Positions 1 to 64,000 of a stretch of DNA of 64,000 nt are shown here, piece after piece (position 1 is the stretch's first letter; each line of letters starts with the position of its first letter). The notes under the pieces are model-generated. The model searched no databases. It had not been told where the DNA came from and saw only the letters and a program-made list of their open reading frames with translations. Made by a program: the position numbers and the translations under genes. This DNA comes from Bacteroidales bacterium (GTDB lineage Bacteria > Bacteroidota > Bacteroidia > Bacteroidales > WCHB1-69), in contig JAFZXM010000005.1 in assembly GCA_017616775.1 (NCBI GenBank), positions 1 through 64,000 of the forward strand, read 5' to 3'.

Positions 1-427
1 AATTAATTAATATATTTTTAAATATGATACTATCCTTTTTCAAAATATACAAAACCCGAATAATAACTTTTGACGCCAAGTCATTATTGCGTAGCCGCAA
101 TATGTGTTTGCATGCACGCCATCACACACTTTATTTCAAAAATCCGGCCCTTATGAAAACAGCCATCCGCTTTTTCTTATTCTTCACGCACAAGTTCAAA
201 CCGTTCACACCCTTTCTCCATTGTGTATAAAGCCCTTGCCGGTAAGCGAAGACGGAACAAGCAGAATTTTCCGGCCGGCAAGGGCTCAGCCGAAAGGCGA
301 AACATTCTTCGCGCAAGACGGGAACCTTGTAAGCAAAAATCTCAAAAAAAATGCTTGTGGCATTTAAAGAATTCGGTGCCACACAGACAAAACGACAGAA
401 TTTAAGATCAAACAAATAAATCACATT
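1..427. other. Left-edge stretch without a supported gene
   Basis: AT-rich at the extreme left, more mixed from about 230. Short open frames exist on both strands (for example 131-424 minus and 104-367 plus), but they overlap each other, have no recognisable domain and show no promoter motif, so I do not call them. The only structure I can point to is the inverted repeat at 231-286. The region could hold the leader of the lipoprotein gene that starts at 428. Confidence 0.5.
231..286. repeat. 12-bp perfect inverted repeat
   Basis: AGCCCTTGCCGG (231-242) is matched exactly by CCGGCAAGGGCT (275-286) with a 32-nt spacer. It is GC-rich against an AT-rich background and has no T-run behind it, so it is not a typical terminator. 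It may be a structured leader, an operator or a small-RNA stem; function unknown. Confidence 0.55.
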
Positions 428-763
428 ATGAAAAAGTTAATGTTAATTTTCATCGGTAGCATTCTGCTTGGAGCATGCTTTAAGCCATCTCCTAAAATCA
501 CTTTGGATGAAGATTGGATTGTATATAAAATTGACCTCTCCGACAATTGCGATCCTATGTCCGCATTGGTCGGATTGGCTTTTATTAATGACTCCATATT
601 CTCTTTTCAACATCAATTTCTTCATTTTGGAGATGAAATCTTAGGCTTTTGCATGGATGACACATTATACTACATTGATGGAGACAAAGCCGTCGTCCGC
701 CTCAAGGGGGACAGCCTTATTTTAGACGGAGATATTATCTATTCTCTATACAAAAAGAAATAA
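428..763 (+). CDS. Small putative lipoprotein, function unknown
   Basis: 111-residue protein. The first 17 or so residues form a basic and hydrophobic signal peptide ending in a lipobox of the form L-G-A-C, so the Cys should be lipidated and the protein exported to the envelope. The rest is short, slightly acidic and rich in short hydrophobic strands; it matches no family I know. ATG start with no Shine-Dalgarno, as is usual in Bacteroidota. It stands alone: a terminator-like hairpin follows 13 nt after the stop, and more than 400 nt separate it from the next gene. The signal peptide is convincing; the function is open. Confidence 0.65.
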   Translation: MKKLMLIFIGSILLGACFKPSPKITLDEDWIVYKIDLSDNCDPMSALVGLAFINDSIFSFQHQFLHFGDEILGFCMDDTLYYIDGDKAVVRLKGDSLILDGDIIYSLYKKK

Positions 764-776
764 ATTCTTCACTGTC

Positions 777-812
777 AGAGGGCAACCTACAGTTTGTCCT
801 CTTTCTTTTTTT
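777..812 (+). terminator. Rho-independent terminator after the small lipoprotein gene
   Basis: AGAGGGCAA (777-785) pairs with TTGTCCTCT (794-802) with one G-U pair and an 8-nt loop, followed by TTCTTTTTTT. It lies just after the stop of the gene ending at 763. Confidence 0.75.
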
Positions 813-1168
813 ACCCTTCCATATGGCTGTTTGCCGCGCAAAACAATACTTGCTCAAAATAAATATTGCCTCCTCTTTTTCCCTTTGTATGTTCCGGTCA
901 TGCCCTTAGAAAAAACTATACAAAAATTCAGCGCAAAAAGTAATATTGTTATATACATTCCCCGTATTATCCTTTTAATACAAAAACCATTTTCCCCACG
1001 TGCCGGTGTTGCCGTTATTATGAAAAGAAAAAAAATTTGTCTGTATTTTTTCCGTTTATCCTTTATACAATCATACTTAATATTCCTGAAACACACAATT
1101 AACATTAATGTTACTTAAAAATAAATTTCAATTAAACTTTCCCCCCTCTCCGATTATGAAAATAATGT
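813..1168. other. Intergenic stretch, no supported gene
   Basis: AT-rich. Open frames on both strands over 831-1118 overlap each other and have low-complexity translations, with no recognisable domain. The only usable signal is the promoter motif at its right end, which belongs to the phosphate symporter gene. Confidence 0.5.
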
Positions 1169-1176
1169 TACTTTTG
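1169..1176 (+). promoter_or_regulatory. -7 promoter element of the Na/Pi symporter gene
   Basis: TACTTTTG fits the Bacteroidota TAnnTTTG motif 58 nt before the ATG at 1235. No clear -33 TTG was found. Confidence 0.55.
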
Positions 1177-1234
1177 CAGACGTTAAATTATGCAGTAATA
1201 CGGACTGCCAGCAAAGCATAAACAATTGAATATT

Positions 1235-2971
1235 ATGAATATACTGAACATATTGTGTATTATCATTAATTTTGCCGGAGCGCTTGCGATATTCCTTTTC
1301 GGAATGAAGCTAATGAGTGAAGGTTTGCAAAAAGTGGCCGGAAACAAAATGCGTTCCACCCTCGGCAAGGTAACGGAGAGTAAATGGAGAGGTATACTTA
1401 CCGGAGCTATAGTAACTACCGCCATACAATCCTCCTCTGCTACCACGGTAATGGTAGTAAGTTTTGTTAATGCAGGGTTGCTATCTCTCACAGGAGCTAT
1501 ATCAGTAATTATGGGTGCAAATATAGGCACCACCATCACCGCATGGATTATCACTCTTTTCGGGTTGGGAGAGAGTGCAAAAGTATTTAGTTTACCATTG
1601 TTTTTAGGAGCACTGGCACTTGTATTTATTTTTTCACAAAAAAGCAAATTCAAAGCCCTCGGCGAATTTATTATAGGTCTGACATTACTACTGTTAGGCA
1701 TGGGATTATTGCAACAAGCCATGCCTAATTTGGAAGAATATCCAAAATTTTTAGAATTTTTGGGGTCGTTATCCGACCATGGATTTGCTTCTATTTTGCT
1801 ATTCATTACTATAGGTACCATACTTACTTGTTTGGTACAAGCCTCTGCCGCCATGATGGCTATCACCTTGGTGATGTGCTACAAAGGCTGGATAGGTTTT
1901 GATGTGGCAGTAGCTTTGGTGATGGGACAAAACATCGGAACCACCATCACGGCCAATTTAGCGGCTATGGTGGCCAATACCAATGGTAAAAAAGCCGCCA
2001 GAGCTCACTTAACATTCAATGTAATAGGAGTGATTATCACATTAATAGTATTTCGTCCTGTTATGAACCTTATTGCCGATATCACTACAGGCGTTGTCGG
2101 GAGCAATCCTTATACGGCCGTAGGTGCCGCAGGATACAGTCCTGAAGCCATTCCATTGGCATTAGCCTTTTTCCATACATTTTTTAATGTCATCAACACT
2201 TTGATATTAATGTGGTTTATTCCTCAAATAGTAAAAATAGTCAATTGGATGGTGAAAGCATTTAAAGAGGATGCCGACGAAGACGAAATATTCAAACTCA
2301 AATACATCAGCAACCATTGGATGAATACGTCCGAATTGGATTTGGAAGCCGCTCAAAAAGAAATAGAAGATTTCTCCAAAAGAGTGATACGCATGTATAA
2401 TTTTCTGCCGGCCCTCCGCACCGCCAAAAATGAAGATGAATTTGAAAAAACATTAAAACATATAGAAAAATACGAGGTCATTACCGATAGAATGGAATTG
2501 GAAATAGCCAAATACCTCACCCACGTATCCGAAGGAAATCTGTCGGAAGAAGGTTCCCAAAAAGTGGGTGCCATGCTTCGTATCATCGATAATCTGGAAA
2601 GTATCGGCGATGCTATCTACCAAATGGCTTTGATAAGAAAAAACAAACGGGAAGATGCCGTGCACTTCTCTCAGGATTTGAACGACAACCTCAACCATAT
2701 TTCCCAACTGGTGGAAAAAGCGTTGTCCGTTATGGACCAAAACTTGCACGGGGACTATTCCAAAGCCGATATTGAAGCTGCCTACCAAGCTGAAGACGAT
2801 ATTAACGAATACCGTGACCTTTTGCGTACCCGGCACCTGCAATCCCTCAAAGCCGGCATTTACGACTATGCCATCGGTTCAACCTATAGCGGATTGTATG
2901 CATTGTATGAAAAATTAGCCGACTATGTTATCAATATCAGCGAAGCGGCTGCCGGCACTAAAAGAAAATAA
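1235..2971 (+). CDS. Na/Pi cotransporter family protein with PhoU-like tail
   Basis: 578 residues. The N-terminal two thirds carry two similar hydrophobic halves with the QSSSATT (about residue 65) and QASAAM motifs, and the repeated G-x-N-I-G-T-T-I-T motif twice (MGANIGTTIT and MGQNIGTTIT). These are hallmarks of the NptA/PNaS family, which imports inorganic phosphate with sodium across the inner membrane. The last 200 residues are helical and charged, resembling a PhoU domain that senses or gates phosphate uptake. I chose the ATG at 1235; an in-frame TTG nine bases upstream gives the same frame but is a less likely start. The gene stands alone, with no pst or pho genes beside it. Confidence 0.9.
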   Translation: MNILNILCIIINFAGALAIFLFGMKLMSEGLQKVAGNKMRSTLGKVTESKWRGILTGAIVTTAIQSSSATTVMVVSFVNAGLLSLTGAISVIMGANIGTTITAWIITLFGLGESAKVFSLPLFLGALALVFIFSQKSKFKALGEFIIGLTLLLLGMGLLQQAMPNLEEYPKFLEFLGSLSDHGFASILLFITIGTILTCLVQASAAMMAITLVMCYKGWIGFDVAVALVMGQNIGTTITANLAAMVANTNGKKAARAHLTFNVIGVIITLIVFRPVMNLIADITTGVVGSNPYTAVGAAGYSPEAIPLALAFFHTFFNVINTLILMWFIPQIVKIVNWMVKAFKEDADEDEIFKLKYISNHWMNTSELDLEAAQKEIEDFSKRVIRMYNFLPALRTAKNEDEFEKTLKHIEKYEVITDRMELEIAKYLTHVSEGNLSEEGSQKVGAMLRIIDNLESIGDAIYQMALIRKNKREDAVHFSQDLNDNLNHISQLVEKALSVMDQNLHGDYSKADIEAAYQAEDDINEYRDLLRTRHLQSLKAGIYDYAIGSTYSGLYALYEKLADYVINISEAAAGTKRK

Positions 2972-3258
2972 AATTCATCACCATATATAGCTTCAATCCT
3001 TAAAAAAACTACCGGCAAAACCCGGGTAACAGGAAAGAAGACGGACTTAACAATATGCTCCGGCATACAGTCCAACCTGCAAAGTTTTTTTTGAATAAAA
3101 TTGGTTGAATTCAGCCTTTATTAGAATTTGTCCGTTGTTTTTCCGAAACATTACTGTTGGAAATCAGTGTTTTTCATCGTATTTTTCCGTCAAAAACTTA
3201 TTTTCGTCCTGTTTATAAAACTTTCCGCTCTTCTTAAAGGAATAACAGAAAAAAATGC
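2972..3258. other. Intergenic stretch before the stringent-response gene
   Basis: About 370 nt separate two plus-strand genes. A weak two-part hairpin (GGACT 3043-3047 with AGTCC 3069-3073, and TATGC/GCATA inside around a TCCG loop) is followed after 9 nt by a run of T; it could be a poor terminator for the symporter gene. A frame over 3128-3454 is low-complexity and overlaps the next gene, so it is not called. Confidence 0.4.
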
Positions 3259-3266
3259 TATCTTTG
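3259..3266 (+). promoter_or_regulatory. -7 promoter element of the Rel/Spo gene
   Basis: TATCTTTG matches TAnnTTTG 79 nt upstream of the ATG at 3346. Confidence 0.6.
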
Positions 3267-3345
3267 TGAGTTTAATATTATATTTATTTTTTAAGTACAC
3301 CTATTACACACATTGTATTGCCATTCTTAAAAAACACACGCAAAA

Positions 3346-5604
3346 ATGGAATATCAAAGGTCTGACGAAGAATTTAAACTTATATTATCCCGATACAAAG
3401 AGATACAACGGAAATTGCGTCCGCGTGCCACCAAGGAGCAAAAGATGGAAGTAAGAAAAGCCTTCACCTTGGCTTTCAACGCTCATAAAGACATGCGCCG
3501 CCGCAGTGGCGAACCCTATATTCTCCATCCCCTGGAAGTAGCCAACATAGTGCTTGACCATATGAATTTGGGCACTACCTCTGTAATATGTGCTCTATTA
3601 CACGACATAGTGGAAGACACTGATTATACCTTACAAGATATTGAAAGTCTGTTCGGAGAAGAAGTCGCCTCCATCATTGACGGCTTAACCAAGATAGACG
3701 ATGTATCGGATACGCCTATGAGCCGGCAATTTGAAACTTTCAAAAAAATATTGCTTACCATGAGCAAAGACGCCCGTGTTATACTCATCAAATTGGCCGA
3801 CAGACTGCACAATATGCGCACCTTGGATTCCATGCCTCAAGAAAAACAACTCAAAATAGCCTCCGAGACATTATACATGTACGCTCCGCTGGCTCACAGG
3901 CTGGGATTTTACAATATCAAATCCGAATTAGAGGATTTGGCCATGAAATACCAGGACCCGGGCAGTTATAACTATATTTCCGACTGTATCAAAAACACTG
4001 AAAAAGACCGTGAAATATTCATAGAGCAATTCATAGCTCCCATACGGGAACAACTGACAGCAAGGGATTTTAAATTTGAGATAGTCTCCCGCACCAAATC
4101 CATTTATTCCATTTGGCAAAAAATGACCAAAAAGAAGATCCCTTTCGACGAAGTATATGATTTATTCGCCATTCGCATCATTATCGAGGCCGATGATGAA
4201 CACCAAAAATCATCATGCTGGTCGGTATATTCCATTGTTACAGACATATACAAGCCCAAAGCAGACCGTTTGCGCGATTGGATATCCATGCCCAAAGCCA
4301 ACGGCTATCAATCATTGCACACCACCGTTATGAGCAACAAAGGCAAATGGGTGGAAGTACAAATACGCACCCGTCAGATGGACACCATCGCCGAAAACGG
4401 CTTTGCCGCCCATTGGGTGTACAAAGGAAACGACAAACACACCGATGAACAAGGTGTGGAAGCATGGTTAGCCAGCATAAAGGAGATACTGCAAAACAAC
4501 GAGAACAATACAGGCGAATTGGTATCCAATGTTAAAATGAACCTCTTTAACAAAGAAATTTTCGTCTTCACATCCAAAGGGGATGAGCATACCATGCCGG
4601 AAAATTCCACCGTGCTTGATTTTGCCTACGAAATGAGCGCCGACACCGGCAACTATTGCATAGGAGCCAAAGTGAACAATAAATTGGTGCCTCCATCTCA
4701 CATACTCAAAACCGGAGACCAGATAGAGGTAATCACCTCCCAAAAACAAAGAGTGCAAGAAGAATGGCTTACCTTTGTAGCCACCGCAAAAGCGGTAGAT
4801 AACATCACCAACGCATTAGGACAACAACGAAAAGAAAAAATAGCCCAAGGAAAAGAACAACTGAAAACATATCTGAAAAAATACAATGTGGATGTCAACA
4901 AAATCAACAGAGACAAATTGATGATGTTCACGGGATATAAAGATAAAGAAAGTTTGTATTTGGCCATATACAACCGGCAGATACCCGAACTTAAAATAAA
5001 ACAGTGCTTCTCAAAAATCAGCATCGCCTATCGCTTGCTTGACTGGATTAAACCGGCCGTCAAATGGATGTGGGGCATGAAAAACATTTTAACCATAGAC
5101 AATGCCTTGCGACGCAAACTTACCCATAACCCGCAATCTCTCCTTTTAGGCAATGTGCACGAAATCAAACAAACCATTGCGCCCTGCTGTAACCCCGTTG
5201 CAGGCGACCAGGTAATAGCTTTTGCCCTCAACAACAATGAAATTGTGGTACACCGCGCCAACTGCGCCGAAGCGGTAAAACTTTCCGCCCGCTATGGAGA
5301 TAAAATAGTAAAAGCCAAATGGAGAGCAGAAGAAAATAAAGTGGATTTTCTTGCCGGCATTTCACTAAAAGGGTTTGATTCCAAAGGATTGGTACACAGC
5401 ATTACCGGCATTATACACCAAGACTTCCAAGTCAACTGCCGCACCATACATTTTGAAACCACCGAAGGCTTGTTTGAAGGAAAAATTATCCTTTATATCC
5501 AAAATGTGGAACATTTAAACAAACTGATGGAACGCTTGCGCTCCATTCCCAACATAGAAAAGGTTGAACGCATTTATTCCGATGAAAATGAAAACAAGCA
5601 TTAG
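3346..5604 (+). CDS. Bifunctional (p)ppGpp synthetase/hydrolase, RelA/SpoT family
   Basis: 752 residues, the usual length for a long RSH enzyme. It makes and breaks (p)ppGpp, the stringent-response alarmone, in the cytoplasm. An HD hydrolase domain is visible near the N-terminus (HPLEVA at about 61 and the HDIVED motif at about 86-91), so hydrolysis should be intact. The RelA/SpoT synthetase domain follows (about 230-345, with YDLFAIR and the NGYQSLH motif), then a TGS domain (about 400-460), a helical region and a C-terminal ACT domain. The last 23 bases overlap the next gene, a small lipoprotein, which suggests co-transcription. Confidence 0.95.
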   Translation: MEYQRSDEEFKLILSRYKEIQRKLRPRATKEQKMEVRKAFTLAFNAHKDMRRRSGEPYILHPLEVANIVLDHMNLGTTSVICALLHDIVEDTDYTLQDIESLFGEEVASIIDGLTKIDDVSDTPMSRQFETFKKILLTMSKDARVILIKLADRLHNMRTLDSMPQEKQLKIASETLYMYAPLAHRLGFYNIKSELEDLAMKYQDPGSYNYISDCIKNTEKDREIFIEQFIAPIREQLTARDFKFEIVSRTKSIYSIWQKMTKKKIPFDEVYDLFAIRIIIEADDEHQKSSCWSVYSIVTDIYKPKADRLRDWISMPKANGYQSLHTTVMSNKGKWVEVQIRTRQMDTIAENGFAAHWVYKGNDKHTDEQGVEAWLASIKEILQNNENNTGELVSNVKMNLFNKEIFVFTSKGDEHTMPENSTVLDFAYEMSADTGNYCIGAKVNNKLVPPSHILKTGDQIEVITSQKQRVQEEWLTFVATAKAVDNITNALGQQRKEKIAQGKEQLKTYLKKYNVDVNKINRDKLMMFTGYKDKESLYLAIYNRQIPELKIKQCFSKISIAYRLLDWIKPAVKWMWGMKNILTIDNALRRKLTHNPQSLLLGNVHEIKQTIAPCCNPVAGDQVIAFALNNNEIVVHRANCAEAVKLSARYGDKIVKAKWRAEENKVDFLAGISLKGFDSKGLVHSITGIIHQDFQVNCRTIHFETTEGLFEGKIILYIQNVEHLNKLMERLRSIPNIEKVERIYSDENENKH

Positions 5605-6397
5605 AATACTTCTTATCCTATGTTGTTGCACTATTTTAGCCGCGTGCCACAGACATCAACCGACACCCACCGCTGTCACCGCCGACACCGTCCGCACCGA
5701 CAAGCCTGCCGCCCCCCGACGGGTACAAGCGGCTGTTGCCCCTATGGACTATCAATGGTTCAGCACACGCATCGCACTTAGCATCAATAATATAAGGCCG
5801 GAAAAAGAGGTGGTTTCCCTCACCGCTTTTGTCGTCAACAAAAAAGATAGCGCCCTGTTCATCACTCTCAATAAATTGGGAATAGAAATAGCCCGTTTGC
5901 TGCTCACCAAAGACTCTGTAAAATTTGCCAACCACCTGTCCCGTGAATATTATTGGGGCACTTATACATGGCTGACAAAACAAATAGGCATGGACATCAA
6001 CTTTTATACCGTTCAAGCCCTGATTTCGGCTCAAGACCTTCCAGGCTTTGAACACGTCTTCATTGCCGACACCACCGCTGATTCTATCATTTATACGGCT
6101 GCTGGCCGTAACAACATTGCACATACCATGATATTGGAAGAAAAAATTGTCACCGACACCATGCATCATATGCTGTACCACTATATAAAAGACATATCCT
6201 CTTTAAACACCCTTTGCGTGAATTATAACAAATACACCCCCATAGACAACTATACCTGCTATCAAAGTATCAATATTGAAATTCCCAACGAAAACATAAG
6301 AATAGACGGCTTGCTCAAAAATACAAAATTTAATATAGCGGGGCCCACCACCAGCCGTATACCCGTCAAATATACGCCGATAGGCACCTCACACTGA
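5582..6397 (+). CDS. Putative lipoprotein, function unknown
   Basis: 271 residues from the ATG at 5582, which lies inside the end of the Rel/Spo gene; a second ATG two codons later is equally possible. A short signal peptide ends in a lipobox (L-A-A-C), followed by a Thr/Pro/Ala-rich linker of about 30 residues and a soluble domain with many Ile, Thr and Asn and alternating beta-like strands. No family recognised. It sits between a stringent-response gene (overlap) and queG (2-nt gap), so the three are probably one transcript, but this gives no clear hint of role. The envelope location is well supported, the function is not. Confidence 0.7.
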   Translation: MKMKTSIRILLILCCCTILAACHRHQPTPTAVTADTVRTDKPAAPRRVQAAVAPMDYQWFSTRIALSINNIRPEKEVVSLTAFVVNKKDSALFITLNKLGIEIARLLLTKDSVKFANHLSREYYWGTYTWLTKQIGMDINFYTVQALISAQDLPGFEHVFIADTTADSIIYTAAGRNNIAHTMILEEKIVTDTMHHMLYHYIKDISSLNTLCVNYNKYTPIDNYTCYQSINIEIPNENIRIDGLLKNTKFNIAGPTTSRIPVKYTPIGTSH

Positions 6398-6399
6398 AT

Positions 6400-7359
6400 A
6401 TGGACACAACAGCATTAAGCAAAAAAATAAAAGAAAAAACTTTAGAACTGGGTTTTTATGCTTGCGGCATTACCGATTGTGCCCCCATCAATTCCACCGT
6501 TACCCATGCCTATCAAACCTATCTGCAAGAAGAACGCAATGCGGATATGAACTATTTGAACAATTACCTATCCCTACGATTTAACCCTCAACAACTTGTT
6601 CCTCAGGCAAAAAGCATTATTGTGGTATTGGCCTCCTATTACAACAACACCGCATTTTTCCCACCGCAAAACCGATATCATTTAGCTCGCTACGCATGGG
6701 GGCAAGACTATCATAAAGTGATAAAACAACGGCTTAAAACATTACAACAATATATAGTTCAATTGGTTCCGGACAGCATCAACCGATATTTTGTTGACAC
6801 GGCTCCCGTTATGGAAAAACATTTGGCCGAACGCGCAGGATTGGGATGGATAGGAAAAAACACCCTGCTTGTCAATCAACATGGCAGCTATCATTTTATA
6901 GCCACACTTTTCACTTCGGCTGTTTTGACATACGATCAGCCCGCCTTATCCAAACATCCGTGTGCTTCCTGCTCATTATGCCAACAGGCATGCCCGTCGC
7001 AAGCACTGCGGAATTTCGGAATGGATGCCCGAAAATGTTTTGCCTATCAAAGCATAGAAAACCATCATGACATAGATGAGGATTTCAACAGCAACACGCA
7101 TTATATCTATGGCTGCGATGAATGCCAGAAAGCATGTCCTTTCAACCATAACGCCGCCCCCGCCGCCATCAAAGAATTTGACACCAATCCGTTGCTGCTT
7201 GATATTACTGATGAACAATGGGAAAACATTCATCAGGAAGATTTTGACCGGATTTTTGCAACATCGGCGGTTAAAAGAATAGGATTTCAAAAAATGAAAA
7301 GCAATATTCAATATGCCGCCAACCGCTTATATAGAAAAAATAATCATTTTATCCAATAA
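6400..7359 (+). CDS. queG: Epoxyqueuosine reductase QueG
   Basis: 319 residues. QueG reduces epoxyqueuosine to queuosine in tRNA wobble position 34, using cobalamin and two 4Fe-4S clusters. Visible hallmarks are the conserved DTAPVMEK and GLGWIGKNT segments in the cobalamin-binding N-terminal half. There are also two ferredoxin-like cysteine motifs: C-x2-C-x2-C-x3-CP (around residues 191-201) and, further on, YGCDECQKACPFN. It lacks the C-terminal HEAT-like extension of longer homologues (about 380 residues), which is common in Bacteroidota. It begins 2 nt after the upstream lipoprotein stop, so it is probably translated from the same message. Confidence 0.93.
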   Translation: MDTTALSKKIKEKTLELGFYACGITDCAPINSTVTHAYQTYLQEERNADMNYLNNYLSLRFNPQQLVPQAKSIIVVLASYYNNTAFFPPQNRYHLARYAWGQDYHKVIKQRLKTLQQYIVQLVPDSINRYFVDTAPVMEKHLAERAGLGWIGKNTLLVNQHGSYHFIATLFTSAVLTYDQPALSKHPCASCSLCQQACPSQALRNFGMDARKCFAYQSIENHHDIDEDFNSNTHYIYGCDECQKACPFNHNAAPAAIKEFDTNPLLLDITDEQWENIHQEDFDRIFATSAVKRIGFQKMKSNIQYAANRLYRKNNHFIQ

Positions 7360-7413
7360 AAAAGAAGATATTTCGTTTTATTTTACCGACAATTATAAAC
7401 ATTAAAAATACAC

Positions 7414-8409
7414 ATGATGAAAATAGGATTGATAGGTGCTACAGGTTTAGTGGGCAGTGTTATGCTCAAAGTATTGGAAGAAAGAGGTTTTGGTGATTGC
7501 GACTTGTATCCTGCCGCTTCGGAACGTTCTATCGGCAAAACCATTACTTTTCATGGCAGGCAACTTAAAATGCTATCGGTACAATCGGTTATTGACAGCG
7601 GTGTGGATATTGCCATATTTTCTGCCGGAAGCGCCGCTTCGCTCAAATATGCGCCTCTGTTTGCCGAAAAAGGGACTTTTGTAATAGACAATTCATCTGC
7701 ATGGCGAATGTACGAACATATTCCGTTAGTGGTGCCTCAAATCAATGCCGATGTGCTTGCCGTTCATGATAAAATCATTGCCAATCCCAATTGTTCCACC
7801 ATACAAATGGTGATGGCACTCGCTCCGCTGCATCGGGCATACGGAATAAAACGGCTGGTGATTTCCACCTATCAATCGGTTACCGGTACCGGCATGAAAG
7901 CCATCAAACAGCTCATGAGCGAACGTGCAGGAGAACCTTGCCTGATGGCATATCCTTATCCTATAGATATGAACGTGTTACCCCACGGCGGTTCCTTCGA
8001 ACCGGACGGATATACCACAGAAGAACTCAAACTGGTCAACGAAACCCGAAAAATATTGCGGGACGAAAACATACAAATCACCGCTACGGTGGTACGTGTA
8101 CCCGTTCGCGGAGGACATAGCGAAGCTGTCAACATAGAATTCGCCCGTCCATACGATATCAACCATGTACGCCAATTGTTACAAACCATGCCCGGACTCA
8201 CCGTTATGGACAATCCTTCCGAAAACCTATACCCCATGCCCTTGTTTGCCGAAGGAAAAGATGATGTGTTTGTGGGTCGTATCAGACAAGACAACAGCAG
8301 GGAAAATTGCATGAACATGTGGATAGTAGCCGACAATTTACGAAAAGGGGCCGCCACTAACGCAATAGAAATAGCGCAATATATAGTTAAACAAGGTTGG
8401 ATTAAATAA
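7414..8409 (+). CDS. asd: Aspartate-semialdehyde dehydrogenase
   Basis: 331 residues. It converts aspartyl phosphate to aspartate semialdehyde with NADPH, feeding lysine/diaminopimelate, threonine and methionine synthesis. The N-terminal nucleotide-binding motif GATGLVGSVML, the catalytic Cys in the NPNCST motif (about residue 130) and the later R-x-P-x-x-x-GHS-like segment (VPVRGGHSE, His acid/base) are all present. Two ATG codons in a row occur at the start; either may be used. It is followed after 7 nt by the patatin-like gene, so the two are likely co-transcribed. Confidence 0.95.
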   Translation: MMKIGLIGATGLVGSVMLKVLEERGFGDCDLYPAASERSIGKTITFHGRQLKMLSVQSVIDSGVDIAIFSAGSAASLKYAPLFAEKGTFVIDNSSAWRMYEHIPLVVPQINADVLAVHDKIIANPNCSTIQMVMALAPLHRAYGIKRLVISTYQSVTGTGMKAIKQLMSERAGEPCLMAYPYPIDMNVLPHGGSFEPDGYTTEELKLVNETRKILRDENIQITATVVRVPVRGGHSEAVNIEFARPYDINHVRQLLQTMPGLTVMDNPSENLYPMPLFAEGKDDVFVGRIRQDNSRENCMNMWIVADNLRKGAATNAIEIAQYIVKQGWIK

Positions 8410-8416
8410 TATCCTT

Positions 8417-10702
8417 ATGAAATTCAGTTCATTGCTCATCATCACCCTGTGCTCATGTTGTTTTTGGGCATCCGGCCAAAAAGTGGGTCTCGTTCTTAGC
8501 GGAGGCGGAGCCAAAGGAATGGCTCATTTGGGTGTGATTAAAGCCTTGGAAGAAAACGGAATACCCATAGACTATATCGCAGGCACTTCTATTGGTGCCA
8601 TCGTTGGCGGACTCTATGCTTCGGGCTATTCCGTTGAAGATATGGAAGCCATCTTTTCCAATCCCGAATTTGATTATTGGATAAAAGGAAATATCAACGA
8701 CAAATATATCTATTATTTCCGTCAGGAACCTCCTAATTCCGCATGGGTAAAATTCAGATTCGCCATAGACTCTTCTAAATTCAACCCCCTGATACCTGTC
8801 AATATCATCACTCCCATACAAATGGACTTTGCCTTTGTGGAAATATTCTCCCACGCCGACGCCATCTCCAAGGGCAACTTCGACAGTTTGTTTGTTCCTT
8901 TCAGATGCATAGCCACCAATATTACCGAAAGCAAAGAAGCCGTATTGTCAAAAGGATGTCTTAAAGATGCCATACGCGCCTCCATGACTTTTCCTTTCTA
9001 TTTCAGACCTATAGAAATAGACAGTTGCCTGATGTATGACGGCGGAATGATTAATAATTTCCCTATTGATGTAATGCAAAAGGATTTTAATCCTGATTAT
9101 ATCATCGCTGTGGCTGTTGCAAAAACCAACAGCGACCCCTCGGACGAAAACCTGCTCTCCGTACTCAACAGCATGCTGATGGAAAAACAATTCTACCGTA
9201 TGAACGACAGCCTTGCTGGTATAGTGATACGTCCTGACGTTCCCAATCTCAACGTTACCGACTTTACCCGTGGCCGCAAACTCATAGAAGTGGGATACCG
9301 AACCATGCTCGACAGCATGCATGCCATACCCGACAATTTGAAACATCTGCGCTCCGCCGACAGTGTCAATCTGCGACGTAAAGATTTTTTAAGTCGCCGA
9401 ACCGATATCCTTATCAATAAAGTGGACGCCAAAGGCGTTCACAAAAATGAAAATGCCGCTGCAAAAAATATCATTTTCAATGATGCGCATATCATCGACT
9501 TCAACACCTTTAAAAACCGCTATTTCCGACTGCTGAACGAAGAATATATCAGCAACATCTATCCTTCTTTGCAAAAAAACGATGATGATGACTATTATAC
9601 CGCCAAGCTGAACATTTCCCTCAACAAACCTTTTCAGGTGAAATTCGGCGGATATATCACCACTAATGCTTACACCACTTTTTATGCCCAACTGCGATAC
9701 GATTTTTGGAAACGTTATTTCATGAACGTGATGGCAGAAGCGCATTTCGGACGCTTTTATAACTCCATCATCGGGTCCTTCCGGTTCAGCAACTTGTCCC
9801 GACATATCAACGACCAAACCATCACCGTCGGATATAGCCGCTGGAACCATTTTAAAAGCACCCGCATGTTTTTAGAAAGCGACAATCCTTCTTTTCTTAT
9901 CAACGAAGAAGTGATTGTTAACTATGCCGTTTCCTCACCCATCGGCAACAAGGCCAAACTCTGCGCGAATTTGGGATTTGTCAATAACAAAAGTAAATTT
10001 TATACCAATAATGCATACTCCCAAAGCGATACATTGAACGTTAACCGTGTGCTGTTGCTAATACCCAAATTGTACTATGAATATAACACTCTGGATATAA
10101 AATTTTTCCCCACCAAGGGCATGCGTGCTTACATAGGAGCCTGTTATTTTGTGGGAACGGAACAAAACCGTCCCGGATCGCATTCATCGGAAACCGTCAA
10201 TAAAAACTATTTCCGAAATTGGTTTACCATCAATGTGGAATACGAATATAATTTCAAAATAGCCCGTTTTTACTCTTTGGGACTTTCCACCACATTTGCA
10301 TGGTCAAATATTCCGCGTTTGAGCAGTTACACCGCTACCAAACTGCGTTGCACCGCATTCAGGCCCACCCATGAAAGCAATATGCTCTACCTGCCCTTTT
10401 ATCGCGACCCTTCCTTCATCACTGCCGGATTAAGCAATAGTTTTGTGCTATACAAAAACCTGCAACTTCGCATATCCGGCTATTATTATCAGCCATTTTA
10501 TGCTATAGTGAAAGTCAACAACGACAAATGCGATTTCAGCCGGCTGTGCGAAAAACGCTCTTTTATCGTCTATAGCTCTTTGGCTTATACCACCAAATTG
10601 GGACCTATCAGCATCAACCTGTCTTATTACGCTCATAACGATCCCAAATGGATATTCAACATCAGCTTCGGCTATTTGTTTTTTAATCACAGAATATTTT
10701 AA
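8417..10702 (+). CDS. Patatin-like phospholipase fused to an outer-membrane beta-barrel
   Basis: 761 residues. A signal peptide (about 1-20) is followed by a patatin domain with the oxyanion-hole motif SGGGAKG (28-34), the nucleophile elbow G-T-S-I-G (Ser58) and the catalytic DGG motif (about 208-210), so the Ser-Asp dyad looks complete. After a middle region that may be POTRA-like (about 330-400), the C-terminal half has repeated aromatic-rich beta strands and ends in a short strand with a terminal Phe, as expected of an Omp85-type barrel. This is the PlpD-like type V autotransporter layout, in which a lipase is linked to its own outer-membrane barrel. Substrate unknown. Confidence 0.88.
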   Translation: MKFSSLLIITLCSCCFWASGQKVGLVLSGGGAKGMAHLGVIKALEENGIPIDYIAGTSIGAIVGGLYASGYSVEDMEAIFSNPEFDYWIKGNINDKYIYYFRQEPPNSAWVKFRFAIDSSKFNPLIPVNIITPIQMDFAFVEIFSHADAISKGNFDSLFVPFRCIATNITESKEAVLSKGCLKDAIRASMTFPFYFRPIEIDSCLMYDGGMINNFPIDVMQKDFNPDYIIAVAVAKTNSDPSDENLLSVLNSMLMEKQFYRMNDSLAGIVIRPDVPNLNVTDFTRGRKLIEVGYRTMLDSMHAIPDNLKHLRSADSVNLRRKDFLSRRTDILINKVDAKGVHKNENAAAKNIIFNDAHIIDFNTFKNRYFRLLNEEYISNIYPSLQKNDDDDYYTAKLNISLNKPFQVKFGGYITTNAYTTFYAQLRYDFWKRYFMNVMAEAHFGRFYNSIIGSFRFSNLSRHINDQTITVGYSRWNHFKSTRMFLESDNPSFLINEEVIVNYAVSSPIGNKAKLCANLGFVNNKSKFYTNNAYSQSDTLNVNRVLLLIPKLYYEYNTLDIKFFPTKGMRAYIGACYFVGTEQNRPGSHSSETVNKNYFRNWFTINVEYEYNFKIARFYSLGLSTTFAWSNIPRLSSYTATKLRCTAFRPTHESNMLYLPFYRDPSFITAGLSNSFVLYKNLQLRISGYYYQPFYAIVKVNNDKCDFSRLCEKRSFIVYSSLAYTTKLGPISINLSYYAHNDPKWIFNISFGYLFFNHRIF

Positions 10703-10725
10703 ATACCATTATAAACACACGCATT

Positions 10726-12339
10726 ATGAACTTTAAACACATCTTGATTTTCGCTGCTATTTTTACCAACCACTATATTTTGTGCAGTCAAATCACCATA
10801 GAAGAAAATCTTATCGGCGGTAATTGCACATCCATCATGGTAGGACGCAAAGCCAGTGCCGACGGTTCGGTTATCACCTCTCACACCTGTGACGGCAAAT
10901 ACAGAACATGGGTTACCATGGAGCCTGCCCGCGACTATAAAAAAGGCGATATGCACAAAGTGTATAAAGGCACCATGCACACCGAAACACCCAATAGCAT
11001 GGAAAAGGTTATTCTTGCCGGTGAAATTCCCGAAGCGGAACACACCTATGCCTACCTGAACACAGCCTACCCCTGCATGAATGAAAAACAACTGGCAATG
11101 GGAGAAAGCACTTTTTCCGGTCCTGACACCCTTATCAACAAAAATGCCATGTTCCTGATAGAAGAATTACAGCGTGTGGCTTTACAACGCTGCGACAACG
11201 CTCGGGATGCCATCAAACTGATAGGCTCGCTTATCAAAGAATATGGCTATGCCGATGGAGGGGAATGTATTACCATTGCCGATAAAAAAGAGGTGTGGCA
11301 AATGGAAATATTAGGCGAAGGCCCCGATAAAATAGGCGGAATATGGGCTGCACAACGGGTACCCGACGACGAGGTGGCCGTCAGCTGCAATATTGCCCGA
11401 ATAGGCAAACTCAACCGCAACAATCCCGACTATTTTCTTTGCTCTGACAACATAGAGAAGGTGGCCAAAAAATACGGCTTGTGGAACGGAAAAGATGAAT
11501 TTATCTGGTGGAAAGCATTTTCCTCCTCTTATGCCAACGGAAAAAACCACAAAGAAAGAGAATGGTATATCTTCAATGAATTGGCACCTTCACTTCATTT
11601 GGACATCAATGCGGAAGAACTGCCTTTTTCTGTTAAACCCGATAAAAAGGTGGACGTCCGCACCGTTATGCTATTATTCAGAGCCAACTACGAAGGCTGC
11701 CCTTTGCTGGACCAAACAAAAAACTTGCGTATTCCTTCCAAACGTAAAGACGCAAACAATAATATTGTCAACGATACCATTGTATGTCCCAATGCCAATC
11801 CGTGGATGGACGGTAACGAAAGAGCGTTATACAATGCTTTGTCTCCCGAAAGCATCACCTTTTATCGTGGCATTGCCATGTCGTGGTGCTCCTACTCTCA
11901 CATTATACAATGCAGAGACTGGCTGCCCGATGAAATCGGCGGCATCTGCTGGTGGTCGGTGGAAAATCCGGGACAAAGTCCCAGAATTCCTATCTTCGCA
12001 GGAAACACTCAATTACCCGACGGCTTTAATATTTGCGGACATGCCCGCTACAATGACAATGCCGTTCTATGGCATTATCGGAAAGCCAACAAATTGGCTC
12101 AGGTGAAATGGGGCTACACCAAAAAAACAATGTACGACAATATCAATAAATACGAAGAAAAAGCTTTCTCGGAATTGCCTGCATTGGAAGCCAAAATAAA
12201 AACCCTGATTCAAGACAACAAACGCCAGGAAGCCCAAAAAGCTCTCAACCAATACACCTCCGATTTTGCCGGTGCCACCAGACAAACATGGGCAAAAATG
12301 GAACATACTTTTTGGGAAAGCTTCTGGACAGGATTTTAA
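10726..12339 (+). CDS. C69 family dipeptidase
   Basis: 537 residues. Peptidase family C69 (U34, PepD type) enzymes are N-terminal-nucleophile hydrolases cleaving dipeptides. An export signal (about 1-21) and a short pro-segment precede Cys34 in the motif NCTSIMVGRKAS; by family precedent this Cys becomes the N-terminal nucleophile after self-cleavage. The ADGSV segment just after it and the WWS/W-rich later part also fit the family. The signal peptide suggests action in the periplasm, probably on peptides scavenged from outside. It starts 23 nt after the patatin-like gene and ends before a fresh promoter motif for the polymerase gene. Confidence 0.9.
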   Translation: MNFKHILIFAAIFTNHYILCSQITIEENLIGGNCTSIMVGRKASADGSVITSHTCDGKYRTWVTMEPARDYKKGDMHKVYKGTMHTETPNSMEKVILAGEIPEAEHTYAYLNTAYPCMNEKQLAMGESTFSGPDTLINKNAMFLIEELQRVALQRCDNARDAIKLIGSLIKEYGYADGGECITIADKKEVWQMEILGEGPDKIGGIWAAQRVPDDEVAVSCNIARIGKLNRNNPDYFLCSDNIEKVAKKYGLWNGKDEFIWWKAFSSSYANGKNHKEREWYIFNELAPSLHLDINAEELPFSVKPDKKVDVRTVMLLFRANYEGCPLLDQTKNLRIPSKRKDANNNIVNDTIVCPNANPWMDGNERALYNALSPESITFYRGIAMSWCSYSHIIQCRDWLPDEIGGICWWSVENPGQSPRIPIFAGNTQLPDGFNICGHARYNDNAVLWHYRKANKLAQVKWGYTKKTMYDNINKYEEKAFSELPALEAKIKTLIQDNKRQEAQKALNQYTSDFAGATRQTWAKMEHTFWESFWTGF

Positions 12340-12362
12340 TCACCCGGACTGCCCTCTATTCC

Positions 12363-12370
12363 TACTTTTG
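12363..12370 (+). promoter_or_regulatory. -7 promoter element of the Y-family polymerase gene
   Basis: TACTTTTG matches TAnnTTTG 16 nt before the ATG at 12387. It supports that start rather than upstream in-frame codons that would overlap the dipeptidase gene. Confidence 0.6.
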
Positions 12371-12386
12371 CCAACTTTTGACAAAT

Positions 12387-13622
12387 ATGTCCACCATAGT
12401 ACATATAGATTGCAATGCTTTCTTTGCAAGCTGCGAAATAGCTACACGTCCGCAATTGCAAAACACCCCTGTAATAGTGGCTAACTCCAATGAAGCAGGA
12501 GGAGGGGTGATATTGGCTCTCAACGACAAAGCAAAAGCATTGGGCCTCAAAAGAGGAACACCGCTATTTAAGATAAAACACCTGTTATCCCAATACGCTA
12601 TACAAGTGTGCCCTGCGGACCATAAAAAATATCACCGCATATCCCGGCAAATAATGCAAATAGTGATACAACAAGGTATTATTCTGAATTTTCAACAATA
12701 TTCCATTGATGAATTTTTCGGCACCCTCCCCATTGACGACCCTTCTGAAATAAGAATATATATCCAAATGGTGAAAGATGCCATCACTACAGGCAGCAAT
12801 ATTCCCGTAAGCTGCGGATGCTCATCCACCTATACTTTGGCCAAAATCGCAACCCACTATGCCAAACACTATTCCGGATACAAAGGAATATGCATACTCA
12901 CTCCCGATAAACGACAACAAGCCTTGTCCCGATTGCCTGTCGCCGATGTGTGGGGTATAGGACGCAGCCTGCAAAAAAAAATGGCATCATTGAACATTCT
13001 TACAGCCTGGGACTTTGCATGCCTGCCCCTCTCCCGCATACAAACAGACTTCGGCACACAAGGATTGCACACATGGCAGGAACTTCATGGAGTCAGCAGT
13101 ATAAAAATACACAAAAACGCCCAACAACAAAGTATTATGCAAAGCCACTCATTCCCTTACATGCTGTCTTCCCTGCCCGACTTGCAAAAAGCTGTTTGCA
13201 ACTTCGCAGGCAACTGCTCTGCCAAACTAAGGGCACAACACAGCATCTGCCGCAGCATCACCCTGTTTGTCAATACCAACCGGCACCGTAAAGATTTGGC
13301 ACAATATTCCAATACAAAAAAATGTAAATTGACGCACTATTCCAACGATACTTCTCTAATCACCAAAACAAGCTTGGAATTGCTCCGGCAAATTTACCGC
13401 TCCGGTTATCAATATAAACAAGCGGGACTTATATTGTCGGATATCATCAGCGATCAAGGACGGCAATTGGACCTTTTTGACCAAAACGACTATGCCAAGA
13501 AAAATCAATTGATGAAAACCATAGACAGCATTAATGCCAAATTCGGAGACGACACCATACATTTGGCCGTTCAAGACAACAGCGAAAAAAACACGAATAC
13601 CCGCCTAAAAGAAGAAGAATAA
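12387..13622 (+). CDS. umuC: Y-family DNA polymerase, UmuC type
   Basis: 411 residues from the ATG at 12387, close to the 422 of E. coli UmuC. It performs translesion synthesis. The first metal-binding aspartate is in HIDCNAFFASCE at the very N-terminus, and the second pair in YSIDEFF (about residue 105). The helix-hairpin-helix/thumb region contains VWGIGRSLQKKM, and the C-terminal stretch ending near LDLFD resembles the UmuC-specific tail. No umuD, lexA or imuB gene is adjacent, so any protease-processed partner must be encoded elsewhere. I see no clear LexA box. It is convergent with rseP. Confidence 0.87.
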   Translation: MSTIVHIDCNAFFASCEIATRPQLQNTPVIVANSNEAGGGVILALNDKAKALGLKRGTPLFKIKHLLSQYAIQVCPADHKKYHRISRQIMQIVIQQGIILNFQQYSIDEFFGTLPIDDPSEIRIYIQMVKDAITTGSNIPVSCGCSSTYTLAKIATHYAKHYSGYKGICILTPDKRQQALSRLPVADVWGIGRSLQKKMASLNILTAWDFACLPLSRIQTDFGTQGLHTWQELHGVSSIKIHKNAQQQSIMQSHSFPYMLSSLPDLQKAVCNFAGNCSAKLRAQHSICRSITLFVNTNRHRKDLAQYSNTKKCKLTHYSNDTSLITKTSLELLRQIYRSGYQYKQAGLILSDIISDQGRQLDLFDQNDYAKKNQLMKTIDSINAKFGDDTIHLAVQDNSEKNTNTRLKEEE

Positions 13623-13707
13623 ACAGCCGGATTTGCCGCTACAACACACACGGCCTTCACACCCTGAGGTTCATGCTCTCTGCAAATATAAGTGCCGGTT
13701 GTATATG

Positions 13708-15173
13708 TTACATGAATAATTTGAAAATATCATTTCCTATCACAAACACCATCAACAACAGCAATAATATCATGCCTATGCTTTGCGCATATTGCAGTAC
13801 GCTATCGGGTACTTTTTTACCGGTGACAAGTTCAACCAAAGTAAATATGGCATGCCCGCCATCCAAGCCCGGAATGGGTAAAACATTCATAAATGCCAAT
13901 ATGATGGATATCAATCCTGTGATAGACCAAAACCTGTACCAATTCCAAACTTTTCCATATATTTTAGCTATTCCCACAGGTCCCGACAAGGCTGTGATTT
14001 TTTCTTTGCCGGAAAATATTTTCCCGAAACCCTTGATATTCATCCAAAGATTACTCATGGCATCGTTCCAACCATATTTTACACTTTGCAATATAGAATA
14101 AGGCTTGAACTGATAAGGTGCGCTTGCTATGGCTATGCCTATCATGGCATTGGTATCCAAAGTTATAGAACTGGTTATTGTATCATTTCCTCTTAAATAG
14201 GTAATGTTGGTGCTGTTGTCGGCATAGGCCATTCTATATTCTATCCATGCCCCGTAAGTGGGTATGGCTATGGTATCCAAAGCAATGATGATATCTCCGG
14301 CTTGCATGCCGGCTTTTGCTGCAGCGGTATTGGCCATAACAGAATCCACTTTGGCGGGAAAATTAAACGGCTGCAAAAATTGTCCTGACGATGTTTTCAT
14401 AATCTCATAGGCTGAATCACCCATGACAATGTCTATATTCTGTCCGTTACGGTTAACAGTCACTATGCTGCCGAAAAACATTTTCGGGGATATTGCATCT
14501 TCAAATCTTTCAAATGTTTTGCCATTCACACTTACTATCTTATCCCCCGATTCAAACCCCATATTACGGGCAGCCTCGAAAGCATATACTCCGTCGGTAA
14601 CGGCATTGTTGGGTATATATTCCTTTTCATAATGATGTATAACCATGGCAAACAATAACACACCGACTATCAAATTCACCATTACTCCCGCCAATATGAC
14701 TATCAAACGCTGCCATGCCGGCTTGGAACGGTATTCCCATGCCTGAGGCTCGGTAGCCAGTTTTCCACCGACTGCGTTTCATCTATCATGCCCGCAATTT
14801 GACAATATCCGCCCAAAGGCAACCAACCTATTCCATATTCCGTATTGTCGGGATATTTGCGCCAGTCATCATCCGACAGAGCGGATACATCTATTATTTT
14901 ATATTTTTTCTTACCGTTTTCATCCAATACAGGCTCGCCGTTTTCATCTTTTTGCTCTTCCATATCCGGCAAATTTTCCGCAAAAAATTTAAAATGCCAT
15001 TTGCCTTGGATACGTTTGCACCGCATCAGTGAAATACCGGGATTAAAAAACAAATAAAATTTAGGCACCCTTATGTGAAATATCCGGGCTGCAACAAAAT
15101 GACCCGCTTCATGCACAAATACCAAAATTCCCAATCCCAATAACAATTGGGCTATCATAATAACTACCGACAT
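13708..15173 (-). pseudogene. rseP: RseP site-2 zinc metalloprotease, interrupted by a one-base frameshift
   Basis: Two adjacent minus-strand frames (15173 to about 14703 and about 14755 to 13708) together make one site-2 protease of about 488 residues. This membrane enzyme cuts anti-sigma factors and other membrane proteins. The first frame has the active-site HEAGH after the first membrane segment and the conserved start of the second region. The second frame holds the PDZ-like middle, further membrane segments and the N-x-x-P-x-x-x-LDGG motif. The reading frame is lost near 14761-14764, where the coding strand has four A. A fifth A would restore V-E-K-L-A-T-E-P-Q-A-W-E-Y-R and a continuous protein. 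It follows dxr by 3 nt, the usual pairing. Sequencing error or a true mutation cannot be told apart here. Confidence 0.88.
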
Positions 15174-15176
15174 ATT

Positions 15177-16340
15177 CTATTTTCTTTCTAACAATTCTAT
15201 ATATCCTTTTGCCATTAATCTTGATAACGCATCGGTATGCGAAAAATTGTCCAACGAGGCCTCCTCTGCGTAATTAATTTTATCCATCACATATGCCACC
15301 ACCTCCGCTATCTGCAAAAAAGTGATTTTATCATGCAAAAAAGCCGATACCGCCGATTCATTGGCGGCATTCATGGCACACGGAATATTTCCGCCCCGTT
15401 CTATTGCTTTGTATGCCAACCCTATGCATTCAAACGTCTGCCTGTCGGGCTCGTAAAAATCAAGCGTTGCACATCGGGAAAAAGATAATTTCGGATACGT
15501 TGTATTCCACCTATAGGGAAACGAGAACGCATATTGTATGGGAATACGCATATCGGGCAAGGACATTTGTGCCTTGACGGAGCCATCGGCAAATTCCACC
15601 ATGGAATGTACTATGCTTTGCGGCTGCACCACTATTTCTATTTGTTGCGGCGCAACATTAAACAGCCAATGTGCCTCTATCATTTCCAATCCCTTATTCA
15701 TCATCGTTGCCGAATCTATGGTCACCTTATTCCCCATATTCCAATTAGGATGCTTCAAGGCCTGCTCTGCCTTTACATTTTCCAAATCAGCACGTTTGCA
15801 ACCGAAAAATGGACCGCCCGAAGCTGTAAGCAGAATTTTTTCCACCGCCGCACATTCTCCCGCCAAACATTGAAAAATAGCAGAATGCTCCGAATCTACA
15901 GGCAGAAATGCCAAATTAGCACGCCTCACCATGGGCATAATCAAAGCCCCGCCTGCAACCAAAGTCTCCTTATTTGCCAAAGCCACGGCTTTACGGGCAG
16001 CAATAGCCCTATAGGTGGGTTCCAAGCCGGCAAAACCGACCAATGCCACCAACACCATATCTATGGTGGACATCTCCACTATATCCAATAAGGATTGTCT
16101 GCCGGAAAACACTTTGATATCCAGACCTTGCAACGCCTGCTGAACCTGATGATAACAGGTGTCATCGGCAATCACCACCGCATTGGGCCTGAATTCCGCA
16201 GCCTGACGGACAAGCAAATCCGCGTTGCTGTTGGCTGTCAACACCTCCACCTCCAATTGATCGGGATGCGCCCTCACTATCTCCAAGGCCTGCTTGCCGA
16301 TACTTCCCGTAGAACCTAATATGGCTATTCTCTTTTTCAT
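15177..16340 (-). CDS. dxr: 1-deoxy-D-xylulose 5-phosphate reductoisomerase
   Basis: 387 residues. It makes 2-C-methyl-D-erythritol 4-phosphate from DXP with NADPH, the committed step of non-mevalonate isoprenoid synthesis. The NADPH-binding start (LGSTGSIGKQAL) is followed by ALANKETLV, the metal- and substrate-binding PVDSEHSAIFQ segment and LLTASGGPF. The NMG-KVTIDSATMMNKGLE block and the C-terminal helical domain complete the family pattern. The start at 16340 lies 18 nt downstream of a promoter motif. Translation runs on into rseP with a 3-nt gap. Confidence 0.96.
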   Translation of the reverse strand: MKKRIAILGSTGSIGKQALEIVRAHPDQLEVEVLTANSNADLLVRQAAEFRPNAVVIADDTCYHQVQQALQGLDIKVFSGRQSLLDIVEMSTIDMVLVALVGFAGLEPTYRAIAARKAVALANKETLVAGGALIMPMVRRANLAFLPVDSEHSAIFQCLAGECAAVEKILLTASGGPFFGCKRADLENVKAEQALKHPNWNMGNKVTIDSATMMNKGLEMIEAHWLFNVAPQQIEIVVQPQSIVHSMVEFADGSVKAQMSLPDMRIPIQYAFSFPYRWNTTYPKLSFSRCATLDFYEPDRQTFECIGLAYKAIERGGNIPCAMNAANESAVSAFLHDKITFLQIAEVVAYVMDKINYAEEASLDNFSHTDALSRLMAKGYIELLERK

Positions 16341-16358
16341 TATTCATTCATTATGCTG

Positions 16359-16366
16359 CAAAGGTA
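16359..16366 (-). promoter_or_regulatory. -7 promoter element of dxr-rseP
   Basis: The minus strand reads TACCTTTG, matching TAnnTTTG, 18 nt upstream of the dxr start. Confidence 0.65.
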
Positions 16367-16447
16367 GTAAAAAAAGCATATTGTAGCCCCTTCCTGACGA
16401 AAAAATATTCTTACCGGCCACCCGCTCAAAAAAAAATAAAAAACGCT

Positions 16448-17224
16448 TTAATATTTCAACACAAAATGTTGTTTGGTAATTTCTTTGCGGAAGAATACCA
16501 CTCCTATGCAAAACAAATCAATGCTGATGGTAACATCTTTATCTGCAGCTATTTCTTTCCATGCCTTTTCCATTTCTTTCGACCAATGGATATCGTCAAA
16601 AACAAATATGGTATGATTGGCGGCATATTGTTTGGCAAAGCGAAAATATCGCATCGTGGGTTCGTAGGCATGATTCCCGTCCAGGAAAAAAAGATCTATA
16701 TTTTGAAACCTGTCGGCAAAATGCTGGAGGGCATATTCAAAGTCCACATTAATCTGCTCAATATTTTTTAAACGCAAAAAGTCAAACACCTGGGATGCCA
16801 CCTGCGATACCTCAGGACAACCTTCCACCGTAAACACCTTCCCTTGCACAGCGGCGCTTGCCAAATAAGAAGTGCTCATACCCAATGATGTGCCGAATTC
16901 CACTATGTGCCTGCACTGATAATACGATACTACTCTTGACAACAACCGGCACACTTTGGGAGACTTGCAAGACTGCCGCACTATGGAAGATATGGAGCGT
17001 ATGCTCATCATGCCGTTTTTTCGGCCACTGGTTCCCAAATCCAAAAAATTCAACGATTTACGGCTGTGCCGCAACTGATTCCGGGCATTTTCTATCCTTT
17101 TCCACTGTGGCAATTTGTCCGTACTGCGCAATACCGAACAAATAAAATCATATACAAACGGTGAATGAACCCACTGTTTGCACTGCATACGGTATCGTAT
17201 ATAAGCCACTGCACTATGCCACAT
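16448..17224 (-). CDS. Class I SAM-dependent methyltransferase (O-methyltransferase-like)
   Basis: 258 residues. The Rossmann-type SAM-binding motif appears as VEFGTSLGMST (about 113-123), then an acidic end of strand 2 in TVEG, and LFFLDGNHAYE, which resembles the metal-binding DGDH-like motif of catechol/caffeoyl-CoA O-methyltransferases. The N-terminal 100 residues are basic and helical and may recognise the substrate. Substrate unknown; small hydroxylated molecules would be typical. It lies downstream of the initiator tRNA on the same strand, but a terminator hairpin lies between, so it may have its own weak promoter. Confidence 0.8.
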   Translation of the reverse strand: MWHSAVAYIRYRMQCKQWVHSPFVYDFICSVLRSTDKLPQWKRIENARNQLRHSRKSLNFLDLGTSGRKNGMMSIRSISSIVRQSCKSPKVCRLLSRVVSYYQCRHIVEFGTSLGMSTSYLASAAVQGKVFTVEGCPEVSQVASQVFDFLRLKNIEQINVDFEYALQHFADRFQNIDLFFLDGNHAYEPTMRYFRFAKQYAANHTIFVFDDIHWSKEMEKAWKEIAADKDVTISIDLFCIGVVFFRKEITKQHFVLKY

Positions 17225-17239
17225 ATTTTTTATTGATAT

Positions 17240-17267
17240 AAAAACATAGCCCTACTTTTGTAGGGCT
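17240..17267 (-). terminator. Terminator of the initiator tRNA gene
   Basis: AGCCCTAC (17248-17255) and GTAGGGCT (17260-17267) form an 8-bp stem with a 4-nt loop; on the minus strand ATGTTTTTATA follows. It lies 7 nt beyond the tRNA 3' end. Confidence 0.75.
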
Positions 17268-17274
17268 TACTTTG

Positions 17275-17346
<72 letters not shown>

Positions 17347-17360
17347 ATGTTTCTAAATTG

Positions 17361-17368
17361 CAAAGGTA
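17361..17368 (-). promoter_or_regulatory. -7 promoter element of the tRNA gene
   Basis: The minus strand reads TACCTTTG, matching TAnnTTTG, 14 nt before the mature tRNA 5' end. Confidence 0.65.
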
Positions 17369-17470
17369 TAATAAAAAATAATACAAACGCCAAAAAAAAT
17401 GAAAAAAAATTGTTTTGGCACAAAATAAAACCGGCCTTTGCACGTTTTAACAATAAAAATATATAATAAT

Positions 17471-18466
17471 ATGACAGAAGTAGTAGATATTAGATTGCTT
17501 AACGAACGTATCAACCAAGAAAGTGCTTTCGTGGATATACTTAACATGGAAATGAGTAAGGTGATAGTAGGCCAAAAGAACATGACAGAACATCTTCTCA
17601 TTGGGCTGTTATCCAATGGACATATTTTGCTGGAAGGTGTCCCCGGCTTGGCAAAAACATTGGCTATAAAATCATTATCCCAAGCAATAGATGCTAAATT
17701 CAGCCGTATACAATTCACTCCCGACCTTTTGCCTGCAGACTTGCTGGGAACATTGATATATAGTCAAAAAACAGAGGAATTTATTGTAAAAAAAGGTCCT
17801 GTTTTTGCCAATTTCATATTGGCAGACGAAATCAACAGGGCTCCCGCCAAAGTGCAAAGCGCTCTTTTGGAAGCCATGCAGGAAAGACAAATCACCATAG
17901 GGGAGAACACTTATAATTTAGATGAACCTTTCCTGGTTATGGCTACCCAGAATCCCATAGAACAAGAAGGCACCTACCCTCTTCCGGAAGCCCAATTGGA
18001 CCGTTTTATGCTTAAGGTGATCATCAATTATCCTTCCAAAGAAGATGAAAAGAGCATACTTCGTTCCCAAATCAACAATGAACAAACCACCATTCACCCT
18101 GTAATACATAAAGAAGATATTATTAAAGCCAGAACTTTGGTAAGAGAAATTTATGTGGACGAAAAAATTGAGAACTATATTACCGATATTGTGTTTGCAA
18201 CACGTTATCCCAAAGATTTTGCCCTGGAACGCTTCAGCGGTTTAATATCCTACGGCGCATCGCCCAGAGCTTCTATCAATATGGCATTAGCCGCAAAAGC
18301 TTACGCTTTTATCAAACGCCGCGGATATGTAATACCCGAAGATGTCAGAGCTATTTGCCACGCAGTAATGCGGCACCGTATCGGGCTTACCTATGAAGCA
18401 GAAGCGGAAAATATCACCACCGACGATATCATCAACGAAATACTCAACAGCATAATAGTGCCTTAA
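17471..18466 (+). CDS. MoxR-family AAA+ ATPase
   Basis: 331 residues from the ATG at 17471; an earlier in-frame start is possible but unlike the family N-terminus. The Walker A of MoxR type (GVPGLAKT, about 64-71), Walker B (LADEINRAP) and the sensor region ATQNPIEQEGTYPLPEAQLDRF are textbook. The C-terminal lid ends with a winged/helical part. MoxR ATPases act with von Willebrand factor A proteins in assembling or activating other complexes. Here a DUF58 gene, a membrane protein and a BatA-like VWA protein follow directly, which is the core of the Bacteroides aerotolerance (Bat) cluster. Confidence 0.93.
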   Translation: MTEVVDIRLLNERINQESAFVDILNMEMSKVIVGQKNMTEHLLIGLLSNGHILLEGVPGLAKTLAIKSLSQAIDAKFSRIQFTPDLLPADLLGTLIYSQKTEEFIVKKGPVFANFILADEINRAPAKVQSALLEAMQERQITIGENTYNLDEPFLVMATQNPIEQEGTYPLPEAQLDRFMLKVIINYPSKEDEKSILRSQINNEQTTIHPVIHKEDIIKARTLVREIYVDEKIENYITDIVFATRYPKDFALERFSGLISYGASPRASINMALAAKAYAFIKRRGYVIPEDVRAICHAVMRHRIGLTYEAEAENITTDDIINEILNSIIVP

Positions 18467-18473
18467 AACAATC

Positions 18474-19343
18474 ATGATGACTTCTTCCGAGTTAATCAAA
18501 AAAATCAAACGAATAGAAATACGCTCACGCCGACTTTCCCAACAAATATTTGCAGGAGAATATCACAGTGCATTTAAAGGCAGAGGTATGGCTTTTAGCG
18601 AAGTACGCACCTATACCTATGGCGATGATGTCCGTTTTATAGATTGGAATGTTACCGCACGATTTCACCAACCCTATGTAAAAATATTCGAAGAAGAACG
18701 TGAACTTACCGTCATGCTGGTAATTGACACCAGCACCTCCACTCTTTTCGGCACACACAATATGCGAAAAACGGATATGATAACCGAATTGGCAGCTGTG
18801 CTGTCCTTTTCCGCAATTAACAATAACGATAAAGTGGGTGTGATTTTTTATAGCGATAAAATAGAAAAATTTATTCCTCCCAAAAAAGGAAAAACACATA
18901 TATTGCGAATTATCAGCGAACTGCTGAACATCAAATCGCACCAGGGCACCACCGATACCGCCATGGCTTTACAATATCTTACCAGCGCCATCAAAAAAAG
19001 ATGCACCACATTTGTCATATCCGATTTTTTAGACACCGATTTTGAACTTGCTCTCCGCATAGCCAATAACAAACATGATATCTCCGCCATACAAATACGC
19101 GATAAAGGAGAATATTATCTTCCCGATATAGGTTATATGAAATTGCAAGACAATGAGACGGGAAAAGTGGTTATAGCCAACACTTCCGATAAACAATTCC
19201 AACGCCGCTACACCCAATGGTGGATGGAAAACGAACAGACAACCAACGATATCTTTTGTCACACCGGCGTGGATATGCTGAAAATATATACCGATGAAGA
19301 CTATATCCCCAAATTAAGAGAATTTTTCAAAAAACGTTCCTGA
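18474..19343 (+). CDS. DUF58 domain protein
   Basis: 289 residues. It contains the DUF58 signature, a stretch of the form F-x-E-V-R-x-Y-x-x-G-D-D-V-R-x-I-D-W-N (about 40-58), followed by a VWA-like fold with DTSTST in the MIDAS position (about 87-92). DUF58 proteins accompany MoxR ATPases almost everywhere. Two ATG codons start the frame. It ends by sharing its last base with the next start, so translation is coupled. Exact role unknown; probably an adaptor between the ATPase and the membrane proteins that follow. Confidence 0.9.
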   Translation: MMTSSELIKKIKRIEIRSRRLSQQIFAGEYHSAFKGRGMAFSEVRTYTYGDDVRFIDWNVTARFHQPYVKIFEEERELTVMLVIDTSTSTLFGTHNMRKTDMITELAAVLSFSAINNNDKVGVIFYSDKIEKFIPPKKGKTHILRIISELLNIKSHQGTTDTAMALQYLTSAIKKRCTTFVISDFLDTDFELALRIANNKHDISAIQIRDKGEYYLPDIGYMKLQDNETGKVVIANTSDKQFQRRYTQWWMENEQTTNDIFCHTGVDMLKIYTDEDYIPKLREFFKKRS

Positions 19344-20266
19344 TGAAAAAAAATATATTATTCTTTGCACTCATCTTATTTATTGCAAATGCTGAATGCC
19401 AAAACGCATTCATCTCTCTTGACACTAATCAAATATTGATAGGCGACCAGGTAAAAATGAATATCACCTTACAAAATCCGCCCGATGTTCCGATATTGTT
19501 TCCTCTGATATGCGACACCTGTATTCCGCATTTGGAAATTGTAAGCCGCGGAAACACCGATACCCTGCTGGAGAACGGACAAATCACATTACGGCAACAA
19601 TACACCATTACCGGTTTTGACAGCGGAAGCTTTGATATCCCCTCCTTTGTGTTTTATACCGCCGATTCGGAAACGGTGGCCCAAACACCTGCAGGCATAT
19701 TGCATATCAACACCATTCAGGTGGATACCAACCAAGCTATTAAAGATATCAAACCGCCGTTAAAAGCACCGCTGACTTTTAAAGAGATATTTCCTTACCT
19801 GACAGGCATAATCGTTTTGGCGCTGATAGTATCGGGAATAATATGGCTTATCCGCCGCTATTCGCCCAAGCGGAAAAAAGCGTCCGCCACACCGGCCAAA
19901 CCCTTAGAGCCGGCAGAAGTAATTGCATTAAGGGATTTGGAATCACTTTGGCAAAAAAAACTATGTGAAAAAGGGCATTATAAAGAATTTTACAGCAAAC
20001 TCAGCCTAATCACACGCACTTATATCTTCCACCGTTGGGATATACCTTCATTGGAAATGGTGACCACGGAAGTGTGCCAAGCCCTGCACTCCACCCCGGC
20101 CTCCGATAACGACATTCATAATGTACAACACGCTTTGGAAGTTGCCGACTTGGTAAAATTCGCCAAAGTACAACCTCTTGACAATGAAAACAAAGCCAAT
20201 TATGACTATATAGTAACATTTGTTAAAAACACCACTCCCGTTTCTACTCCGAAAGACGAAAAATAA
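19343..20266 (+). CDS. Membrane-anchored protein of the MoxR/Bat cluster (BatD/DUF4381-like)
   Basis: 307 residues: a signal peptide (1-20), an N-terminal beta-rich periplasmic part (about 21-140), one membrane segment (about 155-176) followed by a basic stretch, and a cytoplasmic helical domain to the end. This layout and its place between the DUF58 and VWA genes match the BatD/DUF4381-type subunit of MoxR clusters. The start and stop share single bases with both neighbours, which implies strict co-translation. Sequence similarity by eye is weak, so the family name is partly from context. Confidence 0.7.
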   Translation: MKKNILFFALILFIANAECQNAFISLDTNQILIGDQVKMNITLQNPPDVPILFPLICDTCIPHLEIVSRGNTDTLLENGQITLRQQYTITGFDSGSFDIPSFVFYTADSETVAQTPAGILHINTIQVDTNQAIKDIKPPLKAPLTFKEIFPYLTGIIVLALIVSGIIWLIRRYSPKRKKASATPAKPLEPAEVIALRDLESLWQKKLCEKGHYKEFYSKLSLITRTYIFHRWDIPSLEMVTTEVCQALHSTPASDNDIHNVQHALEVADLVKFAKVQPLDNENKANYDYIVTFVKNTTPVSTPKDEK

Positions 20267-21264
20267 TGAAACACATTATCAATTATATTACCACTTTGGA
20301 ATTAGCACACAAAGAATACCTTTGGCTGCTGCTCATAGTAATACCCGTCATAGCCTGGTATATATGGAAACATGTAAAAACACATGCTTCGCTGAATGTG
20401 TCCACCCTGCAACCATATATGCCCCAATCCAAACACAATGCCCTGATATTACACCTTCCTTTTGCACTAAGAATATTAATTATCGTTCTGACCGTTTTTG
20501 TGCTAGCGCAACCGCAAAGTTCCATGTCCCACAAACAAGTCAATGTGGAAGGCATAGATATCACCATAGCGCTGGATGTTTCGGGCAGTATGCTGGCTAT
20601 GGATTTCAAGCCCAACAGACTGGAAGCATGCAAAAGTGTAATACGCACCTTTGTGGAAAACAGGCCCACCGACCGTATGGGTTTGGTTCTTTATGCAGGC
20701 GAAGCCTACACCAAATGCCCGCTCACTACCGACCACAGCACCTTGCTAATGTCGTTGGATAACAGCGACAACAATCAAATTGACGATGGCACCGCCATCG
20801 GTGACGGATTGGGAACCGCTATCAACCGCTTGCGCGAAAGCCAAGCAAAAAGTAAAGTAATCATATTACTTTCCGACGGGGTGAACAATTCCGGATATAT
20901 CGACCCCCTGTCTGCTGCCGATTTGGCCAAAGAATTCGGGATAAGAGTATATACCATCGGTTGCGGAAGCATGGGTGAAGCCCCCTATAAAACTCCATAC
21001 GGCACCTTTTATGCCAAAACAGAAATAGACGAAAACCTATTGCGTAACATTGCTTCTGTTACCGGTGGCAAATATTTCAGAGCCCAAAACAAAGAAAAAC
21101 TGAAAGCGGTGTATGAAGAAATAGACCAAATGGAAAAATCGAAAATAAGCGAAACCCAATTCACCAATAAAAACGACGCCTTTTTCCCGTTTTTGTTAAT
21201 CGCCTTACTCTTATTTGTATTAGAACTCATACTTTCGCAAACCATATTGAAAATCCATCCGTAA
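20266..21264 (+). CDS. batA: BatA-like von Willebrand factor A membrane protein
   Basis: 332 residues. Two hydrophobic helices near the N-terminus (about 18-35 and 60-80) and one at the C-terminus (about 302-325) flank a VWA domain that faces the periplasm. The MIDAS motif DVSGSM (about 105-110), a later conserved Thr in the TDHSTL region and the LLSDGVNNSG segment complete the metal site. BatA is part of the Bacteroides aerotolerance system, linked to survival of oxygen and other stress. The usual batB and batC genes do not follow; cinA starts 12 nt on. Confidence 0.87.
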   Translation: MKHIINYITTLELAHKEYLWLLLIVIPVIAWYIWKHVKTHASLNVSTLQPYMPQSKHNALILHLPFALRILIIVLTVFVLAQPQSSMSHKQVNVEGIDITIALDVSGSMLAMDFKPNRLEACKSVIRTFVENRPTDRMGLVLYAGEAYTKCPLTTDHSTLLMSLDNSDNNQIDDGTAIGDGLGTAINRLRESQAKSKVIILLSDGVNNSGYIDPLSAADLAKEFGIRVYTIGCGSMGEAPYKTPYGTFYAKTEIDENLLRNIASVTGGKYFRAQNKEKLKAVYEEIDQMEKSKISETQFTNKNDAFFPFLLIALLLFVLELILSQTILKIHP

Positions 21265-21276
21265 CACGTATTACAC

Positions 21277-22530
21277 ATGAAACAACAAAATGTAAAGGCA
21301 TGTATTGTCAATATAGGCACAGAATTGCTGATAGGACAAATAGTAAATACCAATGCAAATGCAATAGCCCGAATGCTGAATACATTGGGGATAGAAACTA
21401 CGGAAATAGTAGTAATAGCCGATGAGCAGGAGACTATATTACATACATTTGAACAACAATTATCAAAAAACGACATAGTATTTGTAACAGGCGGTCTCGG
21501 CACCACCAACGATGACATCACAAAAAAATGTATCTGTATCCATTACAATACCCGGCTTATTGAAAATGCTGCAGTAAAAAAACATATACAGCATATACGC
21601 CAGAGCCGTGGCCTTCATATCCCCGACAGCGTGCTTTCCCAAGCTATGATTCCTCAAATATGTGAAGTGATTGACAATCCCGTAGGCACCGCCCCGGGCA
21701 TGTGGATATACCAAAATCAAAAGGTGCTTGTCTCCACCCCCGGTGTGCCCGGCGAACTTACCGCCATGATGGACGAAATCCGTATTCGCCTGCAACAAAC
21801 ATTTCTGCCTTGGAACAAGATAGACCGCCATTTCAAAATCAGCAACATTTCCGAATCAGGATTATCGGATATGCTGCAAGATTTTGAGCGGGGGCTTCCT
21901 GAATACATATCCTTAGCCTATCTGCCCAAATACGGTATTATCAATTTACGCCTGTCGGGCAGGCATGCCGACAAGCAACTGCTGGAAAAAGAAATGGACC
22001 GTCAGTGCGCATTGCTGCAAGATATAGCCAAAGAATATATTTTTTGTAATCAAGATATAGAAATGGCTCAACTGGTCGGACAGGCCCTTAAACAAAAACA
22101 AAAAACCATGGCTACCGCCGAAAGCTGTACCGGCGGACTTATCGCTCATGAAATCACCCGCTATGCCGGCAGCTCCGCCTATTTTAAAGGAAGTGTTGTA
22201 GCCTATAGCAATGAAATCAAACAAAATATTCTGCACGTTCCGGCAGAAATACTACATACACAAGGGGCTGTAAGTGAAGATACGGTAAAACATATGGCCC
22301 GGAATCTACTCTCTTTATACAATGTGGATTATAGCATTGCCGTATCCGGCATAGCAGGACCGGATGGAGGAACCGACCTGAAACCTGTTGGCACCGTATG
22401 GATAGCCGTAGCTGATAAAAACAAATGTATCACCCGACTGCATCACCTGGGTTTTGGCCGCCAAAGAGTAATGGACCGCACCTGCCAATTGGCTCTTTTA
22501 ATGCTTTACCAACTAATACAAGACTTATAA
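21277..22530 (+). CDS. cinA: CinA family nicotinamide-nucleotide amidohydrolase
   Basis: 417 residues, full length for the two-domain family. The N-terminal domain (about 1-170) is of the MoaB/MogA-like CinA type with NIGTELLIGQ and FVTGGLGTTNDD. The C-terminal domain (about 255-417) is the PncC-type deamidase with TAESCTGGLI and AVSGIAGPDGG. The enzyme recycles pyridine nucleotides by deamidating NMN. It starts 12 nt after batA and is followed by yigZ after 3 nt, so the run from moxR to yigZ may be one long operon. Confidence 0.93.
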   Translation: MKQQNVKACIVNIGTELLIGQIVNTNANAIARMLNTLGIETTEIVVIADEQETILHTFEQQLSKNDIVFVTGGLGTTNDDITKKCICIHYNTRLIENAAVKKHIQHIRQSRGLHIPDSVLSQAMIPQICEVIDNPVGTAPGMWIYQNQKVLVSTPGVPGELTAMMDEIRIRLQQTFLPWNKIDRHFKISNISESGLSDMLQDFERGLPEYISLAYLPKYGIINLRLSGRHADKQLLEKEMDRQCALLQDIAKEYIFCNQDIEMAQLVGQALKQKQKTMATAESCTGGLIAHEITRYAGSSAYFKGSVVAYSNEIKQNILHVPAEILHTQGAVSEDTVKHMARNLLSLYNVDYSIAVSGIAGPDGGTDLKPVGTVWIAVADKNKCITRLHHLGFGRQRVMDRTCQLALLMLYQLIQDL

Positions 22531-22533
22531 ACC

Positions 22534-23154
22534 ATGTTTGACAACGAATACCTTACCGTTCAACAGCCCGCACAAGGCTTGTACAAAGATAAAGGCAGCC
22601 GGTTTATAGGTTGGGTATATCCTGTACATAACGAAGAAGAGGTAAAAAATATAATTGCCGACATCAAAAAGAAATATTACGACGCCACTCATCACTGCTA
22701 CGCTTATCTTATCGGGCATTACGGCACCCCCGCAACGCGTGTCAACGATGACGGAGAGCCCTCGGGCACTGCAGGCAAACCTATAATGGGTCAAATACTG
22801 TCGCATAATCTCAAAGATGTGCTTATTGTGGTAATACGCTATTTCGGCGGTGTAAAGTTGGGAGTAAGCGGACTTATTGCCGCCTACAAAGCATGCTCTG
22901 CCGATACGCTGCAAAATGCCGATATCATCACTGTTCCCATTGAACATTTATATAGCATCTCTTTGCCTTACGACCTGCTCAACGAAATGATGTCCACCCT
23001 TAAACGCATCAATGCCAAAATAACCGGCACCGTGTATAACAACAATCAGGTGGACATTGAATTTTCCGTATCCACCGATATATCTCATAATATAGAAGAC
23101 CATTTTCAAAAATTCTACCAACTATCCCCCCCAAAATACCTTAAAGTATTATAA
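22534..23154 (+). CDS. YigZ/IMPACT family protein
   Basis: 206 residues. The N-terminal UPF0029/IMPACT domain is clear: KGSRFIG, HHCYAY, NDDGEPSGTAGKP and RYFGGVKLG are all characteristic. A small C-terminal ferredoxin-like domain (DUF1949 type) follows at about 135-205. The molecular role in bacteria is unsettled; eukaryotic IMPACT regulates the Gcn2 kinase, and a bacterial link to ribosome or nucleic acid binding has been proposed. It begins 3 nt after cinA, so it is probably co-translated. No terminator is visible in the roughly 100 nt before the next gene. Confidence 0.92.
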   Translation: MFDNEYLTVQQPAQGLYKDKGSRFIGWVYPVHNEEEVKNIIADIKKKYYDATHHCYAYLIGHYGTPATRVNDDGEPSGTAGKPIMGQILSHNLKDVLIVVIRYFGGVKLGVSGLIAAYKACSADTLQNADIITVPIEHLYSISLPYDLLNEMMSTLKRINAKITGTVYNNNQVDIEFSVSTDISHNIEDHFQKFYQLSPPKYLKVL

Positions 23155-23252
23155 ACATATACATATTCACCAAAAAAATACATCAGGAATTTAACATAAG
23201 CATATTTGAATTGTCTATAAATAGTAATTATAAATTTTAAAATCAGCATCAC

Positions 23253-23741
23253 ATGAAAAAATTAGCATTATTAATAGCAAGTATCTCCCTGATGACGATA
23301 TCCTGCTGCAACCAAGACAAACAAAACACATCTGACCAAAACACAGAAATGACAGAAGAGCATCCTAAAGGTCCCCATTGTGACAAACGCCCCTGCCACA
23401 ATATGAGTCCGGAAGAACAGGCTGAATGCAAGTTGATGAAAGAAAATTGGGAAAATTGGGACAATCTTTCCGATGAAGCAAAAAAAGAATGCATCACTAA
23501 AATAAAAAGTCACATGGATGCAAAAGAAGCGGAAATGAAAGCCCAAAAAGAAATGATGGAAGCCAAAAAACTTGAAATGGACGCAAAATGGGCCGATTTT
23601 GACAATCTCAGCTTGGATGAACAAAAAGAAGTAATCGACTTCAGAATGCATGGCATGCAATGCATGCGGGACAAAGGTTGCTGCAAACGTCCTCATGAAG
23701 GAAAACCCGAATGCAAACAACAATGCCCCAAACAAAAATAA
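23253..23741 (+). CDS. Small Cys/His-rich exported protein, probable lipoprotein
   Basis: 162 residues. A hydrophobic signal (about 1-18) ends in S-C-C, an acceptable though not ideal lipobox. The mature part has about ten Cys, clustered near the N-terminus (HCDKRPCHN) and at the extreme C-terminus (CMRDKGCC, then two more Cys among His, Lys and Glu). Between them lies a highly charged helical region rich in Lys, Glu, Met and Ala, probably a coiled coil. The Cys/His clusters suggest metal binding or disulfide exchange in the envelope. I know no family for it. It is a single gene ending in terminators. Confidence 0.65.
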   Translation: MKKLALLIASISLMTISCCNQDKQNTSDQNTEMTEEHPKGPHCDKRPCHNMSPEEQAECKLMKENWENWDNLSDEAKKECITKIKSHMDAKEAEMKAQKEMMEAKKLEMDAKWADFDNLSLDEQKEVIDFRMHGMQCMRDKGCCKRPHEGKPECKQQCPKQK

Positions 23742-23761
23742 ACACTTATTAAGTGACAACC

Positions 23762-23847
23762 ATACAATAATTTTTTATTGTATTAAAACTTCAACAAAAA
23801 CGTAAAACTATTTTAAGGTCTCCATACGGAGACCTTATTTTATTTAT
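23762..23847 (+). terminator. Two hairpins after the Cys-rich gene
   Basis: ATACAATA/TATTGTAT (23762-23769 and 23776-23783) encloses a T-rich loop. The stronger hairpin AAGGTCTCC/GGAGACCTT (23815-23823 and 23828-23836) has a 4-nt loop and is followed by ATTTTATTTAT, a good terminator on the plus strand. Confidence 0.7.
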
Positions 23848-23951
23848 CCGCACCACTGAAAAATGAGACAACCGGCAGCAATGTGCCCGCATCCGTTTAA
23901 GCTATACTCAAAAAACCAATATAATTTAATATCTCTAACCGATTTGCAAAA

Positions 23952-24485
23952 CTAAAAATACATATCTTCATTGCTTTCATCTTTGTACAGCATCATATGC
24001 AGATAAGGCAAAACAGTGAGAATTTTTTTACCCCAACCGCAAGCATAACGCATATTGCACAAATAAGCAGCCGACAAACGCGCGGTGATAGTATTTTTGC
24101 CATACAACAACACAAAATCTTTCAAATCCTGATATATATCGGCAATATGTTCGCACAATGAAACAGACTGTGTTTCACCTAATTGAATGTCATAAGTGTC
24201 AAAATAATCCTCTGACTCCAATTTACTTTTCAGCAATAAAAACACTGCCTCATATTCTTCTTCCGTAACACATTGCTCACATGCCGACACCTCATCCGCT
24301 TCGCCCGAATTAAGCAAACCTCCTTTGATATACAATAAAGGCAATATTTTCAGCATATAATCCAATATTTGCCCTTTGTCAAATTCCGCTCCATGCTCGA
24401 CAAATGTGCAATATTGAGTAGCAGCCACATACAAATCTGCTGCAATTTTTTCATTCATATTTTCCACTTCTTCGTATTCCATCAT
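23952..24485 (-). CDS. DUF5063 domain protein
   Basis: 177 residues, acidic, helical and cytoplasmic (no signal or membrane segment). The sequence pattern of paired helices with a conserved Y-x-x-x-C-x-F-x-E beginning and an ILPLLYIKG segment fits the DUF5063 family as I remember it in Bacteroidota. Function is unknown. Its start overlaps the tsaB stop by four bases, so it is translationally coupled to tsaB and may be expressed with it. Two consecutive ATG codons occur at the start. Confidence 0.7.
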   Translation of the reverse strand: MMEYEEVENMNEKIAADLYVAATQYCTFVEHGAEFDKGQILDYMLKILPLLYIKGGLLNSGEADEVSACEQCVTEEEYEAVFLLLKSKLESEDYFDTYDIQLGETQSVSLCEHIADIYQDLKDFVLLYGKNTITARLSAAYLCNMRYACGWGKKILTVLPYLHMMLYKDESNEDMYF

Positions 24486-25174
24486 CTTAATCCTTTTACT
24501 TTTGACACTGCCGATTGAAATTTTTTTAAATAAAACGGCTCAAAATAAGCTGCATCTGCAAACTTCTGCGCTTGATAATAAGAAAACGCTATGTCTGCCA
24601 TATATTTTGCCGAACAATTAACGGTTGCAAACACGGCTTGAGGATGTTGCAACACCGTTTGCACTTTATTCACTGCATTGCCGCAAAAGACAACAACATG
24701 TTCCGCCAAAACAGCGGCAAAACTGTTTTCTTGCACTATCACATTATCTGCCGGTGCTGTTTCTTGTAAATCATGATCATACAGGGCACAATACACCTCC
24801 ATCCTGCGGGCATCTATCATAGGGCAAAAGCACGCATATTGAGCATATTCCTGCCTGGCTCCGTTGGCTATTGACATCAATGTGGGCACTGCTATCAACG
24901 GTATTTGCAAAGCATAACAAAAGCCTTTGGCCGTAGATACGCCTATGCGCAAGCCCGTATATGACCCCGGACCCTCACTTACGGCAATGGCCGACAACTG
25001 CGTTTTTGCCACCCCCGACCGATGCAACACTTCATCTATATAGGGTAATAATATTTGAGAATGCATATTGGTGCCGTTTTGTTCTTTGCATAATATATTC
25101 CTGCCGTTACAACTCAAAGCCACCGAGCACACCTCTGTAGCGGTGTCTATACTCAATATATAAATATCCTTCAT
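24482..25174 (-). CDS. tsaB: tRNA threonylcarbamoyladenosine biosynthesis protein TsaB
   Basis: 230 residues. TsaB is an ASKHA-fold partner that dimerises with TsaD to place threonylcarbamoyl on A37 of ANN-reading tRNAs. The N-terminal ILSIDTATEVCSVAL strand and the SEGPGSYTGLRIG motif (about 68-80) are diagnostic. It has the usual length and no sign of damage. It lies downstream of atpC with a hairpin between, and upstream of the DUF5063 gene, which overlaps it. Confidence 0.94.
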   Translation of the reverse strand: MKDIYILSIDTATEVCSVALSCNGRNILCKEQNGTNMHSQILLPYIDEVLHRSGVAKTQLSAIAVSEGPGSYTGLRIGVSTAKGFCYALQIPLIAVPTLMSIANGARQEYAQYACFCPMIDARRMEVYCALYDHDLQETAPADNVIVQENSFAAVLAEHVVVFCGNAVNKVQTVLQHPQAVFATVNCSAKYMADIAFSYYQAQKFADAAYFEPFYLKKFQSAVSKVKGLR

Positions 25175-25200
25175 CAGCTTCGCTTATTTTTTCCATAAAA

Positions 25201-25248
25201 AAAGAAGATAAAACCATTGCATGTACTGCAAACAGTTTAATCTTCTTT
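25201..25248 (-). terminator. Terminator after atpDC
   Basis: AAAGAAGAT (25201-25209) and ATCTTCTTT (25240-25248) pair over a long loop that contains a small TGCA/TGCA stem; on the minus strand the stem runs into TTTTTTT. It is placed 20 nt past the atpC stop. Confidence 0.6.
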
Positions 25249-25268
25249 GGTATTTTGACTATAATATT

Positions 25269-25517
25269 TTATTTAGGAGCACATTTTTCAGCCAACACCA
25301 ATACTCTGTTGGCCAATACTTCCACTACTCCACCATCCAAAGTGAAATAGGTTAATGCGTCTCCGTTTGCTATTTTTACATTTCCTTTTCCCAAAAATGT
25401 AATCATGGGAGCATGGTTATTCAACACTTCGAACAAGCCGTCGTATCCGGGTAATTGTATCAATGTTGCTTCACCTTCAAAAACAGATGCTTCCGGTGTT
25501 ACTATTTCCACTTTCAT
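25269..25517 (-). CDS. atpC: ATP synthase F1 epsilon subunit (short form)
   Basis: 82 residues, covering only the N-terminal beta-sandwich of the epsilon subunit (starts M-K-V-E-I-V-T-P-E and has PGYDGLFEVLNNHAPMIT). The C-terminal helical hairpin that inhibits ATP hydrolysis in E. coli is missing, as is normal in Bacteroidota. It joins the central stalk of F1. It starts 15 nt after atpD and should be co-transcribed with it. Confidence 0.93.
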   Translation of the reverse strand: MKVEIVTPEASVFEGEATLIQLPGYDGLFEVLNNHAPMITFLGKGNVKIANGDALTYFTLDGGVVEVLANRVLVLAEKCAPK

Positions 25518-25532
25518 ATCAACTATTATTTA

Positions 25533-27113
<1,581 letters not shown>

Positions 27114-27312
27114 TTAAATACGATTACCAATTTTAGACTTTTTTTTCACTATTTTTTTTAATATTTTACTTTAACATCTGTAAATGAGACAGTTTTTTTT
27201 CTTTGTTCCTTTTCCCTAAAACGGAAATTCATCCCGGCTCACGCTTGTTCTTTCATACGAAAAAACATAAAAAGCAATAATTCATTTTTTCTCAAACAAT
27301 CATAAAAAATGT

Positions 27313-27320
27313 TACCTTTG
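27313..27320 (+). promoter_or_regulatory. -7 promoter element of the riboflavin kinase gene
   Basis: TACCTTTG matches TAnnTTTG and ends only 5 nt before the ATG at 27326. Transcription would then start at or next to the start codon, so the message may be leaderless. Confidence 0.6.
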
Positions 27321-27325
27321 CCATC

Positions 27326-27718
27326 ATGAAAATTGAAAGTACATTTTCTTCTTTTGAAGGTGAAGTTATACATGGCATGGAAATTGGCAGAACATTGGGA
27401 TATCCCACTGCCAACCTTCAGACTTCCGCCTCCGTTCCTCTGCGCGGCGTATTTTTGGTGCAAATTTTTATTCCCGCCTGTCAAAAATCCCACTATGGCA
27501 TAATGAACATAGGGGTGCGCCCCAGTTTAAACAAAAATCAAATAAGCATAGAAGTGCACATTTTGGATTTCCACAATAACCTATACGGGCAAACCATTCG
27601 GATTACCCCCTTGCAAAAATTGCGTAACGAACAAAAATTCAATTCACTAAACGAACTCAAGCAACAAATTGCATCGGATGAAGAACAAGCCCGCAATATT
27701 ATTGACAGATATCATTAA
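27326..27718 (+). CDS. Stand-alone riboflavin kinase
   Basis: 130 residues covering just the flavokinase domain. It should phosphorylate riboflavin to FMN. The ATP/flavin-binding motif is visible as GRTLGYPTANL (about 22-32), followed by GVF, the GIMNIGVRPS block (about 56-65) and the HILDF...LYG segment, with the catalytic Glu in IEVH. Bacterial RibF is normally a fusion of about 310 residues whose N-terminal half makes FAD; that half is absent here. No frameshifted remnant lies upstream, and a promoter sits right before the ATG, so it looks like an intact one-domain gene. FAD synthesis must then be done elsewhere. Confidence 0.88.
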   Translation: MKIESTFSSFEGEVIHGMEIGRTLGYPTANLQTSASVPLRGVFLVQIFIPACQKSHYGIMNIGVRPSLNKNQISIEVHILDFHNNLYGQTIRITPLQKLRNEQKFNSLNELKQQIASDEEQARNIIDRYH

Positions 27719-27758
27719 AAAAATGGCATTTTTTTTCTCTCATTTGAAAATATTTTTG

Positions 27759-27766
27759 TAACTTTG
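27759..27766 (+). promoter_or_regulatory. -7 promoter element of gatE-gatD
   Basis: TAACTTTG matches TAnnTTTG, 64 nt upstream of the GTG at 27831. Confidence 0.55.
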
Positions 27767-27830
27767 AAAGTATGAAATTTTCTTTTTTGATAAGAATAAA
27801 AAAATTGATAACTAATTAATTAAAATAGCA

Positions 27831-29786
27831 GTGAATAATATCAATCCTCAACAAAATTACGAATTAAGCAAAAAAGCTATCGGCTATGTGGACCGCAAGC
27901 AAGCTACACAAGCCGATTATGATCGTATCGGTTTTATGTCCGGATTAGAAACACACCAGCAGCTGAACACTAAAGAAAAATTATTTTGTCACTGTCCTGC
28001 CGGTATATTTCAAAAATCGGACGAATACGATGCCGAATTGCTTAGACACATGCGTCCCACCCTTTCAGAAATGGGCGGATATGACGGTACAGCCTTAATG
28101 GAATTCAAAACACGTAAAAACATTATATATCGTATTTCTAACAAAACAGCCTGTACATACGATGTTGACGATACGCCTCCTTTTCCTCTCAATAGGGAAG
28201 CATTGCAATATGCTTTGGAAATAGCATTGGCATCCAAGTTGAACATAGTAGGGGAAGTTCATGTTACCCGCAAACAATATTTAGACGGCTCCATCCCTAC
28301 GGGATTTCAACGTACGGCCATTTTGGGCGTGGAAGGAGAAATTCCTCTCAAGCACAAAAAAGTTCGCCTCATACAATTAAGTATAGAAGAAGATGCCTGC
28401 CGTGAAGTATCCGATATCGGTCACACCCGTATATACCGTACTGACCGTTTGGGCATGCCTCTGATTGAAACCGTTACTGCTCCGGAATTAAAAAATCCCG
28501 ATGAAGTAAAAGAAGCCGCCCAATATATACGTTTTCTGAATCGCAGCACCGGCCACGTAAGAACAGGCATAGGCGCCGGACGGCAAGATGTGAATGTGAG
28601 TTGCAAAGGCGGCACCCGTATAGAAGTTAAAGGTGTGTCCCACACCAAATGGATACCCGATGTAACCCATTACGAATGTTTCCGCCAATGGGCTTTGCTT
28701 GCCATACGTGACCAACTTAACCGACGTATCAGCAAACAAAATTGGAAAATGAATTATATGGAACTCAATCCTAAAAAATTCAAATTCTATTTCTCGCCCA
28801 TCACCGATGCCATAGCACAAAATAAAAAAATATATGCTGTCAACTTACCCGAATTCGCCGGTTTGTTGTCGCATTTTTGCCAGCCGGGCCGTCCTTTCTA
28901 CGATGAATTTGTGAATCGCCTTAAAGTGATCGCCTGCCTGGAACGCCCCAATATGGCCACCAGCGAAGATATAGACGATGTGGTAAGTTCCCATGTGTTC
29001 GACGAAATCCGCTCAGCCATGAACGCCGGAGAACAAGACGCTCAAATTATATTCTGGGCCGACGATGACGATGTTCAAACTGCATTGGACACCATAGAAG
29101 AACGGGCTTTGATGGCTTTTGACGGAGTTCCCAGCGAAACCAGAAAGGTAATGTACGATGCCACCACTATCTTCGAACGTGTATTACCGGGTGCCGACCG
29201 TATGTATCCCGATACAGATTCTGCCCCCATACCTTTAACCAATGAATATATAGAGAGTCTTAAACAAAATATTCCCGATGAAATAGCAGACCGCTACGCA
29301 CAATGCACGCAATGGAATATTCCGGAAGACTGCTTTACATACATCTTCTCCAATAATCATTATCCTATGATCAAACGCATAATTAATGAATTGGACATCA
29401 CTCCGAAATTTGCAGGCACTTTCTTTGGCCACACGCTTAAACATCTTCACGGACAATATGGCAGAATTCCATTCTGCACTTGCCGGATTTATCATTTATT
29501 TGCTTTCTTGAAACAAAAAAATATCAATTACGGCATTGCCAAGAATATGTTAAAAATAATGTTTGAACACCCCGAAATGGAATTCGAAAATATACTTAAA
29601 GAACTTCATTTTCAAACATTAACGGAAACAGAATTAATACAAAAAGCCAAAGATTTGGCTAAACAGCCATTTGTTGCCTATCGTAAAAACACGAATAACC
29701 AAGACAGAATCAACACCATCATGGGACAACTTCATTACATGGGAATAGGCAATATTAATTTAGGCAAATTAGCCGAAGAATTGTAA
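27831..29786 (+). CDS. gatE: Archaeal-type Glu-tRNA(Gln) amidotransferase subunit GatE
   Basis: 651 residues with a GTG start. GatE is the tRNA-binding kinase/transamidase subunit that, with GatD, converts Glu-tRNA(Gln) to Gln-tRNA(Gln). It shares the GatB cradle fold: GLETHQQLNTKEKLFC and the following C-x-C (metal site), YDVDDTPP and GFQRTAILG. The HQQL signature, the extra length compared with GatB (about 480), the central AspRS-like GAD insertion (about 270-420) and the helical/YqeY-type tail point to GatE. The gatD gene follows after 24 nt. In known genomes this pair is an archaeal trait. Codon use looks like that of the neighbours, so any transfer is old. Confidence 0.92.
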   Translation: MNNINPQQNYELSKKAIGYVDRKQATQADYDRIGFMSGLETHQQLNTKEKLFCHCPAGIFQKSDEYDAELLRHMRPTLSEMGGYDGTALMEFKTRKNIIYRISNKTACTYDVDDTPPFPLNREALQYALEIALASKLNIVGEVHVTRKQYLDGSIPTGFQRTAILGVEGEIPLKHKKVRLIQLSIEEDACREVSDIGHTRIYRTDRLGMPLIETVTAPELKNPDEVKEAAQYIRFLNRSTGHVRTGIGAGRQDVNVSCKGGTRIEVKGVSHTKWIPDVTHYECFRQWALLAIRDQLNRRISKQNWKMNYMELNPKKFKFYFSPITDAIAQNKKIYAVNLPEFAGLLSHFCQPGRPFYDEFVNRLKVIACLERPNMATSEDIDDVVSSHVFDEIRSAMNAGEQDAQIIFWADDDDVQTALDTIEERALMAFDGVPSETRKVMYDATTIFERVLPGADRMYPDTDSAPIPLTNEYIESLKQNIPDEIADRYAQCTQWNIPEDCFTYIFSNNHYPMIKRIINELDITPKFAGTFFGHTLKHLHGQYGRIPFCTCRIYHLFAFLKQKNINYGIAKNMLKIMFEHPEMEFENILKELHFQTLTETELIQKAKDLAKQPFVAYRKNTNNQDRINTIMGQLHYMGIGNINLGKLAEEL

Positions 29787-29810
29787 ATTTACTAATAAAA
29801 CCACATTACA

Positions 29811-31268
29811 ATGGAAGACAAAACATTTCAAGGATATAAAGGAAGAGCTTTAGACATATTAAAAAAATACGATGTACACGTATGGGATAAAGCGGAAGTA
29901 GATACCACCAGAGGCCATTTCAGCGGAAAAATATTACCGCGTGCCGAAAACACCGACGACCTGCACATAGTCATGAAAGTGATTACGGGCTACAATATCG
30001 GTCTTGACATAGAAACCATCACCCACATGAAAGGCGAACGGGATCCCCAACCCAATTTCAAAGTGCCGGAAAAAGAATTTCCCTATACCAAAGGTTTGCC
30101 TCATGTTAAATTATTAGGCACCGGCGGCACCATCGCCTCCCGTTTGGACTACCGTACGGGTGCCGTTATCCCTGCTTTTTCACCGGGTGAATTGTTCGGA
30201 GCCGTACCCGAATTGGCAGATATCTGCAATTTGGATACCGAAAAAGTTTTTGCCGTATTCTCCGAAAACATGTCTCCTAAAGAATATATGGCTTTAGCCA
30301 ATAAAATAGGTGACGAAGTGAAAAACGGCATAGACGGCATAGTGATTGGACATGGTACAGATACTTTGGCTCATACCGCTACCGCGTTGACATATATGTG
30401 CCAAAATTTACCCATGCCCGTAGTATTAGTCGGGTCACAACGTTCTTCTGACCGTCCCAGTTCCGATGCCGCCCTTAACCTGATGCATGCCATGACCGCT
30501 GCCGGTCATGGAGACATAGCAGAAGTGATGGTGTGTATGTTCGGCCCCACCTCCGATGAATACGGATTCCTGCATCGCGGTACAAGAGTACGTAAAATGC
30601 ACTCTTCTTATCGCTCCACCTTCCGTACCATAGGAGATACCCCACTGGCCACCATCAGCCGGAAAAACGGAGTGCAACCTATCAAAGAAATATATAATCA
30701 CAGACGTAAAGGTGCTGAAAGAGAAGTAGAAATCATCACCAATTTGCAAGATTACAAAAAAAGCATCGCCACCAACAATCCCAATATCACACGTATAGTT
30801 CCTACCTTTGACGACAGGGTGGCTATATTGTATTATTATCCGGGTATGAAACCCGATGTGCTGGAAGCCCTGATAGAAAAAGGATATAAAGGAATAGTAT
30901 GGGATGGAACAGGATTAGGACACGTCAACAAAGGCATGTTCGATGCTATCCAAAGAGCTACCGATGCCGGCATTCACCAATATATGTGTGTACAAACCAT
31001 TTGGGGTTACACCCATATGTTCGTTTACGATACCGGCCGTGACCTCATGGCCCGGGGCATTATCCCTGCTGACAATATGCTTGCCGAATCGGCCTATATC
31101 AAATTAGGTTGGGCATTAGGCCTTTCTCACGACAGAGAAGAAGTTCGTCAGCTGATGCTCACCCCTATCAACAGTGAAACCACTCCCAGAGAGCCCTACG
31201 ACGGATACCTTATCTATCAAGGCGGCGTTCCCGAAGTGGAAGAATTCGTTCACAAAGTACACAAATAA
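29811..31268 (+). CDS. gatD: Archaeal-type Glu-tRNA(Gln) amidotransferase subunit GatD
   Basis: 485 residues. GatD is the asparaginase-like subunit that releases ammonia from glutamine for GatE. An N-terminal domain of about 85 residues, beta-rich and absent from plain asparaginases, precedes the amidase. All catalytic threonines and partners are visible: TGGTIASR (about 104-111), the second Thr-Asp in GHGTDTLAHTA (about 184), and VLVGSQRSSDRPSSDA with its conserved residues. The C-terminal domain ends near the family length (archaeal GatD is 430-450). Adjacency to gatE makes a simple asparaginase unlikely. A strong terminator follows directly. Confidence 0.93.
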   Translation: MEDKTFQGYKGRALDILKKYDVHVWDKAEVDTTRGHFSGKILPRAENTDDLHIVMKVITGYNIGLDIETITHMKGERDPQPNFKVPEKEFPYTKGLPHVKLLGTGGTIASRLDYRTGAVIPAFSPGELFGAVPELADICNLDTEKVFAVFSENMSPKEYMALANKIGDEVKNGIDGIVIGHGTDTLAHTATALTYMCQNLPMPVVLVGSQRSSDRPSSDAALNLMHAMTAAGHGDIAEVMVCMFGPTSDEYGFLHRGTRVRKMHSSYRSTFRTIGDTPLATISRKNGVQPIKEIYNHRRKGAEREVEIITNLQDYKKSIATNNPNITRIVPTFDDRVAILYYYPGMKPDVLEALIEKGYKGIVWDGTGLGHVNKGMFDAIQRATDAGIHQYMCVQTIWGYTHMFVYDTGRDLMARGIIPADNMLAESAYIKLGWALGLSHDREEVRQLMLTPINSETTPREPYDGYLIYQGGVPEVEEFVHKVHK

Positions 31269-31276
31269 TAAGAACC

Positions 31277-31310
31277 ATAGCGGGCTTTACATGTAAAGCC
31301 CGCTATATTT
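31277..31310 (+). terminator. Terminator of gatE-gatD
   Basis: A 30-bp perfect palindrome (31277-31306) centred on ACATGT, GC-rich in its middle arms (GCGGGC), followed by ATTT. It lies 9 nt beyond the gatD stop. Confidence 0.75.
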
Positions 31311-31318
31311 ATACATAT

Positions 31319-32107
31319 ATGAATCATATTACGGGCATTATCACCACACTCAACGAAGAACACAATATAGTGGAATGCATTCGTTCGCTTCGGCTTATCT
31401 GCAATGAAATTATTGTTGTGGATTCCTTAAGCCACGATAACACCGTTACCTTGGCAAAACAAGAAGGAGCCGTTGTATTAACCCAAAAATATCTCGGAGA
31501 CGGAATACAAAAAAATTATGCCCTCAACTCCGCCTCCAACAATTGGATATTCAGTCTGGATGCCGATGAACGCATCTCTCCGGAATTGGCCGAAATCATC
31601 AACGCCCTGCCCTTGGAAAACACCACATACGATTCCTATGCCGTCAAACGGCGCAATCATATCGGCAGCCGATGGATAAAACATTGCAGATGGTATCCCG
31701 ATTATTGTATCCGATTATACAATAAAACACTGACCAAATTCTGCAATTCAAAAGAACATGCCTATGTAGAAGGAAAAAATGTAAAATACCTTACAGGATA
31801 CATACTTCACTATTCATTTAAAAACATAGGGGAATTGTTTGGCAAGGCCGAACGGAATTATAGCACCCGGAGTGCAAAAATCATGTACCTGCAAGGTAAA
31901 AAGATATCTTCATTCGCCCCTTTTATCCACTGCATATCGGCATTTTTTACCAAATATTTTTTACATCTGGGCATACTTGAAGGCATAGATGGACTCAGCA
32001 TTGCTGTCAGCACAGCTTCCACCACCTATCAAAAATACGCAAAATTACTTGAATACCAAACGGACGAAAAAGTAAGAAACGCTGAAAACTTTGATAATAT
32101 CTGGTAA
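31319..32107 (+). CDS. Family 2 glycosyltransferase, WaaE/KdtX-like
   Basis: 262 residues. The GT-A fold N-terminus (ITTLNEEHNIVECI), the nucleotide-sugar site VVDSLSHDNT and the metal-binding D-x-D within FSLDADERI (about 80-87) are clear. A later KRRNHIG...W-x-x-D stretch and a helical C-terminus fit the lipopolysaccharide core or lipid-linked glucosyltransferase group. Likely role: adding a sugar to lipopolysaccharide core or another envelope glycan at the inner membrane. It begins 12 nt after the gatD terminator palindrome and so may have its own promoter or be read through. Confidence 0.87.
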   Translation: MNHITGIITTLNEEHNIVECIRSLRLICNEIIVVDSLSHDNTVTLAKQEGAVVLTQKYLGDGIQKNYALNSASNNWIFSLDADERISPELAEIINALPLENTTYDSYAVKRRNHIGSRWIKHCRWYPDYCIRLYNKTLTKFCNSKEHAYVEGKNVKYLTGYILHYSFKNIGELFGKAERNYSTRSAKIMYLQGKKISSFAPFIHCISAFFTKYFLHLGILEGIDGLSIAVSTASTTYQKYAKLLEYQTDEKVRNAENFDNIW

Positions 32108-32203
32108 TTGCCGCCACATGCCTCCCCATCACCCGATTTGTTATCATACCCTTGGTTTCAAGCCTACTTCGGCACAAACGCCTTTTTTGCCGGCAAATAT
32201 CAA

Positions 32204-32242
32204 CAAAAAAAAATAGGAATCACAATGATTCCTATTTTTTTT
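32204..32242. terminator. Bidirectional terminator between the glycosyltransferase and T9SS genes
   Basis: A run of A then TAGGAATCA (about 32214-32222) pairs with TGATTCCTA (32226-32234) and a run of T, forming a long A/T-flanked stem with loop CAA. It can serve both converging genes. Confidence 0.8.
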
Positions 32243-32258
32243 ACCATTATGCTTTAAC

Positions 32259-35258
32259 TTATTTCAATACGGTAACATGACCCACGAATTCATATTCCTG
32301 ACCCGTATAGTCTCTTACCACTATTCTGTAAGTATATACGCTATTAGGAGCTACATATTTTCCTTCTACCGTACCATCCCATTGAACTGAAGGATCTTCT
32401 GTCATAAATATTCTTTGTCCCCAACGGTCAAATATGGTAAGCATATACCCGTTTTCGGAATATTCACTCATCAAAGGTCCCCATGTATCATTCAATCCAT
32501 CACCGTTAGGTGTGAAGGTATTGGGAATAAACACATTCAACTCATCATATACATGTATTATTTTTGATATGGTATCGGTGCAACCGTTTTTGTCGGTTAC
32601 CTCCATGAACACCACATAGTCTCCTGCACTTTCATAAGTATGATATACTATATTTCCGGTAGAGGTGTTACCGTCACCCATATCCCAATCCCAAGCTTTG
32701 GGAGTACCTTTGGAGGCGTCGGTTAATGTAAAGATGGTGTTGCTGGCTACGCTATATGAATTAGCTTCAAAATTAGCGGTGGGACCATCCACATGTTCTA
32801 CGGTAAATGTTTCTTGTGCTACACAGAAAGTATCTTGAACTATCACCGTATAGGTTCCTTCTTGTACATTGGTTACGGTATCTCCTGTTTCTCCGCTCAC
32901 ATCGGTAGGTGTTCCCGACCATTGATAAGGCTTGAGGGTGGAAGGATCTCCGCTTTGTACGGTGGTGATAATGGTACCATCGCTTCTACCGCAAGTTTCG
33001 GGGGTGGTTTTACCGCTCAGTTTCAAAGAAGGATAACTGCCCACCGTTACCGTTGTATCAGCTATACATCCATTGGCATCCACACCTTTAACGGTATAAG
33101 TTCCTGCTGCAATATTCACCATTATGGAATCCATTACCATACCGGTATTCGGTGTCCACGTATAGGTGATAGGCGCTTTGGCATAATCTATATGTACGGC
33201 TATTGCACCGTTTTTGCTGTCACAAGTTTCTATTCTTATGGTATCTACATATATGATAGGATACGGCAACGCTGTTACTTCCACACTATCCAAACGAATA
33301 CAATCGTTTGCATCGGTAACGGTAACATAATACCAACCCACACCCAAGTTTCTTGCATAGGCTCCATTGCCTTTATTCACACCATCCGAGTTTTTCCACA
33401 CGTAAGAATAAGGAGGAGTACCGCCTGTAGGCACTACATGTACCACACCATTATCCAAACCGCAAGTGGTTTCTTCTTGGGATGTTTCACTTTCCAACAA
33501 AGGCGGTTCTGTAATATTCACTTCCATTCTCAACTCACAGCCTTGGGCATCTATGGCATAGAATGTATATTTTCCTGCAGCCAAATTTCTATATGTTTTT
33601 CCATTTACATTAGAATTATAGTCTATGGAATCCTCGCCGTTCACATTTTTTAATGTCCAATAAGCATTTTGAATAGTGGCGGCACCTGTGATGGCTCCAT
33701 GTGTAAATTGGCCTGTTTTTTCTCCGTAACACAAAACATCAACTTGCGTAATAGGCATTTGCGGCTTTAAAGGAGTTACCACAAAAGTATCATAGGCATA
33801 ACAGCCCACCGAATCCAGCGATTTTACATAATATGTTCCCGGACCGTTGATACCAAAGGATTCTCCATGGGCAGGACCCACAGTTACTCCGTTTTCTTTT
33901 TTACCCGTCCATTCATGGTCTACAAAGAAAGAACGAACCGTATTTACATATAATGTATCTTCACTGCCTTCGCATATTTGCTCGTTACCGTATATTTCCA
34001 CTTCGGGAGAAGGATACACTCTTATCCAGTGTTCCACTTCGGCTTTAGAAGTATCTGCACAACCGTTTTCGGCTTCCACTGTCAAACGTACCAGATAATC
34101 CACCGGTTGATTGGTGGGAGGATCGGGGAATGTGAATGTCCAAAGGGAATCTTGCGATTGGAAGTTTGTTCCTTCTATTTCCCACAAAACATTGTCTTTT
34201 TTACTATTTACCACTGTGGACATATCTACAAACGTAGCCGTTCTGCTACAAGTGTCATAATAATTTTGGAAAATGCCGAGATGATTTAAATGGTCGGGAT
34301 CTTCTATATTCACCCAGTGTTTGCTGTTATATTCCACTCCGAATACAAAACTTGCATCAATGGAAGTTTTTGCTATGATGGTTTTCAAAGTGGAAGTACA
34401 ACCCAATTCGGAAGTAATCACACAAGTGAATTCTTCACCGTCCAACGGGTTTTGAATATTAATTTGCTTGGTATATGCATGCCATGCCGGTTGCGAACTT
34501 CTGGACCAGTTGTAAGAATTGAATCCTTCCGGAGCTTTCAAACGTGCGGCACTTTGACCTTCACAATAGGTTAAGTCTATAGTCATAGGACGGCATTCTG
34601 CCACCAGATAGGCATATCCGTAGTGACCGCTCAAAGTACAGTCACGCACCTCATATCTAATCACAATGGTTTGGCCTATCAATGGTTCCAAACTGAAACC
34701 GACCGTAGTCCAGTCTTTGGCAACCAATGAGGAGGTATTACATGCCAAACCTGTAAGGCTTCCGCTGGATACAAAGTTCACACAACCGCAAGGGAGGTTT
34801 AACTGATGACCTGCCGTGTCATAAATACACATCATGAACAAAGGTTGGTCACTTTCACTATGACCGGGGTTCTCCATTACCCATGCAAAAGACAATATCA
34901 ACAAGTCGTTAGTACTGTCTATTGTCATTCTGTACGATACGGCATCTACCTGAGCTCCTGTACCGTTATTACCCAACAACATTGAATAAGCATAACCCGT
35001 CGGCACTTTGGTGATCACACTACATGCAGGATCCTGCATTTCTCCGCCTGCCGTTAACTGAGCGGCGTTTAAAATAGTGTGGTTACCGGGTATCGGAGCT
35101 GTCGGCACACAAGTGTAATTACCGCTTGCACAGCTTCCGTGATAGCATTGCCAATAGGTAAGATTACCATAGGACAAATTCAAATTAGGACATTGTGCCA
35201 GAATAGTCCCGCAGGCTGACATCAACACTGCAACGGCGAATAATGTTAACTTTTTCAT
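32259..35258 (-). CDS. Large secreted T9SS cargo with PKD, SprB-like repeats and type B sorting domain
   Basis: 999 residues with a signal peptide (1-21). The N-terminal third has a Cys-rich, jelly-roll-like region. From about residue 500 there are roughly four SprB-type repeats, each with a C-G-x-x-(D/N)-G start, a GGTPPYSYxW-like core and a YTVxVxDxNGC end. A PKD domain (about 825-900) has the WDWDMGDGNTS motif. The last 94 residues are the gliding-motility-associated C-terminal (type B) sorting domain, with FTPNGDGLND and FDRWGQRIF. This domain routes the protein through the type IX secretion system to the surface, where it probably acts as an adhesin. No gliding gene is adjacent. Confidence 0.9.
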   Translation of the reverse strand: MKKLTLFAVAVLMSACGTILAQCPNLNLSYGNLTYWQCYHGSCASGNYTCVPTAPIPGNHTILNAAQLTAGGEMQDPACSVITKVPTGYAYSMLLGNNGTGAQVDAVSYRMTIDSTNDLLILSFAWVMENPGHSESDQPLFMMCIYDTAGHQLNLPCGCVNFVSSGSLTGLACNTSSLVAKDWTTVGFSLEPLIGQTIVIRYEVRDCTLSGHYGYAYLVAECRPMTIDLTYCEGQSAARLKAPEGFNSYNWSRSSQPAWHAYTKQINIQNPLDGEEFTCVITSELGCTSTLKTIIAKTSIDASFVFGVEYNSKHWVNIEDPDHLNHLGIFQNYYDTCSRTATFVDMSTVVNSKKDNVLWEIEGTNFQSQDSLWTFTFPDPPTNQPVDYLVRLTVEAENGCADTSKAEVEHWIRVYPSPEVEIYGNEQICEGSEDTLYVNTVRSFFVDHEWTGKKENGVTVGPAHGESFGINGPGTYYVKSLDSVGCYAYDTFVVTPLKPQMPITQVDVLCYGEKTGQFTHGAITGAATIQNAYWTLKNVNGEDSIDYNSNVNGKTYRNLAAGKYTFYAIDAQGCELRMEVNITEPPLLESETSQEETTCGLDNGVVHVVPTGGTPPYSYVWKNSDGVNKGNGAYARNLGVGWYYVTVTDANDCIRLDSVEVTALPYPIIYVDTIRIETCDSKNGAIAVHIDYAKAPITYTWTPNTGMVMDSIMVNIAAGTYTVKGVDANGCIADTTVTVGSYPSLKLSGKTTPETCGRSDGTIITTVQSGDPSTLKPYQWSGTPTDVSGETGDTVTNVQEGTYTVIVQDTFCVAQETFTVEHVDGPTANFEANSYSVASNTIFTLTDASKGTPKAWDWDMGDGNTSTGNIVYHTYESAGDYVVFMEVTDKNGCTDTISKIIHVYDELNVFIPNTFTPNGDGLNDTWGPLMSEYSENGYMLTIFDRWGQRIFMTEDPSVQWDGTVEGKYVAPNSVYTYRIVVRDYTGQEYEFVGHVTVLK

Positions 35259-35298
35259 ATTATTTTTTTTTAATTAATAACACTTCTTTTATTCCTAT

Positions 35299-35332
35299 GA
35301 TACGAGTTATCCTATTTTTGTTGCCTCGTATC
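35299..35332. repeat. 8-bp inverted repeat between secG and the T9SS gene
   Basis: GATACGAG (35299-35306) and CTCGTATC (35325-35332) pair exactly around an 18-nt loop, in the 147-nt space upstream of the T9SS gene. On the minus strand no T-run follows. It may be a leader structure or operator of the T9SS gene. Confidence 0.4.
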
Positions 35333-35405
35333 CCGTTTTTTTTTATGAAAAAAACAGACAAAAGAAAAAAAATTTCCATTGTCTGCTTAAATCATGATTC
35401 ATTTT

Positions 35406-35762
35406 TTATTCTTCCCCCGTTTCTTGTTCTTGTGTAACCGGTAATGCGGCGGCAGGTGCTACCGGAGCTGCCGGAATGGTTACTGCCGACTTGGCTTGAG
35501 TGGCTTTACTGCCTTCTTCTTGTACGCGTTTGTGTTTCGCATTTACCATAAAACTGGTTATAAAACACAAAACCACTATAAACACAGCCAACGACCAAGT
35601 GGCTTTTTCCATAAAATCAGTGGTTTTCCTTACGCCCATTATCTGGTTGGAAGACGAAAAAGTAGAAGACAATCCTCCACCTTTGGAATTCTGCATTAAC
35701 ACAACCAAGCCCAATAATACTGAGGCTATGATTATAAGAATGATTATTATTGTATATAACAT
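35406..35762 (-). CDS. secG: Preprotein translocase subunit SecG
   Basis: 118 residues. Two hydrophobic helices (about 2-22 and 55-76) flank the conserved loop VVLMQNSKGGGLSSTF, the SecG signature. It is the small, non-essential partner of SecYE at the inner membrane. The tail after residue 80 is rich in Ala, Pro and Glu and longer than in E. coli, typical of Bacteroidota. It follows the TPR-tail gene by one base, so the cluster sigma-54 activator, lptE, TPR-tail and secG is probably one transcript. A possible internal promoter (minus-strand TATCTTTG at 35811-35818) lies inside the end of the gene before it. Confidence 0.93.
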   Translation of the reverse strand: MLYTIIIILIIIASVLLGLVVLMQNSKGGGLSSTFSSSNQIMGVRKTTDFMEKATWSLAVFIVVLCFITSFMVNAKHKRVQEEGSKATQAKSAVTIPAAPVAPAAALPVTQEQETGEE

Positions 35763-35763
35763 T

Positions 35764-36486
35764 TTATTTAATTTTATTTTTCTTTACTTTTATTTCTTCT
35801 ATACGAATTGCAAAGATATCATTTTTTTCTGGATTATTCTTGCTTAATACCTCATAAATTTTCAAAGCCCTGTCATAGGCTCCTTGATCTTCATATAATT
35901 TTGCCAAAGTCTCGCTTACTATATTGGTCTTTTCCTGTAAACTGCTTTTCCCGTAATCCTTATAGTGTACAAAATCATTCTCATACACATCATCTTCGCT
36001 TAAAGGCATTCTTGAACGTGGAGGCGGCATGGTATTGTAACGTTCAATAAGTTCGTCCAACGAGAGTTTGCTGTCCAACACTATTTCCTCATTTTCCCGC
36101 TCTTCCGCCACACTTTCTTCTTCACCACGCGCATCTGCAGCAGCATGCAAATCCTGCAGCCTTTGCTGCAAAATATCCAATGCATCGCTTGTTGTTTCCG
36201 CCGGTGTGGTTTCTTCCGCTGCTGCCGGCACCGGCGCATTTTTGCAATTGCACACATCCGCTGCACCGGACTTTTCTTCCGCTTGCGGGCGGGAATGCAA
36301 CTTATATTGCGCATACAGTTGCTGCCTGTATGGTATCATCACCGACAATGCAGCCATGTCGGTATCCTTATCCAACCAACGCAACAATGCACAATACGGA
36401 TATTTTTTGGATGCAAGCTGCAATTCCGTTTGTGATATCCCGCTTTTTTGCGTAAGTATTTGCTCTAAATGTATACTGTCTATCAT
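35764..36486 (-). CDS. Cytoplasmic protein with TPR-like C-terminus, function unknown
   Basis: 240 residues, no signal or membrane segment. The N-terminal half starts M-I-D-S-I-H-L-E and holds a compact helical region; the middle is a low-complexity Ala/Glu-rich linker; the end (about 190-230) looks like one tetratricopeptide unit (TLAKLYEDQGAYDRALKIYE). Genes of this type sit between lptE and secG in many Bacteroidota, so a role near envelope biogenesis is plausible but unproven. It begins 6 nt after lptE. Confidence 0.7.
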   Translation of the reverse strand: MIDSIHLEQILTQKSGISQTELQLASKKYPYCALLRWLDKDTDMAALSVMIPYRQQLYAQYKLHSRPQAEEKSGAADVCNCKNAPVPAAAEETTPAETTSDALDILQQRLQDLHAAADARGEEESVAEERENEEIVLDSKLSLDELIERYNTMPPPRSRMPLSEDDVYENDFVHYKDYGKSSLQEKTNIVSETLAKLYEDQGAYDRALKIYEVLSKNNPEKNDIFAIRIEEIKVKKNKIK

Positions 36487-36492
36487 CTTTAT

Positions 36493-37002
36493 TTACCAAT
36501 TTCCCACCGTGGCGGAAAAAATATCATCCACCAAAGCTTCACACAATTCGCTCACCAAAGCATCTTCCACCTGCGACAAATTCAATTGGCTGTCAAAATC
36601 CACATACCGGGAAAATGTTTTGTCGCACGATTTTTCTTCATCATATTTATTAATGTATGATATACGCACTCCTATCGTCAAACGGTTCATGGTGGCCATT
36701 TCGGCTCCTACCGCCACCGAACTTACCGCATAATTCGTAATTTCTCCTTCTATAGACAAATCCCCTTTGCTGTTTACTACAGACAAACGGGTGGAATTGT
36801 TAAATTTATCTATTAACTGAGTGGTGATTTCATTGGATAATTTCAAATTTACCAATGAAGCGTTATTAACAAAAGGTTTGATGGCAATGGTTTTAGCCTC
36901 GGCGGGAATATCCACGCCTACCGCACTATATTTAATGGTACAGGACATCATGCCCATGCCTGCCAACACCATAATGAAAATACACCTTAACCTTGTTCTC
37001 AT
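36493..37002 (-). CDS. lptE: LptE family lipopolysaccharide-assembly lipoprotein
   Basis: 169 residues. A signal peptide ends in a lipobox with Cys at about residue 21 (G-M-M-S-C). The mature part has the LptE-type alternating strands: IAIKPFVNN, a helix with QLIDKFNNSTRL, then the GDLSIEGEITNY strand. LptE plugs the LptD channel that places lipopolysaccharide in the outer leaflet. Its start overlaps the end of the sigma-54 activator gene by four bases, an arrangement I recall from other Bacteroidales. Confidence 0.88.
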   Translation of the reverse strand: MRTRLRCIFIMVLAGMGMMSCTIKYSAVGVDIPAEAKTIAIKPFVNNASLVNLKLSNEITTQLIDKFNNSTRLSVVNSKGDLSIEGEITNYAVSSVAVGAEMATMNRLTIGVRISYINKYDEEKSCDKTFSRYVDFDSQLNLSQVEDALVSELCEALVDDIFSATVGNW

Positions 37003-38234
37003 TTATTTAAATCGTATTCTATCAGTTTCCGGTATAAAGTGCGTTCCGATATACCCAAGTCTTTTGCGGTATCTTTACGTTTGCCGTTGTTTTTTTTCAA
37101 AGCCTTTATTATCATTTCTTTTTCTTGCTCCTGCAACGAAAGGGGATTGCTTACGGACTCTTCTTTAGCCACCCCTTCTTCATAATCGCTCAACTCCACC
37201 TCGTCGTAGTCGCCTTTTTCCACTATATCCACATTGTTGCCTCTGTTGATCAACAAATTTTTTGTCTCCGCAATGGAACTTACTCTCAATGGCATATCCT
37301 CACTGCGCATTTTTGCTATTTGCGATTTCAAATCATTGATATCCCGCTGCATATCCGCTAAAAATTTGAAGATAAGCTCATGCTCAAAGGTCATATCCAT
37401 TTTTTTACCCGCACGCTCCGGCATTACCTGTACCACGGAGGTGACCGTATTGGGAATATATTTTTCCAACACTTGGGCGGTGACAACACGATTCTCTTCT
37501 ATCACGGAAAGCTGTTCCACCATGTTTTTCAACTGCCGCACATTGCCCGGAAAAGCATACTGTTTCAGCATTTTCTCCGCTTCCGCATCCAAAGAGATGG
37601 CAGGCATGTGATACCTTGCGGAAAAATCGGAAGCGAATTTTTTAAAAAGCAAAGGTATATCCTCCTGTCTTTCTCTCAATGGAGGAATATGAATGGGTAC
37701 TATATTGAGTCTGTAATACAAATCCTCACGAAACCGGCCTGATGCCACAGCCTCCGACAAATCAACATTGGTGGCCGCCACCACCCTGACATCGGTCTTT
37801 TGCACCTTGGAAGAACCCACCTTGATAAATTCTCCCGATTCCAACACCCGCAACAATCTTGCCTGCGTACCCATAGGCAATTCCGCCACTTCGTCCAGAA
37901 ATATGGTTCCGCCGTCCGATTGTTCAAAATAGCCCTTTCTTGCTTCGGTGGCTCCTGTAAACGACCCCTTCTCATGCCCGAACAATTCCGAATCTATGGT
38001 GCCTTCAGGAATAGCTCCGCAATTTACTGCTATATAATTATTATGCTTGCGAGCACTATTGGCATGGATTATTTTAGGAAAATTTTCTTTACCCGCACCG
38101 CTTTCGCCCAAAATAAGCACGGTTAAATCCGTAGCCGCCACTTGCAAGGCTATCTCTATAGCCCTGTTCAATTTAAGCGACGACCCTATAATATTATACC
38201 GCTGCTTGATGACTTGTATATCGTACTCGCCCAT
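36999..38234 (-). CDS. Sigma-54-dependent transcriptional activator without receiver domain
   Basis: 411 residues made of an AAA+ sigma-54 interaction domain right from the N-terminus and a C-terminal Fis-type helix-turn-helix (about 370-411, with GISERTLYRKL). Walker A is GESGAGKE, the sigma-54-contacting loop reads GSFTGA, and Walker B is GGTIFLDEV; the R-finger region follows. No sensor or receiver domain precedes the ATPase, so activity may be set by partner proteins, or by its own level. It should open promoters held by RpoN; its targets are not visible here. Between the ATPase and the HTH is a charged coil of about 100 residues. Confidence 0.9.
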   Translation of the reverse strand: MGEYDIQVIKQRYNIIGSSLKLNRAIEIALQVAATDLTVLILGESGAGKENFPKIIHANSARKHNNYIAVNCGAIPEGTIDSELFGHEKGSFTGATEARKGYFEQSDGGTIFLDEVAELPMGTQARLLRVLESGEFIKVGSSKVQKTDVRVVAATNVDLSEAVASGRFREDLYYRLNIVPIHIPPLRERQEDIPLLFKKFASDFSARYHMPAISLDAEAEKMLKQYAFPGNVRQLKNMVEQLSVIEENRVVTAQVLEKYIPNTVTSVVQVMPERAGKKMDMTFEHELIFKFLADMQRDINDLKSQIAKMRSEDMPLRVSSIAETKNLLINRGNNVDIVEKGDYDEVELSDYEEGVAKEESVSNPLSLQEQEKEMIIKALKKNNGKRKDTAKDLGISERTLYRKLIEYDLNK

Positions 38235-38246
38235 TATTTATAGCAA

Positions 38247-38281
38247 AAAACACCAGCACGCTTATAAACATAAGCATGCTG
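38247..38281 (-). terminator. Terminator of the TonB-domain gene
   Basis: CAGCA-C-GCTTAT (38254-38265) pairs with ATAAGC-A-TGCTG (38270-38281), with one internal mismatch and loop AAAC. On the minus strand GTGTTTTTTG follows. Confidence 0.7.
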
Positions 38282-38306
38282 ATGATATCGGTTTGTATGA
38301 ATATAA

Positions 38307-38717
38307 TTAATATTTAATCTCGTAGCTGATGATTTGCTCAGACAGCACAGCTTCGCCGTTCACCTTGGCAGGCGTCCATTTGGGCATGCCTTTAATAACA
38401 TCCACCAAAGCCTTGTCCACCTCCTGGTTGATACTTGTCATCACTTCCACTTCCGACACATTGCCTTCTGCATCTATAACCACTCTTACCAATGCATTGG
38501 CTACTCTGCCTTCTTTCTTTTCCGGCATCACTATTTTGGTGGAAATATAACTTACCATTGCTTCCAAGCCTCCATCAAAACTTGCTTCTTGCTGCGATGT
38601 AGTATAATTTACATCGAATTGACTTTTTGGTTTACTATTCGGAATAAGCTCTTGTGAAAAAGCGTTTCCGACACATGCCACAATCATCGTGACCATTATC
38701 ATTTTTACGACTTTCAT
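38307..38717 (-). CDS. Secreted protein with TonB C-terminal domain
   Basis: 136 residues. A cleavable-looking signal peptide (about 1-22) replaces the membrane anchor and proline-rich span of ordinary TonB. The rest is a TonB C-terminal fold: (A/V)-L-V-R-V-V-I-D-A-E-G-N-V, a following helix, and MPKWTPAKVNGEAV. Similar short proteins are frequent in Bacteroidota. Without an anchor it cannot easily transduce energy, so it may be a periplasmic binding module. A promoter motif lies 29 nt upstream and a terminator follows, so it is a single-gene unit. Confidence 0.8.
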   Translation of the reverse strand: MKVVKMIMVTMIVACVGNAFSQELIPNSKPKSQFDVNYTTSQQEASFDGGLEAMVSYISTKIVMPEKKEGRVANALVRVVIDAEGNVSEVEVMTSINQEVDKALVDVIKGMPKWTPAKVNGEAVLSEQIISYEIKY

Positions 38718-38746
38718 AATCTCTTCTTGTTTTTTTATTGAAGTTG

Positions 38747-38754
38747 CAAAGATA
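38747..38754 (-). promoter_or_regulatory. -7 promoter element of the TonB-domain gene
   Basis: The minus strand reads TATCTTTG, matching TAnnTTTG, 29 nt upstream of the start at 38717. Confidence 0.65.
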
Positions 38755-38795
38755 ACATATTTTTTAATACTAACCGCACTCTTATTGCTTTAAAA

Positions 38796-39086
38796 TTATT
38801 TTTTATCTTTCACTTTTTCCAATTGCTTTTTAATAGCACTTATCGCCATATCGGATGCTTCTTCAAAAGATTTACATTGTTTGGCTGCCATCAAATCATT
38901 ACCTTTTATTTTCAAACGGATTTCCGCTATCTTGTTTTCGGGTTTGTCGGTGTTGTCCAATTTAAGCACAACATCGCTGCCTACTATACCGTCATACAGT
39001 TTGTCTATTTTGTTTAACTTGTCGGTAATAAATGTTTCTAACGCTTTGTCTGCTTTAAAGTGTACTGATTTAATGTTTACTATCAT
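38796..39086 (-). CDS. hpf: Ribosome hibernation-promoting factor, short form
   Basis: 96 residues, the short HPF/YfiA type lacking the C-terminal dimerisation domain. It should bind the 30S decoding centre and silence ribosomes in slow growth. The beta-alpha-beta-beta-beta-alpha pattern with DKLNKIDKLYDGI and the later basic helix fits the family. It lies 16 nt after xerC and, unusually for Bacteroidota, has a full Shine-Dalgarno before its ATG. The gene ends near 38796, where no tRNA or tuf gene follows, unlike the arrangement I recall from Bacteroides. Confidence 0.9.
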   Translation of the reverse strand: MIVNIKSVHFKADKALETFITDKLNKIDKLYDGIVGSDVVLKLDNTDKPENKIAEIRLKIKGNDLMAAKQCKSFEEASDMAISAIKKQLEKVKDKK

Positions 39087-39091
39087 AAATT

Positions 39092-39098
39092 CCTCCTT
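39092..39098 (-). promoter_or_regulatory. Strong Shine-Dalgarno of hpf
   Basis: The minus strand reads AAGGAGG five bases before the ATG at 39086, a 7-of-7 match to the anti-Shine-Dalgarno. Most genes in the window have no such site. Confidence 0.75.
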
Positions 39099-39102
39099 TT
39101 TT

Positions 39103-39987
39103 TTAAGCTCTCGGGTGAGCCTGATTATACGTTTGTTTTAACTGTGAAATTGACGTGTGCGTATATACCTGCGTAGATGCCAGGGACGAATGCCCCAATA
39201 TGCTTTTTATCGCATTGATATCTGCTCCGTGATTGAGCATATGCGTTGCGAATGTATGCCTGATAATATGCGGACTGCGCTTGGATAACACCGACACCCT
39301 GTCAATATATTTTCTTACTGTTCTATATACCATTTTCCTATACAAAGGCGCCCCTTTGGAAGTGAGCAATAAAGTATCGTCACCGCTTGCCAAACCGAAC
39401 TTCCGCTCCTTTGCCTCCGTATATTCTTCCAAAAGCCGGGCAACAAGCGGCACCAAGGGAACCATTCTCACTTTATTCCGCTTTCCCAAAATACGGATGG
39501 AACAGGCTGCCCCGTCTATATCACTGTGCTTTATTCCTATCAATTCACTACACCGCATGCCGGTGGAATATAACAATTCCAAAAGCAACCTGTCCCGTAT
39601 TCCTTCAAATGTGGGCTCATAATCAATTCTCTCCAATAAATTATCCATTTCATTTTCGGAAAAAAATACAGGCAACCGTTTGGACAATTTGGGTTTCATC
39701 ACCCTTTCCGCCCAATTTTCACTCACCTTTCCCTGCAATTGCAAATAATGATACATACAATGCAATGAAGACAGCTTGCGGTGTATGCTTCGGGGAGTAA
39801 CACCTTGTAAGGTTAAATCGGATATCCACAAACGGATATGCTTCACTTCCGCACTTTCCATATCAATATGATGCCGACTCAAAAACATTTCATATTGCTT
39901 CACATCTCGCCCATACTCACTGACTGTAAGCCCGGAATATTTTTTTTCTTCCTTCAGATATTGCAAAAACGCTTGTGTGATATCCAT
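39103..39987 (-). CDS. xerC: Tyrosine recombinase XerC
   Basis: 294 residues from the ATG at 39987; the open frame runs 90 nt further upstream, but the promoter at 40015-40022 and the family start (M-D-I-T-Q-A-F-L) support this one. The SAM-like N-terminal arm (about 1-90) and the catalytic domain are complete. The active-site set is visible: R in GMRCSEL, K in RNKVR, H-x-x-R in HIIRHTFATH, H in LGHSS and the nucleophile Tyr in VYTH. XerC/XerD resolve chromosome dimers at dif. No dif-like site or integron is seen beside it. The gene sits between rpsU and hpf, a common Bacteroidota order, so it is a housekeeping Xer rather than an integrase. Confidence 0.9.
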   Translation of the reverse strand: MDITQAFLQYLKEEKKYSGLTVSEYGRDVKQYEMFLSRHHIDMESAEVKHIRLWISDLTLQGVTPRSIHRKLSSLHCMYHYLQLQGKVSENWAERVMKPKLSKRLPVFFSENEMDNLLERIDYEPTFEGIRDRLLLELLYSTGMRCSELIGIKHSDIDGAACSIRILGKRNKVRMVPLVPLVARLLEEYTEAKERKFGLASGDDTLLLTSKGAPLYRKMVYRTVRKYIDRVSVLSKRSPHIIRHTFATHMLNHGADINAIKSILGHSSLASTQVYTHTSISQLKQTYNQAHPRA

Positions 39988-40014
39988 AAAAAAAATGCTA
40001 TCTTTTGAATGCTC

Positions 40015-40022
40015 CAAAGATA
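40015..40022 (-). promoter_or_regulatory. -7 promoter element of xerC-hpf
   Basis: The minus strand reads TATCTTTG, 27 nt upstream of the xerC ATG. It settles the choice of start. Confidence 0.65.
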
Positions 40023-40057
40023 ACATTTTTTTTTGAAAAAAGAACAAAAAAATAATT

Positions 40058-40252
40058 TTATTCTTCTTCTTTTGCACGCAATTGCTGTACGTAGATAGCT
40101 TTGCGCTTTTGTTCTCTCAAAATTACGGATTTTTTGGTGAATTTCTGACGTGCTCTAAGTTCTCTTACAACACCCGTTTTTTCAAATTTGCGTTTTAATT
40201 TTTTCAACGCTCTTTCAACGTTTTCACCTTCCTTAATCGGGACAACAATCAT
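40058..40252 (-). CDS. rpsU: 30S ribosomal protein bS21
   Basis: 64 residues, strongly basic, with the family start M-I-V-V-P-I-K-E-G-E-N and R-A-L-K-K-L-K-R-K-F. bS21 lies at the 3' end of 16S rRNA on the platform; in Flavobacterium it helps to bury the anti-Shine-Dalgarno. The gene has its own promoter and a near-perfect Shine-Dalgarno, which suggests that it is read best by ribosomes lacking bS21 (autogenous control, as proposed for Flavobacteriia). Confidence 0.96.
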   Translation of the reverse strand: MIVVPIKEGENVERALKKLKRKFEKTGVVRELRARQKFTKKSVILREQKRKAIYVQQLRAKEEE

Positions 40253-40259
40253 AAAAAAT

Positions 40260-40267
40260 ACCTCTTT
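40260..40267 (-). promoter_or_regulatory. Shine-Dalgarno-like site of rpsU
   Basis: The minus strand reads AAAGAGGT, 7 of 8 bases matching AAGGAGGT, seven bases before the ATG at 40252. Confidence 0.6.
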
Positions 40268-40293
40268 CTTTTTTATTAATTAAACTAAAGTTG

Positions 40294-40301
40294 CAAAGGT
40301 A
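40294..40301 (-). promoter_or_regulatory. -7 promoter element of rpsU
   Basis: The minus strand reads TACCTTTG, matching TAnnTTTG, 41 nt before the rpsU start. Confidence 0.65.
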
Positions 40302-40385
40302 ACATTTTTTTTATTACCGCCACGCATTTTCTTCATTTTTTTCCTTACCGCATAACCAAACGCAAACACAGCCGGTACAAATACG

Positions 40386-40416
40386 AAAAAAAAGGAGGGC
40401 AAGCCCTCCTTTTTTT
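40386..40416. terminator. Strong terminator after the T9SS type A gene
   Basis: A-run plus GGAGGGC and GCCCTCC plus T-run form a long stem with an AA loop. It works for the minus-strand T9SS gene ending at 40432 and is symmetric. Confidence 0.88.
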
Positions 40417-40431
40417 GTATATTAAGAACAA

Positions 40432-41961
40432 CTACCGCTTGGTGATTTTTACCGTTTGCGATACGCCTCCTTGATTTACTTTCAACATATAAATGCCTCT
40501 GGACAAATCAGCAACATCTATAGTGCTTACTTGTGCCGTTAAATCTACTCTTTTAACTTCCTGACCTACCAAATTGTAAAGGATAGCAGTGGCATTGCCG
40601 TCATTGGCTAAATTAACTTTGATTTGATCTTGAACAGGATTAGGATATACGTTGTTTACCAATAATTTGGTTTCCAGTACATAATCGGTATCTGGTTTAA
40701 TTATTGTAGTATCCACTACTTCCAATTCGTCATCACTTACCGACAAACAGAATACCATCATAGGCATTGCATAATAATAATGTACATAATATCCTGCATA
40801 CAAAGATTCTTCATCCATCATGTTATAACGAACATCATTGTCTTCCATCAAACGGCCGTTTGAGCCGCCGCCTTGGTCAAGCAACCAATCAAACTGTGCA
40901 GTTCCGTTTTCATCTTTATGATTGCAGGCGGGAACAGATAATGTACTTAATCTGGTTTCTTTGCTGAGAAATTCTTGGGATTGTCTGTTGTATTTGGTTA
41001 CTGACAAAGTATCATTCAAATCATAACTATATCCCGGCAAATATTCCATCATTACACACAATACGTTACCGGCTTCCACTTCATAACCTTCTCCCAAATC
41101 CACATAACGGCCTTTCCAACCAACATATCCTAAACTGCTGGAGGTTGTATCGGTATAAGGATTCAAAATATAATCGTATGTTTTCAATGAGGTGGATTGC
41201 ATACGGGTGGCACTTCCTTTGGCAGATGCATCTTTTACAAATTCTGCTTTGGGCAATACCAAACCTACACCGGTGGCTACATAATGCAACCATCTGTAAT
41301 CTTCATTAATTCCGGGTCTTCCTTTTTGATAGATAGGATATTGTGCCATATATACACGAACGGTATCGGGAGTGTATGGTCCTTCTAACAATACTGTATC
41401 TTTTTCAGGACCTGCAATGTAATCAAAACGAACCATCAAAGAGTCCACTCTGTAGGGATTGTGGATACGGGTGGTTAATTTCATATCTTCGCCTTCCATT
41501 ACCTCAACTGATCCGAACAAGGGTTCTTCCCATTCATCGTCAAAAGCAAAACTCATGGGGTCGAATGTGAATCCTGTTTTGTGGCATAAAGCATGGGCTA
41601 CTTCCCAATTTTCTTCATCGGTGATATACCAAGCATCTGACAATACCAAACTGTCCGGAAACAAATCAATTTCAGCTCCTTTCCAATCCAAATTATCAGA
41701 ACCTGCGAAATTAATACCATAAGAATAGGAAGACAACCAACCTAACTTGGTGTATGTGGATTTTTGAGCAAACACATTTTTTTCTACTGTGGTGTTTGCG
41801 GTAGGATTTGCCATAATGGATTGAACTGGCATCTGTACTTGTTTTTGGAATTCCTGACTGGCGTTAGGAACACGTTTGCATTGGCCTTGCACAGGCAAAG
41901 TTTGCGCATTCACACCCGCTGCTATCATTATTCCGGCAGCTAATAAAAATAACTTCTTCAT
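40432..41961 (-). CDS. Secreted protein with T9SS type A sorting domain
   Basis: 509 residues. A signal peptide (1-19, ending V-N-A-Q) leads to a body of about 400 residues rich in Asp, Tyr and Trp with repeated beta strands, which I cannot assign to a family. The last 75 residues are a type A sorting domain: VYPNPVQDQIKV, ILYNLVGQEV and IYMLKV with a basic end. The domain is cut off during export and the protein is usually attached to surface lipopolysaccharide. An acidic insert follows residue 410 (E-L-E-V-V-D-T-T). It has its own promoter and a strong terminator. Confidence 0.88.
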   Translation of the reverse strand: MKKLFLLAAGIMIAAGVNAQTLPVQGQCKRVPNASQEFQKQVQMPVQSIMANPTANTTVEKNVFAQKSTYTKLGWLSSYSYGINFAGSDNLDWKGAEIDLFPDSLVLSDAWYITDEENWEVAHALCHKTGFTFDPMSFAFDDEWEEPLFGSVEVMEGEDMKLTTRIHNPYRVDSLMVRFDYIAGPEKDTVLLEGPYTPDTVRVYMAQYPIYQKGRPGINEDYRWLHYVATGVGLVLPKAEFVKDASAKGSATRMQSTSLKTYDYILNPYTDTTSSSLGYVGWKGRYVDLGEGYEVEAGNVLCVMMEYLPGYSYDLNDTLSVTKYNRQSQEFLSKETRLSTLSVPACNHKDENGTAQFDWLLDQGGGSNGRLMEDNDVRYNMMDEESLYAGYYVHYYYAMPMMVFCLSVSDDELEVVDTTIIKPDTDYVLETKLLVNNVYPNPVQDQIKVNLANDGNATAILYNLVGQEVKRVDLTAQVSTIDVADLSRGIYMLKVNQGGVSQTVKITKR

Positions 41962-42035
41962 TTGTGTGTCTATTTTATTTATTACTAATTTTTTTTATTT
42001 CTTATATGAAAGATATTTCTTTCTATTTCAACTTG

Positions 42036-42043
42036 CAAAGATA
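42036..42043 (-). promoter_or_regulatory. -7 promoter element of the T9SS type A gene
   Basis: The minus strand reads TATCTTTG, matching TAnnTTTG, 74 nt upstream of the start at 41961. Confidence 0.6.
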
Positions 42044-42089
42044 ACATATTTTTTTTTATTTTCAACATCTCCGTAAAAAAAATCATACA

Positions 42090-43967
42090 TTATTTCATTT
42101 GCTGTATGCATCGTTTTACAAAATTATCCAAAGCCTCTCCTTGTAACATCTGTTGCAATATCAATGCCAAATCAAACAATTGATTGAACATTTCTTTCTT
42201 TTTTTCTTCATCAGACTCTTGCAGCATGCTTACTATCAGCTGATTATTGGTATTCACAACCAGATTGCTCTTTTCCATTCCGCTGTTCCAAAAAGCATTG
42301 GCTCCCGACATTTTCTGCATATCCGAAAACCTCCGCATAAATTCAGGCTTGGTAACGGACATGGGATAATCTTCATCCGACAAATTCTCCAATACCACCT
42401 CAAATTTATCTTTGTTGACCATGCTTTCGGCAAAAGTTTTTAATGAAGTTTCCTCTTCTTTTGACAATTTTGAAGGCAATGCTTCGTCTTTGGCAATCAA
42501 TTTGTCTATGGTATCGGCATCCACTCTTGCAAAGGTGACTTTTTCCAACTTTTGCTCCATCAGATTAACAAAATGCATGTCCAATATGCCATCCATCAGC
42601 AATACATCGTATCCTCTGGATTTGGCCGATTGTATTTGGGCGTATTGGCCCTCGGTATCGGTGGCGTACAATATCACCAGTTTGTCATCTTTGTCTTTTT
42701 GCAAGGTGGCTGTCTTTTGTTGATATTCCTCTATGGAAAAATATTCGTTATTGATATTTTTCACCAAACAAAATTTGACGGCTCTTTCATAAAATTTTTC
42801 ATCTGTGAGCATACCATATTGCATAAACGCTTTCATATCGTCCCACTTGTTTTGGAAATCTTCCCTGTTATTTTTAAACATTTCCTCCAATTTGTCCGCC
42901 ACTTTTTTGGTAATATGGGAAGCTATTTTCTTTACATTGCCGTCGCTTTGCAAATAACTTCTGCTCACATTCAAAGGAATATCCGGAGAATCTATCACAC
43001 CGTGCAAAAGCATTAGGAATTCCGGCACCACGCCTTCCAGCTGATCGGTGATATACACTTGATTGCAATACAATTGTATTTTATTCTTTTGCACATCCAC
43101 CTGCTGGCGCACTTTTGGAAACGACAATATTCCGGTAAGATTGAACGGATAATCTATATTAATATGAATATGAAACAAAGGTTGCTCAAAAGAATAAGGA
43201 TATAATTCCCTGTAAAAATCGTTGTATTCCTGCTCGGTCACCTCAGAAGGATTCTTTTTCCACAACGGACGGGTGTTGTTGATAATACGAGGATACTCCA
43301 CCGGTTTTTCTTTTTCTTCGCCTTCCGGCTTTTCCCAACGGGTTTCATTACCAAAACGCACGGGAACAGGCAGGAATTTACAATATTTTTTCAATATTCC
43401 CAATATTCTGTCCTCTTCCAAAAATTCCAAAGTATCGTCGCTTAAATGCAAAATCACATCCGTTCCCCTGCCTTCTTTTTCCGTTTCATCTATGGCATAC
43501 TGTGTTGAACCGTCACACGTCCATTTTACAGGCACTGCATCGGGAAGGTAAGAAAGGGTGACTATATCCACTTTGTCGGCCACCATAAAGGCTGAATAAA
43601 AACCCAGTCCGAAATGCCCTATTAAAGTGGAAGCATCCACTCCCTTATATTTTTCCAAAAATTCATTGGCACCCGAAAAAGCCACATTGTTAATATATTT
43701 TTCCACTTCTTCGGCTGTCATGCCTACGCCTTTGTCCGAAATAACCAACTCCTTATCGGCCTTGTTGATTTTTATTTCTATGGTCAAATCCCCCAACTCA
43801 CATGATGCCTTGCCCAAATTGACCAATGTCTGCAATTTTCTGGTGGCATCTACGGCATTGGAAACCAACTCCCTTAAGAAAATTTCATTATCTGAATACA
43901 AAAACTTTTTGATAATCGGAAACATATTTTCCGTTTGCATGCTTATACTTCCACTTTTCAATGACAT
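42090..43967 (-). CDS. htpG: Hsp90-family chaperone HtpG
   Basis: 625 residues, full length. The GHKL ATPase domain shows the Asn/Asp motifs (LRELVSNAVDA, with the ATP-coordinating Glu and Asn), SDKGVGM and the lid GHFGLGFYSAFMV. The middle domain carries the catalytic Arg region (PLNVSRSYLQ), and the C-terminal dimerisation domain ends near residue 620. It refolds or holds client proteins in the cytoplasm under stress. It is a single gene, with no clear TAnnTTTG motif directly upstream, so it may respond to another sigma factor. Confidence 0.95.
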   Translation of the reverse strand: MSLKSGSISMQTENMFPIIKKFLYSDNEIFLRELVSNAVDATRKLQTLVNLGKASCELGDLTIEIKINKADKELVISDKGVGMTAEEVEKYINNVAFSGANEFLEKYKGVDASTLIGHFGLGFYSAFMVADKVDIVTLSYLPDAVPVKWTCDGSTQYAIDETEKEGRGTDVILHLSDDTLEFLEEDRILGILKKYCKFLPVPVRFGNETRWEKPEGEEKEKPVEYPRIINNTRPLWKKNPSEVTEQEYNDFYRELYPYSFEQPLFHIHINIDYPFNLTGILSFPKVRQQVDVQKNKIQLYCNQVYITDQLEGVVPEFLMLLHGVIDSPDIPLNVSRSYLQSDGNVKKIASHITKKVADKLEEMFKNNREDFQNKWDDMKAFMQYGMLTDEKFYERAVKFCLVKNINNEYFSIEEYQQKTATLQKDKDDKLVILYATDTEGQYAQIQSAKSRGYDVLLMDGILDMHFVNLMEQKLEKVTFARVDADTIDKLIAKDEALPSKLSKEEETSLKTFAESMVNKDKFEVVLENLSDEDYPMSVTKPEFMRRFSDMQKMSGANAFWNSGMEKSNLVVNTNNQLIVSMLQESDEEKKKEMFNQLFDLALILQQMLQGEALDNFVKRCIQQMK

Positions 43968-44169
43968 AATATATATGTTTTGTGTTATTACTATTTTTTG
44001 TATTCTTTATATAAACAATCCGAACAGGCAAAAGTTAAATTCTTCACCGTTACCGTTTATCTAAAGAATATGTTTTTACCGCTTGGTTTTTACTCAAAAG
44101 CTGTGCCAAATAAAAAATGATGACAAAATGTCATAATAAAAAAATGATGGCTTGTATTAATATTTTTAT

Positions 44170-44177
44170 TATCTTTG
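44170..44177 (+). promoter_or_regulatory. -7 promoter element of the DUF3078 gene
   Basis: TATCTTTG matches TAnnTTTG, 27 nt before the ATG at 44205. It supports that ATG over an in-frame codon at 44193. Confidence 0.65.
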
Positions 44178-44204
44178 CAACATTAACCATAATTGATTTA
44201 CGAT

Positions 44205-45305
44205 ATGAAGAAACTTTATACAATCGGAATGGCGATAAGCATGTTGCTGTTTTTTCAACAGGCTAAATGCCAAGAGCTTATAGACGTTACCAAGCAGGCT
44301 CAATCGGTAAGTTCTTTAGTGGATAAAGAAGCTGAAAATCCATGGGAATTCGGTGCCGGATTTCAAGTTATCATCAACCAGTCGTTTTCCAAGAACTGGG
44401 TGGGTGCTTCCAACCCTGCTATCGGCGGTCAAGTGTTAGGAAACATGTATTTGCGTTACCTTAAGAACAAGCTCGCATGGGAAAACACCCTGGATTTGGA
44501 TTATGGTATGCGTGCCACATTTAATCCGAAACCGCCCAAAGGAATTGGCACCAAATTGGAAAAAGTATCGGATAATCTGGATTTCAAATCCAAATTAGGG
44601 CTTAAAGCAGGCGGCTATTGGTATTACGGTGCCATGCTCACTTTCAGCACTCAAATTGCCAAAGGTTATGACCCCAACAATGACACCCTGCTCACCTCCT
44701 CATTTATGACTCCGGGATATCTCACCTTCTCTATAGGTATGGATTACAAACGCAAAATGTGGTCTTGGTACATTTCTCCCATCGGTGTGAAAATGGTTAC
44801 CAAAACCAACCCCGTATTCTACGAAGAAGATAAATTCGGAGTGTCTGCATTTAAAAAAATATATACAGCCGTGGGTGCTTCCACCCATATTGTATTCAAC
44901 GCGGACATACACCCGAAAATAAAATTATATGCCAAATTGGAATTGTTCTATGATTATTTGAACCGTCCCGCTTATCTGGACAGATATTTGGATGAAAACA
45001 AAGAGATAACGGAAGCCTACAAACAAGAACGTAAGATAGGCTACAATCAAGTACGCAACATGGATGCCCGTTTTGACATGACTTGGATGTTCAACATTAC
45101 CGAATGGCTGAGCCTGTCACTTAAATTCGCCTTGCTCTACGATTATGACATCCGTTTCAATGTTTACGATCCGGAAGGCAATCAATTATACGAAAGAGAT
45201 AAATACACCGGCGAAATATACAATCGTACCACCGACCATCTTCAATTCCAGGAATCCTTTGGTTTGACATTAGGATATAAATTTCAAATACCCAAAAAGA
45301 AATAA
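44205..45305 (+). CDS. DUF3078 family outer-membrane protein
   Basis: 366 residues from the ATG at 44205, with a signal peptide (about 1-22). Amphipathic beta strands rich in Tyr, Trp and Phe alternate with short turns to the last residue, as in an outer-membrane barrel; the NQSFSKNWVGASNP stretch (about 57-70) and LAWENTLDLDYGM are typical of DUF3078. The function of the family is not known. A good terminator follows, so it is a single-gene unit. Confidence 0.85.
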   Translation: MKKLYTIGMAISMLLFFQQAKCQELIDVTKQAQSVSSLVDKEAENPWEFGAGFQVIINQSFSKNWVGASNPAIGGQVLGNMYLRYLKNKLAWENTLDLDYGMRATFNPKPPKGIGTKLEKVSDNLDFKSKLGLKAGGYWYYGAMLTFSTQIAKGYDPNNDTLLTSSFMTPGYLTFSIGMDYKRKMWSWYISPIGVKMVTKTNPVFYEEDKFGVSAFKKIYTAVGASTHIVFNADIHPKIKLYAKLELFYDYLNRPAYLDRYLDENKEITEAYKQERKIGYNQVRNMDARFDMTWMFNITEWLSLSLKFALLYDYDIRFNVYDPEGNQLYERDKYTGEIYNRTTDHLQFQESFGLTLGYKFQIPKKK

Positions 45306-45325
45306 ACGGTCCGGACAATAAAAAG

Positions 45326-45361
45326 GAATCAAGTATCGTTGTATACTTGATTCTTTTTTTT
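45326..45361 (+). terminator. Terminator of the DUF3078 gene
   Basis: GAATCAAGTAT (45326-45336) pairs with ATACTTGATTC (45343-45353) over a 6-nt loop, followed by TTTTTTTT. Confidence 0.85.
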
Positions 45362-45374
45362 AATACAGCATCAA

Positions 45375-46175
45375 ATGAAATATCTGAAAACGCTGATTGT
45401 TATTAGCTTTTGCCTGCTTTGCAACAGGCCGGACACACATGCCCAAAAACTGCAGGAAAAAATATCAACCATTGATTCCGCTTCTTTATTCGTATATACT
45501 CAATTTGAATTTTCCTACAATATTCCTTTAGCCGACTTAAGGAAAGACTATAAGAATTTTCTTTCCGTAGGCACAGGCATTAATGTAAAAACCAAAAGCA
45601 ACTGGCTCGTCGGTTTCACATTCAATTACCAATTTGAAGGGAAAGTACGCACATCGGTTTTAGAACAAGAATTTAAACATTTGGTGCCCGAAGGTGCCAA
45701 TTATTTTATAGCCAACGACGGAACCGCCACCAATGAGATATCGGTAGACTACAGAGGCCTGCAATTTACGCTCATGGCAGGTAAAATATTTTGTTTTACA
45801 CCCAAATACCGCAACTCCGGATTAGTGCTGAAAGCAGGTATAGGGGTGCTGCAACATTATATGCACATTACCAATCCGAATAATAAAGTATTGTCACTCA
45901 ATGAAGAATACCGAAAAGGCTATGACAGACTCACCCTGGGATTTTCTTTATATCAATTTGTCGGATACCAACATCTCACCAAAAAGAATCTATTGTGCTT
46001 TTACGGCGGTGTGGAAATTGTTGAAAATTGGGCCAAACGACAACGTGCCTACGACTTCAGCCTTATGGGCAAAGATAACAACCGGTATTTTGAAAGCTTC
46101 ATAGGCTTCAAAGTAGGATGGATTATCCCTTTATACAAGCATCAACCATATAGAGTGTTTCAAACCAGATTCTAA
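45375..46175 (+). CDS. Probable outer-membrane beta-barrel protein, function unknown
   Basis: 266 residues with a signal peptide (about 1-23, ending T-H-A-Q). Many Tyr/Phe-rich strands and glycine turns (for example GFTFNYQFEGK and FIGFKVGWIIPLY) suggest a small barrel of 8 to 10 strands, similar in style to Bacteroidota outer-membrane proteins. The stop lies 2 nt before waaA, so both are likely one operon, which hints at lipopolysaccharide or outer-membrane biogenesis. No precise family recognised. Confidence 0.68.
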   Translation: MKYLKTLIVISFCLLCNRPDTHAQKLQEKISTIDSASLFVYTQFEFSYNIPLADLRKDYKNFLSVGTGINVKTKSNWLVGFTFNYQFEGKVRTSVLEQEFKHLVPEGANYFIANDGTATNEISVDYRGLQFTLMAGKIFCFTPKYRNSGLVLKAGIGVLQHYMHITNPNNKVLSLNEEYRKGYDRLTLGFSLYQFVGYQHLTKKNLLCFYGGVEIVENWAKRQRAYDFSLMGKDNNRYFESFIGFKVGWIIPLYKHQPYRVFQTRF

Positions 46176-46177
46176 AC

Positions 46178-47413
46178 ATGCGTGTTCTATATAATATTTT
46201 TATAGCATTATATATTTTTGCTGCCCAAATAATTGCATTGGGCAGCCCTAAAGCAAAACTATGGATTAAAGGACGCCGGGGACTCTTGAAAAAAATACGC
46301 TCACAAATGCATCCCGATGAAAAACGCATTTGGTTCCACTGCGCTTCTTTAGGGGAATTCGAACAAGGGCGCCCGCTCATGGAACGTATCAAACAAAGGC
46401 ATCCCGAATATAAAATTGTACTTACTTTTTTCTCTCCTTCGGGTTACGAAATACGAAAGAATTATGAATATGCCGACTATATATACTATCTTCCTTACGA
46501 CCTTCCCCTGCACGTCAAACATTTTCTCAATGCGGTGAATCCCGAAATGATATTTTTCATCAAATACGATTTTTGGTTCAATTATATACATCAAGCCCAT
46601 CAAAGGGGTATCCCTTTTTATTCCGTATCCTGCATTTTTCGCCCAGACCAAATCTATTTCCGCAGGGCAGGCAAATGGATGTTACAACAATTGAAACAAA
46701 TCACCCGCTTTTATGTACAGGACCAAACATCCCTGCAACTTTTGCAACAACATCAAATACCGCAAGCGGAAATAGCAGGAGACACCCGCTTTGACAGAGT
46801 GAGCGATATCATCCGTCAATCGCAAAAATTTCCTGATATCGAACATTTTTGCAATCATCAATTCACCCTGATATGCGGAAGCACTTGGTTGCCCGATGAA
46901 ATGCTGATAGCCAAATTATTTCACCAGCACCCCGATATCAAACTCATTATTGCTCCACATGAAATAGAAGAACAGCATATTTATGAACTGGAACATATGT
47001 TCATGAAATACAAAGTGCTGCGCTATACACAATCTGCTTCCGTCCTGCAATTGGAAGAATACAATATTATGATTATTGACACCATAGGCATGCTGAGCAG
47101 TATATATTATTATGGTAACATAGCCTATGTAGGCGGAGGATTCGGAAAAGGCATACACAATATTCTAGAAGCCGCCACTTACGGCAAACCCATATTATTC
47201 GGCCCTAAATATCATAAATTCAAAGAAGCCGCAGACTTAATCCAATTACAAGGAGCCTGCTCCTTTAATAAATATCAAGATTTGGAAAAACAATTCCTCC
47301 TATGGAAAAACAATCAGTCCGCCCTTATACAAGCAGGTGAAATTGCCGCCCGTTATGTCCGGCAAAACACCAAAGCCGCTGAATTGATATATAACAGTGT
47401 GTTTAACTGCTAA
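46178..47413 (+). CDS. waaA: 3-deoxy-D-manno-octulosonic acid (Kdo) transferase
   Basis: 411 residues. WaaA adds Kdo to lipid A precursor at the cytoplasmic face of the inner membrane. The N-terminal hydrophobic anchor (about 1-22), the catalytic HCASLGEFEQGRPLM block with its active-site Glu (about 54), FSPSGYEIRK, and later GDTRFDRV, GGGFGKGIHNILE and FGPKYHKF are all family hallmarks. It is convergent with the small gene at 47410 and their stop codons overlap. Confidence 0.94.
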   Translation: MRVLYNIFIALYIFAAQIIALGSPKAKLWIKGRRGLLKKIRSQMHPDEKRIWFHCASLGEFEQGRPLMERIKQRHPEYKIVLTFFSPSGYEIRKNYEYADYIYYLPYDLPLHVKHFLNAVNPEMIFFIKYDFWFNYIHQAHQRGIPFYSVSCIFRPDQIYFRRAGKWMLQQLKQITRFYVQDQTSLQLLQQHQIPQAEIAGDTRFDRVSDIIRQSQKFPDIEHFCNHQFTLICGSTWLPDEMLIAKLFHQHPDIKLIIAPHEIEEQHIYELEHMFMKYKVLRYTQSASVLQLEEYNIMIIDTIGMLSSIYYYGNIAYVGGGFGKGIHNILEAATYGKPILFGPKYHKFKEAADLIQLQGACSFNKYQDLEKQFLLWKNNQSALIQAGEIAARYVRQNTKAAELIYNSVFNC

Positions 47414-47781
47414 AAAAAGATTTCTTCAAGTAATTTTTCCCCGACTGTTTCTATCACTTGCAATGTATCCTGCACACTTCGGAAATACACTATGGACGAA
47501 GGGGCGTCCGTTTTCTCCGGAACAAACTTTCCGTTTCGGCAAACTATCGCATATTTGGATTCGCCCTTATTGCCCCAATCCGGATTCCATGATTGATTCA
47601 CATATTTGGCCACCGTGAGCAAATCGTTAATGGCTAACCATTTTTCTATATGCTGCCTGTCGGTACAATTGTTCCTGTCACTATACAATGTGGTTTGGTT
47701 GCATTTCACCTTACCGAACATGTCCAAAAAATACGCTTCCTTTTTAAAAAACAAAGCCTTTCTGATTTCATCAACAGTCAT
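47410..47781 (-). CDS. Small protein of unknown function
   Basis: 123 residues from the ATG at 47781; the frame is open for 48 nt more, but that part is hydrophobic and unlike a soluble protein start. The sequence has a well-mixed composition with an acidic, aromatic centre (YVNQSWNPDWGN) and a helical tail, which speaks for a real gene rather than chance. No family recognised; the pattern with W-N-P-D-W-G is reminiscent of small accessory proteins but I cannot name one. Its stop overlaps that of waaA on the other strand. Confidence 0.5.
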   Translation of the reverse strand: MTVDEIRKALFFKKEAYFLDMFGKVKCNQTTLYSDRNNCTDRQHIEKWLAINDLLTVAKYVNQSWNPDWGNKGESKYAIVCRNGKFVPEKTDAPSSIVYFRSVQDTLQVIETVGEKLLEEIFF

Positions 47782-47872
47782 TTTCGTCAACTTTAAAAAA
47801 AAACAGACAGGATTGTACAAAAATATCAACCCTGCCCCAAATTAAAAACCAATGAAAAAATTACAAAACAGC

Positions 47873-48127
47873 TTACGCCATTTTGTTTATCTTTATCATC
47901 AAACCGGATTTAAGGTTTGCTGCCTTGTTTTTATGAATAACTCCTTTTTTAGCTACCTTGTCTATTAAAGAAACCACTTTGGGCAAACATGATTTAGCTT
48001 CGTTTACATCACGCTCTCCCCTGAGTTTTTTAATTGCATTACGCATGGTTTTACCCCAATATCTGTTTTCCAAACGTCTTTTTTCGTTTTGTCTGATTCT
48101 TTTGAATTGCGACTTATGATTTGCCAT
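47873..48127 (-). CDS. rpsT: 30S ribosomal protein bS20
   Basis: 84 residues, basic and helical. It starts [10 protein letters not shown] and has the conserved R-N-A-I-K-K-L and [14 protein letters not shown] segments. bS20 binds 16S rRNA early in 30S assembly. Single gene with its own promoter 46 nt upstream. There is no Shine-Dalgarno close to the ATG. Confidence 0.96.
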
Positions 48128-48173
48128 TCTTCTATATTTTTTTCCTTTATTTACTGCTTAAAATTTCAGTTGG

Positions 48174-48181
48174 CAAAGGTA
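48174..48181 (-). promoter_or_regulatory. -7 promoter element of rpsT
   Basis: The minus strand reads TACCTTTG, matching TAnnTTTG, 46 nt upstream of the rpsT start. Confidence 0.65.
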
Positions 48182-48377
48182 CAATTTTTTTTAATACAAA
48201 TTGCCGTTTTGAACAAATTTATCTTTAATATATCAAAGTACTGTAAATTAATTTGATACAAATTTCCAACAATATGGTTTTAAATATTTATCAACAATTT
48301 CATATTCATAAATACCTTTTTCCGCCCGCATTTTTTACTGGAATTTCAAGAAAACGAAACCCAACCGGATACAAAAA

Positions 48378-50354
48378 CTACTTTTCAATTATCTCCCTGT
48401 GATTTTTCAAGATAATTTTGGCGGTGCCTTTTTTGCCGGAAAATTCAAACATGGACATGGCATACCATCCCTTGTAATCCGGTGCCCAATAGCGGATACC
48501 GGCCATACCGTGGGTTTTCCCCCAGGATATCACGTCGGCATAGATATCGGCCTGCCCCTGCTGGCTGTGCTGATAACCTCTCACCTTTTTGTTCCATCCT
48601 GCAAAAGGACCGTCCATTTTGCCCGAAGGATAAGAAAATTCGCCGACAAACACCGGAAGTCCGCATTTTTCGTTGATTTTTGAGATTGTTTTTTTCAGCA
48701 GCTTCTTCTTGTTCACCGACATGGACGGAGCACTGGGATAATAGCTGATACCGGCTGTTTCCATAACATATCCGTTTTGCTTCATATAATTGAAAAAATC
48801 CACACTGCATTTGGGCGGAAACACAACGGTGGCAATATGGGTTGAAAATTTCACACCGGAAGCATCCATTCCCAATTTTTCATAGGCGCTTAATATGCCT
48901 CTTTTCACGGCAGCGTATGCTTTGGCATCATATTGCCATACATTCCGTTTGAGCCATCCGCGGGCAAATACCGGAGCGGTATATTTCTTCAAATTTCCCG
49001 CCTTTTTCAATTTGGGATTCACAGCCGTTTCCAGCCCCATGCTGATGCCGGCAAAACCGAAATTGGCTTCATTGCCCAAATTCCAATTGTTGACGGTGCA
49101 ACCCGTATTCAAAACGGCCTCACCTATAAAAGCTCCATAGGCTTCCAGCACCGTACATATTTCATCAAGGGTCAGCTCCGACCATTCTTTTCCGTTTTGC
49201 AGGGCATATATTTCGGGATATTCTTCAAAACGCGGCGCCTGCTGCTTGTCCATATCCATATAAGTATAGGCACACATGATTTCCGGATTGATGGGAATAT
49301 CCAAATCCGCTGCAATCCGGCACAATCTGATTCCCTGATCAAAGGTGTGTACATTGGCATTTTCGTCCGGCTTGCCGTCGGTAACATCCTTTTCGGTGAC
49401 ATGACGTTTGGTGGCTATCCTCACATACATTTCCGTTGAGCCGAGGTCGCGGTATATCTGCTGCAATTCCTCAGGAGTAGCCGCCGTTCTGTCGCCTACC
49501 GCAAAAGTGTATCCGTTTGCAAATTGATTCAACGAAAAAGGACTCAGCGAAAGGGCAACACGAAAAGCTTTGTTATTTTCCTCTTCATTGGCCTTTTCTG
49601 TTCCGTTGGCTTTTTCTGTTTTGCCGCTGACAGCGGCAGGACCGGCCACCCTGTTGCCGGACAGAACAAACTGCAAGCCATACAATCGGGATACACCTTG
49701 TGACAATACCTCACAACGGGTATTCTTCTCCGCTCCGTCTATATCGGCATAGCCGACAAATTCCATCTTGTCGCCCATACGGACTGTTATGCCTTGAGGA
49801 GCCGACGGAGAAGATAAAAACGCACCTTCGGGCACAGACACCATATCTTGATAACGGATTTCGCTGACACGGCCTCCCTCATCACACACCATCTTAACGG
49901 ATGACACCTTTCCGTTTTGACGGGCTGTCATCAAATAGGTACCTGCATTGGCAACAGAGACACTAAAACGATGTGTTCCCGATTGCAGCCTGCATTTTGC
50001 AGAGGCCACAACACGGCCGCTCATATCGGATACGGACAACACCGCCTCCCCCGCATATGCTACCGTCAAACACACGTCGGTAACGGTGTTGAACGGATTA
50101 GGCGTGTTTTGTAACAACTGCACGGAAGCCGCAGACATCATGTCGTCTGCCCCGGCGGTATACTGTACGGTAAATGCCGTATCCGGCCAAAAAACGGTCT
50201 TGTTCCATCCTTGCGTATGATTGACAACAAGCACCCTGTTCAACTGAATATAGTTGCCCGAATCATCATACCCCGTAAATGACATGGTTACACTTTGCGA
50301 TACTGCACAAAAGCACATTATTGCCAATTGAAAACCTATTAAAAATCTTTTCAT
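48378..50354 (-). CDS. Secreted glycosidase-like protein with an N-terminal sorting-type domain
   Basis: 658 residues. A signal peptide (about 1-19) is followed at about 78-155 by a beta-sandwich very like a T9SS type A sorting domain (LLQNTPNPFNTVTDV, VLSVSDMSGRVV, YLMTARQNGK). After an Asn/Glu/Lys-rich linker with a short repeat (K-T-E-K-A-N, then T-E-K-A-N) comes a C-terminal TIM-barrel-like region (about 270-658). It has Glu429 in NWNLGNEANFG and Glu572 in VFVGEFSYP, the two positions of a clan GH-A retaining glycosidase; GH53 (galactanase) is the nearest style. The sorting-type domain is usually at the C-terminus, so its place here is odd. An AraC regulator is transcribed divergently. 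Confidence 0.72.
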   Translation of the reverse strand: MKRFLIGFQLAIMCFCAVSQSVTMSFTGYDDSGNYIQLNRVLVVNHTQGWNKTVFWPDTAFTVQYTAGADDMMSAASVQLLQNTPNPFNTVTDVCLTVAYAGEAVLSVSDMSGRVVASAKCRLQSGTHRFSVSVANAGTYLMTARQNGKVSSVKMVCDEGGRVSEIRYQDMVSVPEGAFLSSPSAPQGITVRMGDKMEFVGYADIDGAEKNTRCEVLSQGVSRLYGLQFVLSGNRVAGPAAVSGKTEKANGTEKANEEENNKAFRVALSLSPFSLNQFANGYTFAVGDRTAATPEELQQIYRDLGSTEMYVRIATKRHVTEKDVTDGKPDENANVHTFDQGIRLCRIAADLDIPINPEIMCAYTYMDMDKQQAPRFEEYPEIYALQNGKEWSELTLDEICTVLEAYGAFIGEAVLNTGCTVNNWNLGNEANFGFAGISMGLETAVNPKLKKAGNLKKYTAPVFARGWLKRNVWQYDAKAYAAVKRGILSAYEKLGMDASGVKFSTHIATVVFPPKCSVDFFNYMKQNGYVMETAGISYYPSAPSMSVNKKKLLKKTISKINEKCGLPVFVGEFSYPSGKMDGPFAGWNKKVRGYQHSQQGQADIYADVISWGKTHGMAGIRYWAPDYKGWYAMSMFEFSGKKGTAKIILKNHREIIEK

Positions 50355-50367
50355 ACACTCATTTTAA

Positions 50368-50417
50368 GGACTTCTGATTTTAACCCATTCCGTCTGTCTT
50401 CAAATTTTGCGAAGTCC
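50368..50417. promoter_or_regulatory. Inverted repeat in the leader of the glycosidase gene
   Basis: GGACTTC (50368-50374) and GAAGTCC (50411-50417) are exact inverted copies 36 nt apart, between the probable promoter and start of the minus-strand glycosidase gene and across from the AraC gene. A two-site operator is possible. Confidence 0.35.
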
Positions 50418-50447
50418 GTTAAAACAAAACCCGAAAAACAGATTTTG

Positions 50448-50455
50448 CAAAAATA
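50448..50455 (-). promoter_or_regulatory. -7 promoter element of the glycosidase gene
   Basis: The minus strand reads TATTTTTG, matching TAnnTTTG, 93 nt upstream of the start at 50354. Confidence 0.45.
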
Positions 50456-50588
50456 CTGTTTTCTCCGCTGCCCGCATTGTTGTATTTTTCATTAATATTG
50501 TTCTGTTTTGTACTTTTTATCATTATTATCGGCTGATTATTGTTCAAATTTCTTTTTCTGATTGTATCACACGCATTCAAAAAAGCAG

Positions 50589-50596
50589 TATATTTG
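50589..50596 (+). promoter_or_regulatory. -7 promoter element of the AraC-type regulator gene
   Basis: TATATTTG matches TAnnTTTG, 25 nt before the ATG at 50622. Confidence 0.55.
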
Positions 50597-50621
50597 CATT
50601 TGATTTTTATGCACAACATTC

Positions 50622-51500
50622 ATGAACGGACCATTGTTATTGAAGGATTTGCCCATATTGCGGGATATTGACAACAAGAGCGACCAAATTGCTCTCGGCA
50701 ACGAATTGCAACTGACCATGATTAAAGGAAAGTCCAAGCTTTTGCCGGAATGTTTTCAAACGGCCGCCTACGCTCTCAATCTTCATATCCGCGGCAAATG
50801 GACAGCCCGTATCAACCATCAAAAATACAAAATTGAAGCTCCCTGTGTTTCTTCCATACTCATCAATCAGGCCGTAAGCCTGATGGAAGCGAGCCACGAC
50901 ACCATACAATATGTATTGGGATTCACCCCGAAATTTGCCGAAGACCTTCACCTCAATTTACCGGGAACCGCACACGCAAGGGCATATATGCGACCCATTC
51001 TGCCTTTGACGAAGCAACAGATGCGAGTGATTGCACATTATTTCAGTCTGTTACGCGAAATCATAATGACAGAAAACGCCACCAATGCGCGTGAGATTGC
51101 CCTGGATTTGGTCCGCTCCATGATACATTATATTTACGGGCTCTACAATCCGGCTTTCCAACAGCTCTATTCTCTCTCCCGTTCCGAAGAATTGGCGGGA
51201 AAATTTCTTGCCTTGGTGGAACTGCACAGCCACGAGCATCACCACATCGACTGGTATGCCGACGAATTGTGCCTCACCCCAAAATATGTTGCCAATACGG
51301 TGAAACGTATCACCGGCAGAACTGCCGGCAACTGCATCAACGAGAACCTGATCCGACAAGCGGAATTATTATTGCACACCACCACTCTTTCCATACAACA
51401 AATTGCCGACAGACTCGGATTTTGCAACCAAAGCCATTTCGGCACCTTCTTCCGCAGATATAAAGGCATGAGTCCGCGGGAATATAGAGAAGGGAAATAA
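50622..51500 (+). CDS. AraC-family transcriptional regulator
   Basis: 292 residues. The C-terminal 100 residues form the two helix-turn-helix units of AraC proteins: DELCLTPKYVANTVKRITGRT and TLSIQQIADRLGFCNQSHFGTFFRRYKGMSPREYRE, the latter a very clear signature. The N-terminal 180 residues are a possible cupin-like sensor followed by helices. It lies back to back with the glycosidase gene, so it probably controls that gene in response to a sugar or related ligand. No membrane segment. Confidence 0.9.
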   Translation: MNGPLLLKDLPILRDIDNKSDQIALGNELQLTMIKGKSKLLPECFQTAAYALNLHIRGKWTARINHQKYKIEAPCVSSILINQAVSLMEASHDTIQYVLGFTPKFAEDLHLNLPGTAHARAYMRPILPLTKQQMRVIAHYFSLLREIIMTENATNAREIALDLVRSMIHYIYGLYNPAFQQLYSLSRSEELAGKFLALVELHSHEHHHIDWYADELCLTPKYVANTVKRITGRTAGNCINENLIRQAELLLHTTTLSIQQIADRLGFCNQSHFGTFFRRYKGMSPREYREGK

Positions 51501-51538
51501 AAAAAATACAATATCCCAATCTATATTTATATTTTGAC

Positions 51539-51546
51539 TAATTTTG
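51539..51546 (+). promoter_or_regulatory. -7 promoter element of the ZIP transporter gene
   Basis: TAATTTTG matches TAnnTTTG, 95 nt before the ATG at 51642, leaving a leader of about 90 nt. Confidence 0.5.
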
Positions 51547-51641
51547 CAGATAATAATACTTAGCCGTAGTACTTATTTAACATCTTCATTATCTTCTGTT
51601 ATATATAAAGATTGAACCAACATTTGAATTAAAATACTAAC

Positions 51642-52424
51642 ATGACAACAACACTCATCATAGGCTTGACGATACCGTTATTGGGCACAATGCTTGGTTC
51701 TGCATTCGTGTTTTTCATGAAAGGCGACATGCCGGAACGCCTGCAAAAGGCTTTGCTCGGTTTTGCATCAGGCGTAATGGTGGCAGCATCGGTATGGTCA
51801 CTATTGATACCTGCGATAGACATGGGCATCAACAACGGCAAATGGGCTGTATTACCGGCTGCTGTCGGATTCTTGTCGGGCATGGGATTTTTGCTTCTCA
51901 TTGATGAACTGACGCCGCATCTTCACCCCGGCACTACCCATCCTGAAGGTCTTCGCTCTCACCTTTCCAAAACCGCCATGTTAGCACTTGCCGTCACTAT
52001 CCACAATCTGCCCGAAGGAATGGCTGTCGGTGTGGTATTTGCCGGTACAGAAAATGATACATCTTATATTTCAATAGCCGGAGCTATTGCCGTTTCGATA
52101 GGTATTGCCATACAAAATATTCCCGAAGGGGCTATCATCTCCATGCCGATGCGTGCCGCCGGCAACAGCCGATGGCGGTCGTTTTTGATAGGGTCACTGA
52201 GCGGAGCGGTAGAACCGGTCGGTGCCCTTGCCGTAGTGTTGTTGGCATCACTTTTTATACCCATTCTGCCCTATATGCTGAGTTTTGCTGCAGGAGCCAT
52301 GCTTTACGTTGTAGTAGAGGAATTGATTCCCGAAGCCTCAAGAGGACAACACTACAATATCAGCACCATCGGTTTTGGGATAGGCTTTGTACTGATGATG
52401 CTGCTTGATGTACTGTTAGGATAA
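51642..52424 (+). CDS. ZIP family divalent-metal transporter
   Basis: 260 residues with eight hydrophobic helices. The ZIP signature is present: HNLPEGMAVG in helix 4 and IQNIPEGAIISMPMR in helix 5, which form the binuclear metal site, plus a His-rich loop (LTPHLHPGTTHPEG) between helices 3 and 4. It should import zinc, or possibly iron or manganese, through the inner membrane. Single gene, with a weak hairpin after it. A gap of 225 nt follows. Confidence 0.92.
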   Translation: MTTTLIIGLTIPLLGTMLGSAFVFFMKGDMPERLQKALLGFASGVMVAASVWSLLIPAIDMGINNGKWAVLPAAVGFLSGMGFLLLIDELTPHLHPGTTHPEGLRSHLSKTAMLALAVTIHNLPEGMAVGVVFAGTENDTSYISIAGAIAVSIGIAIQNIPEGAIISMPMRAAGNSRWRSFLIGSLSGAVEPVGALAVVLLASLFIPILPYMLSFAAGAMLYVVVEELIPEASRGQHYNISTIGFGIGFVLMMLLDVLLG

Positions 52425-52441
52425 ACAAATTATTGTTATAC

Positions 52442-52467
52442 AAATGGCTGTTGTTATGCCATTTTAC
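52442..52467 (+). terminator. Weak terminator after the ZIP gene
   Basis: AAATGGC (52442-52448) pairs with GCCATTT (52458-52464) over a 9-nt loop, followed by only TACAC; the T-run is short. Confidence 0.4.
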
Positions 52468-52616
52468 ACATTCAAACATTAATATTCATAATCAATCAAT
52501 TACATAAAAAATAGCTTTTTTTTGCATTTTCCCCCTAATTCAGCATCCCCTAAAACAATTATTTTTTGGGTTAAAAATACCTACAAATTGCTATTCTGCC
52601 ATCCATAGGATATGTC

Positions 52617-52624
52617 TATCTTTG
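52617..52624 (+). promoter_or_regulatory. -7 promoter element of the methyltransferase gene
   Basis: TATCTTTG matches TAnnTTTG, 25 nt before the ATG at 52650. Confidence 0.65.
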
Positions 52625-52649
52625 CAACATCATTTGATTTTGAAAAGAT

Positions 52650-53306
52650 ATGAAAACAGAAGAACAATTCAAAGCACTTTCCGTAAACGAGTTTACCCGT
52701 GCCGCCGACCGCTACGAAACAGAACATGCAGGCGTTTATAACATTTGTAAAAAGGACTATCCTGACATACTTGAAGAAGTGAAAAAGGAGCCTTTTAAAA
52801 CCCTGCTGGATGCAGGTTGCGGCACCGCACCCATGTTATCGCTACTGACAAAAGATTTTCCCGACAAACAGTTCACTGGCATTGACATTACCCCAAAAAT
52901 GATAGCGGTTGCCAAAGCAAAACGACTTCCCAACACTACTTTTATCTGCGGTGATTGCGAAAATTTGCCCTTTGACGATGCATCATTCGACGTGATAATT
53001 TGTTCTCAAAGTTTTCACCACTACCCCAACCCCAAAAACTTTTTGCAAAGCGCCAACCGATGTTTAACGCCTCGCGGACGGTTGATATTACGGGACATGA
53101 CCATGAAAAACCCCATTGTCCACTGGTTTGTCAACAATTTGGAATTGCCTTTGCTGAACAAGTTCGGCTACGGGGATGTACATTGCTACAACCAAACAGA
53201 ACTGCAAACCCTTTGCGACCAAACACAACTTACGCTGGAACGATTTGAACAGCGTAAAGGGATGAAACTGCATGCCGTCATCAGAAAAAACACATCAGTT
53301 CTGTAG
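52650..53306 (+). CDS. Class I SAM-dependent methyltransferase
   Basis: 218 residues. All motifs of the Methyltransf_11/25 group are visible: LLDAGCGTAPM (about 51-61), the acidic residue after strand 2 in FTGIDIT, GDCENLPFDDASFD and the post-motif FHHYPNP. It resembles UbiE/UbiG-type or small-molecule methyltransferases; the substrate cannot be told. Single gene between a ZIP transporter and a helicase, each with its own promoter. Confidence 0.9.
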   Translation: MKTEEQFKALSVNEFTRAADRYETEHAGVYNICKKDYPDILEEVKKEPFKTLLDAGCGTAPMLSLLTKDFPDKQFTGIDITPKMIAVAKAKRLPNTTFICGDCENLPFDDASFDVIICSQSFHHYPNPKNFLQSANRCLTPRGRLILRDMTMKNPIVHWFVNNLELPLLNKFGYGDVHCYNQTELQTLCDQTQLTLERFEQRKGMKLHAVIRKNTSVL

Positions 53307-53445
53307 CAAAAACAGCTGACAATATATAATTTTACGACTGACCTTACGGGTTTGCTCCACTAATGCAAAGATTGCTCATTATCCTATTGAATGATAAATT
53401 TAACAACAAGTAAAAAACACTCAATATCCCTATCATTTTTTTTTA

Positions 53446-53453
53446 TAACTTTG
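53446..53453 (+). promoter_or_regulatory. -7 promoter element of the helicase gene
   Basis: TAACTTTG matches TAnnTTTG, 20 nt before the ATG at 53474. Confidence 0.6.
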
Positions 53454-53473
53454 CTTGCTGAAGCAATTGATAT

Positions 53474-56215
53474 ATGATGGTTGATTTTGTCTTTTTTTTA
53501 ATGATCGTTTTATGTGCGGCCTTATTGGTTTTCCTATTGGTACGGCAATACAGGCTCGTTAAAGAATTTGAGCAAAACAAGGACCATTATTCTCAACAAA
53601 TCCACCTGTTTAACTCCGAATATGCCTCCATACAAGAACATTATATCTCCCGATCGGAAGAAAAATCTTTTACGACAAAATGGCAAGAGCTGTATGAGGA
53701 GATAAAAAAATACCGTCTGTCAAAAAAGCACCCTTTGTTTCAGGAGGTGCATGCGTTCCAGTCCGCCTTTTGCTCGCTGACGGATACTTTTCGCACCGCA
53801 AACGGAAACTTTATGTTGTCGGAATGCGAAAAACACAAAGCATTCTTTTCCGATATTGACGGCAAATCGTTGGATGAACAGCAAAAAGAGGCGGTGATTA
53901 CCGATGAAGACAGAATTCTGGTGCTTGCCGGTGCCGGCAGCGGAAAAACGCTTACCATTGCCGCAAAAGTAAAATATTTGTGCGAGCTGAAGCATATCAA
54001 TCCGCAAGATATACTCCTGATTTCTTTTACAAGAAAATCGGCACAAGAAATGACGGACAGAATTCAGCACAAACTCGGGATGAATGCGGAAGCAACCACT
54101 TTCCACAAGCTCGGACTTGACATCATCACCCGTGCCGACGGGGCCAGACCAGAAATCGCCGACGATGACGAACTCAACCGCTTTATTCAGGATTTTTTTG
54201 ACAATCACCTTTTAAATTATCCCGACCTTGTTAAAACGCTGACGGAATATTTCTCCTATTATCTTGACATTCCGAATGATCTTGGAAACTACTCTTCACT
54301 CGGAGAATACTATGAAGCGGAAAAAGACGCCGACCTGGAAACGCTCAAAACAAAATACGAACGTGAAAACTATATTCGCGAAAAAAGCGAAGAAAAAGCA
54401 AAAACACACCTTACGCTGAAAAATGAGAAAGTAAAAAGCAAGGAAGAAACCCTCATTGCCAACTTCCTGTTTTTGCACGGCATCAACTATGAATACGAAA
54501 AACGCTATCCTTTTGAAAGCGACGACCCGTCACAAAAGGCATATCATCCGGACTTTTACCTTACCGATTACGATATTTATTTGGAACATTTCGGAATTTC
54601 AAAGGAAGGCACAGTTCCATGGCTTTCTAAGGTGGAAGAGAAAAAATATCTGGAAGGTATCCGTTGGAAACGGGATTTTCACAAAAAAAACAAAACTACA
54701 CTGATAGAGACCTATTCCTATTATCAATCCGAAGGCATATTGCTAAAAAAATTGGAAGAAAAACTGCGTGCCAAAGGAGTGGAATTTCACATGAAGGACA
54801 CCACCGATGTTTTCAACATGGTATATGCCGACAAAAGCAACAAGTATTTTTCAGAATTTATCAAACTATGCTGCACCTTTATCACATTGTTTAAATCCAA
54901 CGGTTATAAAACAGAATATCTTGACACCCTGCAGAAACAATATGTTTCAAATCACCCCGGTGATTTTCTGCGTGAACGGACAAGCCGGTTTTTGGGAATC
55001 ATAAAAATATTATTGACAGCCTATCAGCAATATCTTTCCGACAACAATACGATAGATTTCTCCGACATGATCAACCTTGCCGCCGAAAAGGTGTCTTCGG
55101 GTTGTGACATTCCATCCTATCGCTATATCATTGTAGATGAATACCAAGATATTTCACAGTCCCGTTTCCATTTGCTAAAGGCTATTGCCGACCAAACGCG
55201 GGCAAAAGTTTTCTGCGTGGGTGATGACTGGCAGTCCATTTACCGTTTTGCAGGCAGCGATATATCATTGTTCACTGATTTTGAAAAATATTTTGGATAC
55301 ACCAAAGTATTGAAGATAGAAAAAACATATCGTAATTCTCAACAACTCATAGACGAGGCTTCCCGTTTTATTAAACAAAATCCTTTCCAATTACGCAAAG
55401 ATCTGCATTCTGACAAAAACATAAATTATCCACTCGTTTTTTTAGGCTATGAAGATAATCCGAAATATGTATTGCAAAAAGCGATTGACAAAATTGCGGC
55501 TGATTCCGGAACAAATTCCTCCATTTTGCTTTTGGGACGCACCAATTATGATACAGATATTATTCAAAAAACAGGTTTATTCAGAATTTTCAACGAAAAA
55601 ATAGAATATCTGCCTTTGCCGGAATTAAAAATCAATTTCCTTTCGGTTCACAAATCCAAAGGATTAGAAGCCGACAATGTGATAATTTTGAATTTCAAAA
55701 ACGACAAACTCGGCTTTCCCAACCAAATTGCGGATGATGAAGTGCTGAATTTTGTCCTCACCCATGCAGAAAGTTTTAAATATGCCGAAGAACGCCGTTT
55801 GTTTTACGTTGCCCTCACCCGCACCAAGAATCGGACATATATACTTACCGACAACAAAAATCCTTCTCCGTTTTTCAAAGAATTTACCGAATCGGAATCG
55901 GTTTGTTTTGTCGCTATCGAAAAACAAACCGACGAAAATCACATATATTGTCCCCGCTGCAAAACAGGCACACTTCTGAAAGTAGAAAACAACGGAAAAT
56001 CATTTGTCGGATGCTCCAATTTTCCGAAATGCGACTATATTTTACACAATACATCCGTTTTATCACATCCGAAAAAATGTCCTGCATGCGGAGGTTTTCT
56101 TGTCATACGGAAAGACAAGAACAAACACCGTTTCATCGGTTGCACCAATTATCCGTATTGTACCTACTCCGAATCCATCAAAAAAGAAAACACCTCTCTT
56201 TTCCATCAATGGTAG
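53474..56215 (+). CDS. UvrD/Rep-type helicase with nuclease-like insertion and zinc fingers
   Basis: 913 residues. A hydrophobic helix at the N-terminus (about 4-24) is followed by a coiled region, then the helicase: Walker A LAGAGSGKT (about 152), Ia ISFTRKSAQEM, Walker B IVDEYQDIS, motif III VGDDWQSIYRFAGSD and motifs V/VI SVHKSKGLEAD and ALTRTKNR. Between Ia and Walker B lies an insertion (about 320-440) with a PD-(D/E)xK-like pattern, HPDF (Asp360) and YLEHFG (Glu371). The end has two topoisomerase-type zinc fingers (C-x2-C...C-x8-C). The closest style is DNA helicase IV (HelD). Likely a DNA repair enzyme, perhaps near the membrane. It is convergent with the next gene across one hairpin. 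Confidence 0.9.
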   Translation: MMVDFVFFLMIVLCAALLVFLLVRQYRLVKEFEQNKDHYSQQIHLFNSEYASIQEHYISRSEEKSFTTKWQELYEEIKKYRLSKKHPLFQEVHAFQSAFCSLTDTFRTANGNFMLSECEKHKAFFSDIDGKSLDEQQKEAVITDEDRILVLAGAGSGKTLTIAAKVKYLCELKHINPQDILLISFTRKSAQEMTDRIQHKLGMNAEATTFHKLGLDIITRADGARPEIADDDELNRFIQDFFDNHLLNYPDLVKTLTEYFSYYLDIPNDLGNYSSLGEYYEAEKDADLETLKTKYERENYIREKSEEKAKTHLTLKNEKVKSKEETLIANFLFLHGINYEYEKRYPFESDDPSQKAYHPDFYLTDYDIYLEHFGISKEGTVPWLSKVEEKKYLEGIRWKRDFHKKNKTTLIETYSYYQSEGILLKKLEEKLRAKGVEFHMKDTTDVFNMVYADKSNKYFSEFIKLCCTFITLFKSNGYKTEYLDTLQKQYVSNHPGDFLRERTSRFLGIIKILLTAYQQYLSDNNTIDFSDMINLAAEKVSSGCDIPSYRYIIVDEYQDISQSRFHLLKAIADQTRAKVFCVGDDWQSIYRFAGSDISLFTDFEKYFGYTKVLKIEKTYRNSQQLIDEASRFIKQNPFQLRKDLHSDKNINYPLVFLGYEDNPKYVLQKAIDKIAADSGTNSSILLLGRTNYDTDIIQKTGLFRIFNEKIEYLPLPELKINFLSVHKSKGLEADNVIILNFKNDKLGFPNQIADDEVLNFVLTHAESFKYAEERRLFYVALTRTKNRTYILTDNKNPSPFFKEFTESESVCFVAIEKQTDENHIYCPRCKTGTLLKVENNGKSFVGCSNFPKCDYILHNTSVLSHPKKCPACGGFLVIRKDKNKHRFIGCTNYPYCTYSESIKKENTSLFHQW

Positions 56216-56235
56216 GACAAAATCTGTTTGTCCTA
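56213..56235. terminator. Shared hairpin of two convergent genes
   Basis: TAGGACAAA (56213-56221) and TTTGTCCTA (56227-56235) form a 9-bp perfect stem. The left arm begins with the helicase stop codon and the right arm holds the stop codon of the minus-strand gene. There is little T-run, so termination is inferred from position. Confidence 0.55.
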
Positions 56236-57105
56236 ATTATCATTATTTATATCAACTCTTGTCCGGTAAGGGTAAATCCTACCAACGTTATCGCGTGAAA
56301 TATATTGACCATTGATGAGATAGGTTTTCCAAGGATGAATATTTTTTAATAAATTCTTCATCTGATCACTTAACTCTTTTATTTCTTGCCTTTCTCCTTG
56401 ACACCGAATAGATGCTTGAACTTTACAATCCACCAGATTTCCCAAGGAATCAACCTGAATAGGACTTATGAAAAACTTTAAACTATTTTCATCGTTTAAT
56501 TCCGGATAATCATCCAATTTTAGAGGTAATTTCTTCTTTACTTCTTCCTGTCCTTGATACCAAAGGTCATTAAGAGAAAAACCATCAATGACCAACCTAT
56601 TATGAAATGATTGCCGTTCTATTATCTGCCCTTGTTTTAAAGTAATCATTTGTTCTTGTTCGTAATTTCTTTCATAAGCACTGTGCACATATAATAAGAT
56701 TTCTCCTCGGGCAACCCTAATTGTACCCTTCACCCAAGTTGCCAATATTTCATCCTTATCGTAATATTTTTTGAATACACGATGCATGTCGGCAGAGGAA
56801 ATACAACGTTCAAAAAAACTTTTAGTTTCTTGGTCGTATAATTCAACTAATACACTATCAAGATACAATCTATCATTTTTAATACTCCAATAGCAAGTGT
56901 AACCATCCCAATTGGCGGTGGATTTAGAACGATATTCCGGCAGTATTCCTATGAAATTATGGTAAAGTACGGAATCTCTTTCAATTGGTTTGCCCAATAA
57001 TATCCACTGTTCTCCGTTTATAAAAATAATATCACCGGCCAATCCTGTGGCAAAGATGTTCAAAGATAATGTTATGATAAAAATACCTATAAGTAATTGC
57101 CTCAT
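56233..57105 (-). CDS. Secreted protein of unknown function
   Basis: 290 residues with a signal peptide (about 1-20). The body has mixed alpha/beta character with many Tyr, Arg and Asp; near the C-terminus a stretch of the form V-D-S-L-G-N-L-V-D followed by a helix and a W-K-T-Y-L-I-N-G-Q-Y end resembles a TonB C-terminal domain, but only loosely. No family recognised. A promoter motif is 21 nt upstream. It is a single gene, convergent with the helicase. Confidence 0.65.
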   Translation of the reverse strand: MRQLLIGIFIITLSLNIFATGLAGDIIFINGEQWILLGKPIERDSVLYHNFIGILPEYRSKSTANWDGYTCYWSIKNDRLYLDSVLVELYDQETKSFFERCISSADMHRVFKKYYDKDEILATWVKGTIRVARGEILLYVHSAYERNYEQEQMITLKQGQIIERQSFHNRLVIDGFSLNDLWYQGQEEVKKKLPLKLDDYPELNDENSLKFFISPIQVDSLGNLVDCKVQASIRCQGERQEIKELSDQMKNLLKNIHPWKTYLINGQYISRDNVGRIYPYRTRVDINNDN

Positions 57106-57126
57106 TTTTCAACTTATTTTAAAATG

Positions 57127-57134
57127 CAAAAATA
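57127..57134 (-). promoter_or_regulatory. -7 promoter element of the secreted-protein gene
   Basis: The minus strand reads TATTTTTG, matching TAnnTTTG, 21 nt before the start at 57105. Confidence 0.5.
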
Positions 57135-57310
57135 CTAAACTTACCGATATTAATTCCACATGGCAGAAAAAATTCAGAAAGAGACGTGTCTATTTATTGA
57201 AACTATGTTGAAACATATTTCAATTTTAAGCCGCATTCAAGTCACAAATGCAACTTTTGTTAAACAATTAATTTTTGCAAAAAAATAACAAAATGTATTC
57301 ATTTTCTAAT

Positions 57311-57318
57311 TATCTTTG
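57311..57318 (+). promoter_or_regulatory. -7 promoter element of the YD-repeat gene
   Basis: TATCTTTG matches TAnnTTTG, 67 nt before the ATG at 57386. Confidence 0.6.
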
Positions 57319-57385
57319 CAAAATGAAATAAAAATTTAGAGGTTACTTGATTTTTTTCTAGTTGAATTAAAATCCGTTGAGGTTT

Positions 57386-59449
57386 ATGAAAAAAATATTC
57401 ATTTTACTGCTAATCACCATCACCTTGATTTCGATTGGGGACGCGTTTGCACAAAGCAACCTGCACGATCGGCATATTGACAATTTGTTGCGTTTAGGAA
57501 ACTACAACGAGGCATACCAATACGCCAAACAACGCTGGCAAAAGCTCTCACCAGATAAAAGTCAGGCGTACAAGGACGCCACTGCCGACTATTACAGGAC
57601 GACCTATATGCTTGAAATGGCATACAAGTATCAGGAGAATTTCAGGGAAGCGTTAAAGCTCGATGAGGAGATGCTGGCCTTAATGAAACCTAAAACCGAT
57701 TATTTTGCCATCCGCAACAAGATTGTTTGCTACTCTGGTTTGGGAAATTATGAGAAAGCCGCAGAAAACAGAGCATTGTTGTACAAAGCATACAAAAAGA
57801 AAAAACTGCCTTGCGAATACGAGCTTTGTAACTACTACAACTTCGATTTTTTCAAGATGGACACCCTGAATATCTGGGGTTATGAATGGTACGACGAGTT
57901 GCCGAAAAACCGTTTCTCCACCAGTTTCACCAAGGTGGTCTATTACATTTACAGCACCAATCCCGACGGTAGCGACAAATATCAGCTCTACCGCCTGCAT
58001 TTGATTATGTTTCATGGAACAAATATGCCTTTCGACTACATCATGGAGAAACATATCTCAACGGAAAACGGCGAAAGGCGACACTCGTTGTATCAATACA
58101 CCTACAAGGAAAACATTGACTACAAAAAATTGCACAATGACGTAATAGAGATTGTCAAGGGTGGCAAAAAAAACGAAACTCAACAAAGTGCCCTTTATAA
58201 AGCAATTGAGGATTTTAACCTTGATACTGTCAATATATCCTTAGAAACCATTGAGCCACGAGAGAAAACCGAATACGTCTCCACTGAGCCTTACCAAGAT
58301 ATCTATCTTATCTATGGCCGATATAGGCATTTGGACATCTCGCTGAACGGAACTGTCAAGTCGGTAGTGCAAACCAAAGTGCCCGTTTCTTTATTGAAAA
58401 AGAACAACTCCTCAAAGAACGTTTATGTTCAACAACAAACATGGAAGTTTTCCCCAACGGGACATTTGTATCTTTGCCATATCAACAAAACTTTCATGAA
58501 GGATATTTTAGACTACGATATCAACGATAACAGGACTTTGTCTGGCGACAAGTATGACTCCACACATATAATCGCTTACTACAGTTTTAACTCCATCGGA
58601 CAAATGAATCAAGCCATAAATGAAAACTATAATAGCAAAGAAACTTTCAAATACGACAAAAACGGACACCTGACAAAAGTGGCAACCTATTATTGGGACA
58701 CTGATGTTTCGTGGGAGAACTCGATTGCTCTAAATGACGATGGGAAGCCGGTGCGAGTGGAGAGTAAAAACGGCAAAAAGAGTGTGGAGGTCTGTGACAC
58801 CTATTGCTATGACGATCGGGGCAATCTGGTGGCACATCAAAAGAACAATAGCAAAACAGGGCAATGGATGGATGCTTTTGTGTATGACAGCTTGGACAAT
58901 ATGATTTTCAAGGGTCGCTGTAAGGGCTATAAGGGAGACAACAGCACTTGTAACTGCAAAGACTTTAGCGCAAGTCGTGGGCATGAATATGACGACCGGC
59001 ATAATATGATCCGCGATTATTCCATCGGGGATTGGAAGCCCAGCGGAATGGACTGCTATTACCAATATGACAGCGCAGGAAGAGAGATTGAATCCAAGCA
59101 TTATGATGTGAAAGGCACGCAACGCACCTTTGACCGTCATATTCAAACCACCTACGATTCCGCCGGAAGAATCTTGAAAAAGGAGGCATTGGTCGGGGAA
59201 TTTAGGATTAACGAGTCCTTTTTCGACTACAAAATGGCTGTTTTGGAAGAATGGTCGTATGACGAGCACGGCAATCTGGTGGAGCATGTCGGTTATCAGA
59301 CAAAAGACAAACCGTACAAAATTGTCCGCTTCCAATATACTTACGACCAACATGGAAATTGGGTAAAACGTGTGTGTTATGAGGGAGTCAGCGATGATTC
59401 GATGACCGCAACGGAAGTTATGGAACGACAGATTGAGTATTACGAATAG
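57386..59449 (+). CDS. Secreted protein with TPR-like N-terminus and YD (RHS-like) repeats
   Basis: 687 residues from the ATG at 57386 (an in-frame TTG lies 9 nt upstream). A signal peptide (about 1-22) precedes two or three TPR-like helix pairs (about 27-130, with LLRLGNYNEAYQYA and GLGNYEKAAEN). The second half holds several YD-type repeats, such as FKYDKNGHL, CYDDRGNLV, QYDSAGREI, TYDSAGRIL, SYDEHGNLV and TYDQHGNWV, spaced 20 to 40 residues apart as in RHS/YD proteins. It lacks the long shell and toxin tip of true RHS proteins, so a polymorphic toxin is unlikely. Perhaps a surface or periplasmic carbohydrate-binding protein; function unknown. Confidence 0.78.
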   Translation: MKKIFILLLITITLISIGDAFAQSNLHDRHIDNLLRLGNYNEAYQYAKQRWQKLSPDKSQAYKDATADYYRTTYMLEMAYKYQENFREALKLDEEMLALMKPKTDYFAIRNKIVCYSGLGNYEKAAENRALLYKAYKKKKLPCEYELCNYYNFDFFKMDTLNIWGYEWYDELPKNRFSTSFTKVVYYIYSTNPDGSDKYQLYRLHLIMFHGTNMPFDYIMEKHISTENGERRHSLYQYTYKENIDYKKLHNDVIEIVKGGKKNETQQSALYKAIEDFNLDTVNISLETIEPREKTEYVSTEPYQDIYLIYGRYRHLDISLNGTVKSVVQTKVPVSLLKKNNSSKNVYVQQQTWKFSPTGHLYLCHINKTFMKDILDYDINDNRTLSGDKYDSTHIIAYYSFNSIGQMNQAINENYNSKETFKYDKNGHLTKVATYYWDTDVSWENSIALNDDGKPVRVESKNGKKSVEVCDTYCYDDRGNLVAHQKNNSKTGQWMDAFVYDSLDNMIFKGRCKGYKGDNSTCNCKDFSASRGHEYDDRHNMIRDYSIGDWKPSGMDCYYQYDSAGREIESKHYDVKGTQRTFDRHIQTTYDSAGRILKKEALVGEFRINESFFDYKMAVLEEWSYDEHGNLVEHVGYQTKDKPYKIVRFQYTYDQHGNWVKRVCYEGVSDDSMTATEVMERQIEYYE

Positions 59450-59600
59450 CTGATAGCTAAATGAGGTTGGCAAATTATACAGTATCCGCTGATAGCCGCT
59501 TTGATAGCCGGACTATGCTCACTTATTTAACTGATAGAAATTATTTTAACAATCTATAGTTTTCAAAACGCATTATTCATGGAAATCGGATACAAGCATT

Positions 59601-59668
59601 TTTCGTTTCCAAATTTCGGGGTCAGCGGATATTTGAATGAAAAAAATTTCGGGGGTAGCGGATATTTT
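59601..59668 (+). repeat. Left copy of a 68-bp direct repeat
   Basis: It matches the copy at 61087-61154 at 64 of 68 positions. Inside it are two related units starting at 59611 and 59644, 33 nt apart, each built as AAATTTCGGGG, three variable bases and GCGGATATTT (the second reads AAATTTCGGGGGTAGCGGATATTT). A third, decayed unit starts at 59677, again 33 nt on. Read in one frame it would encode 11-residue units (N-F-G-x-S-G-Y-x-N-E-K) up to a stop. Confidence 0.9.
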
Positions 59669-59679
59669 GTATAAAAAAA

Positions 59680-59712
59680 TTTGCGGGGATAAAAAATTTT
59701 ATTGTACTTTTG
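59680..59712 (+). promoter_or_regulatory. Promoter of the DUF4143 ATPase gene, built on the repeat
   Basis: TTTG (59680-59683), 21-nt spacer and TACTTTTG (59705-59712) fit the Bacteroidota -33/-7 promoter. The -33 element lies in the third repeat unit. The ATG at 59733 follows 20 nt later. Confidence 0.6.
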
Positions 59713-59732
59713 CACCAAAATTACTAGATGAT

Positions 59733-61064
59733 ATGGAAAGAGTTTTCAAGAGAAAATTATACGATACTTTGTTAGACTGGAAGAAACGCCGTGCAGGCAA
59801 GACGGCATTGTTGGTTGAAGGGGCAAGACGTGTCGGCAAATCAACATTAGTGGAATATTTTGCACAAAAGGAATATGACTCTTATCTTTTGATAGACTTT
59901 AATAAAGCCCCCAAAAGAGTGTTTGAGCTATTTGAAGACATAAGCAATTTGGATAATCTGTTTGTGCAATTGCAACTGCTCTATTCTGTTGTATTGCATG
60001 AGCGTAAATCCGTTATTGTGTTTGATGAAGTACAAAAATGTCCTCTCGCAAGGCAGGCTATCAAGTATTTGGTACAAGACGGAAGATATGACTATATTGA
60101 AACAGGTTCACTTATCAGCATAAAGAAAAACACAAAAAACATTACTATTCCCAGTGAGGAAATACGTGTAAACATGTTTCCTCTGGACTTTGAGGAGTTC
60201 CGATGGGCAGTGTCTGACAATGTTTCGTTGCCGCTTATTAAACAATTTTTTGACAAAGGGCAAGCGTTGATGTCGGCACATCAAAAAATATTGTTTGATT
60301 TTCGTTTATATATGTTGGTCGGAGGTATGCCACAGGCTGTAAATGAATATATCAATACCAACAATTTGAGTTTGGTTGATGAAGTTAAACGCGATATTAT
60401 CAAACTCTATCTTGATGATTTTCAAAAGATAGACAGTAGCGGCAGAATTGAAAAACTCTACAAAAACATTCCTGCCCAGTTGAGCGGAAACATTGCTCGG
60501 TATCAACCTTATCAAATAGTTGGTGATAACGATAAAGATAAGATAACGGATTTGCTTCAATGTTTGGAAGATAGCAAAACGGTATTGTTTTGTCATAGGG
60601 TAAGCGACCCTAATGTAGGTTTGTCGCTAACCAAAGATTTATATCGCTATAAGATTTATACGGCAGATACGGGTCTTTTTATCACACTTTCTTTTTGGGA
60701 TAAGACCTTTACAGAGAATGTGATATATGAGAAATTGTTGCGAAACAGATTAGAGGCGAATCTCGGCTATATTTTTGAGAATATGGTGGCACAGATGCTT
60801 GTAACCAATGGCAATGAATTGTTCTACTCCACCTTTCCCAAAGACGAAAAGCATAATTATGAAGTGGATTTCCTTTTGTCTCGAGGTGAAAAAATTGTAC
60901 CCATAGAAGTAAAATCCTCAGGATACAAATCGCATAAATCCATTGAAGAATTTGTAAAACGTTACTCATCGCGTATCGGGAAAAGATATATTATATATAC
61001 GAAAGATTATAAGCAAGAAGAAAACTACATTTACTTACCTGTTTATATGACACCGTTTATATAA
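59733..61064 (+). CDS. AAA ATPase with DUF4143 nuclease-like C-terminus
   Basis: 443 residues from the ATG at 59733. The frame is open back to 59637, but that part translates the repeat and lies upstream of the promoter. The ATPase half has Walker A GARRVGKST (30-38), Walker B SVIVFDEVQ, and ETGSLISI as sensor. The DUF4143 half ends in a PD-(D/E)xK-like pattern: E-V-D-F in YEVDFLLSR and I-E-V-K-S about 16 residues on. The family is common in bacteria and of unknown biochemical role; mobile or defence links have been suggested for some members. It is bracketed by 68-bp direct repeats and no partner gene lies between them. Confidence 0.92.
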   Translation: MERVFKRKLYDTLLDWKKRRAGKTALLVEGARRVGKSTLVEYFAQKEYDSYLLIDFNKAPKRVFELFEDISNLDNLFVQLQLLYSVVLHERKSVIVFDEVQKCPLARQAIKYLVQDGRYDYIETGSLISIKKNTKNITIPSEEIRVNMFPLDFEEFRWAVSDNVSLPLIKQFFDKGQALMSAHQKILFDFRLYMLVGGMPQAVNEYINTNNLSLVDEVKRDIIKLYLDDFQKIDSSGRIEKLYKNIPAQLSGNIARYQPYQIVGDNDKDKITDLLQCLEDSKTVLFCHRVSDPNVGLSLTKDLYRYKIYTADTGLFITLSFWDKTFTENVIYEKLLRNRLEANLGYIFENMVAQMLVTNGNELFYSTFPKDEKHNYEVDFLLSRGEKIVPIEVKSSGYKSHKSIEEFVKRYSSRIGKRYIIYTKDYKQEENYIYLPVYMTPFI

Positions 61065-61086
61065 GTATTGCCTGCAGATCATTGTA

Positions 61087-61154
61087 TTTCGTTTCCAAAT
61101 TTCGGGGATGGCGGATATTTTAATGAAAAAAATTTCGGGGGTAGCGGATATTTT
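61087..61154 (+). repeat. Right copy of the 68-bp direct repeat
   Basis: It lies 22 nt after the ATPase stop. It carries two 33-nt-spaced units like the left copy and differs from it at four positions: a TCA to ATG block and one G to T. The third unit seen on the left is absent here. Confidence 0.9.
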
Positions 61155-61199
61155 TATCATTCATGCTTCCTGAAGCAGAAAAAATTTCCTATTTTTACT

Positions 61200-61694
61200 T
61201 TATCTTTTTATCCTTATGAAATGTCCTTCCTGAACGGCGGCAAATGTTGCCATAATAGCAATGATAACGATTGGAATAACGAATTCCAAATACAATGTCA
61301 AGGGAACACCGATGAATAGCAGCAAACCTGTCGCTTTATTGGCAAAGGTATGAGAAAAAACGCACTTTTTGTATATCAGCAAAGCACATATTTGGTTGAG
61401 GAATTTGATAACGACAATCACTCCTCCCCAAATCCACAGCCATTTTGGGAAGTTCAATATAGGGATAATCTGCCAGCATAAGCATACCACAAAAGCCAAA
61501 TCTGCCAAACTATCCAATAGGGCACCCGTTTTGTTCTCACAATGAAACTTCCGTGCCAAACATCCATCGGCTATATCGCTGATGCCGCAGAGAGCATAGA
61601 TTACCCAGAACACCTCACCTGCCACATCGCAGAAAAGCAGACAAAAAGAGCCTGCCATCCTGAGCATGGTTATGATATTTGGCAGCTGTTTCAT
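61200..61694 (-). CDS. CDP-alcohol phosphatidyltransferase family protein
   Basis: 164 residues, four to five hydrophobic helices. The catalytic motif D-x2-D-G-x2-A-R-x8-G-x3-D-x3-D is intact (DIADGCLARKF, GALLDSLAD, about 41-67). Such enzymes join a CDP-activated lipid to an alcohol such as glycerol phosphate, serine or inositol, at the inner membrane. It is shorter than PgsA (about 180), but no key residue is missing. The acceptor alcohol cannot be told. It starts 3 nt after the DUF3795 gene, so the two are probably co-transcribed. Confidence 0.88.
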   Translation of the reverse strand: MKQLPNIITMLRMAGSFCLLFCDVAGEVFWVIYALCGISDIADGCLARKFHCENKTGALLDSLADLAFVVCLCWQIIPILNFPKWLWIWGGVIVVIKFLNQICALLIYKKCVFSHTFANKATGLLLFIGVPLTLYLEFVIPIVIIAIMATFAAVQEGHFIRIKR

Positions 61695-61697
61695 TTT

Positions 61698-62036
61698 TTA
61701 CTTTCCTATTAGATTTTCCTTTGCCTCAACACAATTTTCCCAGATATCGCCAAGCTTTTTGCAGGTATTCTTATCTGTACACTCGCCACAAGTATCGTAT
61801 TTCTTGGCGGTTACACATTTATGAACCTCGCACAGATGGCTGCAGAAGTAGAACTTGACTCCTTCCACACGGCACCCCGTACAATTAATGCTCTCAGGTG
61901 TAATTTGATCGGTATGATTCATCTCGCACCACTTCTTGGCAACCTTGATGCGCATTTTGTCGTCGTTTTTAATCGTGGCAATGCGAGCCTCACAGGTCTC
62001 GCAATTAATGCCACAACAAGCAATCATCTTATTCAT
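61698..62036 (-). CDS. DUF3795 domain protein, Cys-rich
   Basis: 112 residues from the ATG at 62036; an upstream in-frame ATG would overlap the acetyltransferase gene. The pattern IACCGINCETCEAR at the start, then C-x2-C in NCTGCRVEG, the CSHLCEVHKC block and CGECTDKNTCKKL fits DUF3795, a small zinc- or iron-sulfur-binding fold of unknown role. Both neighbours are on the same strand with short gaps, so it belongs to the minus-strand group from 64000 to 61200. Confidence 0.85.
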   Translation of the reverse strand: MNKMIACCGINCETCEARIATIKNDDKMRIKVAKKWCEMNHTDQITPESINCTGCRVEGVKFYFCSHLCEVHKCVTAKKYDTCGECTDKNTCKKLGDIWENCVEAKENLIGK

Positions 62037-62053
62037 GTTTCGTATTTTATCAT

Positions 62054-62536
62054 TTATTTTTCCGCAAACTGTTTCAACGTTGCTTCGTCCAACCGTTGTA
62101 CGGTCCACTCATCCATCGGAATAGCTCCGATGCTGCGATATACCTTTAGGGCGGGTTCGTTCCAGTCGAGACATATCCACTCCATACGACCGCAGTGACG
62201 CTCCACAGCGAGGTTGGCCAGATATTTCAACAAGGCTTTGCCATAGCCTCGACCACGTTTTTCGGGCAGGATGAAGAGGTCTTCAAGATAGAGGCCCTTG
62301 CGACCTACAAAGGTGGAGAAATTATGGAAAAACAAGGAGAAACCGACCACTACACCATTCTCTTCGGCGAAGACCACTTCAGCGGAACGCTCCACAAACA
62401 ACGAATGATAGATGGTGGCTTCATCGGCTACCACTTCATCGGCACACTTCTCATACGCAGCCAATTTCTTGATAAGTTCAAGAACCAGACCGGCCTCATC
62501 GGACTTCGCAGGTCGGATGCTGAAACGATTTTCCAT
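62054..62536 (-). CDS. GNAT family N-acetyltransferase, diamine acetyltransferase-like
   Basis: 160 residues. The acetyl-CoA-binding motif (R/Q)-x-x-G-x-G/A is RGRGYGK (about 93-99), preceded by LYLEDLFILPEKR, which strongly recalls spermidine/spermine or thialysine acetyltransferases. The end W-T-V-Q-R-L-D has the usual final strand. Probable substrates are polyamines or amino-acid analogues. A 17-nt gap separates it from DUF3795 downstream, and about 46 nt from the flavodoxin gene upstream. Confidence 0.9.
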   Translation of the reverse strand: MENRFSIRPAKSDEAGLVLELIKKLAAYEKCADEVVADEATIYHSLFVERSAEVVFAEENGVVVGFSLFFHNFSTFVGRKGLYLEDLFILPEKRGRGYGKALLKYLANLAVERHCGRMEWICLDWNEPALKVYRSIGAIPMDEWTVQRLDEATLKQFAEK

Positions 62537-62582
62537 TTTTATGAGTATTGTCGTTGTTGGATAAACTAAACTATAAAGTTTT

Positions 62583-63098
62583 TTAATTCATCAACCTGCT
62601 CTCGCCCCAAGTATATTGCGGATAGGCTTTTTTCAGGTCTCTGGCAGAGCCTTCCACGCCGCTGCCGCCGCTGGTGGCGAACACATTGAGAGTCTTTCCG
62701 CTAAGGTCGTATGCTTCAATAAACGTGTTAATAATGGTGGGTGCGGTGTACCACCACACAGGGAAACCTATCCAAATGGTGTCGTAGTCTGCAATGTTGG
62801 GGCAGGTGTTCTTGATTGCCGGACGTGAATTCTTGTCCTTCATTTCCAGCGTTGAACGTGATTGCTTGTCTTGCCAGTCAAGGTCTGCAGAAGTGTAGGG
62901 TTTCTTGGGTACAATTTCGAACAGGTCGGCATTCTTTTCCTTTGCCAACCTCTGGGCTGCGGCTTTTGTGGTGCCGGTAGCCGAAAAATAAACTACTAAT
63001 GTCTTTTTCATTTCAGTATTCTCCTTTATTTGTTTGTTTTGTGCGTATGCGCCCGATAGAAGGCAACATATTGCGATTATTAATGAAATTTGCTTCAT
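62583..63098 (-). CDS. Flavodoxin-like protein with N-terminal export signal
   Basis: 171 residues. The flavodoxin fold binds FMN: FSATGTTKAAAQ (about 39-50) is the phosphate loop, IWIGFPVWWYTAP and FATSGGSGVEGS are the other two FMN loops. The frame begins with a signal-like stretch of 19 residues (ending A-Y-A-Q), while a second ATG at 63011 (M-K-K-T-L-V-V-Y-F) gives a normal cytoplasmic flavodoxin. Both starts are possible; I give the longer. It may serve as an NAD(P)H-linked reductase partner or a quinone reductase. It lies in a group with an acetyltransferase and a cyclophilin-like gene. Confidence 0.88.
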   Translation of the reverse strand: MKQISLIIAICCLLSGAYAQNKQIKENTEMKKTLVVYFSATGTTKAAAQRLAKEKNADLFEIVPKKPYTSADLDWQDKQSRSTLEMKDKNSRPAIKNTCPNIADYDTIWIGFPVWWYTAPTIINTFIEAYDLSGKTLNVFATSGGSGVEGSARDLKKAYPQYTWGESRLMN

Positions 63099-63118
63099 AC
63101 TTAAATAGTTTAATGTTG

Positions 63119-63664
63119 TTATTTATTTGCTTTTATTTCTCTAATTATTCTCGCAGGGCTACCTGCCACCACCATATTGTCGGGCACATTCTTGGTGACT
63201 ACGCTGCCGGCGGCGACGATGGCGTTCTCGCCGATGGTGACGCCGGCCAGCACTTTCACGTCGGCGCCGAGCCAGGCATTGCGTCCAACGACTATGGGCT
63301 TTGTGAGCAACGAATGACGCGTGGCTGGATCTTCGGGATGACATTCCGTTGCCAAGACGCAATGCGGTCCGATAAATGCTCCGTCCTCGATGGTGATGCC
63401 GCCGAGTGCAAGAAATGTACAGCCAAAGTTTATAAAACAGTCGCGACCAAAGCGCGTTGTAAGTCCGTAATTGATGTTAAATGGAGGAAATACTCGCACG
63501 GTATCGTCTATGTTGCTGCAGGTTATCTGTCGCAAGTATTCTCTGATTTCCGCTTCGTTGTGATAGCCGGTGTTCATTTCGGCACACAGTTTCATTGTTC
63601 GTTGGACATCGGCATATAGGTCGTCGCTGCCTACATAGTCTTTTCCTGTGGGGTTGTCTGTCAT
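63119..63664 (-). CDS. Sugar O-acetyltransferase, Maa/LacA type
   Basis: 181 residues. A helical N-terminal domain (about 1-55) is followed by a left-handed beta-helix of hexapeptide repeats. The active-site region has CVLATECHPED with the catalytic His, and AWLGADVKVLAGVTIGENAIVAAGSVV. It moves acetyl from acetyl-CoA to a sugar hydroxyl such as maltose or galactoside. It looks higher in G+C by eye than most of the window, especially in the beta-helix part. It overlaps the cyclophilin-like gene by 4 nt. Confidence 0.93.
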   Translation of the reverse strand: MTDNPTGKDYVGSDDLYADVQRTMKLCAEMNTGYHNEAEIREYLRQITCSNIDDTVRVFPPFNINYGLTTRFGRDCFINFGCTFLALGGITIEDGAFIGPHCVLATECHPEDPATRHSLLTKPIVVGRNAWLGADVKVLAGVTIGENAIVAAGSVVTKNVPDNMVVAGSPARIIREIKANK

Positions 63665-64000
63665 TGCTTACTGAATTTTATTGTTATGTTTTCTGTGCCA
63701 AGTGCTTCCTTAAGTTGCCGGATGTCATTTATATGCCCGATTGGCGAATAAGAGTACGAAGTTTTAAAAGTTTCGTAGAACACCACAATACAATTGTTGC
63801 CATACAACATAATGTCTCCCGCATGAATAGTTCCAGGACGGATGTTGTTGACGGGCAAGGTGGTATCAAGATAATTGTACTTTTCGTTACCATTCAACTC
63901 GTTCATATCCAAAGTTATCGGCAATAGTGCGTAAAAACTTTCTGCACTGCTATTGTCTTCAAGTGTGGCAGTAAAAATTTTGTCGCCAACTGAAAATTGC
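63661..64000 (-). CDS. Cyclophilin-like fold protein, cut by the right window edge
   Basis: At least 112 residues are visible; the frame stays open to 64000, so the N-terminus lies outside the window. Upstream of the first internal ATG the frame continues as F-S-V-G-D-K-I-F-T-A-T-L-E-D-N-S-S-A, which has the form of the cyclophilin_like family, followed by LPITLDMNELNGNEKYNYL and a later GNNCIVVFYETF. These proteins have the fold but not the proven isomerase activity. They often sit beside flavodoxin and acetyltransferase genes, as here, and are probably co-transcribed. Confidence 0.82.
   Translation of the reverse strand, partial: QFSVGDKIFTATLEDNSSAESFYALLPITLDMNELNGNEKYNYLDTTLPVNNIRPGTIHAGDIMLYGNNCIVVFYETFKTSYSYSPIGHINDIRQLKEALGTENITIKFSKQ

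Follow-up and report, generated by a model that had tools for sequence, protein, structure and literature searches.

A GatDE amidotransferase pair of archaeal type encoded beside glutaminyl-tRNA synthetase in Bacteroidales

Introduction

The closest described relatives of the system reported here are the archaeal GatDE amidotransferases, represented by the structures from M. thermautotrophicus (2d6f) and P. abyssi (1zq1). GatDE has been described for the formation of Gln-tRNA(Gln) only (PMC8007984), is reported to use the archaeal tRNA(Gln) with an A1-U72 pair, and is not known from archaea in the same cell as glutaminyl-tRNA synthetase (GlnRS) (PMC9499178). Reviews describe GatDE as restricted to archaea, and a 2014 survey knew of no bacterium that encodes both routes to Gln-tRNA(Gln). 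Bacterial GatCAB also amidates Glu-tRNA(Gln), and its GatB subunit is homologous to GatE. In Deinococcus, Thermus and Bdellovibrio, which possess GatCAB together with AsnRS and GlnRS, an amidotransferase is kept beside the direct synthetases, and its product in these bacteria is Asn on tRNA(Asn) (PMC4206432).

Here, we describe a computational analysis of a gatE-gatD pair in the genome of a Bacteroidales bacterium, found within a window of 64,000 nucleotides (the whole stretch of DNA that was analysed). The pair resembles archaeal GatDE in both subunits, in domain order and catalytic residues, in the GatD_N domain and the GAD insertion, and in predicted fold. It differs in its bacterial host, in the presence of GlnRS in the same cell, in a host tRNA(Gln) with U1-A72, and in forming a separate, long-branch clade whose GatE is only 30-34% identical to archaeal GatE. 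In contrast to GatCAB, whose ammonia subunit is the GatA amidase, no GatA is found here, and GatB models score well under cut-off. We found no paper on GatDE in Bacteroidota in the open-access literature. As in Deinococcus, Thermus and Bdellovibrio, the amidotransferase is retained beside direct synthetases.

Results

Gene pair and domain composition

The features of the locus, with the evidence for each, are as follows.

27759-27766, plus strand: Bacteroidota-type -7 element TAACTTTG, a possible promoter 5' of gatE (consensus match only)
27831-29786, plus strand: gatE, Glu-tRNA(Gln) amidotransferase subunit E, 651 aa, GTG start (TIGR00134, NF003107 and PDB matches)
28734-29129, plus strand: AspRS/GAD-like insertion domain, GatE residues about 302-433 (VIA-align against AspRS insertion domains, Z up to 12)
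29811-31268, plus strand: gatD, Glu-tRNA(Gln) amidotransferase subunit D, glutaminase/asparaginase-type, 485 aa, ATG start (TIGR02153 and PDB matches)
29880-30020, plus strand: GatD_N domain, GatD residues 24-70 (PF18195, 35.1 bits, cut-off 25.7)
30105-31157, plus strand: asparaginase N and C domains, GatD residues 99-449 (PF00710, PF17763; TGGTIAS, HGTDT and KMHSS motifs)

The original prediction, made from the letters of the window, was of a complete GatDE pair, and its particulars were borne out: a 651-residue GatE with an HQQL motif and a GAD-type insertion is followed, 24 nt beyond the gatE stop codon, by a 485-residue GatD with an extra N-terminal domain and the catalytic threonines. GatD carries TGGTI, HGTDT and KMH motifs. 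Both full-length proteins exceed the cut-offs of curated family profiles. GatE scored 403.8 bits against TIGR00134 (gatE_arch, cut-off 319.55) and 473.9 bits against NF003107 (cut-off 456), and GatB models reached only 68-140 bits, far under their own cut-offs. GatD scored 468 bits against TIGR02153 (gatD_arch, cut-off 324), and plain asparaginase models fit it less well than the GatD model; it is the GatD_N domain that separates GatD from plain asparaginases. Alignment with the subunits of PDB entries 1zq1 and 2d6f was nearly full length for GatE (E 1e-83 and 2e-79, respectively) as well as GatD (E 1e-104 and 3e-101). The GatE tail has a weak likeness to the Pfam GatB_Yqey domain (23.6 bits, below the cut-off of 27), and in archaea this tail is at least as variable as here. 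On sequence grounds, positions 27831-31268 encode a true GatDE pair, with both subunits complete and catalytic motifs intact. The promoter that had been proposed stood in part: a -7 element, TAACTTTG, begins at 27759, but no TTTG (-33) was seen at the usual spacing of 19-21 nt 5' of it.

An AlphaFold model of GatE (m2af3f5231f6e), built on the window and archaeal sequences, had a mean pLDDT of 83.6, with low confidence in the last 75 residues. Its best structural match was GatE of the M. thermautotrophicus GatDE-tRNA(Gln) complex (2d6f_D; Z 38.9 over 512 residues), followed by P. abyssi GatE and then by GatB. The alignment with 2d6f_D spans residues 25-577, comprising the cradle, the insertion and most of the tail, and the modelled insertion resembles that of AspRS (Z up to 12).

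Genomic context and glutaminyl-tRNA synthesis in the host

The host genome is 2.10 Mb in size and 93.5% complete, and gatDE lies in a single 67-kb contig (C25) among ordinary chromosomal genes, including atpD, a TsaD/TsaB-family gene, a flavokinase and a glycosyltransferase. The gene directly 5' of gatE (27326-27718, plus strand) encodes a riboflavin kinase domain of 130 aa that stands alone (PF01687, 134.9 bits); the FAD synthetase half, which in bacterial RibF usually comes before it, is missing. On the other side, positions 32259-35258 (minus strand) encode a secreted-looking repeat protein of 999 aa with a gliding-type C-terminal domain, as judged by eye. One same-family genome holds both the nearest GatE, 71% identical, and the nearest GatD, 92% identical. 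These same-family homologues and the occurrence of the pair in 65 of 149 sampled genomes of the host order uphold the earlier view that it is native and not recently transferred; together with the chromosomal flanks, the homologues make a chimeric assembly an unreasonable explanation.

A family search for class-Ic synthetases found exactly two genes in the host genome, both full length: a GlnRS of 563 aa (TIGR00440, 786 bits, cut-off 425.8) and a GluRS of bacterial type of 508 aa (TIGR00464, 471.7, cut-off 289.95). This family search yielded no second, dedicated GluRS, and that for the GatA/amidase family (PF01425) gave no match in the 93.5% complete genome. The genome contains a tRNA(Gln) gene for each of the anticodons UUG and CUG. 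Since an intact GlnRS and both tRNA(Gln) isoacceptors are encoded, the direct route is complete, and GatDE is an extra that replaces nothing.

The original prediction had supposed that Gln-tRNA may be formed through GatDE, with a GluRS that also charges tRNA(Gln), and had taken a lack of glnS and gatCAB as support. The pair is genuine and native, and the searches that had been proposed returned no amidase-family match for gatA and one GluRS for gltX, but GlnRS is present (563 aa, 786 bits), and a need for GatDE in Gln-tRNA formation is not supported. An intact GlnRS beside a silent GatDE had been named as evidence against the idea; the GlnRS half of this combination is what we observe.

Distribution of GatE and GlnRS

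We examined 149 genomes drawn evenly from the host order and a phylum sample of 296 genomes. GatE scored over cut-off in 63 of the 149 host-order genomes, and two long fragments bring the count to 65. The 22 occurrences among the 296 were the host genome and 21 genomes from outside its class, with none in the 70 sampled genomes of the same class that belong to other orders. GlnRS exceeded its cut-off in 134 of the 149 host-order genomes, with partial matches in several more, and was absent from 6 of 65 genomes with GatE versus 6 of 84 without (Fisher p 0.76), so that GlnRS appears practically universal in the host order, with or without GatDE. In other classes, nearly all genomes with GatE also have two class-Ic synthetases.

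The genomes with GatE and no apparent GlnRS (G369, G329, G304/G421, G424 and G435) were considered as natural replacements of GlnRS and rejected, since members of their genera or families, where sampled, have GlnRS. Three clean cases (G369, G329 and G304) were followed. In congeners of G369, GlnRS lies about 12-14 kb from GluRS, and the GluRS of G369 itself is followed by a contig end after about 1.6 kb; GlnRS is also present in the other members of the genus of G329 and in the one further member of the family of G304. Because relatives have GlnRS and the GluRS of G369 lies near a contig end, these few genomes likely reflect assembly gaps. Outside the class, a 99% complete genome (G287; L004/L096) holds GatE, a GatB-like match and only one class-Ic synthetase, and is a candidate for two amidotransferases without GlnRS.

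A plasmid location of gatDE was also considered and set aside, the only plasmid to match over most of the query being haloarchaeal. A glutamine synthetase type of about 500 aa, the only glutamine synthetase found in the host genome, occurs in 62 of 65 genomes with GatE versus 37 of 84 without in the order sample (Fisher p 4e-12). Among independent pairs on the GlnRS tree the sign test gave a median p of 1, with few informative pairs, and the co-occurrence is provisionally regarded as a clade effect.

tRNA and GluRS features bearing on the substrate

Both host tRNA(Gln) genes carry U1-A72, not the archaeal A1-U72. The A1-U72 pair is a trait of archaeal hosts and not of the protein family, and its lack here lowers confidence in the substrate rather than in GatDE membership. 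In the host GluRS, the position that corresponds to Thermus Arg358, a residue linked to the rejection of tRNA(Gln), is also Arg. The same residue occurs in all 18 GluRS tested, from genomes with GlnRS and also from G287, where no GlnRS was found, and the position was therefore discarded as an uninformative test of discrimination. In tRNA(Gln) with the UUG anticodon, the 5-68 pair is C5-G68 in 32 of 33 genomes with GatE, and U5-A68 is found in 16 of 34 without (L291-L359, L080). The difference does not stand as evidence of co-adaptation: more than 70 columns had been screened, and the independent pairs (7, median p 0.5) were too few to separate selection from descent. In both tRNA(Glu) isoacceptors of the host (CUC and UUC; L072 1501-1575 and L200 100-172), the acceptor stem terminates in a G1-U72 wobble in place of G1-C72, the bacterial identity pair.

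Descent and conservation of gatDE

Trees of GatE and of GatD place the sequences of the phylum and those of archaea (the best 80 matches to a Pyrococcus query) on opposite sides of one fully supported branch, and the Bacteroidota GatE clade is split from the archaea by a long branch. The original prediction had looked for a clade nested inside Archaea. In both trees, for which no root was inferred, the sampled archaea form one side of the supported branch, so the clade lies beside them and nesting was rejected; the donor of gatDE may have been archaeal. Within the phylum, both trees contain one group for the host order and one for the other classes. A locus from another class (L023, genome G156) carries gatE and gatD of the host-order type, and each of the two trees places it within the order. 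As both subunits at this locus are of that type, at least one transfer of the pair from class to class has taken place. When the presence of GatE is mapped on a GlnRS tree of 80 genomes, 25 changes are required, and well supported branches supply at least 10 independent contrasts; gatDE is thus repeatedly lost, or gained, within the host order.

Where the genes are kept, they are highly conserved. The active-site residues of GatE, His (HxQL), Glu (EED) and Glu (PLxE), are invariant in 39 of 39 host-order sequences and in archaea, and the TGGTI, HGTDT and KMH motifs are invariant in all 38 host-order GatD. Values of dN were 0.06-0.22 and dS was saturated in most pairs; in the two pairs where dN/dS was computable, it was 0.04 and 0.07. 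gatDE is thus under strong purifying selection. Additionally, all 21 loci examined have gatE directly followed by gatD, and among them no conserved neighbour genes were found beyond the pair. This constant adjacency without conserved neighbours suggests that the two subunits suffice as a unit. That gatDE is often moved and lost and is yet conserved where kept indicates that it probably does something useful and optional.

Discussion

We consider it rather probable that GatDE acts here as an accessory amidotransferase beside GlnRS, serving as a second route to Gln-tRNA(Gln) or as a repair route. Ammonia freed by GatD from glutamine (or asparagine) would be handed to GatE, which, at the expense of ATP, would convert the Glu on Glu-tRNA(Gln) to Gln. 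The Glu-tRNA(Gln) itself would be made by the single bacterial GluRS, placing Glu on tRNA(Gln) as a regular activity or by mistake. The two genes, their intactness, the selection on them, their coexistence with GlnRS and their patchiness are observed; the chemistry is inferred from family membership, and the tRNA substrate and the accessory role are inferences as well. Such a route would be useful and dispensable, which fits its patchy presence. In its favor are the full-length subunits above family cut-offs, their invariant active sites and low dN/dS, the match of the predicted GatE fold to the tRNA-bound structure, the constant gene pairing, the similar frequency of GlnRS absence with and without GatE, the intact GlnRS and GluRS, both tRNA(Gln) isoacceptors, and the lack of GatA; against it count the lack of a dedicated second GluRS, the U1-A72 pair of tRNA(Gln), and the weak GatB_Yqey tail. 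The wider proposal, that many bacteria of the host order form Gln-tRNA(Gln) in one cell both by GlnRS and by GluRS with GatDE, the latter as a conditional or repair route that has accompanied GlnRS throughout the order, is more tentative, and we hold it at somewhat less than an even chance.

Of the other explanations, the one that survives best is that GatDE has been retuned to a different Glu-bearing substrate, such as another aminoacyl-tRNA, a peptide or a protein, and no longer has a role in Gln-tRNA formation. The redundancy of the classical job with GlnRS, the lack of A1-U72 in tRNA(Gln) and the long branch separating the clade from archaea would all suit such a change, but the predicted model retains the cradle, the GAD insertion and most of the tail, in agreement with the structure of GatE bound to tRNA, and no conserved neighbour suggests another pathway; we regard this explanation as unlikely. 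We give still less credence to GatDE as an accessory protection module, a bypass for times when GlnRS is inhibited or glutamine charging fails, that spreads and is lost as accessory genes are. It would account for a very patchy distribution (25 changes, at least 10 independent contrasts), for a self-contained two-gene unit at no fixed location, and for the transfer of both genes between classes at L023. However, it would still require GluRS to charge tRNA(Gln), and among the neighbours, as far as these were annotated, none pointed to a link with resistance, defence or mobility.

That GatDE is the only route to Gln-tRNA(Gln), GlnRS having been replaced and GluRS being non-discriminating, is very improbable: GatDE is intact and the family search gave no GatA/amidase in the genome, but GlnRS is intact here and in nearly all genomes with GatE, and the apparent exceptions have relatives with GlnRS, a contig-end gap being likely in G369. 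Least credible of all is a decaying relic or an assembly chimera, which might explain the patchy presence but not the strong purifying selection, the invariant active sites, the same pair in dozens of independent genomes, or the chromosomal flanks within one 67-kb contig.

From their gene content, the host-order genomes with GatDE appear to encode both routes to Gln-tRNA(Gln). Since the NCBI models for GatE and GatD score over cut-off, the proteins are probably already labelled as such in databases; what seems novel is the combination of GatDE with GlnRS, which has gone undiscussed, and not the family itself. If the wider proposal is true, these would be the first bacteria shown to have both the GlnRS route and the GluRS and GatDE route to Gln-tRNA(Gln). 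The host order is a large group of anaerobic bacteria, and the finding that about four of every ten genomes sampled from it combine a conserved GatDE with GlnRS breaks the statement that GatDE is confined to archaea.
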